A DNA stretch of 64,000 nucleotides from Maribellus sediminis (GTDB lineage: Bacteria; Bacteroidota; Bacteroidia; Bacteroidales; Prolixibacteraceae). Of this stretch, positions 1 through 64,000 are shown piece after piece. The stretch is taken from NCBI RefSeq assembly GCF_011799805.1, contig NZ_WXUB01000004.1, positions 62,001 to 126,000 of the forward strand. Direction: 5' to 3'. Every line of letters begins with the position of its first letter. Position 1 is the first letter of the stretch. The notes beneath the pieces were generated by a model, which searched no databases, was not told where the DNA came from, and was given only the letters and a program-made list of their open reading frames with translations. A program made the position numbers and the translations under genes.

Positions 1-166
1 CGTCTTTTTTTGTGGTGACTTCTGTATTAATGAATTTGTCGCGCAGAAAATTCATTACCATTACAAGCAGGTAAACAGCTACAATAACAAAAACCAGTTT
101 CATAAAAATTGCTGTAAAGCCCCCTAAAAAGTCGGCATTCAGATTAAAAGATTGTTTTTGGTCCAT
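1..166 (-). CDS. Small membrane protein, cut by window edge
   Basis: Reading leftward from an ATG at 166 there are 55 open codons before the window ends, so only the N-terminus is visible. Residues about 17-42 form one strongly hydrophobic segment (Phe/Val/Ile/Leu-rich), followed by a charged stretch with Arg, Lys and Asp. The first 16 residues are polar and look cytoplasmic or periplasmic. I do not recognise the family. It is transcribed in the same direction as the gene at 375-1835, about 200 bases downstream of it. Family and full length cannot be judged. Confidence 0.5.
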   Translation of the reverse strand, partial: MDQKQSFNLNADFLGGFTAIFMKLVFVIVAVYLLVMVMNFLRDKFINTEVTTKKD

Positions 167-374
167 TTGATAGTTTTTAAAGATGTATGATTTTAAGTGT
201 TTTTCTTAATGATTTTCCGGTTGTCGGTTGTTTCAACCGAAGCACCGCTTATAAACCGGTGCTTACTGGGGCTACAAACATTGATGTTTAGCACTTCCCC
301 GGCCGTTACTTATCCAAAATGTGGTATAAAATTATTCTTATTCTCGATAATTAAAATTATTGTTAGTTAAAATG
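167..374. other. Intergenic hairpins
   Basis: The stretch holds a perfect 8-bp-arm hairpin at 240-264 (AAGCACCG / CGGTGCTT) and, just before it, GGTTG..CAACC. It could end transcription of the minus-strand gene at 375-1835, but there is no clear T-run on either strand, so this is a weak terminator candidate only. Confidence 0.3.
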
Positions 375-1835
375 TTATTTGTTCAGGGTTATGTTCCCGA
401 TTTTGTACCGATTGTTTCCGTCGTTATTGTCGTAGGGTAATTCATAAATTGGTGTGCCATCACGTGAGCCAATGGAAATAAACACTTGAAAATCTCCTGT
501 CTGAATAGTTCTTGAAAACTCCCGGTCCGCGTCTTTAAAAACTGGGGCAATTGTAAACATTGAAGCGATGGTTTTTGATTTGCTCTTTCCCGGTTCTCCC
601 GTTTCCAGTTCCTTGAAATCAAATTCATCATTCACCAAAACTGCAACAATTCCTTCCTTGCCGTCTTTAATGGTAAGGCACAAAAATCCTCCTTTGTAAC
701 AAGGTGCTACACCCGCATTTTTCCATTCCGATTTAAATTCAAATGCTTCTCCAGCTTTTACCTCTTCCGGCCACGATGCTTCAACGAGTTGAAGACGATA
801 ACCCATTCTGAGGTTTATTTTGTCTATCACATCTTTGTTCTCATTTAAAAGAATTCTCGGCCACCAATGAATAGACATGTAACTCGCATGATAGTCTTCC
901 ACCGATTTTAAAAACAAATCTTTATCCCACGAGCCGCGTTTTATTGCATTACCGTAGTGTTCGTGCTCTAAAATAACGGGTAATGTTGGCCAAAACTGTT
1001 GCGCCATTTCCGAATGATACCAGTTTCGTGGGGCCGGCTGAACCATAATACTGTCATCGCGCAGGGTAACCCCTTTGGAAAAAGCATAATCCGAAATGGG
1101 GAAGTGATCTCCCGGTTTGTCGTGGCCGGCAAAATCGTCGCTGATGCACAGCAATGTGTTTTTAAAATACTTTAGATAAACATCAATGTGCCATTTCTTA
1201 ACTTCAAACGAATATTCTATTCCGCTCATAACCGTGTGACCTTCGCCCCACATGCCGAAATGCCCCACGTCAACAAAGTCAACATAGGATTTGTCGTCAT
1301 AACGCTCAGCCATTGCTTTTACAAAGTTTTCCACTTTTTCAAGAAATACCGGATCGTCGAATTTAGGTTCCCATGTCCCGTCTTTATTGTCGTTTAGGTC
1401 AATTCCTTCAGCACCCGCATCTTTCACCCATTTGGGGGTGGCATACCTCATCCAGCTTTCTTCGGCTGAAACCCTAAAAGCTACTCTTTTGCCTTTCGAG
1501 ATCCAGCGCTGGGCCGGAGTGTCCAGTAATTCCCAGTTGAATTTTCCTTCTTCTGTTTCAATAAACGACCAGGGTACACGAAGGTAAACGGTGGAGAGCC
1601 CGGGGAAATCGTCCAGGGTATCCGAAGGTTCCAGCCTGGAACCGTAATTGGTAATAATGTTGGAATAGTAGTGCATGGTCCAACCCATATCCGGATTTAT
1701 TAAGGCTTTGCCATTATCCTCAGGAACGACGGAAATAAGGCCGTTTTTATAAACAGCCGGAAATCCTGTAAATGATAACATGGATAATCCGGCAGTACTT
1801 ACTCCTGTTCTCCTGATAAATGTTCTTCTATTCAT
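375..1835 (-). CDS. DUF4832-type glycoside hydrolase-like protein
   Basis: A 486-residue exported protein. The first 25 residues carry an RR-containing twin-arginine-like leader (RRTFIRRTG) and a hydrophobic stretch. Residues about 86-105 (RVPWSFIETEEGKFNW) match the W..IE..EG.ydW signature of TIM-barrel glycosidases of the GH42/GH-A type. Residues 191-200 (GHFGMWGEGH) place a Glu after Trp-Gly where a catalytic acid would sit. The C-terminal 130 residues look like the beta-sandwich DUF4832 region. A role in polysaccharide or glycoside breakdown outside the cytoplasm is inferred; the substrate is unknown. There is no SusCD pair beside it. Confidence 0.75.
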   Translation of the reverse strand: MNRRTFIRRTGVSTAGLSMLSFTGFPAVYKNGLISVVPEDNGKALINPDMGWTMHYYSNIITNYGSRLEPSDTLDDFPGLSTVYLRVPWSFIETEEGKFNWELLDTPAQRWISKGKRVAFRVSAEESWMRYATPKWVKDAGAEGIDLNDNKDGTWEPKFDDPVFLEKVENFVKAMAERYDDKSYVDFVDVGHFGMWGEGHTVMSGIEYSFEVKKWHIDVYLKYFKNTLLCISDDFAGHDKPGDHFPISDYAFSKGVTLRDDSIMVQPAPRNWYHSEMAQQFWPTLPVILEHEHYGNAIKRGSWDKDLFLKSVEDYHASYMSIHWWPRILLNENKDVIDKINLRMGYRLQLVEASWPEEVKAGEAFEFKSEWKNAGVAPCYKGGFLCLTIKDGKEGIVAVLVNDEFDFKELETGEPGKSKSKTIASMFTIAPVFKDADREFSRTIQTGDFQVFISIGSRDGTPIYELPYDNNDGNNRYKIGNITLNK

Positions 1836-1926
1836 GTTGTTTAATTACCTGCAAAGTGTGCGCTCTCGCTTTCTTCCTTTACCTGAAAATGCTTCATCGT
1901 TTAAATCTAAACAAGTTCCATTCATA

Positions 1927-2055
1927 TACAACGGTTTATGTAAGTGGAGTGCGGATTTCGGAGAGCGTTCCTGTCCGAAGGACACGGAACTGCGAAACGG
2001 GAATCCGCAGTTGGCGTACCACCGAACCCCGCCCTGCAATATGTACTGTGTTAGC
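1927..2055. repeat. attC-like palindrome, copy A
   Basis: A structured repeat ending in GTTAGC at 2050-2055. Bases 1951-2055 match 3983-4087 in 102 of 105 positions with no gap. Inner hairpins are GTTCCTGTCC-GAA-GGACA(c)GGAAC and ACTGCG-N11-CGCAGT. The left end (ACAACGG at about 1929) is a decayed form of the GCTAACGG seen in copy B. It lies 22 bases past the stop codon of the SIR2-TPR gene. Overall length of about 130 bp and the nested stems resemble integron attC sites, but no integrase is in the window. Confidence 0.65.
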
Positions 2056-2077
2056 TGCTGCTCTTTTTTGTTTTTTA

Positions 2078-3973
2078 TCATTTTAGCACTTTGTCTCCAT
2101 ATCTTTTAAGGTATATTTCTGAATTAGTCAACAGTTTTATTGCAGATAGAGTATGTCTGTGTTCATTTCCATATATCTCTGCATAAACTGAAATTGCTTT
2201 TTTTATATTGGGAATTGCGGATTTTGCATCACCTTTAAAAAAATATGCACCTCCGATATTGTAATAAGCACTACCAACACTTTGTTTTAGATTAAAAGAT
2301 TGTGCGATTCTAAGTGATATAGTTGCATTATGAATACAACTGTCATATTCTTCGCTTCGAAGGTTAACATTAGATAGGTTCAGAAATGCCATACATTCTC
2401 CCTGTCTGTCGCCAATTTGCTTGGTTATGTTTATGCTTTCCTGGATGCATTGGATAGCTTTAGGATTATTTCCCTTTTGAGAATAAGCTACTCCGATACT
2501 ACACAACATACTTCCCTCTGATTGCTTATCTCCAATTTCTTTTGCTAATATCAATCCTTGCTCTAATACTTTGATTGCTTCATCAGGTTGTTCCTTTTGC
2601 GTAAAAATAGAAGCTAAGTTTCCTAAGGAATTACAAAGGCTGCCGACATCTTCTTGGCCAGCAAGAAAGACAGCTCTATTGTATACTTTTATTGCAGAAT
2701 CAAAATCTCCAAGGTTTCGATAGATGTTTCCTAATGCTTGCAATTGAGCAGTTTCTCCTTGCAAGAATTCAATATCTCGACAAGCTTTAGACGATTCTTC
2801 TAAACACCGTTTAGCATCTGTATATTTTCCAAGAGCGTTGAAAGCCATTCCAAGATTACCAAGTTGACTGTAAAAAAATAATTGGTTGTTTTCACTTTGT
2901 GCAATACTTAACCCTTGTTCCCATCTTTTTATCGCAATTTCATATTCCCCAATATCATAAAACAATCGAGCAGAAATTTGATTTTTTATACCCAAAGAAT
3001 ATTTAATAGCTTCTTCCAACCATGTGTCAATATTTAATTTCCATGATATGTTTGAAGATGAATATTCATAGTTATTTACCAATATTAAATCCCATAAGTT
3101 CTTAATTAATTTATCTGCATTCATATATAATCGTTGCCCGATAAATTTCTTAAATGGATTTTTATTTGATTTAATTGAAATATCTTCAACATAGGGCTCT
3201 GAATCCGAAACAACATGTTCTAAAAAGAAGATTTGACTCATATCATTGCTAATTGATTCAATTTGCGGTGAAATATCAAACAAGTCGGAACAGCTATAGC
3301 CTAATACGAGAATGCTTGGATTTACAGTATTTGAAAAGAATGATGAAACAACATTGTTTTTATTTTGAATGTTTGTTCCTTTAGCAACTAACTCCATGGT
3401 TATTGCCATCTTTTCTTTATCTGAAACACAGCCGTGGATTTTAATAATTTTTATAGTGTCACTTTCCCAATCTATTTTCTCAAATTCATTCTCTGATGAA
3501 TATACCTGAAAGTTTACTCCTTTAATTAAACCTAAAATATTTAATGATTTTTCAATTAGAGTATCGAAGTTTGTAGTCAAGATTGTTTTTACTAACCCTT
3601 TTTGAATCAACCCTGCAATTAGTTTATGATTGATATTTGGACTTCCTTTTGCAAAAATGTCTAAGATTTTTTCAATGTTTACTTCATCAGCGAGAGTTTG
3701 AATGAAACTTTCAAAGGGGAGGTCTGAATTCAAGATTTTGTTTGAATCTGCATCTTCAACATCGAATGAATTTAGAACATATTTTATTAAGTCATTAACT
3801 AAAGGAAGTCCTGAATTATAAGAAATCCCAGCACCACAAAAAATTGCAGTCTCGCGTTTTTTAATCTTCTCGCTAATTTCTAAGATTAGTTCTTCAGTAT
3901 TTTGTTTAAAATCTTTCAATTCATTATTAGTTGTACGGGTCTTTTTTAGAGTTGCAGCTAACGGTTGGTACAT
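2078..3973 (-). CDS. SIR2-domain (predicted NADase) protein with C-terminal TPRs
   Basis: About 631 residues if started at the ATG at 3973; the frame stays open further upstream into the flanking palindrome. The N-terminal half is a SIR2-like domain: GAGIS with Gly47-Ala48-Gly49 (NAD loop), TTNFD with Asn135 and Asp137, and KIHG with the catalytic-type His180. From about residue 340 to the end there are at least six TPR units of the kinesin-light-chain type (A..LGN.Y...G....A). SIR2 plus a repeat domain is the layout of many antiphage NAD-depleting effectors (DSR and Thoeris ThsA relatives), so an abortive-infection sensor/effector is inferred. It is AT-rich compared with the neighbours and sits alone in a cassette-like unit bounded by palindromes. 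Target and trigger are unknown. Confidence 0.75.
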   Translation of the reverse strand: MYQPLAATLKKTRTTNNELKDFKQNTEELILEISEKIKKRETAIFCGAGISYNSGLPLVNDLIKYVLNSFDVEDADSNKILNSDLPFESFIQTLADEVNIEKILDIFAKGSPNINHKLIAGLIQKGLVKTILTTNFDTLIEKSLNILGLIKGVNFQVYSSENEFEKIDWESDTIKIIKIHGCVSDKEKMAITMELVAKGTNIQNKNNVVSSFFSNTVNPSILVLGYSCSDLFDISPQIESISNDMSQIFFLEHVVSDSEPYVEDISIKSNKNPFKKFIGQRLYMNADKLIKNLWDLILVNNYEYSSSNISWKLNIDTWLEEAIKYSLGIKNQISARLFYDIGEYEIAIKRWEQGLSIAQSENNQLFFYSQLGNLGMAFNALGKYTDAKRCLEESSKACRDIEFLQGETAQLQALGNIYRNLGDFDSAIKVYNRAVFLAGQEDVGSLCNSLGNLASIFTQKEQPDEAIKVLEQGLILAKEIGDKQSEGSMLCSIGVAYSQKGNNPKAIQCIQESINITKQIGDRQGECMAFLNLSNVNLRSEEYDSCIHNATISLRIAQSFNLKQSVGSAYYNIGGAYFFKGDAKSAIPNIKKAISVYAEIYGNEHRHTLSAIKLLTNSEIYLKRYGDKVLK

Positions 3974-4087
3974 GTTGTCGGGGCGGATTTCGGAGAGCGT
4001 TCCTGTCCGAAGGACATGGAACTGCGAAACGAGAATCCGCAGTTGGCGTACCACCAAACCCCGCCCTGCAATATGTACTGTGTTAGC
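3957..4087. repeat. attC-like palindrome, copy B
   Basis: A 131-bp imperfect palindrome with GCTAAC at 3957-3962 and GTTAGC at 4082-4087. The next stem is GTACAT (3968-3973) against ATGTAC, then GGCGG(a)TTT against AAACCCCGCC, enclosing two hairpins (GTTCCTGTCC..GGACATGGAAC and TGCG..CGCA). It separates the SIR2-TPR gene from the lipoprotein gene. Ends and size are those expected of attC, but the seven-base boxes do not strictly fit RYYYAAC/GTTRRRY. Confidence 0.7.
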
Positions 4088-4096
4088 AAACGTTTT

Positions 4097-4753
4097 TTAT
4101 TCAATGTCAAAGTAATGGAAATTAGGTTGCGTGTAATGAAATATTCCAGTTTCATAAAAGTAATTTGCCATTTGCAAAGCATTTCCTTGCGAATTCTTAT
4201 CAACTCCAATTACCGTGTAACTATTTTTCTCTTCTTCTATCCACGTGTTAGTATTATTTACAAGTTCATATAATTCGTCAATATCTGAATCGTCATTAAG
4301 TTTGACAAGAAGTTCATTACCATAACTCATTAATTCGGTACAATTAAATCCTATACAAGCGACACCATCATATGTGTGCGTTGCAAAGGATACAATATTG
4401 TATGTCTGTAATTCATCAATTATTTCATCAATTTCAAAGCATGCTTTTGATGTTTCAAATTTTCTAATAATCAATTTGTAATTTGAATCAACTCTTTCAG
4501 AAATATTCTCATTTTTGAAATATGCTTGAGTATTTAGAAATTCATTAATTTCTTCGTCCGTGTTAGTTGTTTTAAATCCGATGAGTAAATAGTCATTTCT
4601 CAATGAACTATCGATGTAATATTTTTCCTCGAATGTGTAATAGAAGTGTTCTTGTTTACAAATCGCATTATCAAAACCTATGTCTTCATTATCCTTTTTA
4701 CAAGAAAATAGAAGTGTAGTTGCGAAAATCATCAGAATTACGACTTTTTTCAT
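4097..4753 (-). CDS. Lipoprotein resembling a subtilisin-type pro-domain
   Basis: A 218-residue protein with a signal peptide and lipobox ending LLFSC (Cys18), so it should be lipidated and membrane-anchored. The C-terminal 85 residues (from about MSYGNELLVKLNDDS to YTQPNF) look like the inhibitory pro-region found in front of Bacteroidota S8 subtilisin-like peptidases, ending with the typical PNF motif. No protease domain follows: the stop codon comes directly after it. It may be a stand-alone inhibitor or chaperone of a subtilase, or the remnant of one. It fills the space between two palindromes, its stop codon lying 9 bases from copy B. Family assignment is by eye. Confidence 0.55.
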   Translation of the reverse strand: MKKVVILMIFATTLLFSCKKDNEDIGFDNAICKQEHFYYTFEEKYYIDSSLRNDYLLIGFKTTNTDEEINEFLNTQAYFKNENISERVDSNYKLIIRKFETSKACFEIDEIIDELQTYNIVSFATHTYDGVACIGFNCTELMSYGNELLVKLNDDSDIDELYELVNNTNTWIEEEKNSYTVIGVDKNSQGNALQMANYFYETGIFHYTQPNFHYFDIE

Positions 4754-5173
4754 GTGAATTAATTAAAGGTGTGTAACATAGATTATTAATCATTCTATTT
4801 GGTTGCGTATCTTCTTTTAAAATGTTTGCTAACGTATGTGGAACCCAAAACTTTGGGTTATTTCCTTATTATCACTTTGGGTTATACACCCAATTTGGGG
4901 GAATAAACCAGGTTTTCGGATTTTGCAGGGAGGGAGTATTTTTATTAGCAAAGGTTTGATTTTTAGTTTACCCCGAAGATAATCAGAAAATTGTTTGTTG
5001 GGCTGTTTAACAGTACATTTTTTTGGAGAGCTATATTTCGGTAGTGTTTGGGAGCATGGTTCACCACCCCGTCCCCGTCCGTCAGCTGACGGATCGGAGC
5101 CACCCCTCCTCGGGGAGGAGGGGAATTATTCCTGCTGCAGTTGTATTTTGTAATTCCCGGGAAATGAAAAATA
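4754..5173. other. Intergenic: decayed third attC-like site and C-rich palindrome
   Basis: GCTAAC at 4828-4833 begins a stretch that ends with ATTAGC at 4944-4949 and contains a perfect AACCCAAA-AC-TTTGGGTT hairpin (4842-4859) plus further CCCAAA/TTTGGG pairs; this may be a third, unrelated attC-like site closing the second cassette. At 5079-5090 there is CGTCAGCTGACG, followed at 5094-5116 by CCCCTCCTCGGGGAGGAGGGG-like inverted bases, a type of short C-rich palindrome seen again near 8373 and 30331. No gene was seen. Confidence 0.45.
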
Positions 5174-5210
5174 AAACACCGCCCCAGAAGCTTGTTCCGG
5201 GACGGTGTTT
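5174..5210 (-). terminator. Intrinsic terminator after metzincin gene
   Basis: On the minus strand AAACACCGTCCCGG...CTGGGGCGGTGTTTTATTTTT forms a GC-rich stem (about 10 bp with one mismatch) followed by a T-run. It lies 17 bases past the stop codon of the minus-strand gene at 5227. Confidence 0.7.
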
Positions 5211-5226
5211 GTGAGTGAATTAAAGT

Positions 5227-7422
5227 TTACAATCCTTTTGTATATGCTTTGATAGTATCTAATACGGGTTGATTTACACCGCGTTTTTTAAGATCGCTAA
5301 CGAGTTCTTTTACCTCGTTTTTAGCTTCGGCTGTTTTACCCATACTAACCAGTAAATCGGTTCGCACTTTCCGTAAGTCGTGGTATTCGATGTTCTGGAA
5401 GGTCGAGGATTCGCTTTTCTGATAATTCAGCGATTTCTCGGTAAAACTTAAAGCTTCCGCCGGTTTGGCATCACTTGTTTTCACCATTTTCTTTGTTTTT
5501 TCATCAATCCGGTAGAACGGAGCGCTGAGATTCTTGGCCAGTACCAGTGAAACTTGTGCCCCAAGCGGACTTTTCTCATATTTATTTGCCACTTCTTCCA
5601 AAGTATCCATTGCCGATTTAAGGAACGGTGAAGCCGAACCGTTTAAATACAGGGCCATTCCGGTGCTGTTATTAAAAAAGTCCTGCGCTGTTTTCTCTTC
5701 TTCCCTCGAAAATGGCCGGCCGATGGTTATACGATGCAGGTTCGAAGGGATGAGCATGCTTCCGTCGCCCTGGTAAACCGCCCGGATAGCATATTCGCCC
5801 GGTTCGTTGAAATAAAATCCGTCGGAACCAAAGCTCAGAAATACATTCTGACTGTGGCGGTCGTTTCCTTCAAGGCTAACGGCCAGTGGCTGCAAAACCT
5901 TAAGCTCAGGTGTTGCTATTTTGCACAGCACAGGGGCGTACTGAAGGATCTTTCCGTCGGGCCGCTGAATATAGATGACAACGCCACCAAATTCGGGATG
6001 AAGTTGCGTGTCGAGATTCAAAGGCAGTTCGGATATGTTCTTTACCCGCAGTTCGATGGAAACGGGTTCCATAAACTGGTAATAACCTTTTGATTTAACG
6101 CTGAATTCAACAGGTGCATCGCCAATAATATTCGACATGGCATTACCCGGCTCTTCCATGTGCCCGCCTGAAGCCCACGGATCGGCACCCATGATCACCG
6201 AAGCCCGGTTTCCGTGCCGCATGTGGATCAGTTCCTCGTCGTCGAAACGCATCCTGAAATTGCCCCAGAACGTACCCGAACCGTTTCGGTTATCATACTT
6301 CCAGTCGTAATTCATCCACGAGAGCGCATCCGGACGGCTTTTATCCCACGAATGCAAAAAGTTAAAGGCATGTCCGATTTCATGAACATAGGTGTAGAGG
6401 TATTTTCGCATTGCGGCGGCCTGGGTTTGTGTGCTTGGATTTTGAACCAGGCTGTTAAACCACGAGTGATTTCTGAACACAGCACATCCCTGCCGGTCGG
6501 GAGCATCGCCCGCTCCGCCATAGGCAGCCGCTGCATCAAACATTATTCCGCCAACCGACGACGACTGGAAGGTTCCGGCCAGCAAACACCACATGTGCCA
6601 TTTGGGCCAGGTACCGGCGTACTGACTGAAATATTGCTCCATGGCGTCGTGGAGTTCGGCCGGCGACCAGGTAGTAAACTGCGAGTCGCTGTCGTCGATA
6701 ATTGAGTGACTCGGGTTGATGGTCATGTCGATCCCGGCTTCCTGGTAGCTTTCCTCGATAGTAAGCACGCGCTGTGGCAGATCCACCGGACGGTTGTTGT
6801 GATCGTCGGTGTCGTACTCGGGTAAGATTGGAGCTGTGTTCACTGAAGAACAGATATCGACTTCGAGTTTAACTTCGCGAAATGCATTCGATTTTTTCGT
6901 GCAGGAATACACCGAACTTGCAGATGAAAAAATGGAGGAAATTTTTACTGTAGCTGGTCCAATTGTTCCTCCCGACCATGGAATGACAATTTCTGCACTT
7001 GTAATGAGATGGAATCCAGTCCAGAATCGCAGGTTGCCCGTAATTTTCACTGAACAATTCGACCACTTCACGGTGGGATTATCGATAATCCAGGATTCTT
7101 TGTAAACGCGCCACTTGTATTTATAGGTTCCCCAGGTGTAATTGTACATCTGGTACAAGTCGCCGCTAACACGATTCATCACCGGAGAGTTCGCATGTCG
7201 TACGTCGATGTCGACCCTCAGATCGAGGAGGTATTTTCCTACATCAGGAGCTGTCATCTCTCCTTCGTAACGCCCGCTTACAGGCCCGAATCTTAAACAT
7301 TGCCACCAGTCGGTTGGATACTTGAGAAGCTCTTTTTGCGGTACCAGCGTATAATCGGCTGCCGGATTGGTGAGTGCAGTTTGAAAGTCTTGATTTTTGG
7401 TTGGTTTTACTTTCCTACTCAT
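5227..7422 (-). CDS. Metzincin-like zinc metallopeptidase
   Basis: About 731 residues from the ATG at 7422 (the frame is open to 7485, but the extra residues add nothing recognisable). Residues 347-357 read HEIGHAFNFLH, i.e. HExxHxxNxxH: the metzincin zinc site with Asn in place of the usual Gly. A Met-turn SWMNY follows some 20 residues later (about 368-372). This supports a zinc endopeptidase. The first ~200 residues are beta-rich, and the last ~200 look like a beta-sandwich plus a helical region. No signal peptide is evident, which is odd for a metzincin. It stands alone, ends at a terminator and is not part of an obvious operon. Substrate unknown. Confidence 0.65.
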   Translation of the reverse strand: MSRKVKPTKNQDFQTALTNPAADYTLVPQKELLKYPTDWWQCLRFGPVSGRYEGEMTAPDVGKYLLDLRVDIDVRHANSPVMNRVSGDLYQMYNYTWGTYKYKWRVYKESWIIDNPTVKWSNCSVKITGNLRFWTGFHLITSAEIVIPWSGGTIGPATVKISSIFSSASSVYSCTKKSNAFREVKLEVDICSSVNTAPILPEYDTDDHNNRPVDLPQRVLTIEESYQEAGIDMTINPSHSIIDDSDSQFTTWSPAELHDAMEQYFSQYAGTWPKWHMWCLLAGTFQSSSVGGIMFDAAAAYGGAGDAPDRQGCAVFRNHSWFNSLVQNPSTQTQAAAMRKYLYTYVHEIGHAFNFLHSWDKSRPDALSWMNYDWKYDNRNGSGTFWGNFRMRFDDEELIHMRHGNRASVIMGADPWASGGHMEEPGNAMSNIIGDAPVEFSVKSKGYYQFMEPVSIELRVKNISELPLNLDTQLHPEFGGVVIYIQRPDGKILQYAPVLCKIATPELKVLQPLAVSLEGNDRHSQNVFLSFGSDGFYFNEPGEYAIRAVYQGDGSMLIPSNLHRITIGRPFSREEEKTAQDFFNNSTGMALYLNGSASPFLKSAMDTLEEVANKYEKSPLGAQVSLVLAKNLSAPFYRIDEKTKKMVKTSDAKPAEALSFTEKSLNYQKSESSTFQNIEYHDLRKVRTDLLVSMGKTAEAKNEVKELVSDLKKRGVNQPVLDTIKAYTKGL

Positions 7423-7704
7423 AATTGCATTTTTTTGGATTAAAAATTTTGACTTACAGAATGAAGTCGCGGGAATAGATGACAAGGATAGAAAGCTATC
7501 GGAATGTCAAATTAATGTGTGCTATCTGAACAGCAAACAATGAGCGCATAGATCGTTTTTCAGAACTAACCTTGCGGTGTTATTTCTGTTTTATATGGTT
7601 TTAAAAAGTGAAAGAACGTTGTCACTCTATTTAGCGAGTGAAAGCATTAAAGAGACGTTTTACATTATTCCAATTAGGGTTTATAGTTTACATAAAGGAT
7701 CGTA

Positions 7705-8124
7705 TTAACCGTAACCAAACGGTTCTGCTGACCGGATATAGCTGATTGAATCACCTGCCAGGGAAATTCCAATGTAGGATTCCTCAGTGATATTCAGCTT
7801 AATTAATTTCGACAGATTCCTGTTCACAATCGTAATCTCGAGGTGTGCTTTTCCTTTTTCAACTTCAATATTTATTGAATCGGCCAGACCAGTTAATTTT
7901 GAAGTTGTAACAGCTTTTTTATTGAAAACTGTAAGCTCATTTACTGTGCAAAGAATGCTGTCCTTATCAAATCCGTCCTGGAAATCAATGCTTAGTGTAG
8001 TCATGTCAGTTTGAAAATTGTTGGTTGTATGCATTAATCGATGTTCTTCATAACCAATTGTTAAGAGGGGTAATAGTGTTAAAACAAGAACTTTCTGAAG
8101 AATGGTTTGTAGCGTCACGGTCAT
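7705..8124 (-). CDS. Small exported protein of unknown function
   Basis: A 139-residue protein with a hydrophobic N-terminus (residues about 8-24, LQKVLVLTLLPLLTIGY), so it is probably exported or membrane-anchored. The rest is a regular alternation of hydrophobic and polar residues suggesting one beta-sandwich domain. There is no Cys at a lipobox. I do not recognise the family. It is a single gene between two noncoding stretches of 280-350 bases. Confidence 0.5.
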   Translation of the reverse strand: MTVTLQTILQKVLVLTLLPLLTIGYEEHRLMHTTNNFQTDMTTLSIDFQDGFDKDSILCTVNELTVFNKKAVTTSKLTGLADSINIEVEKGKAHLEITIVNRNLSKLIKLNITEESYIGISLAGDSISYIRSAEPFGYG

Positions 8125-8478
8125 ATTCCTGAGTTTCAGATTGATTTAACGATTGGCTCCGGGAAATGCTTATCATCTTTTGTAATAGGGTATAACAATT
8201 TACAAAATAACTGACTTAAACACAAGGAGGCAGAGAGAAGCGGGAGGAGGAAAAAAAGCGGGAAGCTGGAAGCACGGAGAATTTTTTGTTTTTCTCCCAA
8301 CTTCCGACTTCTGACTCCTTGCTTGAAATAATAGTTTTATATCTTCAAAAATTGCCGAAATATGTGGTTTTAGTCCCCTTTAGGGGAAACAGGGGTAAAA
8401 AACCATAACATATTTTTCACATCCAATTTTTTATTGCTGCCAAAAAATACCTCATCTTCGCAGCAAATTTGAAAAAGC
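8125..8478. other. Intergenic, purine/pyrimidine-rich, no gene seen
   Basis: Contains a purine-rich run at about 8225-8280 and a pyrimidine-rich run at 8290-8320 that could pair loosely, and a short CCCCTTTAGGGG palindrome at about 8377. The segment just before 8479 should hold the promoter of the phosphatase gene, but no clear TAnnTTTG box was found. Confidence 0.4.
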
Positions 8479-9111
8479 ATGGCGACCGAGATAACCATTA
8501 TCCGACACGGAGAAACCATTTGGAACGCGGAAAAACGCATACAGGGGCACAGTAACAGCCAATTGAGCGAAAACGGTATCATACAGGCAGGGCTGGTGGC
8601 TGAGGCACTGGCTAAACGCGAGTTCGATGTACTGATCAGCAGCGATTTGGAACGGGCTGCGCAAACCGCACGAATTATCAATGCAAAATTGCATTTGTCG
8701 CACGAATACAACTCGAATTTACGCGAACGCTCGTTTGGCAAAGTAGAAGGTTTGAACTTTGAGGAAATGAAGGCGCGTTACCCCGATGAATACAGCCGCT
8801 ACAAAGCCCGCGATCCGAAATTTGCATTTCCCGGCGGCGAAAGCATCGAACAGCTTTTTAAGCGTGTAACCACCGAAATAGAAACCATTGCACGTAAATT
8901 TGAAAACAAGAAAGTACTGATTGTTGCGCATGGCCTCGTACTTGAAATGATGATGTACAAAACCTTCGGTTTAAAGCTGGATGATCCGCGGGTATTTTCA
9001 ATCAATAATTCGTCCATCAGTTCGTTTTACATCGGCGACGACCACTGGTTTTTAAAAGAGTGGGGTGTAATTGAACACCTGGTTTCGCTGAATGTGTTGA
9101 ATGAGTTGTAG
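8479..9111 (+). CDS. Histidine phosphatase family protein
   Basis: A 210-residue cytoplasmic enzyme. Residues 8-12 give the phosphohistidine signature IRHGE (catalytic His10), followed by TIWN and RIQGHSNSQLSENG, the pattern of cofactor-independent, PhoE/alpha-ribazole-phosphatase-like members rather than true glycolytic mutases. The second catalytic His is in VAHG near residue 155, and ERSFG..EG near residue 76 matches the phosphate-pocket region. Substrate cannot be fixed from sequence; no cobalamin or glycolysis genes lie nearby. The gene is followed at once by the tandem repeat array. Confidence 0.85.
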   Translation: MATEITIIRHGETIWNAEKRIQGHSNSQLSENGIIQAGLVAEALAKREFDVLISSDLERAAQTARIINAKLHLSHEYNSNLRERSFGKVEGLNFEEMKARYPDEYSRYKARDPKFAFPGGESIEQLFKRVTTEIETIARKFENKKVLIVAHGLVLEMMMYKTFGLKLDDPRVFSINNSSISSFYIGDDHWFLKEWGVIEHLVSLNVLNEL

Positions 9112-9144
9112 GGAAATAGCTGCGAGCTTTGAGCTGCGAGCCAC

Positions 9145-10100
9145 GAGTTTCCGAACTATCCCTCGTTTACAACGAGGGATAAATAATCTGTCGATTGCAT
9201 CGACAAAATCTTCTTACAATTAGTATTAACTCTTTATCTATATTTTGATAATTGTCGTTGCAAACGACGAGTTACCGGCCCCACGTTACAAACGAGGGGC
9301 AGTGGGGGAAATAGCTTTTAGCTTCAAGCTATGAGCTAAGAGCTATGAGTTTCCGAACTATCCCTCGTTGTAAACGAGGGATAAATAATCTATCGATTGC
9401 ATCGACAAAATCTTTTTAAAATTAGTAATTAACTCTTTATCTATATTTTGATAATTGTCGTTACAAACGACGAGTTACCGGCCATACGTTACAAACGAGG
9501 GGCCGCGGGGGAAATAGCTTTTAGCTTCAAGCTATGAGCTACGAGTTTCCGAACTATCCCTCGTTGTAAACGAGGGATAATTAATCTGTCGATTGCATCG
9601 ACAAAATCTTCTTACAATAAAGTAATTAACTCTTTATCTATGTTTTGAAAATTGTCGTTACAAACGACGAGTTACCGGCCCCACGTTACAAACGGGGGGC
9701 AGTGGGGGAAATAGCTTTTAGCTTCAAGCTATGAGCTACGAGTTTCCGAACTATCCCTCGTTTACAACGAGGGATAAATAATCTGTCGATTGCATCGACA
9801 AAATCTGCTTACAATTAGTAATTAACTCTGCATCTAAATTTTGAAAATTGTCGTTACAAACGACGAGTTACCGGCCCCACGTTACAAACGAGGGGCAGCG
9901 GGGGAAATAGCTTTTAGCTTCAAGCTATGAGCTACGAGTTTCCGAACTATCCCTCGTTTACAACGAGGGATAAATAATCTGTCGATTGCATCGACAAAAT
10001 CTGCTTGCAATTAGTAATTAACTCTGTATCTAAATTTTTAAAATTGTCGTTACAAACGACGAGTTACCGGCCCCACGTTACAAACGAGGGGCAGCAGGGA
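9145..10100. repeat. Five tandem ~196-bp palindrome-rich units (REP/BIME-like)
   Basis: Units start with GAGTTTCCGAACTATCC at 9145, 9347, 9543, 9740 and 9936, giving spacings of 202, 196, 197 and 196 bases. Each unit holds a series of short hairpins: CCCTCGTT..AACGAGGG, TGTCGAT-TGC-ATCGACA, TCGTT-ACA-AACGA, CCCC..GTTACAAAC..GGGG and AGCTT..AAGCT. The units are nearly identical. No open frame runs through them. The appearance is that of bacterial interspersed mosaic elements mobilised by REP-associated (Y1) transposases; no such transposase is in the window. Confidence 0.8.
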
Positions 10101-10138
10101 AATATTCGTGTCAAGGGTGTATTTAGGAATTCAAAAGA

Positions 10139-10522
10139 TTACTGCCTCGAATGCAGCGCCACGCGATTGCCCTCCGTGTCGAGGATGAGGGCCATAAAAC
10201 CGTATTCATCCGATATTTTGGTTTTGGGCTGCAACACTGTTCCGCCTGCCGCTTCAACACGGGCCAGTTCGTTAGCAAGGTCGCCGGAATGAGCAGTGAG
10301 GTAAATCAAAACACCATCGGCCGACGGCTTGTAGTATTCTTCGTGGTAAACCAGCGATCCGGGCGAACCCAGTCCGTCTTCCTGCCACGGGAACCAGGCC
10401 ATATCAAGCGGCCCCATCTGGTTTCTTTGCATTTTCAAATCGAGAACGGTCTCGTAAAAATTCATGGCCCGCTCCATGTTATTTACCGGAATTTCAAACC
10501 AGCCAACTGCATTGTTTTTCAT
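10139..10522 (-). CDS. VOC (glyoxalase/dioxygenase superfamily) protein
   Basis: A 127-residue protein; the start is set at 10522, where the domain begins (NNAVGWFEIPVNNMERAMNFYE). It shows the paired beta-alpha-beta-beta-beta modules of the vicinal oxygen chelate fold: WFEIPV..M.RA..FYE..L near the N-terminus and the second module with GG.VL.PK..I...G..A...D.EGN...L at the C-terminus. Cytoplasmic, function uncertain; such single-domain VOC proteins include glyoxalases, resistance proteins and many of unknown role. It is a single gene, divergent from the permease at 10661. Confidence 0.8.
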   Translation of the reverse strand: MKNNAVGWFEIPVNNMERAMNFYETVLDLKMQRNQMGPLDMAWFPWQEDGLGSPGSLVYHEEYYKPSADGVLIYLTAHSGDLANELARVEAAGGTVLQPKTKISDEYGFMALILDTEGNRVALHSRQ

Positions 10523-10660
10523 TTTTGTAAGTTTTTGGTGACTGAAAGCATAACACACTTTCGTTGAATAAGGTTCTCAAACACCAATGTAACTTCAGAG
10601 AGAATTCTGCGTCTTACAGGTGTTCGCATTTTTATTCAGCCTGATTAAATCGTTTGAATC

Positions 10661-13078
10661 ATGATTAAGAACTTACTGAAACACAGTTTACGTGCCCTGA
10701 AAAAGCAGAAAGCTTATGTCGCTATCAACATATTTGGCCTTTCGGTGGGCATTGCCTGCAGTTTAATTATCGCACTGTTTATTCTTCACCAGTTGAGTTT
10801 CGATCAGTATAACCTGAACAAGGACCGGATCTACCGGCTGACGCTCGATGGTAAAATAGGGGAGCAGGAGATAAATTCTGCTTATACTGCTGCGATAATC
10901 GGGCCAACAATGGCTGTTGATTTTCCGGAGGTTGAAAAATTTTGTAGAATGAACACGTATGGCGAAACCATTGTAAAGGATGGCGACCGCGTATTTACGG
11001 TGAAGGATTTTGCCGAAATCGATTCATCGTTTTTAGAGCTCTTTTCGATCCCGTTGCTGAAAGGAAATGTGAAAACATTGCTGAACGAACCCAACACGAT
11101 GGTTTTATCGGAATCGATGGCTCAGATTATTTTTGGCGACCAGGATCCCGTTGATAAAATGTTGCGCGTGAATACCCGACAGGAACCGTACCGGATTACC
11201 GGAGTGATGGCCGATTTTCCGGAAGAGTCGCATTTTAACGCCGACATCCTGACTTCGTTTGTAACCAACCAGCGGGCAAACGATCAGGAATGGCTGAATA
11301 ACAGCTTTTCAACTTATCTGTTGTTAAAACCCAACACATCGCCTGATGCTTTGGAAGCTAAATTTCCGGGAATGGTTGAAAAGTATATCGGACCGCGGGT
11401 CCAGGAATTGTTTGGAATTTCGATCAGCGATTTTATCAGCCAGGGAAACAGGTACAATTTTCACCTGCAACCGCTTACAAAAATTCATCTCGATCCGTCG
11501 GTTGAAAGTGAAGTGAAACCCGCTACCGATCCTAAATACCTGATTATTTTCGGAAGTATCGCCATACTGATCATCGTAATTGCCTCCATCAATTTTATGA
11601 ACCTGTCGACGGCACAGGCCACCAAACGCGCCAAAGAAATCGGGATCAAAAAAGTAAGTGGTTCATCAAAAGGCATGTTGATCACACAATTCCTGAGCGA
11701 CTCGGTGCTGATCTCGTTCATCGCTCTAATTCTTGCAGTGCTCATGGTTTTTCTTGCTTTGCCTTTCTTCAATAACCTGCTCGATACAAAAGTCAGCTTC
11801 CATCTCTTTAGCAATTTTTACACGCTGCCTTTGCTGATTCTTTTTGCCATTGTTGTTGGTATTCTGGCGGGTACTTATCCCGCTTTTTACCTTTCGTCGT
11901 TTAATCCAACAACGGTATTAAAAGGAAAGATAAGGGATGGGGTGAAAAACGGAAAACTCAGAAGCATCCTGGTTTCGGTTCAGTTTCTGATTTCGATTGT
12001 GCTGATTATTGGAACCATCATTATGTACCGCCAGCTTACTTTTATGCTGAACAAAGACCTTGGTTTTGACAAAGACCGTTTGCTGGTAATTGAACAGGCC
12101 GGTTCGATAGGAGACCAAGTAAATACCTTTAAAGAAGAGGTGTTGAAACTGCCGGAAGTGGAGAGTGTTTCAGCCTCAACTGCTGTGCCCGGACACAACA
12201 ATAACAACAACGGTTACATGCTCGAAGGCCGCGACGGGGAGACTTTTCTGTTGCAAACTGCCTGGGTAGATTATGATTTTCTGAAAACTTACAATATCAA
12301 AGTTACCGACGGACGTTTCTTCGACCGCTCTTACGGTTCCGACCAGCAGGCTTGTTTTGTGAACCAAAAAACAATCGAAGAATTTGGTATCGAAGATTTT
12401 AGCCAGACCCGGTTTATTACAATGGATGACGCGGAAGACAGGGTACATATGCCAATTGTAGGGGTTTGCAGCGACTTTCATTTTCAATCGCTGCACAGCC
12501 GGATTAATCCGTACATGATGCGTTTTAAACAGAACAATTACTGGGGCTATGTAACTGTGAAATTTAATTCGGGAGCTTCGGCACAATCGGTTACTCAAAT
12601 CGAAAATATCTGGAAACGTTTTGCCTCCAATAATCCCTTGCAGTACTTTTTTATGAGCGATGATTTCGGGCACATGTACAAGGCCGAGCAACAAAATGCA
12701 AAACTGGCAGTGGTGTTTGCTATTCTGGGAATTTTTATCGCGGCGCTAGGATTGTTTGGACTTACTTCGTTCACCATCGAGCAACGTACCAAGGAAGTGG
12801 GCGTTCGGAAGGCACTTGGCGCTACGGGGATCAACATTTTTTACATCATTTCGAAAGAAATAATCATTTTGGTTTGCGTAGCGACTCTGATTGCCTGGCC
12901 GCTTATATTCTTTATTGCCAGAAACTGGCTGCACAATTATTACTACCGGATTCATTTGCAGGTATTCGAATTTTTTATCGGATTTGTAATTGCCATTATG
13001 ATTGCACTGCTGACCATAAGTTACAAAACGCTGAAGTCCTTACGGATCAACCCTGCGAACACGCTGCGGTACGAATAG
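10661..13078 (+). CDS. FtsX/MacB-type ABC transporter permease
   Basis: An 805-residue inner-membrane protein. It has the two-repeat layout of Bacteroidota MacB-like permeases: TM near residues 20-42, a periplasmic MacB_PCD domain, an FtsX block of three TMs (about 285-415, with ATKRAKEIGIKKVSG), a further TM near 430, a second periplasmic domain, and a final FtsX block (about 685-800) with EQRTKEVGVRKALGA. These motifs mark the coupling helices that touch the ATPase. Such proteins act by mechanotransmission, exporting peptides or lipoproteins or driving envelope processes. No ATP-binding partner gene adjoins it, so its ATPase must be encoded elsewhere. Confidence 0.88.
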   Translation: MIKNLLKHSLRALKKQKAYVAINIFGLSVGIACSLIIALFILHQLSFDQYNLNKDRIYRLTLDGKIGEQEINSAYTAAIIGPTMAVDFPEVEKFCRMNTYGETIVKDGDRVFTVKDFAEIDSSFLELFSIPLLKGNVKTLLNEPNTMVLSESMAQIIFGDQDPVDKMLRVNTRQEPYRITGVMADFPEESHFNADILTSFVTNQRANDQEWLNNSFSTYLLLKPNTSPDALEAKFPGMVEKYIGPRVQELFGISISDFISQGNRYNFHLQPLTKIHLDPSVESEVKPATDPKYLIIFGSIAILIIVIASINFMNLSTAQATKRAKEIGIKKVSGSSKGMLITQFLSDSVLISFIALILAVLMVFLALPFFNNLLDTKVSFHLFSNFYTLPLLILFAIVVGILAGTYPAFYLSSFNPTTVLKGKIRDGVKNGKLRSILVSVQFLISIVLIIGTIIMYRQLTFMLNKDLGFDKDRLLVIEQAGSIGDQVNTFKEEVLKLPEVESVSASTAVPGHNNNNNGYMLEGRDGETFLLQTAWVDYDFLKTYNIKVTDGRFFDRSYGSDQQACFVNQKTIEEFGIEDFSQTRFITMDDAEDRVHMPIVGVCSDFHFQSLHSRINPYMMRFKQNNYWGYVTVKFNSGASAQSVTQIENIWKRFASNNPLQYFFMSDDFGHMYKAEQQNAKLAVVFAILGIFIAALGLFGLTSFTIEQRTKEVGVRKALGATGINIFYIISKEIIILVCVATLIAWPLIFFIARNWLHNYYYRIHLQVFEFFIGFVIAIMIALLTISYKTLKSLRINPANTLRYE

Positions 13079-13534
13079 GGAAGCTTTAGTTGTCATTCTT
13101 GTGATTGATCCTTTCTGTTGATTTTCAGCCCTATTAAACGGTAAAGTCTGTTTATAGATTTTTTTGAAACAACAGATAAGCACTGAAAGTGCGTCGTATT
13201 TTAGCCCGGGGCAAAGTAATTCAACGAATTACGGCGCCCCGGGTTGAAATAACACGATCTACGTCGTCCGGCGAAGGAAGCCGATCGAAGCTCAACGGAT
13301 GTTCCGGACGATAATGAAACAGCACTTCAAATATTCAAAATGTATTTAATATTGTAATGACTGTAAGTGTTTGTGGAGTAAGACGGTAATACATCTAAAA
13401 AAATTATATGTTGCGATAATTCTATCGTTCCGACATCATATCTTCAGCTGAATAGCTTAAATTTACAGTTCAACATGAACACGTGAAAAGCTGATTTTGG
13501 GCTTCTTCGCATCATAAATGCTAATTCTGTACCG
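13079..13534. other. Intergenic with compound palindrome
   Basis: A repeat-like structure at 13190-13327. A long hairpin at 13204-13242 has arms CCCGGGGC + GTAATTC / GAATTAC + GCCCCGGG. A second, at 13264-13311, has CGTCCGG..CCGGACG as its outer arms. GCACT-rich ends (GCACTGAAAGTGC at 13180-13192 and AGCACTTC at 13321) enclose both. This looks like another REP-type mobile palindrome. The remainder up to 13534 shows nothing recognisable. Confidence 0.55.
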
Positions 13535-14170
13535 ATGAAGAAACTTCTATTTGCTTTAATTTTGCTAGGCATTCTGGCAGCCTGTGGTGATAAAAAGGAA
13601 TACCTGTTTAATGGAAAAGATCTCGATAACTGGGTGATTTATCCCGAAGATAATTCAATTCAGCCTGAAGATTTCTTTTATGTGAAAGACGGAATGATTG
13701 AAACGCCGGGCGTGCCGCTGGGTTACGCAAGAACCAAAAAGGAATATAGCAATTACAAATTGCATGTGGAGTGGCGCTATCCCGAAGAACCGGTAAACAG
13801 CGGCATTATGCTGCATGTAAACACTCCGGATATGATTTGGATAAGTCATTACCAGGGGCAGCTGAAATACCAGAATGCAGGTGATTTTATTGTACACGGC
13901 GTTGGACAAAGTGCGACTTTGAACGATACGGTTTATACCTCAACGGCGAACGATAAACCGCTGATCGCGAAAATGCACCCGACCAATGAAACACCCGCCG
14001 GCGAATGGAACAGTTACGACATTGTTTGCAATGGAACTACCATAGAATTGTATGTAAACGGTTTGCTGCAGAATGTAGCCACCGATTGTTCAACAACAAA
14101 AGGTGGTATCGGTTTACAGGCTGAAGGTTCAAAAATACAGTTCCGCAATTTTTATATTGAGCCTTTGTAG
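13535..14170 (+). CDS. DUF1080 (3-keto-disaccharide hydrolase-like) lipoprotein
   Basis: A 211-residue protein with a signal peptide and lipobox LAAC (Cys17). It then starts EYLFNGKDLDNWVIY, the classic opening of the DUF1080 concanavalin-like fold, and continues with KLHVEWRYPEEPVNSGIMLHV, GVGQSAT and the closing GGIGLQAEGSKIQFRNFYIEPL. Some members hydrolyse 3-keto-glycosides or act on laminarin-like glucans; the substrate here is unknown. Expected on the outer or inner membrane facing the periplasm or surface. It lies close before the IMP dehydrogenase but probably in a separate transcript, since a -7 box lies between them. Confidence 0.85.
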   Translation: MKKLLFALILLGILAACGDKKEYLFNGKDLDNWVIYPEDNSIQPEDFFYVKDGMIETPGVPLGYARTKKEYSNYKLHVEWRYPEEPVNSGIMLHVNTPDMIWISHYQGQLKYQNAGDFIVHGVGQSATLNDTVYTSTANDKPLIAKMHPTNETPAGEWNSYDIVCNGTTIELYVNGLLQNVATDCSTTKGGIGLQAEGSKIQFRNFYIEPL

Positions 14171-14234
14171 TTTTACTTGATTTAACGTTGGGGAATAATG
14201 AGCTGATTTAGCCTCAAAACCGCGACAATTTTTA

Positions 14235-14242
14235 TAGTTTTG
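14235..14242 (+). promoter_or_regulatory. -7 promoter element (TAGTTTTG)
   Basis: Matches the Bacteroidota sigma-70 -7 consensus TAnnTTTG exactly, 22 bases before the ATG at 14265. The -33 TTTG is not evident at the usual distance. The same octamer followed by CG is found upstream of the second IMP dehydrogenase gene. Confidence 0.45.
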
Positions 14243-14264
14243 CGAAATTTTTTATTCGAAGGTT

Positions 14265-15761
14265 ATGGCAAAAATAATGAATGAAGTTTCAAGAACGTTT
14301 AGCGAATACTTGATTATTCCTGGTTTAACAACTAAAGAACACATTCCTGATCGTGTTAATTTAGAGACACCTCTGGTGAAGTTCAAAAAAGGCGAACAGT
14401 CAAAAATTTCCTTAAATGTACCTTTTGTTTCGGCTATCATGCAGTCGGTTTCCGATGACGGACTGGCCATTGCACTGGCAAAAGAAGGCGGACTTTCATT
14501 CATTTACGGCTCGCAAACCATAGAGTCGCAGGCTAAAATGGTTAGCAAAGTAAAAAACCACAAAGCCGGATTTGTTGAAAGCCGTGCCAATTTAACACCC
14601 GACAGTACCTTGCAGGATATTTTAATTCTGAAATCGAGAACCGGTTTTTCAACCGTTGGGGTAACCGACGATGGCACTTCGTCAGGTGTCCTTCTGGGAA
14701 TTGTTACCAGCCGCGATTACCGTGCCAGCAAAGACAGCCTCGATAAAAAAGTAAGTGAGTTTATGACGCCAGCAGAAGATTTGATCACTGCACCTAACGG
14801 CGTTTCGCTTACAGAAGCCAATGATATTATCTGGGAACATAAATTGAACCAGCTTCCGATTGTGGATGAAGACAACCGCTTAAAATATTTTGTATTCCGT
14901 AAGGACTACGACAGTCATAAAAAGAATCCGAACGAACTGCTCGATCAGCATAAACGACTTGTTGTTGGCGCCGGTATCAATACCCGCGATTACAAAGAAC
15001 GTGTTCCGGCACTGGTTGAAGCCGGTGTTGATGTGCTGTGTATCGACTCGTCGGATGGTTTCTCGGAATGGCAGCAGGAAACACTCGATTACATCAAAAA
15101 CGAATACAAGGGCGAGGTACTGATTGGTGCCGGTAACGTTGTGGATAAAGAGGGATTTTTGTACCTGGCAAAAGCAGGTGCCGATTTTATTAAAGTTGGT
15201 GTTGGCGGCGGATCGATCTGTATCACCCGCGAACAAAAAGGTATCGGCCGCGGACAGGCTACCGCACTGATTGAAGTGGCCAAAGCCCGCGACGAATATT
15301 TTGCCGAAACCGGCGAGTACATTCCAATTTGTTCCGACGGTGGAATTGTTCAGGATTATCACATGACACTGGCACTGGCTATGGGCGCCGATTTCCTGAT
15401 GATGGGACGTTATTTTGCCCGTTTCGATGAAAGCCCTACGCGTAAACTGCTGGTTAACGGAAACTATGTAAAAGAATACTGGGGCGAAGGTTCGAACCGT
15501 GCCCGTAACTGGCAACGTTACGACATGGGCGGAAGCAGTGCGCTTAAATTCGAGGAGGGTGTTGACAGCTACGTACCGTATGCCGGAAAACTTAAAGAGA
15601 ACCTCGATACTACGCTGGGTAAGATAAAATCGACCATGTGCAGTTGCGGCGTAAGTTCCCTGCCCGAATTGCAGGAAGATGCACGCATCACCCTGGTTTC
15701 TTCAACCAGTATTATTGAAGGTGGCGCGCATGATGTGATTGTGAAGGACACGAGTAACTAA
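14265..15761 (+). CDS. IMP dehydrogenase, divergent paralog
   Basis: A 498-residue TIM-barrel enzyme with two inserted CBS motifs (about residues 100-215). The active-site loop reads [17 protein letters not shown] with Cys319, and the mobile flap contains QRY (Arg418-Tyr419), the catalytic dyad of IMP dehydrogenases, followed by [11 protein letters not shown]. Both support NAD-dependent oxidation of IMP to XMP in GTP synthesis rather than GMP reduction. The loop sequence and the 14-residue N-terminal difference set it apart from the classical bacterial enzyme encoded at 40823-42298. The C-terminus has CSCG, a short Cys pair. It is a monocistronic gene between a -7 box and a mobile palindrome. 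Confidence 0.88.
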
Positions 15762-15765
15762 GGAC

Positions 15766-15916
15766 AAAAAGATTGCTTCACTGCGTTCGCAATGACAATT
15801 TTAAGATAGTTAGGTTAGAGAGGGCCTGGCGGCAAAGCCGCCAGGCCCTCTCTATAACTGATAAGCCACAAATTTCCACTCATTGCGAACCCGAGAATTC
15901 GGGAGAAGCAATCTCT
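15766..15916. repeat. Mobile palindrome with 17-bp-arm central hairpin
   Basis: The outer arms are AAAAAGATTGCTTCACTGCG..CGCAATGAC on the left and CATTGCGAAC..GAAGCAATCTC on the right. Between them is a perfect hairpin at 15817-15853 with 17-bp arms (AGAGAGGGCCTGGCGGC) and an AAA loop. The outer arms recur at 62192-62334, where the central hairpin is different. It directly follows the IMP dehydrogenase stop codon and could also terminate transcription. Confidence 0.7.
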
Positions 15917-16370
15917 TTTTACTATCAACTGAAGTAATTTTTATCCCCCGGGAATGAATTTTTATTCCATCAACCAGCCATTTAATACCACTTGCTGATG
16001 CGGATTAATCCTTATGGATTTGCCAACTCATAATCTGCTCACGCAGTTTTCAATCGCTGATTTTGGGTTTTTGTCCGGCATAAGCGAGGCAGATGTCGCA
16101 GGATCATCAATCGAAAGGGGTATTCATAAAGCCGGTATTTGAATGCTGAGCGCTTGGAATGAACTGACATAGAAAAGCAGCATTTGCAAGGCCATGCATG
16201 TTCGGTTTGTTTTTGTGGCTACCTCTTAGCGTGAATACCGGAAATGATGAATGTTAAAGTTAGCAAATTGTCGCATTTTGTTCTGCGAATGGTTTTTATT
16301 GTGGGTTGAGCTTAGTAAATTTAATGCTTCCTGAACTTCGTTTGCGCTCGCGTTTCGAAATCAAAAATCG
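15917..16370. other. Intergenic, no gene seen
   Basis: About 450 bases with stop codons in all frames and no structured RNA recognised. Two short phrases, CATAAAGCCGGTATT near 16126 and GTGAATACCGGAAATG near 16230, are loosely complementary (AATACCGG / CCGGTATT) and could pair. Otherwise nothing was seen. Confidence 0.35.
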
Positions 16371-17588
16371 ATGCTCATGAATGTAATTTTAAGCGTTGGA
16401 CTACTAATATTTACAGGTTATATTTTGGGTGAGCTGGCCGAAAAAATCCGCTTGCCAAAAATATCGGGTTACATCATCGCCGGAATTCTGCTTAATCCCG
16501 ATTTATTGGGTATAATGTCAGATGATTTTGTTGAACACACTGATCCGCTGCTCTCCATTTCTTTATCGTTTATCACTTTTTCAATAGGGGGGTCACTTTC
16601 GGCGAAAAAGTTAAAAGCTACAGGAAGAACACTTGTAGCACTAACGCTTCTGGAATCATTATTTGCTTTTTTTAGTGTATTTGTCTTCTTGTTTCTTATA
16701 CTGCGGTTTTTTATTCCGCTCTTCGATGCTGTCTCCGTGAGTTTGGCTGTTAGTCTTGTTTTGGCCTCGCTGGCGGCACCAACCGATCCGTCGGCAACAA
16801 TTGCGGTAATTCACGAATACAAAGCAAAAGGTGAAGTGAGTTCGACCATGCTCGAGATTGCCGCCTTCGACGATCTGGTAGGAATAGTCATCTACACGCT
16901 GGTTACGGCTTTTGCAGCCTATTTTTTAGGAACGAGTAATGTGGAAATTGGCCACGTATTCGCTGACCTGGGAAGAAATATTGGCGGGGCTTTGCTGGTA
17001 GGAGCCATGGTAGGAATGATGTTTACCTACATCATCAGGTTTTTTTCAAAACAGCAGGAGGGAACCTTAATTGTTTTGATCTTTGGCCTGATTGCTTTAA
17101 GCTACGGTATCTCTGAGTACTTTGGTTTCGAATCGCTGCTTTCAACAATGGCGTTGGGAGCCGTTGTAGTGAACACAAATCCGGTGGCCGACAAAATATT
17201 TAAACTCATTGAGCGCTATACCGATGAACTCATATTTGTGATCTTTTTTACGCTGTCCGGCCTGCATTTGCAACTTGCATCCATATCGGGAAGTTTCTTG
17301 CTGATTGTGATTTACATTATCACCCGAGCTTTGGGTAAATTTGCAGGAATTTATGCCGGTTCCTTATTTTTTAAGCTTAGTCCGAATATAAAGAAATACA
17401 CCGCCGGTGGCTTGATCCCACAGGGCGGTATTGTTATCGGGCTGGCTTTGTTACTTACGAACGATCCGGCTTTTAAAAACACAGGCCCGATGATTATGGG
17501 TATTGTTATCGGAGCAGCACTGATTCACGAAATTATTGGCCCGATCGCTTCCCGTTTTTCGCTCAAAAAAGCAGGGGAGATTGAGTAG
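16371..17588 (+). CDS. CPA2-type cation:proton antiporter
   Basis: A 405-residue integral membrane protein with 12-13 hydrophobic segments. LPKISGYIIAGILLNPDLLG near the start and the discontinuous-helix regions LAAPTDPSATIAVI (about 138-152) and EIAAFDDLVGIVIY (about 163-178, with the paired Asp-Asp of electrogenic antiporters) mark the KefB/NapA-like CPA2 family. It likely exchanges Na+ or K+ for H+ across the inner membrane. There is no C-terminal TrkA domain, so no nucleotide gating is indicated. A second in-frame ATG at 16377 is a possible start. It converges on the GH92 gene with a shared terminator. Confidence 0.87.
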   Translation: MLMNVILSVGLLIFTGYILGELAEKIRLPKISGYIIAGILLNPDLLGIMSDDFVEHTDPLLSISLSFITFSIGGSLSAKKLKATGRTLVALTLLESLFAFFSVFVFLFLILRFFIPLFDAVSVSLAVSLVLASLAAPTDPSATIAVIHEYKAKGEVSSTMLEIAAFDDLVGIVIYTLVTAFAAYFLGTSNVEIGHVFADLGRNIGGALLVGAMVGMMFTYIIRFFSKQQEGTLIVLIFGLIALSYGISEYFGFESLLSTMALGAVVVNTNPVADKIFKLIERYTDELIFVIFFTLSGLHLQLASISGSFLLIVIYIITRALGKFAGIYAGSLFFKLSPNIKKYTAGGLIPQGGIVIGLALLLTNDPAFKNTGPMIMGIVIGAALIHEIIGPIASRFSLKKAGEIE

Positions 17589-17616
17589 GATGATTGACGA
17601 TATTAATTGCAAAAAA

Positions 17617-17645
17617 TGGGGATCCGGTTTTTAGTCGAATCCCCA
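17617..17645. terminator. Bidirectional terminator
   Basis: TGGGGATCCGG..TCGAATCCCCA forms a stem flanked by AAAAAA on the left and TTTTATTTTT on the right, so it can stop both the antiporter (plus) and GH92 (minus) transcripts, which converge here. Confidence 0.7.
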
Positions 17646-17670
17646 CTTTTATTTTTGCTAAGTCAAATTT

Positions 17671-19974
17671 CTAATTTTCTTCGTTGGTCATCGAATACGG
17701 ATAACTTTCTGCTCCGGTGCCTCTTTCTTTGTTTGGCTTAGCCGACATTGTGAATGAAACTTCACCGCCGTTTTGAATGGTGGCGTGTTTCAGGTAGTTC
17801 TTGTTGTAAGACGCTCCATTCAACGAAACGGCATCAACATAAACGTTCTCTTTTGAATTGTTGGCGGCATCGATCACAAATTCATTTCCGTTTTCAAGCG
17901 TTACAGTTACCTTATTGAAAAGCGGTGATCCCAGCACATATTCATCAGTTCCGGGGCAAACCGGGTAAAAGCCCATAGCGCTGAAAACGTACCAGGCCGA
18001 AGTTTGTCCATTGTCCTCGTCGCCGCAATAACCGTCGGGCGCATATGAATAGAGTTTATCCAGAACCTCGCGAACATGGTATTGTGCTTTCCATGGTTTG
18101 TCGGTGTAATTGTACAGGTAGATCATGTGCTGGATGGGCTGGTTACCGTGAGCGTAATTGCCCATTCCTGCAATCTGCATCTCACGGATCTCGTGGATGG
18201 TACCGCCGTAATACGAATCGTCGAAAATTGGAGGCACGACAAATACCGAGTCGAGCATGGCCACAAAACCGTCATTGCCACCCATCAGTTGTTTCAGGCC
18301 TTCAATGTCCTGGAAAACGCTCCAGGTATAGTGCCAGCTGTTTCCTTCGGTAAAGGCATCGCCCCATTTGTACGGGCTGAAAGGCGACTGGAACGTTCCA
18401 TCTTCATTCTTACCCCGCATCAGTTTGTTTTCAGGATCGAAAACATTGTGGTAATTACGCGCCCGTTTCTTAAACAGGTCGATCTCTTCCTGCGGACGGC
18501 CGAGTTCCTGAGCCAGTTTCCAGATGCAGTAATCGGCATAAGCATATTCAAGTGTGCGAGCCGTGTTTTCGCGTATGCCAACATCGTATGGAATGTATCC
18601 TAATTCATTGTAATAATCGGCACCGAAACGACCTACCGAGGTGATGTTCTCCATCCAGTTTTCGGTGTTTTTCAGAATGGCTTCGTACAAGGTTTCAATG
18701 TCGTAGCCGCGGATACCTTTTAAGTAACTGTCGGCGATCAGCGATGCAGAGTTCGAGCCGATCATACAACCGCGGTGACCCGGGCTGGCCCACTCGGGCA
18801 ACCAGCCACTTTCCTTGTAGGTGTTTGCCAGTCCTTCCATAATTTGTGAATTGAGCTCGGGATACATCAAGGTAAAGAAGGGGAAAACGGCACGGAAGGT
18901 ATCCCAGAAACCGTTGTCGGTATACATATAACCGGGCAGTACTTCGCCGTTGTATGGACTATAATGTACGAGTTGATTATCCTTGTCGTATTCGTAAAAA
19001 CTACGCGGGAAAAGCAAAACACGGTAAAGTGCCGAGTAAAAAGTTTTTCGGAGCTCTTCGGTTCCGCCTTCAACCTTAATTCTCGAAAGTTCTTTTTCCC
19101 AAACTGCAGCGCCTTCTGTTTTGATAGCCTCAAACGACTTATCTCCGATTTCGCGGTTCAGGTTTAGTTCAGCCTGTTCCTGACTAATAAATGAAGAAGC
19201 AATTTTAGCATTTACCTGCTCGCCTTTTTTCGTTTTGAAACCAATAACTGCCCCGGTATGAAAACCTTTGGCTTCGTCGGCATCCTGCAGATCGTCTTCT
19301 TTCCAGGTTTTGGTAATTTCAAAATCCTTATCGAAAATGGCGACAAAATAATTTTTGAAATTGGCAGGAACACCGCCATGATTGTTCTGGCAATAACCTA
19401 TGATTTTTCGTTCTTCAGGAATGATCTTCACCATCGATCCGCCGTTGAAAGCATCCAGTACAATGTACGACGATTCGTTTTCGGGAAAGGTAAAACGAAA
19501 GGCAACAGCGCGCTCCGTTGGTGTAAATTCTGTTGTTACATCGTAATCGGCCAGATAAACCTTGTAATAGTGTGGTTTGGCAACTTCGGCCTTGTGCGAG
19601 AACCACGATGCGCGCTCATCTTCTTTCCATTTTAGTTCGCCGGTTACAGGCAATAATGAAAAGGCCGCGTAATCGTTGATCCATGGGCTGGGCTGGTGCG
19701 TTTGTTTAAAGCCTCGGATTTTATAATCGTCGTAGGTGTAACCCCAACCGTCACCCATTTTGCGGGTTTGCGGTGTCCAGAAATTCATTCCCCAGGGCCG
19801 GGCAATTGCCGGATAGGTATTTCCGTTGGAGAGTTTGAATTCTGAGTCGGTGCCCATCAGCGGGTTAACAAGGTCAACCAGTTTATCAGACTCATAAGAA
19901 GTTGTTTGTTGAGTTTCGCTTACTGTACAACTAAAAAAGAGTGTCAGTAGCATTAGAAATAATGTAATTCTCAT
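17671..19974 (-). CDS. GH92 alpha-1,2-mannosidase-type lipoprotein
   Basis: A 767-residue protein of normal GH92 length. A lipobox (LFFSC, Cys16) follows a short hydrophobic leader. Family hallmarks: LVNPLMGTDSEF and YPAIARPWGMNFWTPQT near the N-terminus, GFKQTHQPSPW, the (alpha/alpha)6 barrel with MYTDNGFWDTFRAVFP, GYIPYD..ENTARTLEYAY, and the C-terminal GDEDNGQTSAWYVFSAMGFYPVCPGTDEYVLGSP. These enzymes are Ca-dependent exo-alpha-mannosidases trimming N-glycans or yeast/algal mannans. It is likely surface- or periplasm-anchored. It stands alone, without SusCD or a regulator in the window. Confidence 0.93.
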   Translation of the reverse strand: MRITLFLMLLTLFFSCTVSETQQTTSYESDKLVDLVNPLMGTDSEFKLSNGNTYPAIARPWGMNFWTPQTRKMGDGWGYTYDDYKIRGFKQTHQPSPWINDYAAFSLLPVTGELKWKEDERASWFSHKAEVAKPHYYKVYLADYDVTTEFTPTERAVAFRFTFPENESSYIVLDAFNGGSMVKIIPEERKIIGYCQNNHGGVPANFKNYFVAIFDKDFEITKTWKEDDLQDADEAKGFHTGAVIGFKTKKGEQVNAKIASSFISQEQAELNLNREIGDKSFEAIKTEGAAVWEKELSRIKVEGGTEELRKTFYSALYRVLLFPRSFYEYDKDNQLVHYSPYNGEVLPGYMYTDNGFWDTFRAVFPFFTLMYPELNSQIMEGLANTYKESGWLPEWASPGHRGCMIGSNSASLIADSYLKGIRGYDIETLYEAILKNTENWMENITSVGRFGADYYNELGYIPYDVGIRENTARTLEYAYADYCIWKLAQELGRPQEEIDLFKKRARNYHNVFDPENKLMRGKNEDGTFQSPFSPYKWGDAFTEGNSWHYTWSVFQDIEGLKQLMGGNDGFVAMLDSVFVVPPIFDDSYYGGTIHEIREMQIAGMGNYAHGNQPIQHMIYLYNYTDKPWKAQYHVREVLDKLYSYAPDGYCGDEDNGQTSAWYVFSAMGFYPVCPGTDEYVLGSPLFNKVTVTLENGNEFVIDAANNSKENVYVDAVSLNGASYNKNYLKHATIQNGGEVSFTMSAKPNKERGTGAESYPYSMTNEEN

Positions 19975-20147
19975 TGCAATAACTTTGTCGGTTTAAGTAT
20001 TGCAACAAAAATAGCATTTCTGAATTATTTGTTTGGTGGTTTACCGCTTTTTACGAAAAGATATGTTGTATCTGAATCCTTAATGGTTTCAGCAATTTTT
20101 AATTGTGGCAGTTTCAAAACGCGTTACCCACACTTTTTTGTTATTTA

Positions 20148-22646
20148 TTACAGGTGTGGAAATTCTTTTGGATCAACTTCACCCATCATTTCATACACTT
20201 CGCGGAAAAGACGTTCAACATTGGGTTTCGAGAAGTACTCTCCGTCGATTCCATAGGCCGGCCTGTGTTCCATTGCCGAAAGTGTGCGCGGTGCGGTATC
20301 CAGGTAGTCGAAGGCCTTTTGTTCCTCCAGCACTTTTTGCATCATGTACGCAGTTCCTCCTCCGGGTACATCTTCGTCCATAAAGATCACCTTGTTGGTT
20401 TTCTTTACCGATTCCAGAATAATGTGGTTCACATCGAACGGGAGTAAGGTTTGTACGTCGATCACCTCAATAGAAATTCCTTTGTATTTTTGAAGCAGAT
20501 CGGCTGCTTTAATGGCATGGTGTACGTTCCAGGCATAAGTTACCACGGTTACATCGCTTCCTTCGCGCATGATCTCGGGAACACCAAGCGGAACTTTATA
20601 CTCGCCGTGATTTACCGGAAGTTTTTCTTTTACGTTGTAGCCCTTTAGTGGTTCAATCACCAAAGCCGGATCATTCCCTTCAAGTAAAGTGTTGTAAAAT
20701 CCGGCTGCCTGAGTCAGGTTTCGGGGAACACAAATGTACATGCCCCGCATTGACCCAAGTAGCATTTGCATCGGTGATCCGGCGTGCCAGATCCCCTGCA
20801 ACTGGTGTCCGCGGGTTCGTACGATTACCGGGGCAGCCTGTTTCCCGAGTGTGCGGTACTGCATGGTCGACAGATCATCACTCAACTGTGATTGCGCATA
20901 GATCAGGTAGTCGAGGTATTGAATCTCAGCAATAGGCCGGTAGCCGGCCAGTGCCAGACCAATTCCCTGTCCGATGATGGTAGCTTCACGGATTCCGGCA
21001 TCAGAAACACGCTGCGAACCATATTTTTGCTGCATGCCTTTCATGCCCTGGTTCACATCGCCAAGTTTGCCGGTATCCTGACCAAAAGTGACCAGGTTCG
21101 GGTATTTTTCAAAAAGAACCTCGAAGTTCTTGTTCACTATTTGCGAACCGTTCACTTCTACTGAATTCTCATCATATTCTACCGGTACGGCTTTTACATT
21201 TAGTGTTGAATCTTTACCGGTGCGGTATAATTCTCCGCTGTAAAATTTACGGCTGCGTTCTTCAAAATTGCTGATCCATTCCTTTAACTCCCTTTTCTCG
21301 TTGGCGAGTTCAGGTATTATATGCAGTTCCAGGTTCAGGCGTTTGGCAAAGCTCAGGTGCGAACGCCGGGTTGGGAAGACCTTATCGGTAACTTTCTCAA
21401 AACGACGCAGGCTCTGAAGATCGCTTTTACTGTCGATTTTGTTGAGGATCTTTTTTATGGCCGCCCGCTCTTCGTTAAAACCATCCGTATAGTTTTTCCA
21501 GGCTTTCTCCCGAGCCTCCCGGGCATCTTTTTTCGCCGATTTTTCTATTTCCTTCAACAGATCTTCATCGGCAGTGCCACTGTCGATCAGCCATTTGCGC
21601 ATCCGGTTCAATGCATCAAATTCATTTTCCCATTCCAAACGTTCCTTTGTTTTGTAACGTTCGTGCGAACCGGAAGTTGAATGTCCCTGTGGCTGGGTAA
21701 CTTCATCGATATGAAAGACCACCGGTGTTTGCGTTTCGCGGCAGAAATCGATGCCTTTTTTGAATGTTTTTATCAGCTCCGGATAATCCCAACCTTTGCA
21801 TTTGTAGATTTTAATTCCGTTGCTTTCTCCTTCTTTTTCGAAACCTTTTAAGGCTTCTGAAATGCTGGCTTTTGTGGTTTGCAGTTCGGTAGGCACACTT
21901 ATCCCAAATCCATCGTCGTAAACAGCTACAGCTATTGGTACCTGCATTACTCCGGCTGCATTTATGGTTTCCCAGAAAAGACCTTCAGAAGTACTGGCAT
22001 CGCCAATACTGCCAAAAACCACTTCGTTTCCGGTAATGTTGTTCTTCAAATGTTTTACAAGTTCAGGCTGCTGGCGGGCGATTTTTGCAGCCTGCGCCAG
22101 TCCCAGCATACGAGGCATTTGCCCTCCGGTTGAAGAAATATCGGAAGCCGAGTTATATTGTTTGCTCAAGTTTTTGATCTCTCCTTCAGGGGTAATATTT
22201 GTGGTGCAGAAGTGGTTGTTGAAATTTCTGCCGCCTGTTGACGGATTGATTTCAGTGTCGGTATCTCCATAGATCATCGAGAAAAACTCTTCGGGCTGTA
22301 ATAATCCGAGTGCCAGCATAAAGGTCTGATCGCGGTAGTAACCCGAACGCCAGTCGCCTTTTTTGAAATTTTTGGCATATGCAATTTGGGCTACTTCTTT
22401 ACCATCGCCAAAAATACCAAAATGCGCCCTGCCATTATGAACTTCTCTTCGCCCAAGAATACTTAGCTGGCGGCTCAGATAGGCCATGAAATAATCTTCA
22501 AGTGCCTCTTTTGTTGTTATTTTATGTTTGGGGCTAGGTGCTGCTTTATCTGTAATCATTCGTACGCGTTTAACCATTGTGGTTTTTTCTGAAAAAATAA
22601 CGTTTAAAGAGGGCATTTGTTCGATGATGAAATGTGGCGAAGGCAT
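20148..22646 (-). CDS. 2-oxoacid dehydrogenase E1, alpha-beta fusion (branched-chain type)
   Basis: An 832-residue thiamine-diphosphate enzyme in which E1-alpha (about 40-450) and E1-beta (about 490-832) are joined. The TPP-binding motif GDASTSEG is at 215-222, followed by N and YDDGFGISVPTE. The beta part shows TFGQDTGKLGDVNQGM, GIREATIIGQGIGLALAGYRPIAEIQYLDY and a C-terminal transketolase domain (IEVIDVQTLLPFD, MDEDVPGGGTAYM). It decarboxylates 2-oxoacids, most likely those of Leu/Ile/Val, and transfers acyl groups to a lipoyl E2 not present here. The fused form is common in Bacteroidota. The true start may be one of several Met in the first 30 residues; the conserved part begins near residue 44. 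Confidence 0.9.
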   Translation of the reverse strand: MPSPHFIIEQMPSLNVIFSEKTTMVKRVRMITDKAAPSPKHKITTKEALEDYFMAYLSRQLSILGRREVHNGRAHFGIFGDGKEVAQIAYAKNFKKGDWRSGYYRDQTFMLALGLLQPEEFFSMIYGDTDTEINPSTGGRNFNNHFCTTNITPEGEIKNLSKQYNSASDISSTGGQMPRMLGLAQAAKIARQQPELVKHLKNNITGNEVVFGSIGDASTSEGLFWETINAAGVMQVPIAVAVYDDGFGISVPTELQTTKASISEALKGFEKEGESNGIKIYKCKGWDYPELIKTFKKGIDFCRETQTPVVFHIDEVTQPQGHSTSGSHERYKTKERLEWENEFDALNRMRKWLIDSGTADEDLLKEIEKSAKKDAREAREKAWKNYTDGFNEERAAIKKILNKIDSKSDLQSLRRFEKVTDKVFPTRRSHLSFAKRLNLELHIIPELANEKRELKEWISNFEERSRKFYSGELYRTGKDSTLNVKAVPVEYDENSVEVNGSQIVNKNFEVLFEKYPNLVTFGQDTGKLGDVNQGMKGMQQKYGSQRVSDAGIREATIIGQGIGLALAGYRPIAEIQYLDYLIYAQSQLSDDLSTMQYRTLGKQAAPVIVRTRGHQLQGIWHAGSPMQMLLGSMRGMYICVPRNLTQAAGFYNTLLEGNDPALVIEPLKGYNVKEKLPVNHGEYKVPLGVPEIMREGSDVTVVTYAWNVHHAIKAADLLQKYKGISIEVIDVQTLLPFDVNHIILESVKKTNKVIFMDEDVPGGGTAYMMQKVLEEQKAFDYLDTAPRTLSAMEHRPAYGIDGEYFSKPNVERLFREVYEMMGEVDPKEFPHL

Positions 22647-22675
22647 TTGATTTTAGCTTAATTTGGATAATTTTG
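22646..22675 (+). promoter_or_regulatory. Promoter of the beta-helix gene
   Basis: TTTG at 22646-22649, an 18-base spacer and TAATTTTG at 22668-22675 fit the Bacteroidota -33/-7 consensus, with the ATG at 22705 some 30 bases downstream. The region is divergent from the E1 gene. Confidence 0.6.
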
Positions 22676-22704
22676 GGTACTAAATCTTACCTAAATCAAT
22701 AACA

Positions 22705-24525
22705 ATGACAACTAGTTCTGTGAATGGTTTCTTCCTGATTCTTAATATTTTTCTTCTATCGTGCTTATCTCCGGGCGAAACAGAATTCTATGTTGCTCCG
22801 GCAGGAAACGATGCTAATTCAGGAACTGCAAAAAAGCCCTTTCAAACCATTCAGAAAGCATTGGAAGCGATACCTTCTAATGAACCTGGGAATTATGTAA
22901 TTCATCTTGCCGACGGAACGTATTTTTTAGAAAAACCGCTTTTAATGGCAGCTGATAAATTTTCAAATTCCGAATCGAAGTTAGTTTTGAAAGCTGTGGA
23001 AGGAGCCAGTCCGGTAATATCGGGAGGAAACCGGATTAAGGGATGGCAAAAACTAAATGACGGAATCTGGGAAGCAAAAATACAGAAAGAAAGAAGTCCA
23101 ACAGAATTATTCATTGATGAACGGCGTTGTACGCGTGCAAGATTTCCAAATGAAGGTTTTTTGAGGGTAAAAAAAGCGGGAGACGATCATCGTACAAATT
23201 TCTTTTTTGAAGAAGGAGAATTTCCTGTTCCAACGAATATTAGCGATGTAGAACTCGTATTTTTTCACGACTGGTCGATTTCCAGAATCGGCCTGAAAGA
23301 AATAGATTTTCAAAAACATCAATTGACAGCCGTTGACTCCATTGGCGCGAAAAGTCTTTCATTTTTTAATATCGATAACTGGGAAGAACATCCGAGGTAT
23401 TTTCTGGAGAACGACAAAGCTTTCCTTGATATGGATTTTGAATGGTGCTATGACTCAAATACGGAAAAAATATTGTTGAAATTACCTGTCGATCAAAATC
23501 CGGAAGAATTGAATGTGATGTTTCCTGTATCAGAAGGTCTTGTATTGATAAACGGAACAAAAGATCAGCCGGTAAAAAATATTGCCTTCGAAGGAATTAA
23601 ATTCCAATACAGCGCCTGGAAAATACCTTCGCAAGGGTATTGCGGAATTCAGGCTTGCCATCACGATTCCCGTCCCGAAAGCGGACCATGGGAGGTAGTG
23701 CCTGCTGCTATAAAAGCTGAATGGGCCGAAGATGTTCTCTTTAATAATTGCACCTTTCAAAACCTGGGAGGATCAGGGCTTTGGATTTCAACGGGCTGTA
23801 AAAACTGTGGTGTGAATAATTCGTTGTTTACGGATATTGGAGGAAATGGAATTATGGTTGGAGAAGGACAGGACCGAATGGTAGGTGGCGAACCCTGGTG
23901 GAAAGAAACTCCAGGTGACGTGGCAACCGGGAATTCAGTAAAAAATTGCACCGTAATGCAGTGCGGCGTTCGTTTTTTTGGTGCAGTAGGAATCTGGTGT
24001 GGGTTTACTGCTGAAGTTAATGTGAAAAGCAATCACATTTATGATCTTCCTTATACAGGAATATCGATAGGGTGGATGTGGAGTCCGGTGCCAACTCCTT
24101 GTCGGGCAAATGTTGTTGATGGGAATCACATTCACAATATTATGAATCTGCTAAGTGATGGAGGAGGAATATACATGTTGGGTTTGCAGCCCGGGAGCAA
24201 GCTGGTAAATAATCATATTCACGATGTGCGAATAAATGCCGGCAGGGCCGAAAGCAATGGAATGTTTTTGGATGAAGGTACGACCGATGTGCTGGTTGCC
24301 AATAACCTGATTTACAATATTGCCAAATCACCACTGCGGTTTCACAGGGCAACTACCAATCTGGTAAAAGAGAATTATTTGTTTTGCTCGCCCGGAAATC
24401 CTCCGATTCGTTATAACCGCACGAACGAAGAGGATATTCAGAAGGTAAATAATCTGGTATTGACGGAAGGAGACGAAAGCTATCGTCAACAATTAGAGGA
24501 ATTAATAGAAAGGTTTGCCGATTAG
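22705..24525 (+). CDS. Right-handed beta-helix lipoprotein (polysaccharide-lyase-like)
   Basis: A 606-residue exported protein with a hydrophobic leader and lipobox-like LLSC (Cys20). It opens with FYVAPAGNDANSGTAKKPFQTIQKAL, the standard DUF1565 start of parallel beta-helix proteins, and the second half is a ladder of helix rungs (N.I.NC.F.N..G.G...S; N.I.D....GI..G). Such proteins are lyases, epimerases or glycosidases acting on pectin, alginate or sulfated glycans; catalytic residues cannot be assigned by eye. It has its own promoter and is followed 59 bases later by a lipoprotein gene in the same direction. Confidence 0.82.
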   Translation: MTTSSVNGFFLILNIFLLSCLSPGETEFYVAPAGNDANSGTAKKPFQTIQKALEAIPSNEPGNYVIHLADGTYFLEKPLLMAADKFSNSESKLVLKAVEGASPVISGGNRIKGWQKLNDGIWEAKIQKERSPTELFIDERRCTRARFPNEGFLRVKKAGDDHRTNFFFEEGEFPVPTNISDVELVFFHDWSISRIGLKEIDFQKHQLTAVDSIGAKSLSFFNIDNWEEHPRYFLENDKAFLDMDFEWCYDSNTEKILLKLPVDQNPEELNVMFPVSEGLVLINGTKDQPVKNIAFEGIKFQYSAWKIPSQGYCGIQACHHDSRPESGPWEVVPAAIKAEWAEDVLFNNCTFQNLGGSGLWISTGCKNCGVNNSLFTDIGGNGIMVGEGQDRMVGGEPWWKETPGDVATGNSVKNCTVMQCGVRFFGAVGIWCGFTAEVNVKSNHIYDLPYTGISIGWMWSPVPTPCRANVVDGNHIHNIMNLLSDGGGIYMLGLQPGSKLVNNHIHDVRINAGRAESNGMFLDEGTTDVLVANNLIYNIAKSPLRFHRATTNLVKENYLFCSPGNPPIRYNRTNEEDIQKVNNLVLTEGDESYRQQLEELIERFAD

Positions 24526-24584
24526 AAAATTCTTTCCGACGCAACCAAGTGTATGAAATCTTCATCTTCTGAAAAACCTTAATT

Positions 24585-25394
24585 ATGAGAAAAGCTACAT
24601 TAGTTGCCTTGTTATTTTTCATCTTTTTAAATGCCTGTAAGGAAGACGATTTTACATCTACTTTTCCTGAATTGAATCAGCATCTGATTGCAATAACAAC
24701 GACGACCGAAGATTGGGAGTACCGGACGGATTTTGTTTACGACAGCCTGAACCGATTAAGCGAAATACAAAATAGATCTCAGGGCGAGCAGATTTTTACT
24801 GAATCATATGTGTATAACGAAGCTGGTAAAATCAGTCAAAAAACAAACGGGGATTATACTACAAGTTATGTATACAATTCAGAAGGTCAGGTAATTGAGG
24901 AGAACTTGCAATATCTATCTCCGGAAAACGGAAACGAGTGGAGCACAAAAACGGAATATTACTATAAAAATGGAAGGATTAGTAAAGGAAAAGTGTTTTC
25001 AGAAAATGGAGAGGTAAGTTCTTATATTAGCTATAAGTACGATTCAAGAGGGAATACAATAGAAAAGATTGTGCGACCTTCGAATAGCGATTCTGATTTT
25101 ATATTGTCGGAACTTAAATTCAGGTATGATGCTAAGATTAATCCGCTGGGCGCTTCAGGGATTAGTACTATAAACGCTTTTATGTATTCGCGTGATATTG
25201 ATATTGTACAGGTAAATAATCCGGTTTATCTGTCGTACATGAATTCAATTGCGAGTAGTTTACCTCCTGAGTTTGAAATTTCGTATGAATACAGTTCTGA
25301 GAATCTGCCGGAGAAAGCTGTATTGAGTTATGTTCGGTATCCCGATCAGCAGGGAATTAATGTTGTATTCGAATATGAAAGTATAGAAAACTGA
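24585..25394 (+). CDS. Lipoprotein with YD-repeat-like sequence
   Basis: A 269-residue protein with a signal peptide and lipobox (FLNAC, Cys18). The body contains repeating phrases of the RHS/YD type: FVYDSLNRLSEIQN, YVYNEAGKISQKTN, YVYNSEGQVIEEN, YYYKNGRISKG, YKYDSRGNTIEK. These are typical of the small Bacteroidota cell-surface lipoproteins described as DUF4595-like or RHS-repeat proteins, probably forming a short beta-sheet strip on the outer surface. No toxin or catalytic domain follows. It is probably co-transcribed with the beta-helix gene. Function unknown. Confidence 0.65.
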   Translation: MRKATLVALLFFIFLNACKEDDFTSTFPELNQHLIAITTTTEDWEYRTDFVYDSLNRLSEIQNRSQGEQIFTESYVYNEAGKISQKTNGDYTTSYVYNSEGQVIEENLQYLSPENGNEWSTKTEYYYKNGRISKGKVFSENGEVSSYISYKYDSRGNTIEKIVRPSNSDSDFILSELKFRYDAKINPLGASGISTINAFMYSRDIDIVQVNNPVYLSYMNSIASSLPPEFEISYEYSSENLPEKAVLSYVRYPDQQGINVVFEYESIEN

Positions 25395-25406
25395 TGTATG
25401 GAAAAG

Positions 25407-25442
25407 AAACAACCTCCGAAAATAGCTTTCCGAAGGTTGTTC
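25407..25442 (-). terminator. Terminator of the leu operon
   Basis: AACAACCTTCGG..TTCGGAGGTTGTTTCTTTTC on the minus strand forms an 11-bp stem with one mismatch and a T-rich tail, 34 bases past the leuB stop. It can also serve the converging plus-strand lipoprotein gene. Confidence 0.65.
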
Positions 25443-25475
25443 CTTGCGTTATAAACAGCAAATAAATTTATCAAA

Positions 25476-26540
25476 TTAATTCTTTGCAATCCAGTCAGCA
25501 ATCCAGTCGCCAACCTGCGAAGTATTGTACGCCGTGCCTTCGGCAATATCTTCTGTAACATAAGCTTCTTCCATTGAAGCCGCAACAGCATCACGAATCA
25601 GTTTTCCTTCATCCATCAGGTTGAAAGCATATTCAAACATCATGGCGGCCGAAAGAATGGTTGCAATCGGATTGGCAATATCTTTTCCTGCTGCCTGCGG
25701 ATATGAACCGTGGATAGGTTCAAAAACCGAAGTATGAATACCAATTGACGCAGAAGGCAATAATCCCAGCGAACCGGTGATCACACTGGCTTCGTCGGTG
25801 AGGATATCGCCAAACATGTTTTCGGTAACCATTACGTCGAAGTTTTTTGGCCACTGAATGATCTGCATCGCCGCATTGTCCACAAACATGTATTCGGTCT
25901 TGATATCCGGATAATTTGGAGCCATTTCCTGAGCCACTTCGCGCCACAAACGAGAGCTTTCCAGCACATTGGCTTTGTCAACTACCGTAAGTTTTTTATT
26001 GCGTTTGGCTGCAAATTCATATCCCAGTTTCAGGATACGCTCGATTTCTTCACGGGTATAAGTGTTGGTGTCGAAGGCAGTATTTCCGTTGTCTTTTCTA
26101 CCTTTTTCACCAAAATAAATACCACCGGTCAATTCGCGGATACAAACAAAATCGGCACCTTCAACCAATTCTCTTCTTAATGGCGACTTGTGCAACAGCG
26201 ACTCGAAAGTCTCTACCGGACGAATGTTAGCATACAAGCCCAGCTTTTTACGCATGGCCAGTAAGCCTTGTTCCGGTCGTACGGTGGCTTTGGGATTGTT
26301 ATCGAATTTTGGATCGCCGATGGCACCAAAAAGCACAGCATCCGAATTCATACACAATTGGTGAGTATCTTCGGGGTAGGGATCGCCTACTTGATCGATG
26401 GCAGCTGCACCGGTGATTCCGTATTCATATTCGAGTTCGTGATTAAATTTTTTTGCAACTGCTTTTACAGCTTTCATAGCCTGTTCAACAATTTCAGGCC
26501 CGATCCCGTCGCCGGGAAGTATTGCTATGTTTAGCTTCAT
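25476..26540 (-). CDS. leuB: 3-isopropylmalate dehydrogenase
   Basis: A 354-residue cytoplasmic NAD-dependent beta-decarboxylating dehydrogenase. Signatures: [15 protein letters not shown] at the N-terminus, RPVETF and [21 protein letters not shown] (substrate Arg and the Glu-Leu-Thr-Gly-Gly of LeuB rather than isocitrate dehydrogenase), [34 protein letters not shown], and [18 protein letters not shown] (NAD site). It converts 3-isopropylmalate to 2-oxoisocaproate and can also act on methylmalate in the citramalate route to isoleucine. It is the last gene of the operon, 20 bases after the synthase-like gene. Confidence 0.96.
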
Positions 26541-26560
26541 TTGATTTAAATAATAGTTGA

Positions 26561-28144
26561 TTATGAAATGGAACTCATGAGTTTATCAAGAATTCCGGGT
26601 TTAAATTCGTTTTCGATAATGTTCAGCATGCGGATGGTTGCTTTGATGGCCGCTGCATTCTGATCTGGATCCAGACCTTTGGTTTTAAACTCGTGCTTGT
26701 CTTTCCAGGTAATTACGGTTTCAACCAAAGCATCGGTACGTCCCCCGGGAGGAATGGTTACCACATAGTCGATCAGTTTTGGCAATGGCCGGCTAAGCTC
26801 TTTGTAAATCTTCTTCAAAGCCTGCATAAATGCGTCGTACTGACCGTCGCCGTCGCTGTATTCTTCGTAAATTTTTCCGCCTATTTCAAGGGCAAGGTTG
26901 GCCAGTGGGCGCAGTCCCATGGTGTGACTTATCGAGAAGTTGACCACGCGTATGTTTTGCTCAATAAGATCATTATCCAGGGTGTCGGCCACAATGTAGG
27001 GCAGATCATCATTGGTAATGGTTTCCTTTTCATCAGCCAGTTCAATGATTCTATCGGTCACTTTTTTAAGCGACTCCGCATCCAGTTCAATCCCCAGCTC
27101 TTCCAGGTTTTTCCTGATGTTGGCTTTCCCTGATGTTTTACCAAGCGCATATTGTCTGATACGGCCAAAACGTTCCGGCAAGAGCTCATTGAAATACAGG
27201 TTGTTTTTACTGTCGCCGTCGGCATGGATGCCGCTGCACTGCGTAAAAACAAACTCGCCAATTAAGGGCTTGTTGGTCGGAATACGAATTCCAGAGAACG
27301 ACTCCACCAGTTTGGAAACTTTGTTGAGCTGTTGCTCATTCACATTGGTGGTCATTTTCAGGTGGTCCTTGATTGTTGCAATCACACTCGAAAGCGGCGC
27401 ATTTCCTGCTCGTTCTCCCAAACCGTTTACGGTGGTGTGAACACAACGTATCCCAGCTTTTATGGCATGAAAAACGTTGGCAATGGCCAGGTCGTAGTCG
27501 TTATGTGCATGAAAATCGAAGTTTGCATACGGATAGGTTTCGATCATTTCTTTGCAGAATTCGTAAGTCTCATCCGGGTCGAGAATGCCAAGTGTATCGG
27601 GCAACATGATCCGGTCCACTTTCTCATCCTTCAAATGCGAAACCATAAAATGAACGTAGTCTTTTGAACTGCGCATACCATTTGACCAGTCTTCCAGGTA
27701 AATGTTCACCTTAATGCCCATTTTATCGGCATTGTTGATCACTTTCCGGATATCGGCAACATGCTCTTCAGGTTTTTTGCGCAACTGTTCGGTAACGTGT
27801 TTGAACGAACCTTTACACAGCAGGTTAATGACTTTCCCACCGGCATCGTTGATCCAATTCAGCGAAATGGCATCATCAACAAAGCCGAGTACCTCCACCT
27901 TTTCGAGGTGACCTTTTTCTGCGGCCCACTTCATAACGCGTTGTGTGCCTTTAAATTCACCTTCAGATACACGGGCCGAGGCAATTTCAATACGATCAAC
28001 TTTTACATCGTCGAGCAGTACCTTAGCCACGCTAAGCTTCTCGGTCTCACTGAACGAAACCCCCGAGGTTTGTTCTCCATCCCGCAGGGTAGTGTCCATA
28101 ATGGTCAACTGTTTCCCTGTAACTTCTATTGTTTTGCCTGTCAT
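26561..28144 (-). CDS. Citramalate/2-isopropylmalate synthase family enzyme
   Basis: About 527 residues from the ATG at 28144 (an ATG at 28186 in frame is possible). HMGL-like TIM barrel: [16 protein letters not shown] at the start, [17 protein letters not shown] (metal-binding His-x-His), [14 protein letters not shown], then a C-terminal LeuA-type regulatory domain (about 390-527). It differs clearly from the operon's LeuA. The route acetyl-CoA + pyruvate to citramalate and on, via LeuCD and LeuB, to 2-oxobutyrate gives isoleucine precursors without threonine. This assignment is inferred from its place between leuD and leuB and from Ile codons in the leader; a second 2-isopropylmalate or homocitrate-type synthase is the alternative. 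Confidence 0.8.
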
Positions 28145-28206
28145 TTCTGTCTGTTTTTGTGAGCGAATTGATAATGCTGATTTCAAACGCTCTTTATTCG
28201 GCGAAT

Positions 28207-28794
28207 TTAAGCTGTCTCAAACTCAGCTATCGCATCTTTCATTGCCACCAGGTAATCGATGTCGTCCAAACCGTTTTTTAAGCAATGCTTTTTGTAAGGA
28301 TTGATCTCAAATTCAGTCGATTCGCCTGTTGATGCAATGGTGAATGTTTGTTTCTCAAGATCTACTTCAAAAGTCGAGTCGGAATCCTTTTCGATAGCGT
28401 CGAAAATCTTTTGAAGGAATTCAGGTGAAACAACAACCGGTAGCAGTCCGTTGTTCAAGGCATTGCCTTTGAATATGTCGGCAAAAAAGCTTGAAACCAC
28501 TACACGGAATCCGTAATCGTAGATAGCCCAGGCAGCGTGCTCGCGGCTCGATCCGCTACCAAAGTTTTTACCTGCAACCAGTATTTTACCTGAATATTTG
28601 TTGTCGTTTAAGGGGAAGTCAGCTTTCGGACTTCCGTCTTTTTCATACCTCCAGTCGCGGAACAGGTTGTCGCCGAATCCTTTGCGTTCAACTGCTTTCA
28701 GGAAACGTGCAGGAATGATCTGGTCGGTATCTACATTTTCAAGGGGCAGCGGTACTGCCGGTGTATTTATTACAGAAAATTTATCGTATGCCAT
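28207..28794 (-). CDS. leuD: 3-isopropylmalate dehydratase small subunit
   Basis: A 195-residue protein of the aconitase swivelling-domain family. It begins with [19 protein letters not shown] and holds [46 protein letters not shown], the substrate-binding signature. It pairs with LeuC to isomerise 2- to 3-isopropylmalate (and citramalate to 3-methylmalate). Separated from leuC by 82 noncoding bases with a weak GCGCTTAGCGC palindrome, and from the next gene by about 60. Confidence 0.96.
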
Positions 28795-28876
28795 GTTTAC
28801 AAAATTTTGCAGAGAGCCAAGAGCAGAGAGCCAGGCGCTTTTTCGCTGTGCCCTTTGCGCTTAGCGCTTCGCGGTT

Positions 28877-30277
28877 TTACATCATTTCTCTTGGATCGGT
28901 TACTACTCCACTGACGGCTGCAGCTGCTGCTGTGAGCGGACTGGCCAGCATAGTTCTGGATCCCGGTCCCTGGCGGCCTTCGAAGTTTCTGTTGGTAGTA
29001 GAAACTGCATATTTACCTTCAGGAATTTTATCCTCGTTCATCGCCAGACAAGCTGAACATCCCGGTTGACGGAGTTCGAAACCTGCTGCTTCAAGAATGT
29101 CCACCAAACCTTCTTCTCGTATCTGGGTTTCAACCCGCTTCGAGCCGGGCACCAGCCATGCGTTTACGTTTGGCGCTTTTTGTTTGCCTTTTACAAAATT
29201 TGCAAAAGCACGAAAATCCTCGATGCGGCCGTTCGTGCAACTTCCAAGGAATACGTAATCTACCTGTTTGCCTTTCATTGAGTCTCCTTCGTGGTAACCC
29301 ATGTATTGCAACGATTTCAGGTAAGTTGATTTATCGGTTCCCTGCATCCCTTCGGTTGTAGGAATCTGATGTGTTACGCCAATTCCCATTCCCGGGTTGG
29401 TACCATAGGTGATCATGGGTTCAATGTCGGCAGCATCATAAGTGTATTCTGTGTCGAATACAGCACCGTCATCGGTTTTCAGTTCTTTCCATTTGGCAAG
29501 AGCGGCTTCCCATTCTTCGCCTTTTGGTGCGAACTGACGGCCTTTTACATAGTTGAACGTTGTTTCATCCGGGGCGATCATACCACCGCGTGCACCACTT
29601 TCGATACTCAGGTTACACAATGTCATCCGGCCTTCCATCGAAAGTCCGGTAATGGCAGAACCTGCATATTCAATAAAGTGACCGGTACCTCCACTGGTCG
29701 AAATTTTCGAAATAATGTACAGTGCAATGTCTTTTGCAGTTACGCCTTTACCCAGTTCACCGTTTACAGTAATGCGCATCTTCTTCGGTTTTGGCTGCAT
29801 AATACACTGGCTGGCCAGCACCATTTCCACTTCGCTGGTACCGATTCCAAAAGCAATCGCTCCAAAAGCTCCGTGAGTCGAGGTGTGGCTGTCGCCGCAA
29901 ACGATGGTCATTCCCGGTTGGGTCAATCCCATTTCAGGGCCGATAATGTGAACGATTCCATGTCCTTCCGACTGCAGATCGTGATAAACAATGCCATGTT
30001 CAGCACAGTTCTTTTTCAGCATTTCAACCTGGTTGCGCGAAAGTTCGTCTTTAATTGAAAGGTGCTGCTCCTGGGTTGGAACGTTATGGTCGGGTGTAGC
30101 CGTTGTTTTATCGGGGCGGAATACTTTTAATCCGCGTGTCTTTAACCCAAGAAAAGCTACCGGGCTGGTAACCTCGTGAATTAAGTGACGATCGATGTAC
30201 AATACGTTGGGACCTCCCTCAACCTGCTCTACCACGTGAGCGTCCCAGATTTTATCAAATAATGTTTTTGCTTCCAT
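28877..30277 (-). CDS. leuC: 3-isopropylmalate dehydratase large subunit
   Basis: The start is set at 30277 because GGAAAAG lies 5-11 bases before it and this gives 466 residues, the normal LeuC length; a start at 30289 is also open. Aconitase-type catalytic subunit: [51 protein letters not shown], and the [4Fe-4S] ligands in [14 protein letters not shown] and [10 protein letters not shown]. It carries out dehydration/hydration of isopropylmalate in the cytoplasm. Oxygen-labile cluster as in the family. The gene follows leuA by 134 bases containing a C-rich palindrome. Confidence 0.96.
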
Positions 30278-30330
30278 AATCTTTTCCATCTATAAATGGA
30301 TTCAACTTATATATTTTTGAAACTGACTCA

Positions 30331-30381
30331 TCCCCCTGCTCCTTCGTCGCACTCCCCCTTCGAAGGGGGATTAAGGGGGAT
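30331..30381. repeat. C/G-rich short palindrome between leuA and leuC
   Basis: CATCCCCCT..CTCCCCCTTCGAAGGGGGA..AGGGGGATG is a nested inverted repeat. Similar CCCCTcc/ggAGGGG and CCCCTTTAGGGG sequences lie near 5094 and 8377. It may be a small REP element; effect on leuC expression unknown. Confidence 0.5.
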
Positions 30382-30411
30382 GAACTGTCCGAATCTTTTT
30401 TACTTAACTAC

Positions 30412-31917
30412 TTAACTCGCCACCGGCAATTTGTTAATCGCATCAAGGAAAGCTTCCACTGATGCAGTAATAATATCGGTGTGTGCACCAAAACCATGGT
30501 AGATGGAGTCGTTATAGTCCACCTGCATGTGCACTTTACCAATATCGTCGCTACCGCGGGTTATGGCCTGAACCAGGAATTCTTCAATAACTACCTGGCG
30601 GTGAATGATCTTTTTAACTGCAGAAATGGCGGCATCAACCGGACCGTTTCCGGCAGATGTTGCGTCAAATTTCTCACCTGAAATATCGAGGCAAACGGTA
30701 GCCATTGGTTTCAGACTTTTGCCTGAAACTACCTGCAGGTAATCCAATTTGATACGTCGCTCTTTGCGCGTGGCATCGCCAACCAGCAACGCGATATCGT
30801 CGTCGCGGATGTCTTTTTTCTTATCGGCCAGTTTCAGGAACTCGTCGTATACCTCGTCGAGTTTTGCTTTGTCTAACTGGAAGCCCAATAATTCCAAACG
30901 GTGCTTCAATGCGGCACGTCCACTTCGGGCTGTCAACAAAATCGCTGATTCGTTGATACCAACGTCAGTCGGATCCATGATCTCGTAGTTCTCACGGTTT
31001 TTCAAAACACCGTCCTGGTGAATTCCCGATGAGTGTGCAAAAGCATTTCTGCCAACTACCGCTTTGTTTGGCTGAACCGGCATGTTCATCAGGGTAGAAA
31101 CCAAACGGCTGGTGTTGTAAATGTTTTTGGTATTTACACCTGTCTCAATTCCCAGTGCCTGGTAATGTGTTTTAAGTGTCATAACTACTTCTTCGAGCGA
31201 AGTATTTCCGGCACGTTCGCCGATACCGTTGATGGTTACCTCAGCCTGGCGCGCACCATTCAAAACACCCGAAATGGTATTGGCAGTTGCCATTCCCAAA
31301 TCGTTATGACAGTGTGTTGAAATAACTGCTTTATGAATGTTTGGCACATTTTCCATCAGGTACTTAATTTTTGCACCAAACTCGTGGGGGAGGGTATAAC
31401 CGGTTGTATCCGGAATATTTACCACTGTGGCCCCGGCTTTGATTACTGCCTCGATTACCCGAGCCAGGTATTCATTTCCTGTACGTCCGGCATCTTCGGC
31501 ATAAAACTCTACGTCTTCAACGTATTTCTTGGCGTATTTAACGGCTTCAACACCGCGTTCTATAATTTCTTCCGGATTGGAATTTAGTTTGTGGTAAATG
31601 TGAAAATCCGATGTTCCGATTCCCGTGTGAATACGTCCTTTCTTGGCGTACTTTAGCGATTCGGCTGCAACATCGATATCTTTTTGCACTGCGCGGGTCA
31701 GGGCACAAATGGTTGGCCATGTTACCGCTTTCGAAATCTCTACTACCGATTCAAAATCGCCAGGGCTGGAAATAGGGAAGCCGGCTTCAATTACGTCAAC
31801 TCCCAAATCCTGCAATGCTTTGGCAACTTCAATCTTTTCTACCGTGTTCAACTGACAACCCGGGACCTGTTCTCCGTCGCGCAAGGTTGTGTCGAAAATG
31901 TAAAGTCTGTCGCTCAT
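30412..31917 (-). CDS. leuA: 2-isopropylmalate synthase
   Basis: A 501-residue enzyme. N-terminal catalytic TIM barrel with [53 protein letters not shown] (metal-binding His-x-His and Asn), [18 protein letters not shown] and [16 protein letters not shown]-terminal regulatory domain (about 370-501, [15 protein letters not shown]) that binds leucine. It condenses 2-oxoisovalerate with acetyl-CoA and commits carbon to leucine. First gene of the operon, 137 bases after an attenuator terminator, so it is probably controlled both by leucine feedback on the enzyme and by leader-peptide translation. Confidence 0.96.
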
Positions 31918-32053
31918 GATTTATTCATTTTTCAATTTTTATTAGCTGTCTAATCAAGTTCTCTGTTTCGTTATAAAACCTATTGGATTGCGGTTTGAAG
32001 TATGAAGCGGAAATTTTTTTTCTTCCGACTTCGTGCTTCCAGCTTCCTGCATT

Positions 32054-32084
32054 AAAAAAGCCACCCTCTTATCTGAGAATGGCT
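32054..32084 (-). terminator. Attenuator terminator of the leu operon
   Basis: On the minus strand AGCCATTCTC-AGATAA-GAGGGTGGCT-TTTTT: a 10-bp stem with one mismatch and a T-run, 40 bases after the leader stop codon and 137 before leuA. Its first arm (CTGAGAATGG read on the plus strand at 32073-32082) can instead pair with the segment at 32118-32127. Confidence 0.85.
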
Positions 32085-32117
32085 TCTATTTTAAATCCAA
32101 TATTTTGTATCAACATA

Positions 32118-32127
32118 CCACTCTCAG
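32118..32127 (-). promoter_or_regulatory. Antiterminator arm
   Basis: Minus-strand CTGAGAGTGG overlaps the leader stop codon and is complementary, through one G-U pair, to CCATTCTCAG in the first arm of the terminator. When a ribosome stalls upstream in the Leu/Ile codons this arm is free to pair and prevent the terminator; when it reaches the stop codon it covers the arm. The mechanism is inferred from the arrangement. Confidence 0.75.
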
Positions 32128-32195
32128 TTCAACTTTTTTAGAAGAAGAATACCAAGAATAATATTTAGAATAGATATGTTGATGTTTAATCTCAT
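32124..32195 (-). CDS. Leu/Ile-rich leader peptide of the leu operon
   Basis: A 23-codon frame from ATG at 32195 to TGA at 32124-32126. It encodes 7 Leu and 6 Ile and no Val; the peptide reads MRLNINISIL then NIILGILLLKKLN. Such a density of regulatory codons, immediately followed by mutually exclusive antiterminator and terminator stems and then leuA, is the pattern of ribosome-mediated transcription attenuation. The downstream operon makes leucine and, by the proposed citramalate branch, isoleucine, which matches the two codon types. No strong Shine-Dalgarno is seen, as is normal in this phylum. Confidence 0.85.
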   Translation of the reverse strand: MRLNINISILNIILGILLLKKLN

Positions 32196-32351
32196 TTGAT
32201 CGTTTACTTACGATTTCCTGCAAATATCAAAATATTTTTCAAAAATGAAAACAAAACGGGCTTTTTTATACGAAAAGTTAAGAATAATACCACAAACTCC
32301 GATTCTGTTTAACTATTCTACACGCCGTTACCCCAAAAATCTACACCGATA

Positions 32352-33143
32352 CTACAATTTTTTGTCTGCCGTTACCGAATAAACCATCGGGATTTTATCT
32401 TCGAGTCCTTTTATTTTGAATTTTCGTTCGTCGATTTTTACCGTGTTCTGAAAACAATCGTAAGGCGAATAATTGTATTCCCTGAAATCGGTGATCGTCA
32501 AACCGGATTTTATCAGTGCATTTATTACCGTGCTCAGACCGTGGTTCCACGAAACCGATTTTTCCTTGATTGGAGCACTCCTGTCGGTGTAGGTGCCTTC
32601 AAGTTCTTCTATAATTGGTGGCGAATCCATGTAATTGTATTCAATGCGCTGAAAATCGTAACTCAACATCCAGATGATGGGATGAAATTCAACAAACACC
32701 AGCTTCCCTCCGGGTTTTAAAAAACGATGGATCACTTCGGCCCATTTGTTCATATCTGGCAACCAACCGATAACTCCGTAGGATGTAAAAACAATGTCGA
32801 ATTGTTCGTCGAGCACCTCATGAAGTTGGTATACATCGCTCTGAATAAAGCGGACAGTAGTTCCCAGCTTGTCGTTTAATTCCCGTGCTTTTTCAATGGC
32901 TTTATCCGAAAGATCAACGCCGGTAGCCTCTGCTCCGTGGCGGGCGAGTGAAATCGTATCTTGTCCGAAATGACATTGAAGGTGTAATATTTTTTTCCCT
33001 TTCAGCTCACCCAGCAATTCAAGTTCGATGGTATTTAGCGAATCTTTTCCTTTCAGAAAGGAACTTACATCGTAGAAATCGGATTGAAAGTGATGTTCTG
33101 TTTTTTCGTCCCAGAGTTTTTTATTGATGGCGATATAATCCAT
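32352..33143 (-). CDS. Class I SAM-dependent methyltransferase
   Basis: A 263-residue cytoplasmic protein. Motif I is ILHLQCHFGQDTISLARHGAEATGVDLSDKAIEKAREL (about 51-88; the Gly-rich loop is replaced by CHFGQD, as in a known subgroup), and FDIVFTSYGVIGWLP and FLKPGGKLVFVEFHP are motifs II-III. The C-terminus has a family-typical Trp/His-rich region (SVSWNHGLSTVINAL). Substrate unknown. It is the first gene after the leu operon control region on the same strand but separate from it. Confidence 0.85.
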   Translation of the reverse strand: MDYIAINKKLWDEKTEHHFQSDFYDVSSFLKGKDSLNTIELELLGELKGKKILHLQCHFGQDTISLARHGAEATGVDLSDKAIEKARELNDKLGTTVRFIQSDVYQLHEVLDEQFDIVFTSYGVIGWLPDMNKWAEVIHRFLKPGGKLVFVEFHPIIWMLSYDFQRIEYNYMDSPPIIEELEGTYTDRSAPIKEKSVSWNHGLSTVINALIKSGLTITDFREYNYSPYDCFQNTVKIDERKFKIKGLEDKIPMVYSVTADKKL

Positions 33144-33240
33144 TGGTCAATTTTTTATTCGACATAAAGTTAAGTGAATGAAGCTTTTTTCAGGCTAAAA
33201 TCAAATCTTTTGCGAAAATAAAGTGAGAGAAACTGTGATT

Positions 33241-33969
33241 TTAAGCCAAGTGGTTTCCCGAACTTAGCTTCTGGGATAATTCTGCGATCAACTGTTTTGC
33301 GGCGGGTTCAGTACTTCGTTCCAATTCTTCGATTATTCGTTTAATCGTTTCCGACGATTCCTGGTTATCTCGCATTTTCTGAAAGCTGTCGGGAGGAGCC
33401 TGCGCATAAAATAACTTGTCGGTCCATTCATTTCTGAGGCCATCAATTACCAGGTGAATCCTATCTGTTTCACCACGGTTGCTTACCGAGTGAATGAAAT
33501 TGACATTGGTATACCAGCATTCTCCGGGTGACATTAGCAGCCATTCACCATCTAAAATAAACTCAACCAGGCTGTTGGTAACAATCGGGATGTGCAGGCG
33601 AAAACTACCGTCTTCGTAGCCCAACTCATGATCTCTGTGCGGCTTTATTTCAGCTCCGGAGCCAAGCCTTAACAAACGTGCGCTTGTTACCGGAAACTTA
33701 AATGATTCGACTACTTCCCTGAAGTAGTGGCACTCTTTCATGATTGGTGTTTCTGTAATTTCGGCAGCTTCAGGTGAAATGGCAAAAATATTTGTTTCGT
33801 CGCCATTGCCTGTGTACAAAGGAATTACTGTCCACTCGCCGCTATACCCCGAGGTATTAAAATGCGGTATCCAGTTTTTTTTGAGTGCTAATGAAAGATC
33901 ATGAGCCAGTTTATGCTGATCGAATCGAATTGGTAACTTTAAATGTTTTGTGATTTGCCGGTTGCTCAT
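33241..33969 (-). CDS. Aspartyl/asparaginyl beta-hydroxylase domain protein
   Basis: A 242-residue protein with a double-stranded beta-helix core: LRLGSGAEIKPHRDHELGY gives the Fe(II) ligands His111 and, probably, Asp113, FRLHIPIVTN follows, and NFIHSVSNRG carries the distal His160 with a nearby Arg that would bind 2-oxoglutarate. It is therefore a Fe/2-oxoglutarate-type oxygenase by family; substrate unknown. Bacterial members include the LpxO-like lipid A hydroxylases and amino-acid hydroxylases. No lipid A gene adjoins it, apart from the OstA-like gene some 160 bases upstream on the same strand. Confidence 0.85.
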   Translation of the reverse strand: MSNRQITKHLKLPIRFDQHKLAHDLSLALKKNWIPHFNTSGYSGEWTVIPLYTGNGDETNIFAISPEAAEITETPIMKECHYFREVVESFKFPVTSARLLRLGSGAEIKPHRDHELGYEDGSFRLHIPIVTNSLVEFILDGEWLLMSPGECWYTNVNFIHSVSNRGETDRIHLVIDGLRNEWTDKLFYAQAPPDSFQKMRDNQESSETIKRIIEELERSTEPAAKQLIAELSQKLSSGNHLA

Positions 33970-34129
33970 ATTTCTGCGCTTAGTTGGTCAGAATGTTATC
34001 TAAATTCAAAGTAAACCTAACAAGCAGCTGTGCTCCAAAGTTTAGCGTTTTTACTTCTTTTACCTGGCTAGGCAACGATTACCAGCCTGTTGTGAAGGAT
34101 GGTGAAGTGAATAATAACCGGGATCAATT

Positions 34130-35701
34130 CTATTTTTCTGCGGCCTCAGTTATTTCCGGAGTCTGTGTCTTGGGTTCACGGAAAATGTCGTCTTTCGAAA
34201 CCGGGCGCAAATCGATCTGCCACTTAAAATCCGCAAGTTTTTTGTCGTTTTCAGTGAGGTCCAACAGTGGTTTCAACTCTCCGGTAGGCTGCTTCATAAA
34301 AGCAATTTTATGTATCTGTCCGTCTTTAAAGCGAATGGAAATGTTACTGCTTTCGGCACGGTTCATGCCAATAATTTCCTTGTCTTCACGGGCATAATAC
34401 AGCGTTTGTCCGTTTCCGTCGACATTGATGTTGTTGAGTTCACCATTTATAACGTAACCTACCATATCCTTGCCTTTTATCTGGTCGTACATGCCCGAAT
34501 CCTGTTCAGCAATAATAAAGCTGTTTTTATACATCAGAATCTGATCGGGCGCATTTGTATGCTGGATCATTTCAATACGGTCGGCACTCAGTTGCTGCAT
34601 TTCCGACCAAAGTACCGGATTTCTGAACAACTGCACCAGCGAATCTTTTGTGAAATAGATCAGTGAATCGCAGATTCCCTGTACATCGCTGCGGTAAAAA
34701 CGAACACCATAATAGGCCTTCACAATATTTTCACCTTCAACGGTATCGGGCATGGTGCGCAATGTGTCGGCATGCAAAAACAGGCTGTCGGTTTCGTTAT
34801 ACGATATGAACATAGCCGAATCAGTGACTGTGGCGAGTTCTGTGAGTTCGTTGTATTGAACACTGTTTCCGCGAACAATGGTTCTGTTTTCGTAATCTTC
34901 AAGATGAACATTCCCGTAGGCAAAACCATCACCGTTTTCTTTGTTGTAAATAATTTGTTTGGCTTTTAACAGCTGGGTTTCGTTATAAACCTCGGGGCTT
35001 TTTTTCAGATCGGCTTCACCTGTAATGGTATTGTACCAGCCATCTTCGGCATACAAAGTATTTGCTGAATCGCGTATGGTAGTTGGTCCTTCGAAATAAA
35101 TAATTTCGCTTTCCGTGTTGTACTTCAAGTTGTCACTGTCGATGGTGTACTTATCGCTGAAACCCACTACACTGTCGGTAAAGTGCGCGAGCTTCTCGTT
35201 CATGTAGTATTTGCCAACTTTGCTGGTTAGTACATTGGTGCTGTCGACTATCTTACCAAAGCAGTCGTAATAACCAATGTCATTTTCCATGTCGTAATCC
35301 AGGGTGTCGGTGTACAGGATAATATCCTTGTTGTGAAGTTCAACATCATGTATGGCTTGTGCAAAACTGCGGTCGCCATCGTAAAAAACCTTTTGGGCGT
35401 AAAGATGTAGTGTGTCTCCCTGGTTAATATGAACGTGGCCAAAAGCATCTACCCGGTTCGAGCCTTCGTAGGTGTAGGCACTGTCGCAATACATCAGCAC
35501 GTCCTGGTGCTTGATGATAACGTCGTTCAGCAGGCGTTGTGCATTTGCAATATGAGGACTTTGAACGAGTGCTCCGGCCTGTAAAATTTCCACCTCTTTC
35601 TTTTCCTGGGCCGACGAGAAAAAAGGCAATAAAAGTATAAGCCCCAGAATAAAGTTCCGGAAAGGGGCAGCTATTTTAGTATTGAAACGACTGGTGTGCA
35701 T
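34130..35701 (-). CDS. OstA/LptA-like exported protein
   Basis: A 523-residue protein with a signal peptide (hydrophobic residues about 17-31, cleavage near SSAQ). Repeating beta-strand phrases typical of the LptA/LptD N-terminal beta-jellyroll fill most of it (YCDSAYTYEGSNRVDAFGHVHINQGDTLHLYAQKV is reduced here to its pattern: D.A....N....G.V.I.QGDT..Y). It fits the Bacteroidota OstA-like family that probably forms part of the LPS transport bridge across the periplasm. Its start codon overlaps the MoxR stop codon (TAATG), so the two are translationally coupled. Last gene of the six-gene string that begins with guaB. Confidence 0.8.
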   Translation of the reverse strand: MHTSRFNTKIAAPFRNFILGLILLLPFFSSAQEKKEVEILQAGALVQSPHIANAQRLLNDVIIKHQDVLMYCDSAYTYEGSNRVDAFGHVHINQGDTLHLYAQKVFYDGDRSFAQAIHDVELHNKDIILYTDTLDYDMENDIGYYDCFGKIVDSTNVLTSKVGKYYMNEKLAHFTDSVVGFSDKYTIDSDNLKYNTESEIIYFEGPTTIRDSANTLYAEDGWYNTITGEADLKKSPEVYNETQLLKAKQIIYNKENGDGFAYGNVHLEDYENRTIVRGNSVQYNELTELATVTDSAMFISYNETDSLFLHADTLRTMPDTVEGENIVKAYYGVRFYRSDVQGICDSLIYFTKDSLVQLFRNPVLWSEMQQLSADRIEMIQHTNAPDQILMYKNSFIIAEQDSGMYDQIKGKDMVGYVINGELNNINVDGNGQTLYYAREDKEIIGMNRAESSNISIRFKDGQIHKIAFMKQPTGELKPLLDLTENDKKLADFKWQIDLRPVSKDDIFREPKTQTPEITEAAEK

Positions 35702-36663
35702 TAAAGCAATTGATCGATGATATCGTCGATAGATTTATTCTCGGCTTCTGCCTTGTAATTTTTTATGATCCTGTGACGTAAAATGGAAGGCGCCACTGCT
35801 TTTACATCTTCAATGTCGGGAGAATATTTTCCGTGCAATGCAGCATTGGTTTTTGCTCCAAGTACAAGGTATTGCGAAGCACGCGGACCGGCTCCCCATT
35901 TCAGGTACTGGTTTGAAACCTCGGCTGAATGCCCGTTACCCGGACGAGTTTTGGCGGCGAGTGTTACTGCGTATTGCAGTACATTGTCGTTTACAGGCAC
36001 TTTACGAATCAGGTCCTGGAAGAACTTGATCTCGTCGCCCGAAATCACGGTTTTGGGTTCATTGGTATAAGTTGAAGTTGTATTTCTAACAATGGTCAAC
36101 TCATCTTCGAGTTTTGGATAATCGAGCCATACCGAAAACATAAAACGGTCGAGCTGAGCTTCAGGAAGCGGATAAGTACCTTCCTGTTCAATCGGGTTTT
36201 GAGTAGCCAAAACAAAAAACGGCTTGTCGAGATCGAAGTGTTCGCCTGCAGCAGTTACCGATCTTTCCTGCATGGCTTCTAGCAATGCCGACTGTGTTTT
36301 TGGCGGCGTACGGTTGATCTCGTCGGCCAGAATGATGTTGGCGAAAAGCGGCCCCTTGATAAATTTGAAGTTGCGTTCGTTATCCAGGATCTCAGTACCG
36401 ATAATGTCAGAAGGCATCAAATCGGGAGTAAACTGAATACGGTTGTATTTTAATCCGAGTGTTTTAGCAATGGTAGTTACCAGCAGCGTTTTTGCCAGTC
36501 CCGGAACACCAATAAGAAGGACATGTCCACGGCTGAAAAGTGAAACCAACACCTGGTCGATCACTTCATCCTGTCCGTAAATTACTTTCTTAATCTCGTT
36601 TTTTAATGCCTCAAATTTTTCGCGCAGGGCATCCAGCGCAGCAACATCGTTTTTAAATTCCAT
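35701..36663 (-). CDS. MoxR-family AAA+ ATPase
   Basis: A 320-residue cytoplasmic ATPase. Walker A GVPGLAKT (about 56-63), Walker B ILADEINR with sensor region TPPKTQSALLEAMQE, the sensor-1 phrase VLATQNPIEQEGTYPLPEAQLDRF and a C-terminal lid with GASPRAS-like PRASQYL. MoxR proteins act as chaperones for metal insertion or assembly of VWA-domain partners, or in stress and envelope functions. No VWA or DUF58 gene is next to it here; instead it sits between a SurA-like PPIase and an OstA-like protein, an order suggesting a role in envelope protein or LPS assembly. Confidence 0.92.
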   Translation of the reverse strand: MEFKNDVAALDALREKFEALKNEIKKVIYGQDEVIDQVLVSLFSRGHVLLIGVPGLAKTLLVTTIAKTLGLKYNRIQFTPDLMPSDIIGTEILDNERNFKFIKGPLFANIILADEINRTPPKTQSALLEAMQERSVTAAGEHFDLDKPFFVLATQNPIEQEGTYPLPEAQLDRFMFSVWLDYPKLEDELTIVRNTTSTYTNEPKTVISGDEIKFFQDLIRKVPVNDNVLQYAVTLAAKTRPGNGHSAEVSNQYLKWGAGPRASQYLVLGAKTNAALHGKYSPDIEDVKAVAPSILRHRIIKNYKAEAENKSIDDIIDQLL

Positions 36664-36678
36664 GGGTGTATCAGGTGC

Positions 36679-38037
36679 TTATTTTATCCAGTTATCGAAT
36701 TTAAAGTTACAGTTTGCATACGTATTATCGATTCGGATATAGGTTTGTGACTGTTGTTCGGCAATCCATTTTTGCATTACATCCTCTTTCTTTTTAGCCA
36801 GGTAAAGGTCGGCCAGAACCTGATAATCGTTTTGCAAATCTGCTTTGTGAGCATCGATTTTATTAGTGAGTTTAACAATCTTATACACGGTTTGTTGATT
36901 CTCGGGATCGATGGTTTCGAAAGGTTGTGAAATTTCGTTCAGGTTCATCTTTGTAATTACCTTACTGATGTCGCCGTCGAGTTCTTCTATGGCAAACTTT
37001 GATGACATGGTATTTGGGTTAATTGCCAAACCCCCGTTATTTCTAGTGTTTTTATCGTACGAGAACATGCTAGCAGCCTGTTCGAACCCGATTTCGTTTT
37101 TACGGATTAGCGTTGCAAGACTGTCCAGACGATTGTACGCCTCTTCGCGTGCTTCAACCGAAACTTTAGGCCTCATAAGAATATGGCGGGTTGCTACTTT
37201 ACCACCCTGTTTGTCGATTAGCTGAATGATATGGTAACCCATAGCGCTCTGTACTATGTTCGAGATCTTGTCACCCTTTAGATTAAAAGCAACAGCAGCA
37301 AATTCCGGATCTAACTCTGCGCGTCCGAAATATGGTAATTTTCCGCCATCTTTGGCCGATCCCGGATCTTCAGAATAAATCACTGCCATGGCTTCGAAAC
37401 TTGAACCGTTTTCGATACGTTTCTTTATTTCGCGAAGTTTAGCCTTTACACGGTTTTGCTCTTCCAGTTCAATCTGAGGTTGCATGGTAATCTGCCCGTA
37501 TTCGTATTGAGTTGGAATTGTGGGAATCTGTTCCTTGTCGAGATTACGGAAATAGTAGCGCACTTCCGAAGGCGTTACCGTAACATTCTCTACAATTTTA
37601 GAACGCATTTGTTGTGCCAGAGAATTTTCGCGGATGTTTTCCTGCAAATCTGCTTTAACTTGTGCAATCGGTTTGTTGAAATATGTTTCAATCGCACTTT
37701 CGGTACCCATATGTTGCAAAAAATATTGTATCTGTTGGTCCATTTGCTGGTTAATCTGGCTTGGTGTTACCGTGATCAAGGTATCCATTTCGGCTTCGGC
37801 AACCAGCAGTTTATTAATCAGGTAATCCTCCAGTACTTCACATTTCATGTCGCCTTCGGTGGTGATTCCCTGAGCCTGCTGACTGAGTGTTGCGTTCTCG
37901 ATATCCGATTTCAGTATAATGTTACCGCCCACAATTGCAACAATCTGATCGATAACTTTATCCTGAGCCATACTTCCCAAAACAAGTAGATTCAGTAAAA
38001 TGGCTCCCAGTATTTTCTTCATATTCTTCATTGTCAT
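36679..38037 (-). CDS. SurA-like periplasmic peptidyl-prolyl isomerase
   Basis: A 452-residue protein with a signal peptide (about 1-24, ending GSMAQ). The N-terminal chaperone domain starts DKVIDQIVAIVGGNIILKSDIE, as in SurA, followed by two parvulin-type (PPIC) domains: about 180-280 (SAKDGGKLPYFGRAELDPEFAAVAFNL) and about 285-395 (ATRHILMRP; a degenerate second copy with NNGGLAINPNTMSSKFA). It helps fold outer-membrane beta-barrels. Its start overlaps the stop of the preceding gene by 4 bases (ATGA). Confidence 0.9.
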   Translation of the reverse strand: MTMKNMKKILGAILLNLLVLGSMAQDKVIDQIVAIVGGNIILKSDIENATLSQQAQGITTEGDMKCEVLEDYLINKLLVAEAEMDTLITVTPSQINQQMDQQIQYFLQHMGTESAIETYFNKPIAQVKADLQENIRENSLAQQMRSKIVENVTVTPSEVRYYFRNLDKEQIPTIPTQYEYGQITMQPQIELEEQNRVKAKLREIKKRIENGSSFEAMAVIYSEDPGSAKDGGKLPYFGRAELDPEFAAVAFNLKGDKISNIVQSAMGYHIIQLIDKQGGKVATRHILMRPKVSVEAREEAYNRLDSLATLIRKNEIGFEQAASMFSYDKNTRNNGGLAINPNTMSSKFAIEELDGDISKVITKMNLNEISQPFETIDPENQQTVYKIVKLTNKIDAHKADLQNDYQVLADLYLAKKKEDVMQKWIAEQQSQTYIRIDNTYANCNFKFDNWIK

Positions 38038-38894
38038 TCGTTCTCCTGGTATATTTTAAATTTCTTTTGACGTTCCCCTTCAGTATAAATATTGTTTTCC
38101 AGCTCTCTTAGAAATTTGATTTTACGCTGGTTCAAAATTAAATTTTTTATGTTGTTTTCCACAAATTCAAGAGGAGCAAGGTCGTTAGTCAGCATATAAT
38201 CGTGAATGCTCACAAGATAGTAATAATTGGAGTCATCCATTTCTTTCAGGTTATTTCGGGTAAGAAAGCTTACCGGATCGCTGATGTTTTCAGGCAGGTT
38301 GCGGTTCAAAACAGCAAAGTCAATCCAGCTGTCGAGTGCGATCTCAAAATTTTTGGCGTACTGCATGCAATAATCCCTTAGCTCGCTTTGTCCTTCTTCC
38401 GAATCATCTTTCACCATTTCCTTTAATTGCTCGGGATTGGCCAGTTCGCTGGGGATTTTTATAAAAACGGCTTTTACGATAGAGCGGTCGAGCAAAAAGG
38501 TTTGCTTATTGGCATTGTAAAAATCTTCAATCTGCTCCGTGGTAACCACCGTATCCATGCGTTGTTTTACCAACTCGTTTTTATAACGATAAATGATTAG
38601 TGAATTACGATATTCCTCCAGTTCGTGAGTAAGGTCTTTCTGATCTTCGCTTAAATTTTCGTTGGCTTTCTGGATCATCAATTCCTGTTTAATCCACTTG
38701 TTGATGTAATCGTTAGCCAGAATGGCACTGTCTTCAGTATTTGTATTCGCCGGCATTATTCGCGAAATGTCGGAAGGGTAGAGGTAATGCGAACCAACCT
38801 GTGCCACCGGTTTCTCCTGTACCGATTCGGAACAGGCAGCCCCAGTTAGAACCACTGCAATAAACAAGCTATATTTTAGAAGCGTTTTAAACAC
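38034..38894 (-). CDS. SurA-N-like lipoprotein without PPIase domain
   Basis: A 286-residue protein with a lipobox (LTGAAC, Cys21), thus membrane-anchored in the periplasm. The remaining part is helical and charged, with PVAQVGSHYLYPSDISRIMP near the N-terminus like the start of SurA/PpiD chaperone domains, and KEMV/LRDYCMQYAKNFE later. I see no PPIC signature (GG.l..f....l...F). It overlaps the genes on both sides (8 and 4 bases), so it is part of the same operon and probably acts with the two PPIases in outer-membrane protein biogenesis. Confidence 0.75.
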   Translation of the reverse strand: MFKTLLKYSLFIAVVLTGAACSESVQEKPVAQVGSHYLYPSDISRIMPANTNTEDSAILANDYINKWIKQELMIQKANENLSEDQKDLTHELEEYRNSLIIYRYKNELVKQRMDTVVTTEQIEDFYNANKQTFLLDRSIVKAVFIKIPSELANPEQLKEMVKDDSEEGQSELRDYCMQYAKNFEIALDSWIDFAVLNRNLPENISDPVSFLTRNNLKEMDDSNYYYLVSIHDYMLTNDLAPLEFVENNIKNLILNQRKIKFLRELENNIYTEGERQKKFKIYQENE

Positions 38895-40806
38895 CAGGTA
38901 CCGTTTTCAATACTTTTTTATTGATCTTAACTTTATACTTCGAGCGAAGTTCTTTTATCCATTTTTCTTCCAGGTATTTTTGGTAATCAGAAATGTACAA
39001 TCCGCGAGCTTCATCCAGTTCTTTAGGTTCCGGGCCAACCTTGTCGCCGCGAACGAAAGTAACTTCTTCGTTAAAACCGGCAGGTTTCGGTCCATTCCAT
39101 ACGAAGTAATCGACAATCGGATTTTCGCCTTCTTCCCAGGCACCGGTTTTGAATTGAATAAGTTCGCCGTCAACGTTAATGTGTTCCATTACTTCGTCGT
39201 TCGACAAACCGGCTCCAAATAAATTATCGGCTTGTTCGTGAACCGCAGGATCTTCACAGCTTATAATGCTTCCTTTAAAACGTTCGTTCCACATGTGAAT
39301 TCCTTTATTCTTTTCGTAGAACGCTTCCAGACCGGCACTATCCTGACTGGCATAATTCCAGATTTTCTCCTGTGAAATATTGAACAGTAATATACCGTCG
39401 TGATATTCCTTCATCAGGAATTTGAATTCAGGATGTTTTATTTCCAGCTTTGCATCTTCCAAAGCAAGCACTTCGGCATCCACCCATTGTTCGAATTGTG
39501 TTGAATAGATTGGATTTTGTTGTTTGTTGTTTGCAATCCAACTTGTAAAATCGGCACCGGTGTAGTCTTTTCCATAAATGCTGAAAAGAACAAGCTTACT
39601 AACCGAAGCACTGTCCAAAATCGTTTTTTCCGCAAGTACCTTTTTGTTTGCCTCGTTTTCTGAATATCCATACTCATCTTTCAACGAAGCAATAAACGCG
39701 TGCTGGCTTGAATTGCTGCGTTCCGGGTCTCTTTTAATTCGCGTTTCAATCTCAGCTTTCATATCTTCAAAAGAAGCCACCGGTTTTTCATCGAGTTTTT
39801 TTATAATGTGGTAGCCAAATGCTGTTTCCACCGGCTTGGTGAAATCGCCAATGTTCTCGATGGCAAAGGCCGGATTCGAGAATTCGGGGATAATGCGTCC
39901 TGCAGCGAACCATGGCATTTTTCCACCTTCGGTAGCGGTGCGGCGGTCGTCAGATTCCTTTTTAGCCATTTCGGCAAAATCGGCACCTTTTAAAAGTTCT
40001 TCATAAATCGCGTCTATTTTTTCTTTCTGAGCTTTTCTGGTTTCTTCTGAAGCGTCGTTTGCCACATTTTTCATGATGTGGGCGACCAGAATCTCGCCTT
40101 TGTTTTTGCGAACATCGTTCACTTTTATGATGTGATAGCCAAAACGCGTACGAACCGGTTCAGAAACCTCTCCCACCGGTGTTTCGAATGCGGCATCTTC
40201 AAATGGTGCGACCATCATGAAAGCCGTGAAATAGCCCAGATGACCTTTGTTATCCTTTGCCGAAGGATCTTCGGAATATTCAACAGCTGCTTCACCAAAG
40301 TCTTTCCCGTTTACGATTTCCTCGCGGATGTTGGTTATCCTTTCCAGTACCTTGGCTTCCTGGTCGGGTGTCGCATTCTGATCAAGACGCAACAATATAT
40401 GGCTGGCATCCACTTCCTTTGTCATTCGGTTGTAGGTTTCTTTTACCAGTTGCTCATCGAAATTAGTATCGGTGAGGTAGGGCGCTGCAACTTCCTTCCG
40501 GTAGCCGGCCAACTCATTGATAAAAGCCTGGCTGGTGTCCATCTTCAGGTTTTCAGCTTCAATCACTTTCAGTTTAAAATCAATGAACAGGTCGAGGTAA
40601 TCCTCCGGTGATTTTTTATCAGCCTCGCTAAAAACGTTGTTGTTGTTTTTCTTGTAGATGTATTCGAATTCGGCTTTTGTAACCGGTTGACCGTCGATGG
40701 TCATTAGAATTTCATCGTCTTGTGCAAAAAGGCCGAATGCTGTAATGCATATCAATACAAATGAAAAGAATGCTCGTTTCATTACTGTTTTCTTTTTATT
40801 ATTCAT
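38887..40806 (-). CDS. Two-domain parvulin peptidyl-prolyl isomerase
   Basis: A 639-residue protein; the signal peptide follows a charged start (MNNKKKTVMKR, hydrophobic to about residue 28, cleavage after FAQ). PPIC domain 1 at about 135-232 (ASHILLRLDQNATPD, DNKGHLGYFTAFMMVAPFEDAAF, FGYHIIKVNDV) and domain 2 at about 238-345 (LVAHIMKNV, EGGKMPWFAAGRIIPEFSNPAF, FGYHIIKKLDE). The C-terminal 280 residues resemble the SurA-like tail. Likely periplasmic folding enzyme for outer-membrane proteins. It follows guaB by 16 bases, and an in-frame ATG at about 40779 (MKRAFF) could also be the start. Confidence 0.88.
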   Translation of the reverse strand: MNNKKKTVMKRAFFSFVLICITAFGLFAQDDEILMTIDGQPVTKAEFEYIYKKNNNNVFSEADKKSPEDYLDLFIDFKLKVIEAENLKMDTSQAFINELAGYRKEVAAPYLTDTNFDEQLVKETYNRMTKEVDASHILLRLDQNATPDQEAKVLERITNIREEIVNGKDFGEAAVEYSEDPSAKDNKGHLGYFTAFMMVAPFEDAAFETPVGEVSEPVRTRFGYHIIKVNDVRKNKGEILVAHIMKNVANDASEETRKAQKEKIDAIYEELLKGADFAEMAKKESDDRRTATEGGKMPWFAAGRIIPEFSNPAFAIENIGDFTKPVETAFGYHIIKKLDEKPVASFEDMKAEIETRIKRDPERSNSSQHAFIASLKDEYGYSENEANKKVLAEKTILDSASVSKLVLFSIYGKDYTGADFTSWIANNKQQNPIYSTQFEQWVDAEVLALEDAKLEIKHPEFKFLMKEYHDGILLFNISQEKIWNYASQDSAGLEAFYEKNKGIHMWNERFKGSIISCEDPAVHEQADNLFGAGLSNDEVMEHINVDGELIQFKTGAWEEGENPIVDYFVWNGPKPAGFNEEVTFVRGDKVGPEPKELDEARGLYISDYQKYLEEKWIKELRSKYKVKINKKVLKTVPGV

Positions 40807-40822
40807 TTCAAAAATTCAGGGA

Positions 40823-42298
40823 TCACTGGCGACTGCTATAATTTGGTGCTTCACGTGTAATACTCACATCGTGGGGGTGACTTTCCTGCACCCCGGCATT
40901 GGAAATCACGGTAAATTTGGCTTTTTGCAACGCTTTTATATTTGGTGCACCGCAATAACCCATACCTGCCCGCAGGCCGCCTATCAATTGGTAAATTACC
41001 TCATATAGCGATCCTTTGTAAGGCACCCGTGCAGCGATACCTTCGGGAACCAGTTTTTTGATGTCTTCTTCCATATCCTGAAAATAGCGGTCTTTCGATC
41101 CCTGCTGCATGGCTTCAACCGATCCCATTCCGCGGTACGATTTAAATTTTCGTCCCTGGTAAAGAATGGTTTCACCGGGCGATTCCTCCACTCCGGCAAA
41201 CAAGCCACCGGCCATGATTGAATCGGCACCTGCTGCCAGGCCTTTAACAATGTCGCCCGAATAGCGGATGCCGCCATCGCCGATTACCGGAATCCCGGAA
41301 TCTTTTATCGCTTTTGAAACGTTGTAAATGGCAGATAATTGTGGGATACCAACTCCGGCAATTATCCGGGTGGTACAAATCGAGCCGGGCCCGATTCCCA
41401 CTTTTACCGCGTCGGCGCCGGCATTTACCAGTGCAATAGCTGCTTCGGCGGTACCGATGTTTCCGGCTACAACATCTTTTTCAGGATATTTTGCTTTTAT
41501 TTTTTTTAGTATCTCAATTACACCTTTTGAGTGTCCGTGAGCCGTATCGATCACCAGTGCATCCACCTGCGCTTTTATCAGCTCATCCACACGGTCCATG
41601 GTATCGCCGGCAATTCCAACTCCGGCAGCTACCCGTAAACGGCCTTTTTCGTCTTTACAGGCCAGCGGCTTATCTTTTGCTTTGGTAATGTCTTTGTAGG
41701 TTACCAGCCCAATCAGTTTGTTGTTTTTATCAACTACCGGCAGTTTCTCAATTTTATATTTCTGAAGAATATCAGCTGCTTTTTCCAGGTTGGTTGATTC
41801 GGTTGTAGAAACCAGGTTTTCGCTGGTCATTACTTCGGTGATCGGACGGCTCATATTGCGTTCGAAACGTAGATCGCGGTTGGTAACAATTCCCACTAAA
41901 AAGCCACCGTCGTCAACCACGGGAATACCACCGATTTTGTATTTAGCCATGAGTTCCAAAGCATCCTTCACCTTTTTATCGGGAGTGGTGGTAATCGGAT
42001 CGTAGATCATTCCGTTTTCAGCCCTTTTAACAGTCGTTACCTGGTGGGCTTGTTCTTCGATCCCCATGTTTTTATGAATCACACCAATTCCGCCTTCACG
42101 GGCAATAGCAATGGCCATTTTGTGTTCGGTTACCGTGTCCATGGCAGCCGTAAGTATCGGTGTGTTGATGGTAATATTTCGTGTGAACCGTGATGTTAGG
42201 TCTACTTCGCGTGGTAAGAGTTCTGAGTATGAGGGAAGTAATAGGACGTCGTCGAAAGTCAAACCTTCAAATTCAATTTTGTCTTTTAAAAACGACAT
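40823..42298 (-). CDS. guaB: IMP dehydrogenase (classical bacterial type)
   Basis: A 491-residue enzyme. [17 protein letters not shown] at the N-terminus, two CBS motifs in residues about 93-205, active-site loop [11 protein letters not shown] with Cys308, and flap dyad KDRY (Arg404-Tyr405) followed by [11 protein letters not shown]. It oxidises IMP to XMP with NAD in the cytoplasm, the controlling step of GTP synthesis. It heads the minus-strand string of folding and envelope genes, an unexpected partnership, and is divergent from recQ. A second, more divergent IMP dehydrogenase is encoded at 14265-15761. Confidence 0.95.
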
Positions 42299-42329
42299 GG
42301 CTATTGTATTAAGTGTTTTTATTAATGCG

Positions 42330-42337
42330 CAAAACTA
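42330..42337 (-). promoter_or_regulatory. -7 promoter element of guaB operon
   Basis: Minus-strand TAGTTTTG, followed by CG, lies 32 bases before the guaB ATG and matches TAnnTTTG. The same TAGTTTTGCG is found before the other IMP dehydrogenase gene. No good -33 element is seen. Confidence 0.45.
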
Positions 42338-42435
42338 CAAAAAAATAGCACACAGGGAAGGCTAAAATAGGCCGTACAGCTATTTTGAACAATAAATATT
42401 GTTAAAGCCTAAAATGATTTCTTAATTTGTATTAA

Positions 42436-44337
42436 ATGGAATCTTTTAGGCAGATACTGATCAAGCATTGGGGCTATCCCGACTTCAGACCTTTACAGCT
42501 GGAAATCATCCAGTCGGTAAAGGAAGGGAAAGACACGCTTGGACTGATGCCGACGGGTGGCGGGAAATCGATTACTTTTCAGGTGTTTTCGCTCTCGAAA
42601 CCAGGTATTTGCATTGTGGTAACACCGCTTATTGCCTTAATGAAAGACCAGGTTGAGAACCTGAACAAAAAGGGCATTAAGGCGCTGGCTGTTCACAGTG
42701 GCATGTCGCCGCGCGAAATAAAACTTACGCTCGATAATGCAGTGTGGGGGTCTTACAAGTTTCTGTATGTTTCTCCGGAACGCCTTAATTCGGAGCGTTT
42801 TCTGGAGCGCCTGAAACAAATGGAGATTAACCTGCTGACGATAGATGAAGCCCACTGTATATCACAGTGGGGTTACGATTTCAGGCCCAGTTACCTGAAT
42901 ATTGTTGAAGTACGGAAATTCCTGCCCGATGTTCCTGTGCTGGCATTAACGGCAACGGCAACTCCAAAGGTAGTCGACGATATTCAGGAGAAGCTGGCCT
43001 TTAAAGAAAAGAATCAGCTGAGTGTTTCCTTTCAGCGCGACAACTTAAGTTACCTGGTGCGGCAAGTGGAAGATAAGGATGGATACCTGTTGAAAACGCT
43101 GAATAGAGTAAAAGGCTCGGGTATTATTTATGTTCGCAGCCGCAAGGCAACACGCGAAATAGCCGATGAATTACGTAAAAACAAAATCTCAGCAGATTAT
43201 TACCATGCCGGTTTGAGTAACCTGGTACGCAGTGTGCGGCAAGACGATTGGGTGAAGGGGAAAACGCGGGTGATTGTGGCCACGAATGCTTTCGGTATGG
43301 GAATTGACAAACCCGATGTGCGTTTTGTGATTCATTTAACACCACCCGATTCACTGGAGGCTTATTACCAGGAAGCTGGTCGTGCCGGCCGCGATGGTAA
43401 AAAATCGGCGGCAGTGCTATTGTACAACAACACCGACCGGGTAAAACTGAAAAAACACATTTCGGTTGCTTTTCCCGAAATTGCCAACATTAAACGGATT
43501 TACGAAGCGCTTTGTAATTACCTCCAGGTGGCCATCGGATATGGAAAGGGCATGACTTATGAATTTAGTCTGCAGAGCTTTGCCCAGGCGTTTAAATTTC
43601 AGCAGGCCATGGTGTACAACAGCCTGAAGATTTTGCAACGGGAAGGTTTCCTTGAATTTACGGAAGAAGTGGATAATCCATCGCGGATATATTTTGTGGT
43701 TTCGCGCGACGAACTTTACAAATTTCAGGTGGCCAACGCCAATTACGATAATTTTATCAAGCTGGTATTGCGTTCATACACCGGTTTGTTTAGCGGTTAT
43801 GTTCGGATCGATGAAGAACTGCTGGGCAAACGTGCCGGAATCGATGGGGATGCGGTGTATAACTATCTGAAACACCTGCGAAAATCCAATGTAATCGACT
43901 ACGTCCCACGCAGCCGGACACCTTTTATTTATTTCAGCAAGGAAAGAATCGCCATCGACCGGTTAAAAATTTCGAAGGAAAATTACGATATCAGAAAAAA
44001 GGATTTTGCAGAACGAATCGATGCTGTGATTCACTATGCCGGAAGTTCGGATACCTGCCGCAGCCAGATTTTGCTGGCGTATTTTGGCGAAGACGATGCA
44101 GCACCCTGCGGCACCTGCGATGTGTGTAAGAATGTGGAACAGTTGGAGATCACCACATTTGAGTTTAAAAGTTATGGACAGCGCATTAAGAAAATACTGG
44201 CCGAGCCTTCAACCATGGAAGGGCTGATTTTTAAACTAAAAGGCGAACCTGAGAAAATGCGAAAAATACTGAAATGGTACCTCGACAACAATAAGATCAT
44301 TTACCGCATTGACGGGCTGTTGGAGTGGAAGGAGTAG
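42436..44337 (+). CDS. recQ: ATP-dependent DNA helicase RecQ
   Basis: A 633-residue superfamily-2 helicase. FGYPDFRP-like HWGYPDFRPLQLEII (Q motif), Walker A LMPTGGGKS (about 37-45), DEAH box TIDEAHCISQWGYDFRPSY with the RecQ aromatic-rich loop, helicase motif VI QEAGRAGRDG, and the RQC zinc site formed by C..CRSQILLAYFGE..APCGTCDVC (about 535-562). There is little beyond the winged-helix domain: no clear HRDC. It unwinds 3'-tailed DNA and D-loops during recombinational repair. Divergent from guaB; start as predicted 14 bases after the AT-rich promoter region. Confidence 0.94.
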   Translation: MESFRQILIKHWGYPDFRPLQLEIIQSVKEGKDTLGLMPTGGGKSITFQVFSLSKPGICIVVTPLIALMKDQVENLNKKGIKALAVHSGMSPREIKLTLDNAVWGSYKFLYVSPERLNSERFLERLKQMEINLLTIDEAHCISQWGYDFRPSYLNIVEVRKFLPDVPVLALTATATPKVVDDIQEKLAFKEKNQLSVSFQRDNLSYLVRQVEDKDGYLLKTLNRVKGSGIIYVRSRKATREIADELRKNKISADYYHAGLSNLVRSVRQDDWVKGKTRVIVATNAFGMGIDKPDVRFVIHLTPPDSLEAYYQEAGRAGRDGKKSAAVLLYNNTDRVKLKKHISVAFPEIANIKRIYEALCNYLQVAIGYGKGMTYEFSLQSFAQAFKFQQAMVYNSLKILQREGFLEFTEEVDNPSRIYFVVSRDELYKFQVANANYDNFIKLVLRSYTGLFSGYVRIDEELLGKRAGIDGDAVYNYLKHLRKSNVIDYVPRSRTPFIYFSKERIAIDRLKISKENYDIRKKDFAERIDAVIHYAGSSDTCRSQILLAYFGEDDAAPCGTCDVCKNVEQLEITTFEFKSYGQRIKKILAEPSTMEGLIFKLKGEPEKMRKILKWYLDNNKIIYRIDGLLEWKE

Positions 44338-44468
44338 TTGAGAGTTCAGAGCCCGCCTGCCAGCCCGAAAGAACCATTCTGGCGGGAACGAATTCATTCG
44401 GGCAGGTTCAAAGTTCAGAGTTTAAGGTATAGTCGCAGTTTTCAGTCTCAGTTATCAGTGAATTAAAG
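44338..44468. other. Intergenic palindrome and remnant of low-complexity array
   Basis: 44355-44414 is an inverted repeat CCTGCCaGCCCGAA..TTCGGGCAGG with inner GGCGGGAAC bases. From about 44430 the sequence GTCGCAGTTTTCAG..CTCAGTTATCAGTGAATTAAAG matches the unit end of the array right of the insertion sequence, showing that the array once continued here. Confidence 0.55.
44461..44468. repeat. Target-site duplication, left copy
   Basis: AATTAAAG immediately left of the insertion sequence, repeated at 45816-45823. In uninterrupted array units the phrase GTGAATTAAAGCAT occurs once, so the second copy is best explained as an 8-bp target duplication. Confidence 0.6.
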
Positions 44469-45815
44469 TGTAAAAGTTAAGACTTGATCTGACAGTAAGG
44501 CATTTTTGCCTCTATCGAGACAATGCGTTTTCCAAGGCATTTTCTCTTGGAATGATTAGTGGGAATGAGGGGCTGGATTGCCCCTTTTTACCATTCCAGT
44601 CGGTCAGATTATCCCTTGCAGGTTGGTCGCCACCAGAGCCTGTTTCCGTTTCATCTGACACCGTTAAAGATACAACATTTTGAAACTGATTGCTTAGCAG
44701 CTTTTCTTTTGCCAGATGCAGACTATCGTTCCAGGTTTGCATAGGTGTTTTCCCAAAGCAGTATTTCCCGGAATGAGGTCTGTGATTGTTGTAATAATCC
44801 AGCCAGACATCAACATCTGCCTGTAATTCTTCGATTGTGTTGTAAATCTTTTTTCGGAATGCAGTAGCATAAAACTCATCCTGCATTGTTCTGTGGAAAC
44901 GTTCACAAATGCCATTGGTTTGCGGACTTTTTGCTTTTGTTTTGGAATGGTCAATATCCTCAATGGCAAGATATAACTGATATTCGTGATGTTCTCTTGC
45001 CCCACAGTATTCAGTCCCCCTGTCGGTCAGTATCCGCATCAAAGGAATACCGTATCTGTCGTAAAGGGGAATCACCCGATCATTCAGGGTATCGGCAGCA
45101 ACCAATGCAATTTTTCGGTCGTAGAGTTTCGCTGTTGCTACTTTGGCATAGGTATCAATATAGGTTTGCTGGTATATTTTCCCAACACCTTTGATATAGC
45201 CGACATAGTAGGTATCCTGAGCTCCCAGATAGCCGGGATGATAGGTTTCAATCTCGCCTTGTGCCTGTTTTTCTTCCTTCGCTTTTTCCAATGCCACAAC
45301 TTGAGCCTCAGTGAGAATATAACCATCTTGTGCTACCTTGGCTTCAAGGGCTTTCAAACGCTTTTTAAAGGTTTCCAGGTCATGCCTGAGCCAAACGCAT
45401 CTGACTCCTGCTGGCGATACAAAAATCCCTTCCTTTTTGAGTTCATTGGAAACACGGGTTTGCCCGAATGCAGGGTTCTCGATGGCAAAGGCAACAACCC
45501 TTTCTTCAATCTCAGCAGCAATTCGGTTTTTTACATTGGGCTTTTTTCTGCTTAACTCTTTAAGTCCGACTTCTCCGCCTTCTTCAAAGAGTTCTTTGTA
45601 TCGGTAAAAAGTATCCCGGCTGTAGCCTAAATACTTACAAGCAGTGGAAACATTTCCTAATTGTTCGGCTAATTGCAATAAGCCTAACTTGCTTTTGATT
45701 AACTTTGATTCTGTATTCATTTCTGACAGTTTTAAAAGGTGAAACTTATTTTTATTCGCAAACTAAATTTATTCAGTTTTGCCTTTTAACTGTCAGATTA
45801 AATCGAAACTATTTC
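44469..45815 (-). mobile_element. IS481-family insertion sequence
   Basis: About 1347 bp, with one transposase gene. Imperfect terminal inverted repeats: left TG..AAAGTTAAGACTTGATCTGACAGT(44469-44496) and right, read inward, TGAAATAGTTTCGATTTAATCTGACAGTT, sharing the core ATCTGACAGT. An extra copy of TCTGACAGTTTTAAAAGG at 45722 lies inverted to the right end, so the transposase promoter region can form a long hairpin. Flanked by AATTAAAG on both sides. The intact gene and clean ends suggest a recent insertion. Confidence 0.75.
44512..45720 (-). CDS. IS481-family transposase
   Basis: A 402-residue DDE transposase. N-terminal helix-turn-helix domains (about 10-50 with NVSTACKYLGYSRDTFYRYK, and about 62-115 with FGQTRVSNELKKEGIFVSPAGVR), a charged linker, then the rve catalytic core with Asp169 (GAQDTYYVG), Asp233 (LTDRGTEYCG) and Glu273 (PQTNGICERFHRTMQDEF), and the family ending YYNNHRPHSGKYCFGKTPMQTW. 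All three catalytic residues are present and the frame is intact, so it may be active. The last ~45 residues are hydrophilic and not conserved. Confidence 0.93.
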   Translation of the reverse strand: MNTESKLIKSKLGLLQLAEQLGNVSTACKYLGYSRDTFYRYKELFEEGGEVGLKELSRKKPNVKNRIAAEIEERVVAFAIENPAFGQTRVSNELKKEGIFVSPAGVRCVWLRHDLETFKKRLKALEAKVAQDGYILTEAQVVALEKAKEEKQAQGEIETYHPGYLGAQDTYYVGYIKGVGKIYQQTYIDTYAKVATAKLYDRKIALVAADTLNDRVIPLYDRYGIPLMRILTDRGTEYCGAREHHEYQLYLAIEDIDHSKTKAKSPQTNGICERFHRTMQDEFYATAFRKKIYNTIEELQADVDVWLDYYNNHRPHSGKYCFGKTPMQTWNDSLHLAKEKLLSNQFQNVVSLTVSDETETGSGGDQPARDNLTDWNGKKGQSSPSFPLIIPRENALENALSR

Positions 45816-46500
45816 AATTAAAGCATTTTGGCATTCAAGCATTCTTGCCCTCAATCCTTCAAACCTTCAGTCATTCAGTTTGGGGTTTTCAATCAAAAAT
45901 CTTCAATCGTTGATCGACATTCGATGTTCAAAGTTTTCAGTATTCAGTCTCAGTTATCAGTGAATTAAAGCATAAGGCATTTTAGCATTATTGCATTCAA
46001 ACCCTCAATCCTTCAGTCCTTCAAACCTTCTGTCCTTCTGTTTGGCGTTTTCAATCAAAAATCTTCAATCGTTGATCGACATTCGATGTTCATAGTTTTC
46101 AGTATTCAGTCTCAGTTGTCAGTGAATTAAAGCATAAGGCATTTTAGCATTATTGCATTCAAACCCTCAATCTCTCAACTCTTCAATCCTTCTGTTTGGC
46201 GTTTTCAATTTAAAATCTTCAATCGTTAATCGACATTCGATGTTCAAAGTTTTCAGTCGCAGTCTCAGTTTTCAGAATATTAAAGCATTAAAGCATTTTG
46301 GCATTCAAGCTCTCTTGCCCTCAATCCTTCAACTCTTCAGTCCTTCTGTTTGGGGTTTTTAATCAAAAATCTTCAATCGTTAATCGACATTCGTTATTCA
46401 AAGTTTTCAGTCGCAGTCTCAGTTTTCAGAATATTAAAGCATTCAAGCATTCAGTCCTTCAATCCATCAGTCCTTCCAAATCTTGCCGCTTGCGGCTCGA
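45816..46500. repeat. Four tandem ~150-165-bp low-complexity units
   Basis: Starting with the second copy of the target duplication, units run at about 45824-45967, 45970-46132, 46133-46283 and 46284-46437. Each has a CATT..GGCATTCAAGC start, a run of CCTTCA/ATCCTTC words, TCAATCGTTrATCGACATTCG and a close of TTTTCAGT..CTCAGT..TCAG..ATTAAAG. Short frames across it are artefacts. The insertion sequence broke it between a unit end and the next unit start. Confidence 0.75.
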
Positions 46501-46532
46501 AGCTAAGCGCTTTCTTCTTAAAAAATCTTTAC

Positions 46533-46540
46533 TACTTTTG
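46533..46540 (+). promoter_or_regulatory. -7 promoter element (TACTTTTG)
   Basis: Exact TAnnTTTG match 24 bases before the ATG at 46564, at the end of the repeat array. Likely drives the DUF5063-exonuclease-methyltransferase string. Confidence 0.5.
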
Positions 46541-46563
46541 CAGCATATTTTTATAGTGTACTA

Positions 46564-47181
46564 ATGAACGATCAGGGTGTCAGCCAAATAGTGTATTCCA
46601 AAAATGTGGTGGAGTTTGTTACTGTAGCCAGCGAGTATTGCGCTACTATTGAAAACGCCGGTCATCATACACCCAAGGAAAATCTGGACAAACTGCAAAA
46701 GATCCTTCCGCTGCTCTATCTGAAAGCTGCTTTGCTGCCAAAAGTGGAATCAGTAATGGAGGAGGAACTGGAAAAGTTTGTTTCGGAACTGGATTACAAT
46801 ACCGTTCATCAGAAGTGGCTTCAATTACTGGGTGAGCACGATAGTTTTTACGAAGTTTTCGATCCGAGCATTCAGTTTGGCGACGAAACGGTTACGGCCA
46901 GTATTTCCGAAAACCTGGTAGACATTTACCAGGATCTGAAGGATTTTATAACTTCCTACAGCATTGGAAACGAGGAAGTAATGAACGATAGTCTGGCTGA
47001 ATGTGTTTTTCACTTTAGCGAATTTTGGGGGCAACAACTGGTAAATGTTCTGCGCGCAGTGCACATGCTGGTAGTTGGCGATGTTGATTTTACGGAAGAT
47101 ACTTCGGATGAAGCCGCTCCCGGAAAAGGAAATCCCAAATGGTTGGATAACTTTTGGGGCACGAATGAAGAGGAAGATTAA
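46564..47181 (+). CDS. DUF5063 domain protein
   Basis: A 205-residue acidic, largely helical protein with no signal peptide. The phrases VVEFVTVASEYCATIENA, KLQKILPLLYLKAALLP and SLAECVFHFSEFWGQQLVNVLRAVH fit the DUF5063 family, which in Bacteroidota is regularly next to a RNase D-like exonuclease. Molecular role unknown; a partner or regulator of the neighbouring nuclease is an inference from this conserved pairing. The next gene begins immediately after its stop codon. Confidence 0.8.
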   Translation: MNDQGVSQIVYSKNVVEFVTVASEYCATIENAGHHTPKENLDKLQKILPLLYLKAALLPKVESVMEEELEKFVSELDYNTVHQKWLQLLGEHDSFYEVFDPSIQFGDETVTASISENLVDIYQDLKDFITSYSIGNEEVMNDSLAECVFHFSEFWGQQLVNVLRAVHMLVVGDVDFTEDTSDEAAPGKGNPKWLDNFWGTNEEED

Positions 47182-47754
47182 ATGTTTAAAGAAAGCATAA
47201 CAAACGAAGAGTTAGTTGAAATGCCTTTGAAATCATTCGAAGGCGAAATCATAGTGATCGATTCAATAAAAAAGGTTCGGAGTGCTGTGAAAGAATTGTC
47301 AAAGCACCGGATCATTGGTTTCGACACTGAAACAAAACCTTCCTTTAAAAAAGGGGTGGTCAACAAAGTAGCTCTTCTGCAGCTTTCAACCCGTAACCGC
47401 GCTTATTTATTCCGAATCAATCTCATTGGGTTACCAAAGGAAATTGTGAACTTGTTGTCGAACAAAGACATTATTAAACCCGGCGTTGCCATACGCGATG
47501 ATATAAAAGGCTTGCAGGAATATGCAAATTTCAAACCAGCCGGTTTTGTTGAATTGCAGGACGAAGCCAAAGATATGGGCATTCAGAATTTCAGCCTGAA
47601 AAAGTTAACCGCCATTGCCTGTGGTTTCCGCATCTCAAAAGGGCAGCAGTTGTCGAACTGGGAAGCGCCGGAACTTACCGAGCCACAGCAATTGTATGCC
47701 GCTACCGATGCCTGGGCTGCATTGGTTATTTTCGAACATTTTTCAAACAATTAA
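47182..47754 (+). CDS. 3'-5' exonuclease (RNase D/DEDDy type)
   Basis: A 190-residue single-domain nuclease. Metal ligands: Asp48 and Glu50 (GFDTETK), Asp106/107 (AIRDDIKGL), and the YxxxD motif Tyr172-Asp176 (LYAATDAWAA), i.e. all four DEDDy positions. It lacks HRDC domains, so it is a short RNase D or WRN-exonuclease-like protein acting on RNA or DNA 3' ends. Zero spacing from DUF5063 and 3 bases to the next gene indicate an operon. Confidence 0.88.
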   Translation: MFKESITNEELVEMPLKSFEGEIIVIDSIKKVRSAVKELSKHRIIGFDTETKPSFKKGVVNKVALLQLSTRNRAYLFRINLIGLPKEIVNLLSNKDIIKPGVAIRDDIKGLQEYANFKPAGFVELQDEAKDMGIQNFSLKKLTAIACGFRISKGQQLSNWEAPELTEPQQLYAATDAWAALVIFEHFSNN

Positions 47755-47757
47755 TTT

Positions 47758-48948
47758 ATGTCAGCCAATCTGGTTCAAGTTGTTCTGAAATCGGGAAAGG
47801 AACAATCGCTGAAGCGTTTTCATCCCTGGGTATTTTCAGGTGCTATCCGCGAAATGAGCGGGGAGCCCGCAGAAGGTGAGCTCGTAAAAGTATTCTCGAA
47901 TAAAAATGAGTTTCTCGGAATTGGTCACTACCAAATCGGATCAATCGCGGTGCGTATCGTTTCTTTCCTCGATTTAGAGGTGAATTACGAGTTTTGGAAA
48001 GAGAAAATCGAAAGTGCCTGGAACCTGCGTAAAATGCTGGGGCTGGCTGAAAGCGATGAAACCAATGTTTTTCGCCTGGTACATGGCGAAGGTGACAACA
48101 TGCCCGGTTTGATCGTTGATTTCTACAATGGAACAGCTGTAATGCAGGCGCACTCGGTGGGTATGCACTTTACCCGCGAACATGTGGTAAACGCATTACG
48201 CGAGGTGTTGGCCGAAAAACTAAAAGCAGTTTATTACAAAAGCGATAAAACTCTGCCCTTTAAGGCGAATATCGAATCGGCGGACGGTTACCTCTTTGGT
48301 AATGATTCAGAAACAGAGGTAAAAGAATACGGCCTGAAATTTAAGGTCGACTGGGAAGATGGCCAGAAGACAGGTTTTTTTGTCGATCAGCGCGAAAACC
48401 GAAAACTGGTAGAAACCTATTCCAAAGGTCGCGAAGTGTTAAACATGTTTTGTTACACCGGTGGATTTTCGTTTTATGCCATGCAGGGTGGGGCAAAACT
48501 GGTGCATTCAGTAGATGCTTCGGAAAAAGCCATTGAACTGACCCGCGAAAATGTGGAACTGAATTTTCCCGGCGACAAACGTCACGAAGCTTTTGCTGCC
48601 GATGGTTTTGAATATCTAAAAAACATTCAGGATAAATATGATCTGATCATTCTCGATCCTCCTGCATTTGCCAAGCACCGCAGGGCGCTCGATCAGGCTT
48701 TAAAAGGCTACAAACGCATAAATACACGCGCTTTTGAACAGATCAGAAGCGGTGGTGTGGTATTCACTTTCTCGTGTTCGCAGGTGGTAACCAAAGATAA
48801 ATTCCGCGAGGCCGTGTTTACTGCCGCAGCCATTGCCGGAAGAAAAGTTCGCATCCTGCATCAGCTTACTCAGCCCGCCGACCACCCGGTAAATATTTAC
48901 CATCCGGAAGGAGAGTATTTGAAGGGTTTGGTTTTGTATGTGGAGTAG
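47758..48948 (+). CDS. RlmI-like 23S rRNA cytosine methyltransferase
   Basis: A 396-residue protein: N-terminal PUA domain (about 5-75, with KRFHPWVFSGAI), a linker domain and a C-terminal Rossmann methyltransferase: KTGFFVDQRENRKLV (conserved entry motif), LNMFCYTGGFSFYAMQGGA (motif I, about 222-240), DASEKAIELTREN and LDPPAFAKHRRA (motif IV). The family methylates C1962 or related positions of 23S rRNA (C5). The catalytic Cys is probably in FSCSQVV near residue 340. Third gene of the string with DUF5063 and the exonuclease. Confidence 0.9.
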   Translation: MSANLVQVVLKSGKEQSLKRFHPWVFSGAIREMSGEPAEGELVKVFSNKNEFLGIGHYQIGSIAVRIVSFLDLEVNYEFWKEKIESAWNLRKMLGLAESDETNVFRLVHGEGDNMPGLIVDFYNGTAVMQAHSVGMHFTREHVVNALREVLAEKLKAVYYKSDKTLPFKANIESADGYLFGNDSETEVKEYGLKFKVDWEDGQKTGFFVDQRENRKLVETYSKGREVLNMFCYTGGFSFYAMQGGAKLVHSVDASEKAIELTRENVELNFPGDKRHEAFAADGFEYLKNIQDKYDLIILDPPAFAKHRRALDQALKGYKRINTRAFEQIRSGGVVFTFSCSQVVTKDKFREAVFTAAAIAGRKVRILHQLTQPADHPVNIYHPEGEYLKGLVLYVE

Positions 48949-49265
48949 TTGATGGACGAAGGATTGAAGGATTGAAGGATTGAAGGACTGAAGGATTGAT
49001 GGGAGATTGAAAGAAGATTGATGGAGATTAATTGTGAAATTGAAAAATTGAAAAATTGCTGAACTGTTAAATTGAATATCATGGCGTTAATGATCATTAT
49101 CCAATTTTGAATATTCAATTTCCGACTACCAAACAAGCTCGCGGCTCGCAGATCATCGCTAAAATTAGAAATTACAATCAATCGCAAGAAGTCACAATAA
49201 ATCACTATAATTAACCTGTTAAAAAGGAATACAAGTTTTAAGAAGCAATAAATAACTACAGGATT
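48949..49265. other. Intergenic with GAAGGATT microsatellite
   Basis: 48957-49000 is a run of (GGATTGAA) words, and 49030-49075 a run of AATTGAAA words. This is the reverse complement in style of the TCAATCCTTC words at 45824-46480. Later there is GCTCGCGGCTCGCAG at about 49138, like the GCTTGCGGCTCGAAG end of the other array. No gene seen; an AT-rich stretch precedes cysH. Confidence 0.5.
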
Positions 49266-49979
49266 ATGGAACTGCAAAAGACAGCCGATCAATATAACAC
49301 CCAACTTGAAAAACAATCAATAGTTGAGAAACTGAAATTCCTTGCGGAACAGCACCCCGGGAAAGTGGTTTTTACAACCAGCTTTGGTTACGAAGACCAG
49401 GCGATCACAGATCTGATCTTCGACAATGACATTGATATTAAAGTGATCACGCTGGATACCGGGCGTCTTTTTCCTGAAACGTACAAGGTATTCCGCAGTA
49501 CAGTGGAGCGCTACAAAAAAGAAATTCAGGTTTATTTTCCGCCGGCTGATAAAGTAGAAGAGATGGTCACGAAGAAAGGACCTTTCAGCTTTTATGAATC
49601 GCTTGAAAACCGTAAAGAGTGCTGTTTTATCCGTAAAGTAATTCCCTTAAAACGGGCGCTTGCCGGCAACGATATCTGGATAACCGGCCTTCGTGCTGCA
49701 CAGTCGGATAACCGCAGCGACATGAAGGAATTTGAAGTGGATGAGGGCAACAACATCGTAAAGTTTAATCCGCTTAAAGGCTGGAGTCTCGACGAAACCA
49801 TCGCCTACATCAAAGAAAAGCGAATACCTTACAATGTTCTACACGATAAAGGTTTTGTAAGCATTGGCTGCCAGCCTTGTACACGTGCCATTCAGCCGGG
49901 CGAAGATTTCCGTGCCGGACGCTGGTGGTGGGAACAAGGTACGGGCAAAGAATGTGGCCTGCACGAAGTGAAAAAATAA
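49266..49979 (+). CDS. cysH: APS-type sulfate reductase (CysH family)
   Basis: A 237-residue cytoplasmic enzyme. VVFTTSFGYEDQAITDLI holds the adenylyl-pocket loop, VITLDTGRLFPETY follows, and the cluster-binding Cys pairs Cys119-Cys120 and Cys202-Cys205 (GCQPC) are present, with the catalytic ECGLH Cys230. The paired cysteines show a [4Fe-4S] enzyme that reduces adenylyl sulfate (APS) to sulfite, with thioredoxin as donor. A thioredoxin gene lies 340 bases downstream. No ATP sulfurylase or sulfite reductase gene is in the window. Confidence 0.93.
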   Translation: MELQKTADQYNTQLEKQSIVEKLKFLAEQHPGKVVFTTSFGYEDQAITDLIFDNDIDIKVITLDTGRLFPETYKVFRSTVERYKKEIQVYFPPADKVEEMVTKKGPFSFYESLENRKECCFIRKVIPLKRALAGNDIWITGLRAAQSDNRSDMKEFEVDEGNNIVKFNPLKGWSLDETIAYIKEKRIPYNVLHDKGFVSIGCQPCTRAIQPGEDFRAGRWWWEQGTGKECGLHEVKK

Positions 49980-50095
49980 GCCGGACTCAAAATATTTCAA
50001 CCTCCTTTCAGCAAAGTCTATTGGTGATATGAATTATCTATTGGTAGTTGGGAACCAAAAACTCCGACTATTGTTTGATTATTAACAGTTATAGA

Positions 50096-50332
50096 ATGGA
50101 AGCATTAAAAAAGAAGCGTTTACAGATTATCTTTCTGGTTTTAGGAGCTATTGGTGGATTTTTATATTGGCGGTTTGTGGGCTGTACCAGCGGAACCTGT
50201 GCCATAAAATCGGTTTGGTACTGGAGCACATTATGGGGCGCTGCAGTTGGTTACCTGGCAGGAGATTTTCTTAACGACCTACTTCTGAAGGTGAAGAAGA
50301 AAAAAGAAACGAATAATGATAGGGAAGTTTAA
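50096..50332 (+). CDS. DUF6132 small membrane protein
   Basis: About 78 residues from the ATG at 50096 (the frame is open further upstream, but the family begins here: EALKKKRLQIIFLVLGAIGG). Two membrane segments (about 9-26 and 42-62) with a short loop containing CTSGTC, a Cys-x4-Cys pair that could be redox-active or metal-binding. The DUF6132 family is commonly beside thioredoxin in Bacteroidota; here its end overlaps the thioredoxin start by 17 bases. A membrane partner for thioredoxin is an inference. Confidence 0.75.
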   Translation: MEALKKKRLQIIFLVLGAIGGFLYWRFVGCTSGTCAIKSVWYWSTLWGAAVGYLAGDFLNDLLLKVKKKKETNNDREV

Positions 50333-50621
50333 AAATATTATTAATTCAAGTCGTCCGGTTTTAGTCGATTTTTATGCCGAATGGTGTGTGCCGTGTAAAC
50401 AGGTACCTCCCATTTTAAAAGAAGTTAAGGAAGAGTTTCGCGAACAGTTGCGAATCATAAAAGTTGATGTTGACCGGAACCCGAATATTGTTACAAAATA
50501 CCAGATAAGAAGTGTGCCAACCATAATGTTGTTTAAAAACGGCGAAGCAAAATGGAGCGGAGCAGGTGTGCACTCAGCAAACGAAATTAAACTCATCGTT
50601 CAACAGGAAATAGAAAATTAA
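50316..50621 (+). CDS. Thioredoxin
   Basis: A 101-residue single-domain thioredoxin: VDFYAEWCVPCKQVPP with Cys24-Val-Pro-Cys27, the cis-Pro in SVPTIMLF and the family ending. The active-site dipeptide VP differs from the usual GP. No signal peptide, so cytoplasmic. It likely reduces the CysH enzyme or serves general disulfide reduction. It overlaps DUF6132 by 17 bases and is followed 11 bases later by a methyltransferase gene. Confidence 0.92.
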   Translation: MIGKFKNIINSSRPVLVDFYAEWCVPCKQVPPILKEVKEEFREQLRIIKVDVDRNPNIVTKYQIRSVPTIMLFKNGEAKWSGAGVHSANEIKLIVQQEIEN

Positions 50622-50632
50622 AAAACAATAGT

Positions 50633-51373
50633 TTGGCTGATAAGCAGAACATATTCTATACCTCCATTTCGACACATTATTCCGATATTTTTCCTTATAA
50701 TCCCAAACAGTTATTCTTTGTGGCGAATAAACTGGGATCACTTCCCGGGAAACAGATTTTGGATATTGGTTGTGCTACCGGACAATTAACCTTTCAACTG
50801 GCAGCAGAAGGCGCCGAAGTTACCGGCATCGATTTGAATGAAGATTTGCTGGCTCAGGCAAAAGAGAACATTCCGCAACCTAACCTAAAATTTCAGTCAG
50901 GCGATATGCTCGAACTTGAAAATGATTTTCGAGTCGGGCAGTTCGATAGTATTTTGTGTTTTGGGAATACGATGGTTCATCTGCAAGCCCTGACGCAAAT
51001 GCGTAAAATGATCTTTTCCGTATACAACCTACTTAAAGAAGGTGGACATTTTTTGTTGCAGATTCTGAACTACGATCATATTCTTGCTGAAAATATTACC
51101 GAACTTCCCCTTATTGAAACCGACGCCATTAAGTTTGTTCGTAAGTACGAATTCTTACCCGAAAGTCGACTGATAAACTTTAAAACCGACCTGCTCATCA
51201 AGCATGAAAACAAGTTGATTTCTAATACCACTACTTTGTTTGCTTTAAAAAGTAAAGAGCTTGTGCATTTACTCATTACGGAAGGATTCAAATCGGTTGA
51301 GTTGTATTCCAATTTTAATTCCGACCCGTTTGGAGGAAATCATTTACCACTGGTTGTTAGTTGCCGGAAATAG
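50633..51373 (+). CDS. Class I SAM-dependent methyltransferase (TTG start)
   Basis: A 246-residue protein. No ATG is placed correctly; the start is probably the TTG at 50633 (ADKQNIFYTSISTHYSDIFPY). Motif I ILDIGCATGQLTFQLAAEGAEVTGIDLNEDLLAQAKEN (about 39-75), FDSILCFGNTMVHL and LLKEGGHFLLQILNYD follow. The C-terminal part has beta-strands with SNTTTLFALKSKELVHLL. Substrate unknown. It may be the end of the cysH-DUF6132-thioredoxin string, though a relation to sulfur metabolism is not established. Confidence 0.84.
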   Translation: MADKQNIFYTSISTHYSDIFPYNPKQLFFVANKLGSLPGKQILDIGCATGQLTFQLAAEGAEVTGIDLNEDLLAQAKENIPQPNLKFQSGDMLELENDFRVGQFDSILCFGNTMVHLQALTQMRKMIFSVYNLLKEGGHFLLQILNYDHILAENITELPLIETDAIKFVRKYEFLPESRLINFKTDLLIKHENKLISNTTTLFALKSKELVHLLITEGFKSVELYSNFNSDPFGGNHLPLVVSCRK

Positions 51374-51485
51374 AAGCGTCAAAGGAAAATTCTCAAACTA
51401 ACAATTTCATTTAAAACGTTTGGCAGTCCTGGAATTTGTAATCCATTGCGGTAAAAAATGCTATTTTAGCGAGAAAACCGGATCA

Positions 51486-52832
51486 ATGACCAAATTTCTA
51501 CTATTTTCAATTTTGTTATGTTTAATTCTGAACGTAACAGCCCAGACAAATTATATGCAACAGTGGCCCTCGTTTCGTGGCCCGTTTGCTCGCGGATTTA
51601 TTGATAATGTTCAAACCGTGAAAGACTGGAACCTGGAAACAGGCGAGAACATCTTATGGCAAACTCCGATCCCCGGTCTGGGGCATTCCTGTCCGGTAAT
51701 CTGGGGCGATAAGATGTTTATAACAACCGCCATAAGCGGATCGGGTGAAGACTACCTGAAAGTTGGTTTGTATGGTGACGGCGATGCGGTTGAAGATACT
51801 TCGGAACACGAATTCAAACTGTATTGTCTGGATAAAAACAACGGTAAAATTCTTTGGGAACGCTTGTGTCATAAAGGTGTTCCGGTGGTAAAACGGCACA
51901 CCAAGGCTTCACAGGCCGATCCAACTCCCGCAACCGACGGAAAGCATGTGCTGGCATTTTTTGGCTCGAATGGATTGTACTGTTATAACCTGGATGGCGA
52001 TTTATTATGGAGCAAAAAGTTTGGCAAAATGAATGCCGGTCCGTACAACGCACCCGAACTGGAGTGGGGCTTTTCAAGTTCTCCAATCATTCACAAAGGC
52101 AAAGTTGTTTTGCAATGCGATTTTTTGGGAGATGGATTTATAGCTTGCTACGATGTGGAAACAGGAGATTTTGTCTGGCAGGTTGCCCGCGACGATGAAT
52201 CAACATGGAGTACGCCGACAGTATTTGAGAAAGACGGTAAAACTCAAATTGTGGTGAATGGCTGGAAACATATGGGAGGATATGATTTTGAAACCGGGAA
52301 ACCTATCTGGCGAATGAGTGGCGGCGGCGATATTCCAACGCCAACGCCGGTAATTGCTAACGATCTCATATTCATAAATAATGCCCATGGCCGGTATTCG
52401 CCGATTTATGCGGTAAAACCCGATGCAACCGGAGACATCACTTTAGGCGAGGATGAATTGTCGAACGATTACATTGTTTGGAGCGTTAAACGCGGAGGCG
52501 CTTATATGCAATCGCCGTTGATTTACCGCGATTATCTGTACAACCTGCAGGGAAATGGTTCCTTGTCGGTTTTTAAGGCAACCACCGGCGAATTGATGTA
52601 TAAAGAAAGCCTGGGATCGGTGGGCGGATTTTCAGCTTCGGGAGTTGCTGCCGGCGATCTGGTCTACTTTTGTGCCGAGCAGGGTGATGTTTTTGTGGTG
52701 CAGGCCGGTCCGGAATATAAAGTGGCTGCACATAATAACATGAACGACATTTTAATGGCCTCGCCCGCTATTTCTGAAAACGTGATTTATTTCCGTGCTC
52801 AGAAATCTGTGATTGCGGTTGGGAAGAAATAA
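51486..52832 (+). CDS. PQQ-type beta-propeller protein
   Basis: About 448 residues; the start is set at 51486 because a good signal peptide follows (TKFLLFSILLCLILNVTAQ). Blades of the quinoprotein-alcohol-dehydrogenase-like propeller are seen as WSFRG-like WPSFRGPFARG at the N-terminus and W..P.PGLGHSCPVIWGDKMFI, LYCLDKNNGKILWE, CYNLDGDLLWSKKFG, CYDVETGDFVWQ, YDFETGKPIWRMSG, SVFKATTGELMYK. In Bacteroidota and Planctomycetes such secreted PQQ_2 proteins are of unknown role; catalytic or PQQ-binding residues cannot be shown here. It ends at a strong palindromic terminator. Confidence 0.85.
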   Translation: MTKFLLFSILLCLILNVTAQTNYMQQWPSFRGPFARGFIDNVQTVKDWNLETGENILWQTPIPGLGHSCPVIWGDKMFITTAISGSGEDYLKVGLYGDGDAVEDTSEHEFKLYCLDKNNGKILWERLCHKGVPVVKRHTKASQADPTPATDGKHVLAFFGSNGLYCYNLDGDLLWSKKFGKMNAGPYNAPELEWGFSSSPIIHKGKVVLQCDFLGDGFIACYDVETGDFVWQVARDDESTWSTPTVFEKDGKTQIVVNGWKHMGGYDFETGKPIWRMSGGGDIPTPTPVIANDLIFINNAHGRYSPIYAVKPDATGDITLGEDELSNDYIVWSVKRGGAYMQSPLIYRDYLYNLQGNGSLSVFKATTGELMYKESLGSVGGFSASGVAAGDLVYFCAEQGDVFVVQAGPEYKVAAHNNMNDILMASPAISENVIYFRAQKSVIAVGKK

Positions 52833-52897
52833 GGGAACCTTCTCCCGAAATATTTAGGTGTAATTTCTGTGATCGAATTACGTCGATCGTTGAGCAG

Positions 52898-52933
52898 AAG
52901 GATGTCATCCGTCAACTGACGGATGACATCCTT
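52898..52933. terminator. Perfect 17-bp-arm terminator hairpin
   Basis: AAGGATGTCATCCGTCA-AC-TGACGGATGACATCCTT followed by TTTT on the plus strand; it can end the beta-propeller transcript. Its GGATGACATCC word is also found inside the PepSY gene at 53191-53201. Confidence 0.7.
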
Positions 52934-52961
52934 TTTTGTGGAGGTGTAAGCGCCGAAGATT

Positions 52962-52983
52962 GAAGCGGTTTCAAACCGCTTCA
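52962..52983 (-). terminator. Hairpin overlapping the PepSY stop codon
   Basis: GAAGCGGTTT-GAAACCGCTTC is a perfect palindrome directly at the 3' end of the minus-strand PepSY gene. There is no long T-run, so termination is only probable. Confidence 0.45.
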
Positions 52984-54498
52984 CCCTTTTTTGCGGTACA
53001 CCCACCACCAGATAAGTACACCGCTAATGAGTACAATCAATAAACATATTCCGGCCAGCGGAACAAAGAGAATGTAAAACGGACCAAGTATATTTTCAAA
53101 GATTCGTCCGGTGTGTATTTCCTGCGAAACATTCCAAAGCGACATTGGTGAAGCGAATCTGATTTCCCCAGGCATTTCAGGAAACTTGAGGGATGACATC
53201 CCTTGAGCCCCCATATTGTAATCGAACCACCACGCCTTGTCTTTGGCAACGATCATTCCGGCTACCATTTGATTGCCGATTGGACGGCTCATTCCCTGTG
53301 GCGCCTGATAAGGTAGCCCGCTGAAATAGTCGCGTACTTCGCCCGAGTACATATCCCACACAAACATGCCGCTAAACGATCCAACCAGCAGTTTAGTTGC
53401 GGTTAGTTGCTCAAGTACGTTGCAGCCCATCACACTTACCGGCGGTTGGTAGGCTGCAGGAATCAACTGTGCTTTCAGTGCTTCATCGGCAAAATAAAAA
53501 CCTTCGGCAGTAGAGAAAATATAGCGTTGGTTGGTTTCGTCCCACAATACGCGCCGCAGTTTATCGAGCCAGGGATTCGGACTGTCGAGGTGAGTGCCGG
53601 GAATGATCCCGACTTGTTTACTGGCAATGGCAATTAACAGCGGAGGCCGCAGGTGTATGCCGGCAAATGTGTTGATCAGCAAAAACAGAGCAAAAATATA
53701 ACCCACTACATTGTGCCAGTGCAGGTTGGTTTTCTTAATAGCAACCATCGACTGTACCTGTTTTTCTTTTTTCTTGCGCCTTTTAATGATTTTCGGAAAG
53801 AAAAAGTGCAGCAATCCGGTAACCGAAAGAATAATGGTGACGATGCCCAGCAGATCGACAATCAGTTTTCCGGTAAGGCCAAAAAGTTCGCCGCTGTGCA
53901 GTTGCCAGAATGTATCGAACAATCCTGCTTTTCGATCGTAATTCACCGGCTCCGGTAGTTGTATTTTGTTGAACATTTCGCCATCAGCGCTTGTAAACAG
54001 GTAATCGCGGGTTAAAATCAACAGTGTGTCGTTTTTCAAACCAATATCCGCAATCCTGTCGTTTTTCGCCGGCAACTGAACTTTTTCCCATGTTCCGGCT
54101 GTAGTGAACCGTTTGTACAATCCGAGGTGTGTGCCTGCAAAAAGTTGATTCCGGAATTCCTGTAAGGCATAAATTTTACGGTTATCGATTCCCTTTGGAA
54201 ATCCCTGGTTAAAGTCCCTGAAGTTTTGAAAATCTTCGTCACACTTCCATATCCCGATGTTTCCGTAGATGAGCATGTCTCCATTCAGTGGCAGGGAACC
54301 GCGCACTGCAGCCTGGTCCCAGTTGGTATAGGTGTAATTTGCAGGCAGTAAATTTCGCGAAATAGCAACTCCCGAAAAAACACCGCGGTGGTTCATTACA
54401 ATACCCGAAGCCGCAAACAAAACGGCAATAAATGCAATGATTATTGCCGGCCATTTATGTAATTTTTTGAAAAATCGGATCCATTTCGTTTTTCTCAT
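52981..54498 (-). CDS. PepSY-type membrane protein with propeller-like periplasmic part
   Basis: A 505-residue inner-membrane protein. TM at about 16-36 (a PepSY_TM start: KLHKWPAIIIAFIAVLFAASGIVMNHRG), two close TMs at about 215-285 (GLTGKLIVDLLGIVTIILSVTGLLHFFFPKII and NLHWHNVVGYIFALFLLINTFAG, with an LHWH phrase), and a last TM near 475-498. Between them lie two periplasmic domains with short strand repeats (IYALQEFRNQLFAGTHLGLYKR), like a small sensor propeller. PepSY_TM proteins are often linked to metal or haem uptake or reduction. Here it follows the nrf genes and the porin gene and may support haem or electron delivery; that is inference. Confidence 0.72.
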   Translation of the reverse strand: MRKTKWIRFFKKLHKWPAIIIAFIAVLFAASGIVMNHRGVFSGVAISRNLLPANYTYTNWDQAAVRGSLPLNGDMLIYGNIGIWKCDEDFQNFRDFNQGFPKGIDNRKIYALQEFRNQLFAGTHLGLYKRFTTAGTWEKVQLPAKNDRIADIGLKNDTLLILTRDYLFTSADGEMFNKIQLPEPVNYDRKAGLFDTFWQLHSGELFGLTGKLIVDLLGIVTIILSVTGLLHFFFPKIIKRRKKKEKQVQSMVAIKKTNLHWHNVVGYIFALFLLINTFAGIHLRPPLLIAIASKQVGIIPGTHLDSPNPWLDKLRRVLWDETNQRYIFSTAEGFYFADEALKAQLIPAAYQPPVSVMGCNVLEQLTATKLLVGSFSGMFVWDMYSGEVRDYFSGLPYQAPQGMSRPIGNQMVAGMIVAKDKAWWFDYNMGAQGMSSLKFPEMPGEIRFASPMSLWNVSQEIHTGRIFENILGPFYILFVPLAGICLLIVLISGVLIWWWVYRKKG

Positions 54499-54539
54499 CG
54501 GAAAGCGAAGATTGAATTAAGGTATTATGGTTAAATGTT

Positions 54540-55757
54540 CTATTTAATAAACGAAGGATTTACTGATAACATCAGGTAAGCCCAGTGCTGGCCGGTGGAA
54601 CTGTCGCCACCTTTTAAAATCTCCATGGAATCGCCGGCAAACAGGGTTGAATAGCCCAGCGATAACGAGGTAAACGGATTAACGGTCCACTTAGCTGCCA
54701 GGTCGAGTTCGGTGCCCAGGTAGTTGGATGCATCGGCTGCTATTTCGGCTGCAGCACCAAAATAGTGGAGGTGTGCATCAAATGTCCACTGATCTTTTGT
54801 GAAGTGGTATTTCAAATAAACGTCGTTCAAACCCACCGAACCGATGTGATTTCCTACATAGAAGTAATCCATAAAACCATTGAATTTGTGGTTGGTTCCG
54901 TACAGCGGAGTGAACGATTTGTATTTGTCGGTTTCGTTGTAAGCCGTTCCCGAAAGGAATTCGTAGCCTAAAACAAAGTTTTTAAAAGCCCCTTCGATTA
55001 GAAAATTGAGCGCACTTATTTTTTTTCCTGAAACGTGTTTCCCGGTTTGTGTGTACAGGTTCGACGCCAGTTTTAGGTCATCTACATTGGTGGTGAATCT
55101 TCCACCAATTGTCTGACTGTAGCGGTTTTTTTGTTCTTCGTTGTCCATGTACGGTACTCCGTTATTCAGGATCAGCAAACTTAACGAACTGTTCTCCCAC
55201 GGTTTATTAAACCACAGAAACTGAAGGTCTTTATAGGCATCCGGTCCGTTATAAATGTTGTCGGTGATATCGCTGTTTTCGTGATGCGCGATTCCAAAAT
55301 GCAATTTTACCGCATCTTCGTATTTAAAAATGGCCATGTCGTGCGAGCGGGCCTGTTGGGCCCAGCCCACATTTCCAAAAATGCGGTGATCGTCGTAAAC
55401 CACTTCCTGCCTGCCTGCTTTTAACGCGAATTTCGGGTTGAAGAAAACTTCGGCCCACGCCTCATGAACGGAAATTCCGTAATCTTCGTTACCAACCAGT
55501 TGCGGCTGGCTTCCCCACTGGCGAACATCTTGCAAAACCAGAGCGGTTGCAATAAATTCGTTTTTAAACATCGCATTTAAACGCGTACGCTGTGAGGTAA
55601 TCAACGACGCATTCTGATCTTGGGTAGCCAGTGATTTGTATCCTTTGCTTAACTCGGTACGTGGCCTGTATTCGCCTGTTAATGAAAACTGAGCTTTTCC
55701 GGAGAAGGATATTAACATGATAGTTGCCAGAAGAATGGCTGATTTGTAACTATTCAT
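54540..55757 (-). CDS. Alginate-export-like outer-membrane porin
   Basis: About 405 residues from the ATG at 55757 (the frame is open to 55841, overlapping nrfA, but the signal peptide begins here: NSYKSAILLATIMLISFSGKAQ). The mature part is made of alternating strands with aromatic girdle residues and short turns, ends in Phe-Ile-Lys, and has FSLTGEYRPRTELSKGYKSL...RTRLNAMF near the N-terminus, typical of Bacteroidota alginate_exp-like barrels. Substrate unknown. It is in the nrfH-nrfA string, so passage of nitrite or a related solute through the outer membrane is a reasonable inference. Confidence 0.75.
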   Translation of the reverse strand: MNSYKSAILLATIMLISFSGKAQFSLTGEYRPRTELSKGYKSLATQDQNASLITSQRTRLNAMFKNEFIATALVLQDVRQWGSQPQLVGNEDYGISVHEAWAEVFFNPKFALKAGRQEVVYDDHRIFGNVGWAQQARSHDMAIFKYEDAVKLHFGIAHHENSDITDNIYNGPDAYKDLQFLWFNKPWENSSLSLLILNNGVPYMDNEEQKNRYSQTIGGRFTTNVDDLKLASNLYTQTGKHVSGKKISALNFLIEGAFKNFVLGYEFLSGTAYNETDKYKSFTPLYGTNHKFNGFMDYFYVGNHIGSVGLNDVYLKYHFTKDQWTFDAHLHYFGAAAEIAADASNYLGTELDLAAKWTVNPFTSLSLGYSTLFAGDSMEILKGGDSSTGQHWAYLMLSVNPSFIK

Positions 55758-55777
55758 TGCAAGTATTTTTGTAGGTC

Positions 55778-57301
55778 TTATTCGTTTAACTGAACAACCG
55801 CATCGTATGTTTTTTCGCGTTCTGCTGCATCTTTCATCCATTGGGGAACAATGGTTTTCAGGAAATCCTTTTTATCCTCATTAAGTTTCTTCATATCGAG
55901 CCCTATAAATTCCTGGGCTTTGGCTTTTGTTGCAATATCAGGATACGGAATTTCTTTGTTGAAACCAAGGTCAGCCAGTAAACGCGCCAGTTCTATGCGG
56001 GTGTCCTGTGCGATGGTAATACCTGTTGAAATAACACGGCCAACTTCAATTGGTGAATGGAAAGATCCGCCATGACTGGCGGCTGCATAATCCCAGCGCC
56101 ATTGTGCATGCCGTATACCCATCAATATTTCCTGCATTTGCGCGTCATTTGCACCCAGATCCCATGCTTTTTTCGCTTCAACATGTGCGCGAACCAACAA
56201 TTCTTCCAGTTTATCCCTGCTCTCAATAATTTTATCCTGACGTTCGTAAACATTGGCAAGTAGAGTGCCGGCTTCTTCGCGGTGGCAAACCTGGCACGAA
56301 TTCGCAATGTTGTTCAGTGGCGATTGCATGTGATGATCGGTAAATTTCTGTCCGCCTTCGCTTTTATAAGTCATGTGGCAATCGGCACAAGAAACCCCGC
56401 GTTGTGCATGAATTCCTGTTGAAAAAATCTCGTAACCGGGGTGCTGCGCTTTTAGCATTGGCGCTTTGCTCAGGCCGTGAGTCCAGTCGCTGAATTCAAT
56501 ATTGTCGTAGTATTCTTCCATGGCTTCAACGCTAAAACCATTGTCCCAAGGGAAAGTAAGGTATTGGGCACCTTCCACTTTTTTCTTGTCGAAATAGTAT
56601 TCCACATGACATTGTGCGCAAACCAGGCTACGCATTTCCTGGTGGCTGGCTTTTGTAATGTCTTTCCCCATTCGTTCAAATGCTTCCACCAATGCCGGAC
56701 GGGTAATTGTAAGGTTCATGGTTTCATTGTCGTGGCAATCGGCGCATCCGATTGGGTTTACTACATCTGCTCCTAATCCTGCCCAACTTCCGGTATAAAA
56801 CTGGGCTACGCCGCGTTCGTTCATCAGTCTCGGAACATCGGGGCTTTTACAGGTCATGCAGGTTGCCGGCATCGGTCCTTCACTGGGTTTTTTAGGTGCT
56901 CCGGTCCTCAAAGTATTTTGTACATCAGTGATCGAATAGTAGTGTCCACGGCCCTGGTTGTAATCTTTCGAGAAACCGTAACCTGCCCAAAGGACAACCA
57001 GTCGCGGATCAACTTCCAGCATATCAATCATGGCATTACCGTTGTATTTACTTCTGTAGCTGGTGTCAGCAGTTCCGTAATACGATTGAAATTCGCGTGG
57101 ATAATTCTGTCCCCACACTTCATTACGAGGTTCAAATTTTCCGATTTCAGCTTTCGGAACATTCACATAGGCTGCTTCCGTTCTTCGTTCAACAATAGAT
57201 GAAGCCAGCAAGCCCAGCAAGAAAACAACAACAACGGTTGTAAGAAACAGTGTCCATGCCAGCCAGGGGCGTTTTTCGGTTAGTTTTTGTTTTGCGCTCA
57301 T
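55778..57301 (-). CDS. nrfA: Ammonia-forming cytochrome c nitrite reductase
   Basis: A 507-residue periplasmic pentahaem enzyme with an N-terminal anchor/signal (about 14-36). The catalytic haem is bound by CMTCK (148-152, Lys as proximal ligand), the other four by CADCH (186), CAQCH (228), CADCH (305) and CQVCH (336). GHFHSP-like GGSFHSPIEVGRV and the late His ligands are present. It reduces nitrite to ammonium with six electrons received via NrfH. Follows nrfH by 10 bases. Confidence 0.97.
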   Translation of the reverse strand: MSAKQKLTEKRPWLAWTLFLTTVVVVFLLGLLASSIVERRTEAAYVNVPKAEIGKFEPRNEVWGQNYPREFQSYYGTADTSYRSKYNGNAMIDMLEVDPRLVVLWAGYGFSKDYNQGRGHYYSITDVQNTLRTGAPKKPSEGPMPATCMTCKSPDVPRLMNERGVAQFYTGSWAGLGADVVNPIGCADCHDNETMNLTITRPALVEAFERMGKDITKASHQEMRSLVCAQCHVEYYFDKKKVEGAQYLTFPWDNGFSVEAMEEYYDNIEFSDWTHGLSKAPMLKAQHPGYEIFSTGIHAQRGVSCADCHMTYKSEGGQKFTDHHMQSPLNNIANSCQVCHREEAGTLLANVYERQDKIIESRDKLEELLVRAHVEAKKAWDLGANDAQMQEILMGIRHAQWRWDYAAASHGGSFHSPIEVGRVISTGITIAQDTRIELARLLADLGFNKEIPYPDIATKAKAQEFIGLDMKKLNEDKKDFLKTIVPQWMKDAAEREKTYDAVVQLNE

Positions 57302-57311
57302 GATATTCGAA

Positions 57312-57887
57312 TTAATTATTGTTTACATATTTTTTTATCCAATTCGGAACCGGACTCTCGGGTAGCGGAACTTGTGCATTGGGAACACTCGAAATGCTGT
57401 TTACGCGACCGTGAGGAACTTCGCGGTGGCATTCCACGCAACGTCGGTCTTCGCGATGTGCTTTGTGTGCTTCTAAATTTCCAATCAACTTGGGATCTTC
57501 AAGCAGTTTTTGATGACAACGAATGCAATTATTCTGTACTACTTCCGCACCTTCTTCGTGAATGTAAATTACCTGGGGTTCTTTCCGCAGGGTAAAAATG
57601 GTGGCGTGACGCAAACCGTCTTTCGCCTTAAAATAATATTTGTTGAATACGTTATTATGCGGAACATGGCAATCGTTGCAATGTGCAACTTCGCGGTGCG
57701 AGCTGTGCTGCCATGTAGCGTATTGTGGAGCCATAATGTGGCAGTTGGTGCAGGTCGCCGGGTTGTCTGAAAGATAAGAATGTGCTTTCGAAACATAAAG
57801 CAGAAACAATACCAGGCCTGCGAATATGCTTAAGATAAATATTACAGGAAGCTGCCATTTTTTAGGCGGAAGTAGTCGTTGTAGCAT
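57312..57887 (-). CDS. nrfH: Cytochrome c nitrite reductase small subunit
   Basis: A 191-residue NapC/NirT-family tetrahaem quinol dehydrogenase. One N-terminal TM (about 13-33), then haem sites CTNCH (46-50), CNDCH (70-74), CIRCH (121-125) and CVECH (150-154). It takes electrons from menaquinol and hands them to NrfA at the periplasmic face. First gene of the string; an 18-bp palindrome lies 56 bases upstream. Confidence 0.96.
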   Translation of the reverse strand: MLQRLLPPKKWQLPVIFILSIFAGLVLFLLYVSKAHSYLSDNPATCTNCHIMAPQYATWQHSSHREVAHCNDCHVPHNNVFNKYYFKAKDGLRHATIFTLRKEPQVIYIHEEGAEVVQNNCIRCHQKLLEDPKLIGNLEAHKAHREDRRCVECHREVPHGRVNSISSVPNAQVPLPESPVPNWIKKYVNNN

Positions 57888-57942
57888 CTTTAAGGTCGAT
57901 TAATAAATTCGTAGTAAATATCTTTTGTTTACTAATCATATT

Positions 57943-57960
57943 TTGTAACAGATGTTACAA
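57943..57960. promoter_or_regulatory. Candidate CRP/FNR-family operator
   Basis: TTGTAACAGATGTTACAA is a perfect 18-bp palindrome (8-bp arms, GA centre) between nrfH (minus) and iorA (plus). Length and TTGtnACA-type half-sites fit CRP/FNR superfamily regulators such as HcpR or NnrR, which control nitrite and nitric-oxide genes. A TATTTAC box at 57914-57920 would place the operator around -40 for nrfH, an activator position. Confidence 0.65.
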
Positions 57961-58048
57961 TCTGAGGTGTTTGTGTTAATTATCGTGTTAGTATTTTAAA
58001 ACATTATGCGACATGACAATTATAAGGAACAGGAAGCTTTCGTTTGAT

Positions 58049-58056
58049 TAATTTTG
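58049..58056 (+). promoter_or_regulatory. -7 promoter element of iorA (TAATTTTG)
   Basis: An exact TAnnTTTG match 25 bases before the iorA ATG at 58081. No clear -33 element. Confidence 0.45.
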
Positions 58057-58080
58057 TTGCTACCAAAAAATTCAACCAAA

Positions 58081-59709
58081 ATGAAGCAAAACCTATTCCT
58101 GGGAGTGGAGGCTATTGGGCAGGCTGCCATCGATGGTGGCATTTCAGGTGTTTACGCCTATCCCGGAACTCCTTCAACCGAAATAACAGAGTTTATTCAA
58201 AATAGCGATAAGGCGACGGAAAAAGGGATCCGTAGCAAATGGTCGGCCAACGAAAAAACGGCATACGAAGCGGCGCTCGGCATGTCGTATGCCGGAAAAC
58301 GATCGATGGTGTGCATGAAACACGTGGGTTTAAACGTGGCTGCCGATGCTTTTATGAATTCGGCCATCACCGGAATCAACGGAGGTTTAGTAGTTACCGT
58401 TGCCGACGATCCCTCGATGCATTCGTCGCAGAATGAGCAGGATTCGAGGTACTACGGAAAGTTTGCGATGATACCAGTTCTTGAACCTTCGAACCAGCAG
58501 GAAGCTTACGACATGGTTTACCACGGTTTTCAACTATCCGAAGATTTGGGTGTGCCGGTTATGGTGCGCATCACAACGCGTCTGGCACATTCGCGTTCAG
58601 GTGTTGTTCGCAGTGAAGAACAGCCTCAAAATCAGTTGGTGTTACCTGCCGATCCAAGTCAGTTTATTTTATTGCCATCGAGTGCTCGCAAACGCTACCA
58701 AAGTCTGCTCAGCAAACAAGGTGAATTTGAAAAAGCCGCTGAAGAATCGAACTACAACAAACTTAACATTGGATCGGATAAAAGTCTTGGGATTATTGCC
58801 TGTGGAATTGCTTTCAATTATTTGATTGAGAATTTCCCGGATGAAAGTTGTCCGTACACTGTTTTGAAATTATCGCAATACCCGGTTTCGAATGCGCTGG
58901 TTCTCGAAATGCAAAAACACTGCGAAGAAGTACTGGTAATGGAAGAAGGTTACCCGGTGGTTGAAGAACTGGTAAAAGGTATTTTTTCGAAAAAAATAAA
59001 GGTGAGTGGCAGGTTAAGCGGCGCATTGCCACGTTCAGGCGAACTGAATGCCGATCTTGTTGCACTGGCCCTGGGACACGAGGAAAAACAGGGACCATCG
59101 GTTCCTGATCTAGTGGTGAATCGTCCGCCGGCTTTGTGCCAGGGATGTGGCCATCAGGATATGTACAAAGCGCTTAACGAGGCCGTCGACAAATACTCGA
59201 AAGGCAGGGTGTTTTCCGATATCGGTTGTTATACGCTGGGTGCGTTACCGCCTTACAAAAGCATTTATTCCTGCGTTGACATGGGGGCTTCGGTAACCAT
59301 GGCCAAAGGCGCTGCCGATGCCGGACTGATTCCTTCGCTGGCTGTGATCGGCGACTCAACATTTACGCATTCAGGAATCACCGGTTTGCTGGATGCCGTT
59401 AATGATAACTCGAACATAGTGGTTGTTATTTCCGATAATGAATCGGTTTCGATGACCGGAGGACAGGAATCTTCGGCGCTGGGAAAAATTGAAGCGATCT
59501 GCGCAGGTGTTGGCGTTCTTCCCGAGCATATTCGCACGCTGATTCCCATGAAAAAGTACCACGATATGATGGTAAAAACTTTTGAGGAGGAGATTGCTTA
59601 CGAAGGCGTGTCGGTGATTGTATTCCGAAGAGAATGCATTCAGGCAGCAGCCCGCAGATTGCGTAAGGAAAAGAAAATGAAGGAAAACCCAAAAAAAATG
59701 GCACAATGA
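58081..59709 (+). CDS. iorA: Indolepyruvate:ferredoxin oxidoreductase alpha subunit, ferredoxin domain missing
   Basis: About 542 residues from the ATG at 58081. The N-terminal pyrimidine-type domain reads GVEAIGQAAIDGGISGVYAYPGTPSTEI, with NEKTAYEAALGMSYAGKRSMVCMKHVGLN. The C-terminal TPP domain has RPPALCQGCGHQDMYKALNEA, SDIGCYTLGALPPY and VIGDSTFTHSGITGLLDAVND. It decarboxylates aryl-pyruvates to aryl-acetyl-CoA, reducing ferredoxin. Usual IorA proteins carry a C-terminal 2[4Fe-4S] ferredoxin domain; here the chain stops after VIVFRRECIQAAARRLRKEKK, with no CxxCxxC motif. Electrons would have to leave through another protein. Overlaps iorB by 4 bases. Confidence 0.9.
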   Translation: MKQNLFLGVEAIGQAAIDGGISGVYAYPGTPSTEITEFIQNSDKATEKGIRSKWSANEKTAYEAALGMSYAGKRSMVCMKHVGLNVAADAFMNSAITGINGGLVVTVADDPSMHSSQNEQDSRYYGKFAMIPVLEPSNQQEAYDMVYHGFQLSEDLGVPVMVRITTRLAHSRSGVVRSEEQPQNQLVLPADPSQFILLPSSARKRYQSLLSKQGEFEKAAEESNYNKLNIGSDKSLGIIACGIAFNYLIENFPDESCPYTVLKLSQYPVSNALVLEMQKHCEEVLVMEEGYPVVEELVKGIFSKKIKVSGRLSGALPRSGELNADLVALALGHEEKQGPSVPDLVVNRPPALCQGCGHQDMYKALNEAVDKYSKGRVFSDIGCYTLGALPPYKSIYSCVDMGASVTMAKGAADAGLIPSLAVIGDSTFTHSGITGLLDAVNDNSNIVVVISDNESVSMTGGQESSALGKIEAICAGVGVLPEHIRTLIPMKKYHDMMVKTFEEEIAYEGVSVIVFRRECIQAAARRLRKEKKMKENPKKMAQ

Positions 59710-60287
59710 AGACAGACATCATATTAGCCGGAGTTGGCGGACAGGGAATTTTGTCCATCGCATCGATTTTAGGCGATGCGGCATTACACGAAAACTTATT
59801 TTTAAAACAGGCCGAAACTCACGGCATGAGTCAGCGGGGAGGTGCGGTGGTGTCTCACCTGCGCATTTCGGATAAAGCCATTGCTTCTGATCTGATCCCA
59901 TTAGGTTCGGCAGACCTTATCCTGTCGGTTGAACCGATGGAGGCCTTGCGTTATTTACCGTATTTGTCGCCAACAGGTTATGTGGTAACCAATACAACAC
60001 CGGTTTTGAATATTCCTAATTATCCGGAACTCGAAGCTGTTCTAGCAGAAATAACAAAGCAGGCACAGCATGTGGCTATTGATGCTGATGAAATAGCCGG
60101 CGAAATCGGAAATAAACGTGCCTCAAACATGGTGATGCTGGGTGCTGCAGCTCCTTTTGTACATATTCATGCTGATAAAATTGAGGCTGGCATTTCCCGC
60201 ATTTTTGCGAAAAAAGGAGAAGCGGTAGTAGACCTTAACATAAAAGCCTTCAGAGCCGGATTGCAATTCGCTTTAGATAACCGGTAA
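59706..60287 (+). CDS. iorB: Indolepyruvate oxidoreductase beta subunit
   Basis: A 193-residue protein of the gamma-domain pyruvate-ferredoxin oxidoreductase family: DIILAGVGGQGILSIASILGDAAL at the N-terminus, AETHGMSQRGGAVVSHLRIS, LILSVEPMEALRYLPYLSPTGYVVTNT, and NKRASNMVMLGAAAPF. It pairs with IorA to bind CoA and complete oxidative decarboxylation. Its ATG overlaps the iorA stop (ATGA), so the subunits are translationally coupled. Confidence 0.94.
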   Translation: MKTDIILAGVGGQGILSIASILGDAALHENLFLKQAETHGMSQRGGAVVSHLRISDKAIASDLIPLGSADLILSVEPMEALRYLPYLSPTGYVVTNTTPVLNIPNYPELEAVLAEITKQAQHVAIDADEIAGEIGNKRASNMVMLGAAAPFVHIHADKIEAGISRIFAKKGEAVVDLNIKAFRAGLQFALDNR

Positions 60288-60466
60288 TTGCAGTTTGTCG
60301 TTTCCTGATTTGAGTGTTTGTTTAAAATAAATTTAAATAAGCATTCTGTGTTGTGAAGCTTATTGTTCTTCTAATCGTTTCGTAATAAAATAGATAACTT
60401 AGTTTCGGTATTTGTAAAATCAACTTTTCAACTTTTCGTTTACCGTTAAAAAAAACCAAAAAAATT

Positions 60467-61702
60467 GTGATGAAGAAGTTTTTGCTAATTCTTTTGATAT
60501 GCTCTGCTTTTGGAGCTAATTCTCAGGATTTTCTAACCAAAAAAGGAATGAAGCTTGAAATTTCAGGCTTTGTTCGCAACGATTTTATTTTTGACACCCA
60601 CGAAAATGTGGATGCATGTGATCACCTGCTCGAGATTTTCCCCAAAAAACCCTTTTACGACAGCAATGGGGAAGATATTTATGCGCATCCCAGTGCCCAT
60701 TTTCTGAACACATTTACCCGTTTCGGTACCCGATTTTCCGGTCTCGAAATGATCAATGCCAAAGTAAGTGCGTATGTTGAAGTGGACTTTACTGGTGGTA
60801 GTTACACCAACAGTCTGCGTTTCAGGCATGCCTACACCTTGTTCGAATGGGAAAAAACCAAGCTGCTGTTTGGGCGAACCTGGCACCCCACGTTTATCGA
60901 AAAGGTGTATCCTTCAACTTTACACGAAAACACCGGTTTGCCATTTCAGGTATTTAACCGTAGTCCCCAGTTACGGGTTACGCATCAACTTTCCGACAAT
61001 CTCGATTTTATGGCTGCTGCTGTTTACCAGTTTAAATACGCCAATTCGGGGCCGAATGGTAAATCGTATGAATACCAGCGAAATGCAGTAGTTCCGAACC
61101 TGCATGCCCAATTGCAGTATTACACTGCGAATTGGGTGCTTGGCGCAGCTTTCGACTGGAAAATGATTCAGCCCAGAACCTATACCGAAGGGACTACAGG
61201 TACGTTCAAAACCAGCGAGAAACTGGGTACTTATGCACTTATCGCTTACCTGAAATACACAAAAGATAAATTTCAGTTTAAAGCCAAATCGATGTACGGA
61301 CAGAATGTATGTGAAAGTTTGTTGCCCAGTGGTTATGCGGTAAAAACGCATGAAGAAGCTACAGGAGCCGAAACCTATACGCCGTTTAATCACATGTATA
61401 ACTGGGTAAACTTAACCTATGGCAGCGACTGGAAAGTGGGCATTTTTGCAGGTTATCTCAAAAATTTCGGAACCTCGGACGATGCGATTGGACCGCTTTA
61501 TGGTTTTTCTCCCGATATTGATATGATTTATCGTGTAGCTCCGCAGTTGATTTACACGTATAAAAATTTTATGTTTGGATGGGAAATGAGTCTGACAACT
61601 GCTGCTTATGGTGACAATGATTTTACTGACAAAGCAAAAGTGATTAACACCGATAACGTGAGCAATTTCAGAAACATGATTTCCATTGCTTATAACTTTT
61701 AA
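60467..61702 (+). CDS. DcaP-like outer-membrane porin
   Basis: A 411-residue protein with signal peptide (about 1-19, ending ANSQ). LEISGFVRNDFIFDTHENVDA opens the barrel as in DcaP-like trimeric porins for dicarboxylates and aromatic acids, followed by strands with RFGTRFSGLEMINAKVSAYVEVDF, LRHAYTLFEWEKTKLLFGRTWHPTF, and C-terminal Phe. It lies between iorB and the ACT-PaaK genes, so uptake or release of an aryl acid is inferred. It may have its own promoter in the 180 preceding bases, where no strong box was found. Confidence 0.75.
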   Translation: MMKKFLLILLICSAFGANSQDFLTKKGMKLEISGFVRNDFIFDTHENVDACDHLLEIFPKKPFYDSNGEDIYAHPSAHFLNTFTRFGTRFSGLEMINAKVSAYVEVDFTGGSYTNSLRFRHAYTLFEWEKTKLLFGRTWHPTFIEKVYPSTLHENTGLPFQVFNRSPQLRVTHQLSDNLDFMAAAVYQFKYANSGPNGKSYEYQRNAVVPNLHAQLQYYTANWVLGAAFDWKMIQPRTYTEGTTGTFKTSEKLGTYALIAYLKYTKDKFQFKAKSMYGQNVCESLLPSGYAVKTHEEATGAETYTPFNHMYNWVNLTYGSDWKVGIFAGYLKNFGTSDDAIGPLYGFSPDIDMIYRVAPQLIYTYKNFMFGWEMSLTTAAYGDNDFTDKAKVINTDNVSNFRNMISIAYNF

Positions 61703-61719
61703 CCAATAAAACTACAGAT

Positions 61720-62151
61720 ATGGCATACGAGCTTTCCGTTTTCCTCGAAAATAAGATCGCACACTTTGAGAAAATTACGGCCTTGTTAAAAGCTTCTTCC
61801 ATCAACATCAGGTCGCTTACGCTTACGGGCATGAACCACGGTTGGGGGATTCTGAATATTCTGGTCGATCAGCCCGAAAAAGCATACCAGGTGCTCACTG
61901 ATAAAGGACATGCTGCAACTTTGCAGGAACTGATCGCACTGGAGATGAAAGATGAAACAGGAGGCCTGGATGAATTGCTGGTGAAAATATCGCGATCGGG
62001 GATCCATGTGGAAAATGCGTATACGCGCCTGATTGCCGAATCAAAGCTTGCCATATTGTTGATAGAGGTTCCGGATGTGCTGGAAGCCAAACGTCGACTG
62101 GAAATCAACCATGTTAGTATCCTGGACGATAAGATCGTTTACGGAAAATAA
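61720..62151 (+). CDS. Tandem ACT-domain protein
   Basis: A 143-residue cytoplasmic protein with two ACT modules: about 3-68 (ELSVFLENKIAHFEKITALLKASSINIRSLTL) and about 72-140 (GLDELLVKISRSGIHVENAYTRLIAESKLAILLIEV). Such free-standing pairs are known next to phenylacetate-CoA ligase in anaerobes and are thought to bind an aromatic amino acid or its derivative. It sits 18 bases after the porin gene and just before paaK, and a similar ACT protein follows paaK. Confidence 0.87.
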   Translation: MAYELSVFLENKIAHFEKITALLKASSINIRSLTLTGMNHGWGILNILVDQPEKAYQVLTDKGHAATLQELIALEMKDETGGLDELLVKISRSGIHVENAYTRLIAESKLAILLIEVPDVLEAKRRLEINHVSILDDKIVYGK

Positions 62152-62191
62152 TCGAAATAAGTACATTGCTGTCTTGGGAGAAAATATGAAC

Positions 62192-62334
62192 AAAAAGATT
62201 GCTTCACTTCGTTCGCAATGACCATATATTAGATAGTTCCCTATTTGGCAGGATTGGTTGGCGGCAGCGCCGCCAACCAATCCTGCCAAATTTCTTAAAA
62301 TTTCAGTCATTGTGAGCACTGCGAAGCAATCTTT
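62192..62334. repeat. Mobile palindrome with 23-bp-arm central hairpin
   Basis: Ends as at 15766-15916: AAAAAGATTGCTTCACTTCG..CGCAATGACC on the left and TCATTGTGAGC..GCGAAGCAATCT on the right. The central hairpin (62243-62291) has perfect 23-bp arms beginning ATTTGGCAGGATTGGTTGG and an AGC loop; its sequence is unrelated to that of the other copy. It lies between the ACT gene and paaK and could attenuate read-through. Confidence 0.7.
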
Positions 62335-62388
62335 AACTTTGACAGACAATCATAAAAATATAGTAATTATAAAGCAGAGGACCTTTAA

Positions 62389-63687
62389 ATGATTTGGAAC
62401 GAAACCATTGAATGTGCATCGCGCGACGAGATGATGTCCATTCAATCCGAACGACTGATTCGAACCGTGCAACGGGTGTATCACAACACGCCCGGATACC
62501 GGGCAAAAATGCAGGCCAAAGGCCTGGTACCCGGCGATATTAAAAGTATTGAAGACATTTCGAATCTGCCTTTTACCGAGAAAACCGATTTGCGCGATAA
62601 CTATCCCTTTGGGATGTTCACGGTCCCGATGAGTGAGATTGTGCGCCTGCATGCCAGTTCCGGAACCACAGGAAAACCAACCGTTGTGGGTTACACGCGC
62701 AACGACCTGAACATGTGGTCGGAGAATGTGACTCGCGCGCTGTGTATGGCCGGAGTTCACCAAAACGATATTGTGCAGGTGGCCTATGGTTACGGCCTGT
62801 TTACCGGCGGTTTGGGTTTGCACTACGGCACCGAAAATTTGGGGGCAACAGTTATTCCTATTTCCGGAGGAAATACGCAAAAGCAAATTCAGTTGATGCA
62901 GGATTTTGGCTCATCGGTTATTGCATGTACCCCTTCGTATGCATTGTACCTCGCGGAAGCCATGCGCGAAATGGGAGTCGATCCGAAATCGTTAAAATTA
63001 CGCGTTGGAATTTTTGGTGCAGAGCCATGGAGCGAAAACATGCGCAAAGAAATTGAAGCCCAACTCAGTATAAAAGCCATCGATATTTATGGTTTAAGTG
63101 AAGTGGTGGGTCCAGGTGTTTCATGTGAATGCGAGCATCAGGTAGGAATGCATGTGAACGAAGACCACTTTGTACCCGAAATTATCGACCCTAAAACGCT
63201 GGAGCCGGTTGCTCCCGGTGAAGTGGGAGAGTTGGTGTTTTCTACCATTACCAAGGAAGGAATCCCTATTATTCGCTACCGTACGCGCGACCTTACCCGT
63301 TTGAATTATGACAAATGCGAATGTGGCCGTACGCTGGTTCGCATGGAAAAATGCATGGGTCGCAGCGACGATATGCTCATCATCCGCGGGGTAAATGTGT
63401 TCCCGTCGCAGATTGAGAGTGTGCTGCTCGAAATGAGCGAAACAGAGCCGCATTATTTGCTGATTGTTGAACGCGAAGGAACACTGGACGTGCTGAAACT
63501 GATGGTGGAAGTTCAGGAACAATTCTTCTCCGACGAGATAAAGGAACTGGAGGCACTGCGCAAAAAGATCAGGAATAATATTCAAAGTACCCTTGGCATT
63601 TCCTGCGATGTAAAACTGGTTGAGCCAAAAACCATCGAGCGCACCGCCGGAAAAGCAAAACGAGTAATTGATAACCGTAAAATCTGA
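62389..63687 (+). CDS. paaK: Phenylacetate-CoA ligase
   Basis: A 432-residue adenylate-forming enzyme of the PaaK group: [33 protein letters not shown] (AMP-binding P-loop, about 86-100), [39 protein letters not shown], and [21 protein letters not shown] of the C-terminal lid. It makes aryl-acetyl-CoA from the acid and ATP or, run backward after the IorAB reaction, gives ATP and the free acid. Its place with iorAB and ACT proteins favours the second, fermentative use. Confidence 0.94.
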
Positions 63688-63692
63688 ACGCC

Positions 63693-64000
63693 ATGATAAT
63701 CAAACAGGTTTCAGTTTTTCTCGAAAATAAATCGGGAAGATTAAACGAAGTCACTAAAATTCTGAGCAATGCTGAAGTGAACATTTCAGCTTTCACAATC
63801 GCCGACACTTCCGATTTCGGAATACTAAGAATGATCGTTTCCGATCCTGAAAAGGCTTGTTCAGTATTAAAAGAAAATGATTTTTCGGTGAAGACCACCG
63901 ATGTGATTCTGGCCAAAACGCCGAACAAAGCAGGCAGCCTGTCGAAATTGCTTGGCATTCTTCAGGAAGAGGAAATATTTATTGAATATATGTATGCGTT
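63693..64000 (+). CDS. ACT-domain protein, cut by window edge
   Basis: Starts at the ATG at 63693, five bases after the paaK stop, and stays open to the end (102 codons visible). The sequence MIIKQVSVFLENKSGRLNEV, then ILSNAEVNISAFTIADTSDFGILRMIVSDP, is an ACT domain, and a second begins with VILAKTPNKAGSLSKLLGILQEE. It is thus another tandem ACT protein like that at 61720, probably ~140 residues in full, likely a regulator or ligand-binding partner of the aryl-acid genes. Confidence 0.9.
   Translation, partial: MIIKQVSVFLENKSGRLNEVTKILSNAEVNISAFTIADTSDFGILRMIVSDPEKACSVLKENDFSVKTTDVILAKTPNKAGSLSKLLGILQEEEIFIEYMYA

Follow-up and report, generated by a model that had tools for sequence, protein, structure and literature searches.

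Ribosome-mediated attenuation is a classic and well-known mechanism. The leu attenuator of Escherichia coli and Salmonella (leuL; Leu_leader in Rfam) combines a leucine-rich peptide with three hairpins, 1:2, 2:3 and 3:4, and a terminator before leuA, and the leader of the E. coli ilvGMEDA operon (ilvL) is a multivalent attenuator for isoleucine, leucine and valine. The nearest experimentally demonstrated multivalent case that we found is the Rli60 ilv-leu attenuator of Listeria, in which a 13-amino-acid peptide with branched-chain codons is described before ilvD (PMC5864092). A survey from 2010 stated that leader-peptide systems were known to its authors only from Proteobacteria and Actinobacteria, and added a case from the Firmicutes (PMC2965389); Rli60 came later. 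Motifs of upstream open reading frames (uORFs) from other phyla are listed elsewhere (PMC8632094), as are treatments of attenuation kinetics and of the part played by the stop codon (PMC1183508). For the Bacteroidota, the open-access literature yielded only brief hints. A transcriptome of Flavobacterium psychrophilum is reported to hold "strong clues" that operons for amino acids are preceded by leader-peptide attenuators (PMC9723704), and small open reading frames in long 5' untranslated regions of Bacteroides thetaiotaomicron are called "reminiscent of leader peptides" (PMC7366714). Both come from the same phylum as the leader described below, with which the former proposals are compared by general description, not by arms or codons; the named example of the latter lies before BT_4401, a hypothetical protein, and not before a leu or ilv operon.

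The leader considered here lies on the minus strand of the window, the whole stretch of 64,000 nucleotides of Maribellus sediminis DNA that was analysed, and runs from 32195 to 32054, ahead of leuA-leuC-leuD-cimA-leuB. We hold with high confidence that it is a ribosome-mediated transcription attenuator for this operon, one that would sense charged tRNA-Leu and tRNA-Ile. That reading is built on the anatomy of the leader, its conservation, the identity of its codons, the alternative pairings open to its RNA and the matching leaders found at other operons. It resembles the leu attenuator of E. coli and Salmonella in its leucine-rich peptide, its three alternative hairpins, its terminator before leuA and its class of mechanism, but, as we understand the enterobacterial system, it differs in being bivalent for leucine and isoleucine, in having a cimA-like gene in the operon, in belonging to the Bacteroidota, in carrying its stop codon in arm 2 and in using its control codons as arm 1. 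It is like ilvL in that one leader serves several branched-chain amino acids, and unlike it in that two leaders share the duty in one genome, leucine and isoleucine at leuA and isoleucine, leucine and valine at ilvD. With Rli60 it shares a short branched-chain-codon peptide and the choice between antiterminator (2:3) and terminator (3:4), although Rli60 is a Gram-positive system with a 13-amino-acid peptide, and the likeness is drawn by description, not sequence (PMC5864092). No description of the leuA leader or of its family of arms was found in the open-access literature, and Rfam 15 has no family for it.

The original prediction had named the parts of an attenuator and their order, and all of them were found, on the minus strand, with a stop codon that falls inside a pairing arm. 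The features of the leader and operon are as follows.

32220..32255, minus strand: candidate Bacteroidota-type promoter, TTTG at 32255-32252 and TATTTGC at 32226-32220
32195..32124, minus strand: leader ORF of 23 codons plus TGA, translated as MRLNINISILNIILGILLLKKLN, with 7 Leu, 6 Ile and 0 Val codons
32153-32142, minus strand: segment 1, GGTATTCTTCTT, the Gly-Ile-Leu-Leu codons inside the leader ORF; partner of segment 2
32127-32115, minus strand: segment 2, CTGAGAGTGGTAT, which holds the leader TGA; partner of segment 1 or segment 3
32084-32073, minus strand: segment 3, AGCCATTCTCAG; partner of segment 2 (antiterminator) or segment 4 (terminator)
32068-32054, minus strand: segment 4, GAGGGTGGCT plus T-run, predicted intrinsic terminator
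30412..31917, minus strand: leuA, 2-isopropylmalate synthase (NCBIfam NF002086, 749.5 bits, over the cut-off)
28877..30289, minus strand: leuC (NCBIfam TIGR00170, 662.3 bits, over the cut-off)
28207..28794, minus strand: leuD (NCBIfam TIGR00171, 194.8 bits, over the cut-off)
26561..28186, minus strand: cimA-like gene, probable citramalate synthase of the isoleucine route (NCBIfam NF042433 CimA, 669.8 bits, under the cut-off of 950)
25476..26540, minus strand: leuB (NCBIfam TIGR00169, 461.9 bits, over the cut-off)

Leucine and isoleucine account for 13 of the 23 leader codons, so that, as in other attenuators, the short ORF is rich in the amino acids that the operon produces. Its TGA falls within CTGAGAGTGG. 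The hairpin AGCCATTCTC / GAGGGTGGCT is followed by T6, with its 3' end at 32054, and would provide an intrinsic terminator with a U-run ahead of the first structural gene; 136 nt separate its end from the ATG of leuA at 31917. Calculated hairpin energies are -5.8 kcal/mol for 1:2, -15.5 for 2:3 and -16.6 for 3:4. The TTTG and TATTTGC elements upstream are taken by us to be a candidate promoter motif of the Bacteroidota type. The earlier reading is refined in one respect: arm 1 of the switch is made up of the Leu/Ile codons.

On the strength of the sequence, translation, stalling, termination and the response to amino acids would proceed as follows. RNA polymerase would transcribe the leader, and its 23-codon peptide would be translated by a ribosome. 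With ample leucine and isoleucine, the ribosome should arrive at the UGA within segment 2 and mask that segment, which would leave segment 3 to pair with segment 4 and cause termination 136 nt ahead of leuA. When either amino acid is scarce, the ribosome would stall within segment 1 or at a codon before it, and the exposed segment 2 would take segment 3; no terminator would then form, and transcription would run on into the operon. The AUU CUU codons for Ile-Leu would act as sensor and competitor arm alike, because their RNA resembles segment 3.

This scheme was explored with a ribosome-masking model, in which the RNA behind the ribosome was masked codon by codon and the transcript folded up to segment 4. 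When the mask reached 9 nt beyond the A-site codon, 2:3 capture in the window's leader exceeded 0.5 at every stall from codon 2 to codon 21 and was not obtained at codon 1 (0.46), codons 22 and 23 or the stop; the model thus predicts antitermination at 12 of the 13 Leu/Ile codons. Mask edges of 6 and 12 nt move the 3' border by one codon. All 19 leaders modelled (of 33 intact ones, the window's included) lost capture when the ribosome stood on either of the last two sense codons or on the stop. In the model the control codons are placed as in known attenuators, a stall freeing segment 2 and a ribosome at the stop covering it. The pairings 1:2, 2:3 and 3:4 are mutually exclusive, though 1:2 is weak in 8 of the 19 leaders. 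Folded without a ribosome, the 19 leaders gave a 2:3 probability below 0.1 in eight cases (the window's among them), 0.35-0.38 in three and 0.51-1.00 in eight. Segment 1 appears to sequester segment 2 unreliably when no ribosome is present, and untranslated leaders may for that reason not always terminate. For the complete transcript of the window's leader, the model favors 3:4 at every ribosome position, which implies that the switch would need kinetic, co-transcriptional folding, as do other attenuators.

Several controls address how readily such an arrangement might arise by chance. The Leu+Ile fraction of the leader peptide, 0.57, is the highest among 1,077 ORFs of 15-40 amino acids on both strands of the window, the runner-up reaching 0.47. 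Only 2 strong T-tailed hairpins (9 or more stem pairs with no mismatch, including 4 or more G-C pairs) occur in the window, and a competing upstream arm is found only at that of the leader. The fold of the leader RNA also beats all 200 of its dinucleotide shuffles (z -3.74). A built-in promoter and terminator scan gave no terminator call at the leader hairpin, and its 2 sigma-70-like matches there are at chance level, the shuffled mean being 2.2. Rfam 15 at its gathering thresholds gave no match in the window, Leu_leader and T-box included, and a relaxed search returned only sub-threshold matches with E of about 1 to 9, such as Phe_leader (17.1 bits, gathering score 55). At both thresholds Rfam gave nothing to place the leader among the T-box riboswitches, and among 8 related loci searched against Rfam 15 the only matches were SRP RNAs.

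The content of the operon makes sense of a leader that reads two amino acids. LeuC, LeuD and LeuB are known also to process citramalate towards 2-oxobutyrate. The fourth gene of the operon is probably closest to citramalate synthase, scoring below the strict CimA cut-off but far above the best LeuA model (339.3 bits). Its top PDB match is the Leptospira citramalate synthase 3BLE at 405.8 bits, with the second at 192.9. The presence of this gene among the leu genes suggests that the enzymes of the operon are able to make both leucine and an isoleucine precursor. Of 35 same-genus genomes, 32 have a cimA-like gene that starts on the strand of leuA and no more than 3.5 kb downstream of it, and the remaining 3 carry it on a separate contig. 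The same genome also encodes a threonine deaminase (TIGR02079, 627.2 bits, over the cut-off), so that isoleucine would have two routes. The prediction of an operon serving leucine and isoleucine is accordingly borne out by its gene content and is refined in that the deaminase represents a second source of isoleucine.

A search for LeuA in the window's genome and 60 relatives gave matches in 53 of the 61 at E<=0.001. Thirty-seven of the genomes, the window's included, belong to the same genus, the start of leuA is present in 35, and all 35 upstream regions (L001-L035) were inspected. An intact uORF and terminator are found in 33 of them, so that the conservation of peptide and stems that had been forecast for close relatives, and that is expected of an attenuator, is present. 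Of the two others, L034 is truncated by a contig end and retains the last uORF codons and the arms, and L030 (G023:C104, from a same-genus genome of 2.2 Mb) has a degenerate leader before an intact leuA, with the promoter motif reading TATTCGC, segment 2 unrecognizable and the terminator mismatched. Across the 33 intact leaders the uORF is 19-23 codons long and differs by whole codons; one leader (L028) has its stop one codon earlier. The distance from stop to segment 3 is held at 35-42 nt, against 46 to 192 nt for the spacer between terminator and leuA. The sequence TTTGC occurs 21-29 nt upstream of the leader start codon in 31 of the 33, and was not found in L019 and L021.

The stems were analysed in an alignment of 24 of the 33 intact leaders. 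RNAalifold returned 1:2 as the consensus helix, with 98.3% of cells able to pair; 2:3 pairing is possible in 99.5% of cells, and AGCCATTCTC is invariant in all 24. No base pair in these 24 leaders was changed on both sides, and shuffled controls paired as well as the observed sequences, only slid controls being lower. The compensatory changes that the original prediction had looked for are therefore absent within the genus and appear instead between distant leaders.

The clearest of these is in the same genome. A second leader (L156; G000:C6:1025778-1025852, plus strand), located outside the window, precedes ilvD and encodes the peptide MRVINNILVLLVVILGFSEEG, with isoleucine, leucine and valine codons and the same layout as the leuA leader. 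Relative to the latter it has GAGGAAGG for GAGAGTGG in segment 2, CCTTTCTC for CCATTCTC in segment 3 and GAGAAAGG for GAGGGTGG in segment 4, changes that are matched three ways, and more matched variants are found in L138 and L044. The main evidence for covariation in the proposed stems is this comparison of a few distant leaders (L156, L138 and L044).

Beyond the genus the leader becomes sporadic. Among 13 leuA upstream regions from other genera of the same order, six (L036, L037, L038, L039, L041 and L044) have a leader whose peptide and arms have diverged, and none was seen in the other seven. From a phylum-wide sample, in which 114 of 296 genomes had LeuA at E<=1e-150, another 29 stretches upstream of leuA, each about 300 nt long, were read by eye; a leader was seen in four (L126, L127, L138 and L141) and not in the other 25. 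A search for perfect hairpins found none in 5 of 13 leaders supplied to it, probably on account of stem mismatches. In L036, L037 and L038, which come from other families, the ORF stops 24-27 nt before segment 3, its frame apparently running through segment 2, and these imply a ribosome geometry unlike that of the window's leader.

A wider view came from a peptide-blind pattern of the arms, GAGARTGGT..GCCATTCTC..GAGRRTGGC, which was scanned over one genome per species for 84,980 species. It returned 76 loci, and every one of them precedes a gene of branched-chain amino-acid synthesis or gltB: 55 leuA, 17 ilvD, 1 ilvE and 3 gltB. The downstream gene was assigned by the top tblastn match within the 1,200 bases that follow, with an NCBIfam check on 10 of the 21 non-leuA loci. 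The loci include ones from Draconibacterium, Maribellus, Mariniphaga, Mangrovibacterium and Sunxiuqinia, from other Prolixibacteraceae and Bacteroidales, from Saprospiraceae and from a Chitinophaga MAG. Conservation of the arms in this set is built into the pattern, which puts no constraint on codon content or on the downstream gene; the set also overlaps the same-genus one (for example at L123 and L008), so that the two are not independent.

For the codon counts, the frame was set by the TGA of the arm, no rule of composition was applied and the last codons, up to 20, were tallied. Leaders before leuA contain 27.3% leucine, 26.8% isoleucine and 2.0% valine (1,004 codons from 51 of the 55), whereas those before ilvD contain 19.5% leucine, 16.7% isoleucine and 24.9% valine (257 codons from 13 of the 17). 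The other two frames reach at most 16.7% leucine, 9.4% isoleucine and 6.6% valine. Carrying no weight among the leuA rows are L073, which is cut, and L110, L118 and L120, whose stop just before the arm leaves 0 codons, and a further row, L086, is likewise without weight, with 4 codons out of frame. Among the ilvD rows the same applies to L065, L069 and L107, which have no TGA at that point, and to L052, with 0 codons; L072 was tallied outside its real frame. The codons hence follow the operon, with valine where valine is made, and the earlier claim that this leader reads leucine and isoleucine without valine is supported by these valine-rich ilvD leaders, by the cimA-like gene and by the Leu-Ile exchanges described below. 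Related putative switches with matching codons precede other branched-chain operons in Bacteroidota. They offer a comparative case with a natural control, two leaders in one genome with similar arms but different, operon-matched control codons, and point to an RNA family that matches nothing in Rfam 15. Bacteroidota largely dispense with Shine-Dalgarno initiation. Attenuation requires a ribosome close behind RNA polymerase, and these leaders could for that reason serve as a natural reporter of transcription-translation coupling in the phylum.

The position and choice of the codons are also informative. In 50 leuA leaders, Leu and Ile make up 430 of 550 residues at codons -15 to -5 and 23 of 200 in the last four codons. 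For leucine, the leuA leaders use mainly CTT, CTC and CTA, in contrast to ten genes of the window, which favor CTG and TTG. The control codons form stronger duplexes with segment 2 than do synonymous codons drawn from those ten genes (mean z -1.54 over 51 leuA leaders), and 22 of the 51 fall within the lowest 5% of their own synonymous shuffles, although the sequences are related and not independent. This indicates that the control codons can double as sensor and arm 1. CTA, the rarest leucine codon in the ten genes (17 of 342), accounts for 62 of the 274 leucine codons in the leuA leaders, an excess that recalls the rare-codon debate on the enterobacterial leu leader (PMC1183508).

Two other explanations of the locus dispense with attenuation by the peptide, and both seem to us very improbable. 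The ORF might encode a functional small membrane peptide, or one like a type I toxin, its Leu/Ile residues forming a transmembrane helix and the hairpin being an ordinary terminator. The peptide is indeed hydrophobic, and has a basic C-terminus in many relatives (MTKNINISILNLIIGILLLTRKK). However, in 23 equal-length same-genus leaders, departures from the majority at the columns where Leu or Ile prevails (9-19) replace Leu by Ile or Ile by Leu in 27 instances and bring in valine once and phenylalanine once, a poor fit to a hydrophobic-helix constraint, for which valine, phenylalanine and methionine would be expected. Several relatives have lost one to three codons, some from the hydrophobic core, valine is added in ilvD leaders in step with the operon, the stop codon sits within a pairing arm, and all 76 arm matches lie ahead of branched-chain genes or gltB. 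Slighter still are the chances that termination is independent of the peptide, the hairpin being a plain terminator or part of a metabolite- or tRNA-binding (T-box-like) riboswitch with an incidental uORF. The 3:4 hairpin is stable by itself, and similar terminators, AAAGCC..GGCTTTTTT, are found elsewhere in the genome, yet Rfam gives no T-box or riboswitch match, the competing arm is specific to the leader hairpin within the window, and the codons, frame and stop position of the uORF are conserved and fit the operon downstream.

A third alternative accepts attenuation and restricts it to leucine, with the isoleucine codons serving the AUU CUU pairing of arm 1 and not the sensing of isoleucine. 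We consider it rather unlikely, though with more to commend it than the other two. Likeness to segment 3 (CAUUCUC) is required of segment 1 and, read in frame, yields Ile-Leu codons, the advantage of the control-codon duplexes over synonymous ones is what it would predict, and threonine deaminase is another source of isoleucine. Against it, the isoleucine codons outside segment 1 (columns 5, 7, 9, 13 and 14) are conserved or exchanged almost only for leucine, and the operon includes the cimA-like gene for an isoleucine precursor in 32 of 35 genomes. An attenuator responsive to both amino acids is accordingly preferred.

A further view of the arms was obtained with a model, R1, of the arms and terminator, trained on 57 sequences, of which 43 came from the 76 pattern loci and 14 were others. 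In the window's genome it gave 13 matches at E<=1, led by the leuA leader at 72.9 bits, which was in the training set, and the ilvD leader at 45.5 bits, which was not; the next scored 31.7. Eight of the 11 weaker matches were read, and look like ordinary terminators, of the AAAGCC..GGCTTTTTT kind mentioned above. R1 is not specific at low scores, so that its tallies at E<=0.01, 36 of 119 in the order and 50 of 197 in the class, are not counts of true leaders. Among the loci fetched, tblastn placed leuA, ilvD or gltB downstream of 20 of 29 from the order set and ilvE downstream of 3 of 28 from the class set.

The gltB loci form a separate observation. Ahead of this gene, which encodes the large subunit of glutamate synthase, stands an arm of similar sequence, TGAG[AG]ATGG, together with a short uORF that ends at the TGA of the arm. 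Such leaders were seen at 7 of 30 loci fetched from the order sample, in which 40 genomes matched (L225, L226, L228, L229, L230, L232 and L242), and at 3 from the pattern scan (L075, L081 and L124). Their 199 codons comprise 2.5% Glu and 2.5% Gln, the commonest residue being lysine at 14%. The idea that they are rich in codons for nitrogen-rich residues proved weak, since K+R+H+N+Q+W amounts to 0.37 in frame and 0.31 in the other frames of the 10 leaders. It is conceivable, if doubtful, that a single ancestral RNA device (TGAGARTGGTAT ... GCCATTCTC ... GAGRRTGGC) is spread across the Bacteroidota and has been re-aimed by swaps of its control codons, and that the gltB version reads something other than one amino acid. 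Were this so, the device would read Leu/Ile before leuA and Ile/Leu/Val before ilvD, and before gltB it might sense, for example, nascent-peptide arrest or the general speed of translation under nitrogen limitation.

A final feature lies between segments 2 and 3, at 32103-32099 on the minus strand, where the window reads AAAATATT and other leuA leaders often have ACGATATT. ATAT is kept here in all 24 aligned same-genus leuA leaders, and the ilvD leader of the same genome likewise has ACGATATT. This ATAT-type element is possibly an RNA polymerase pause site.
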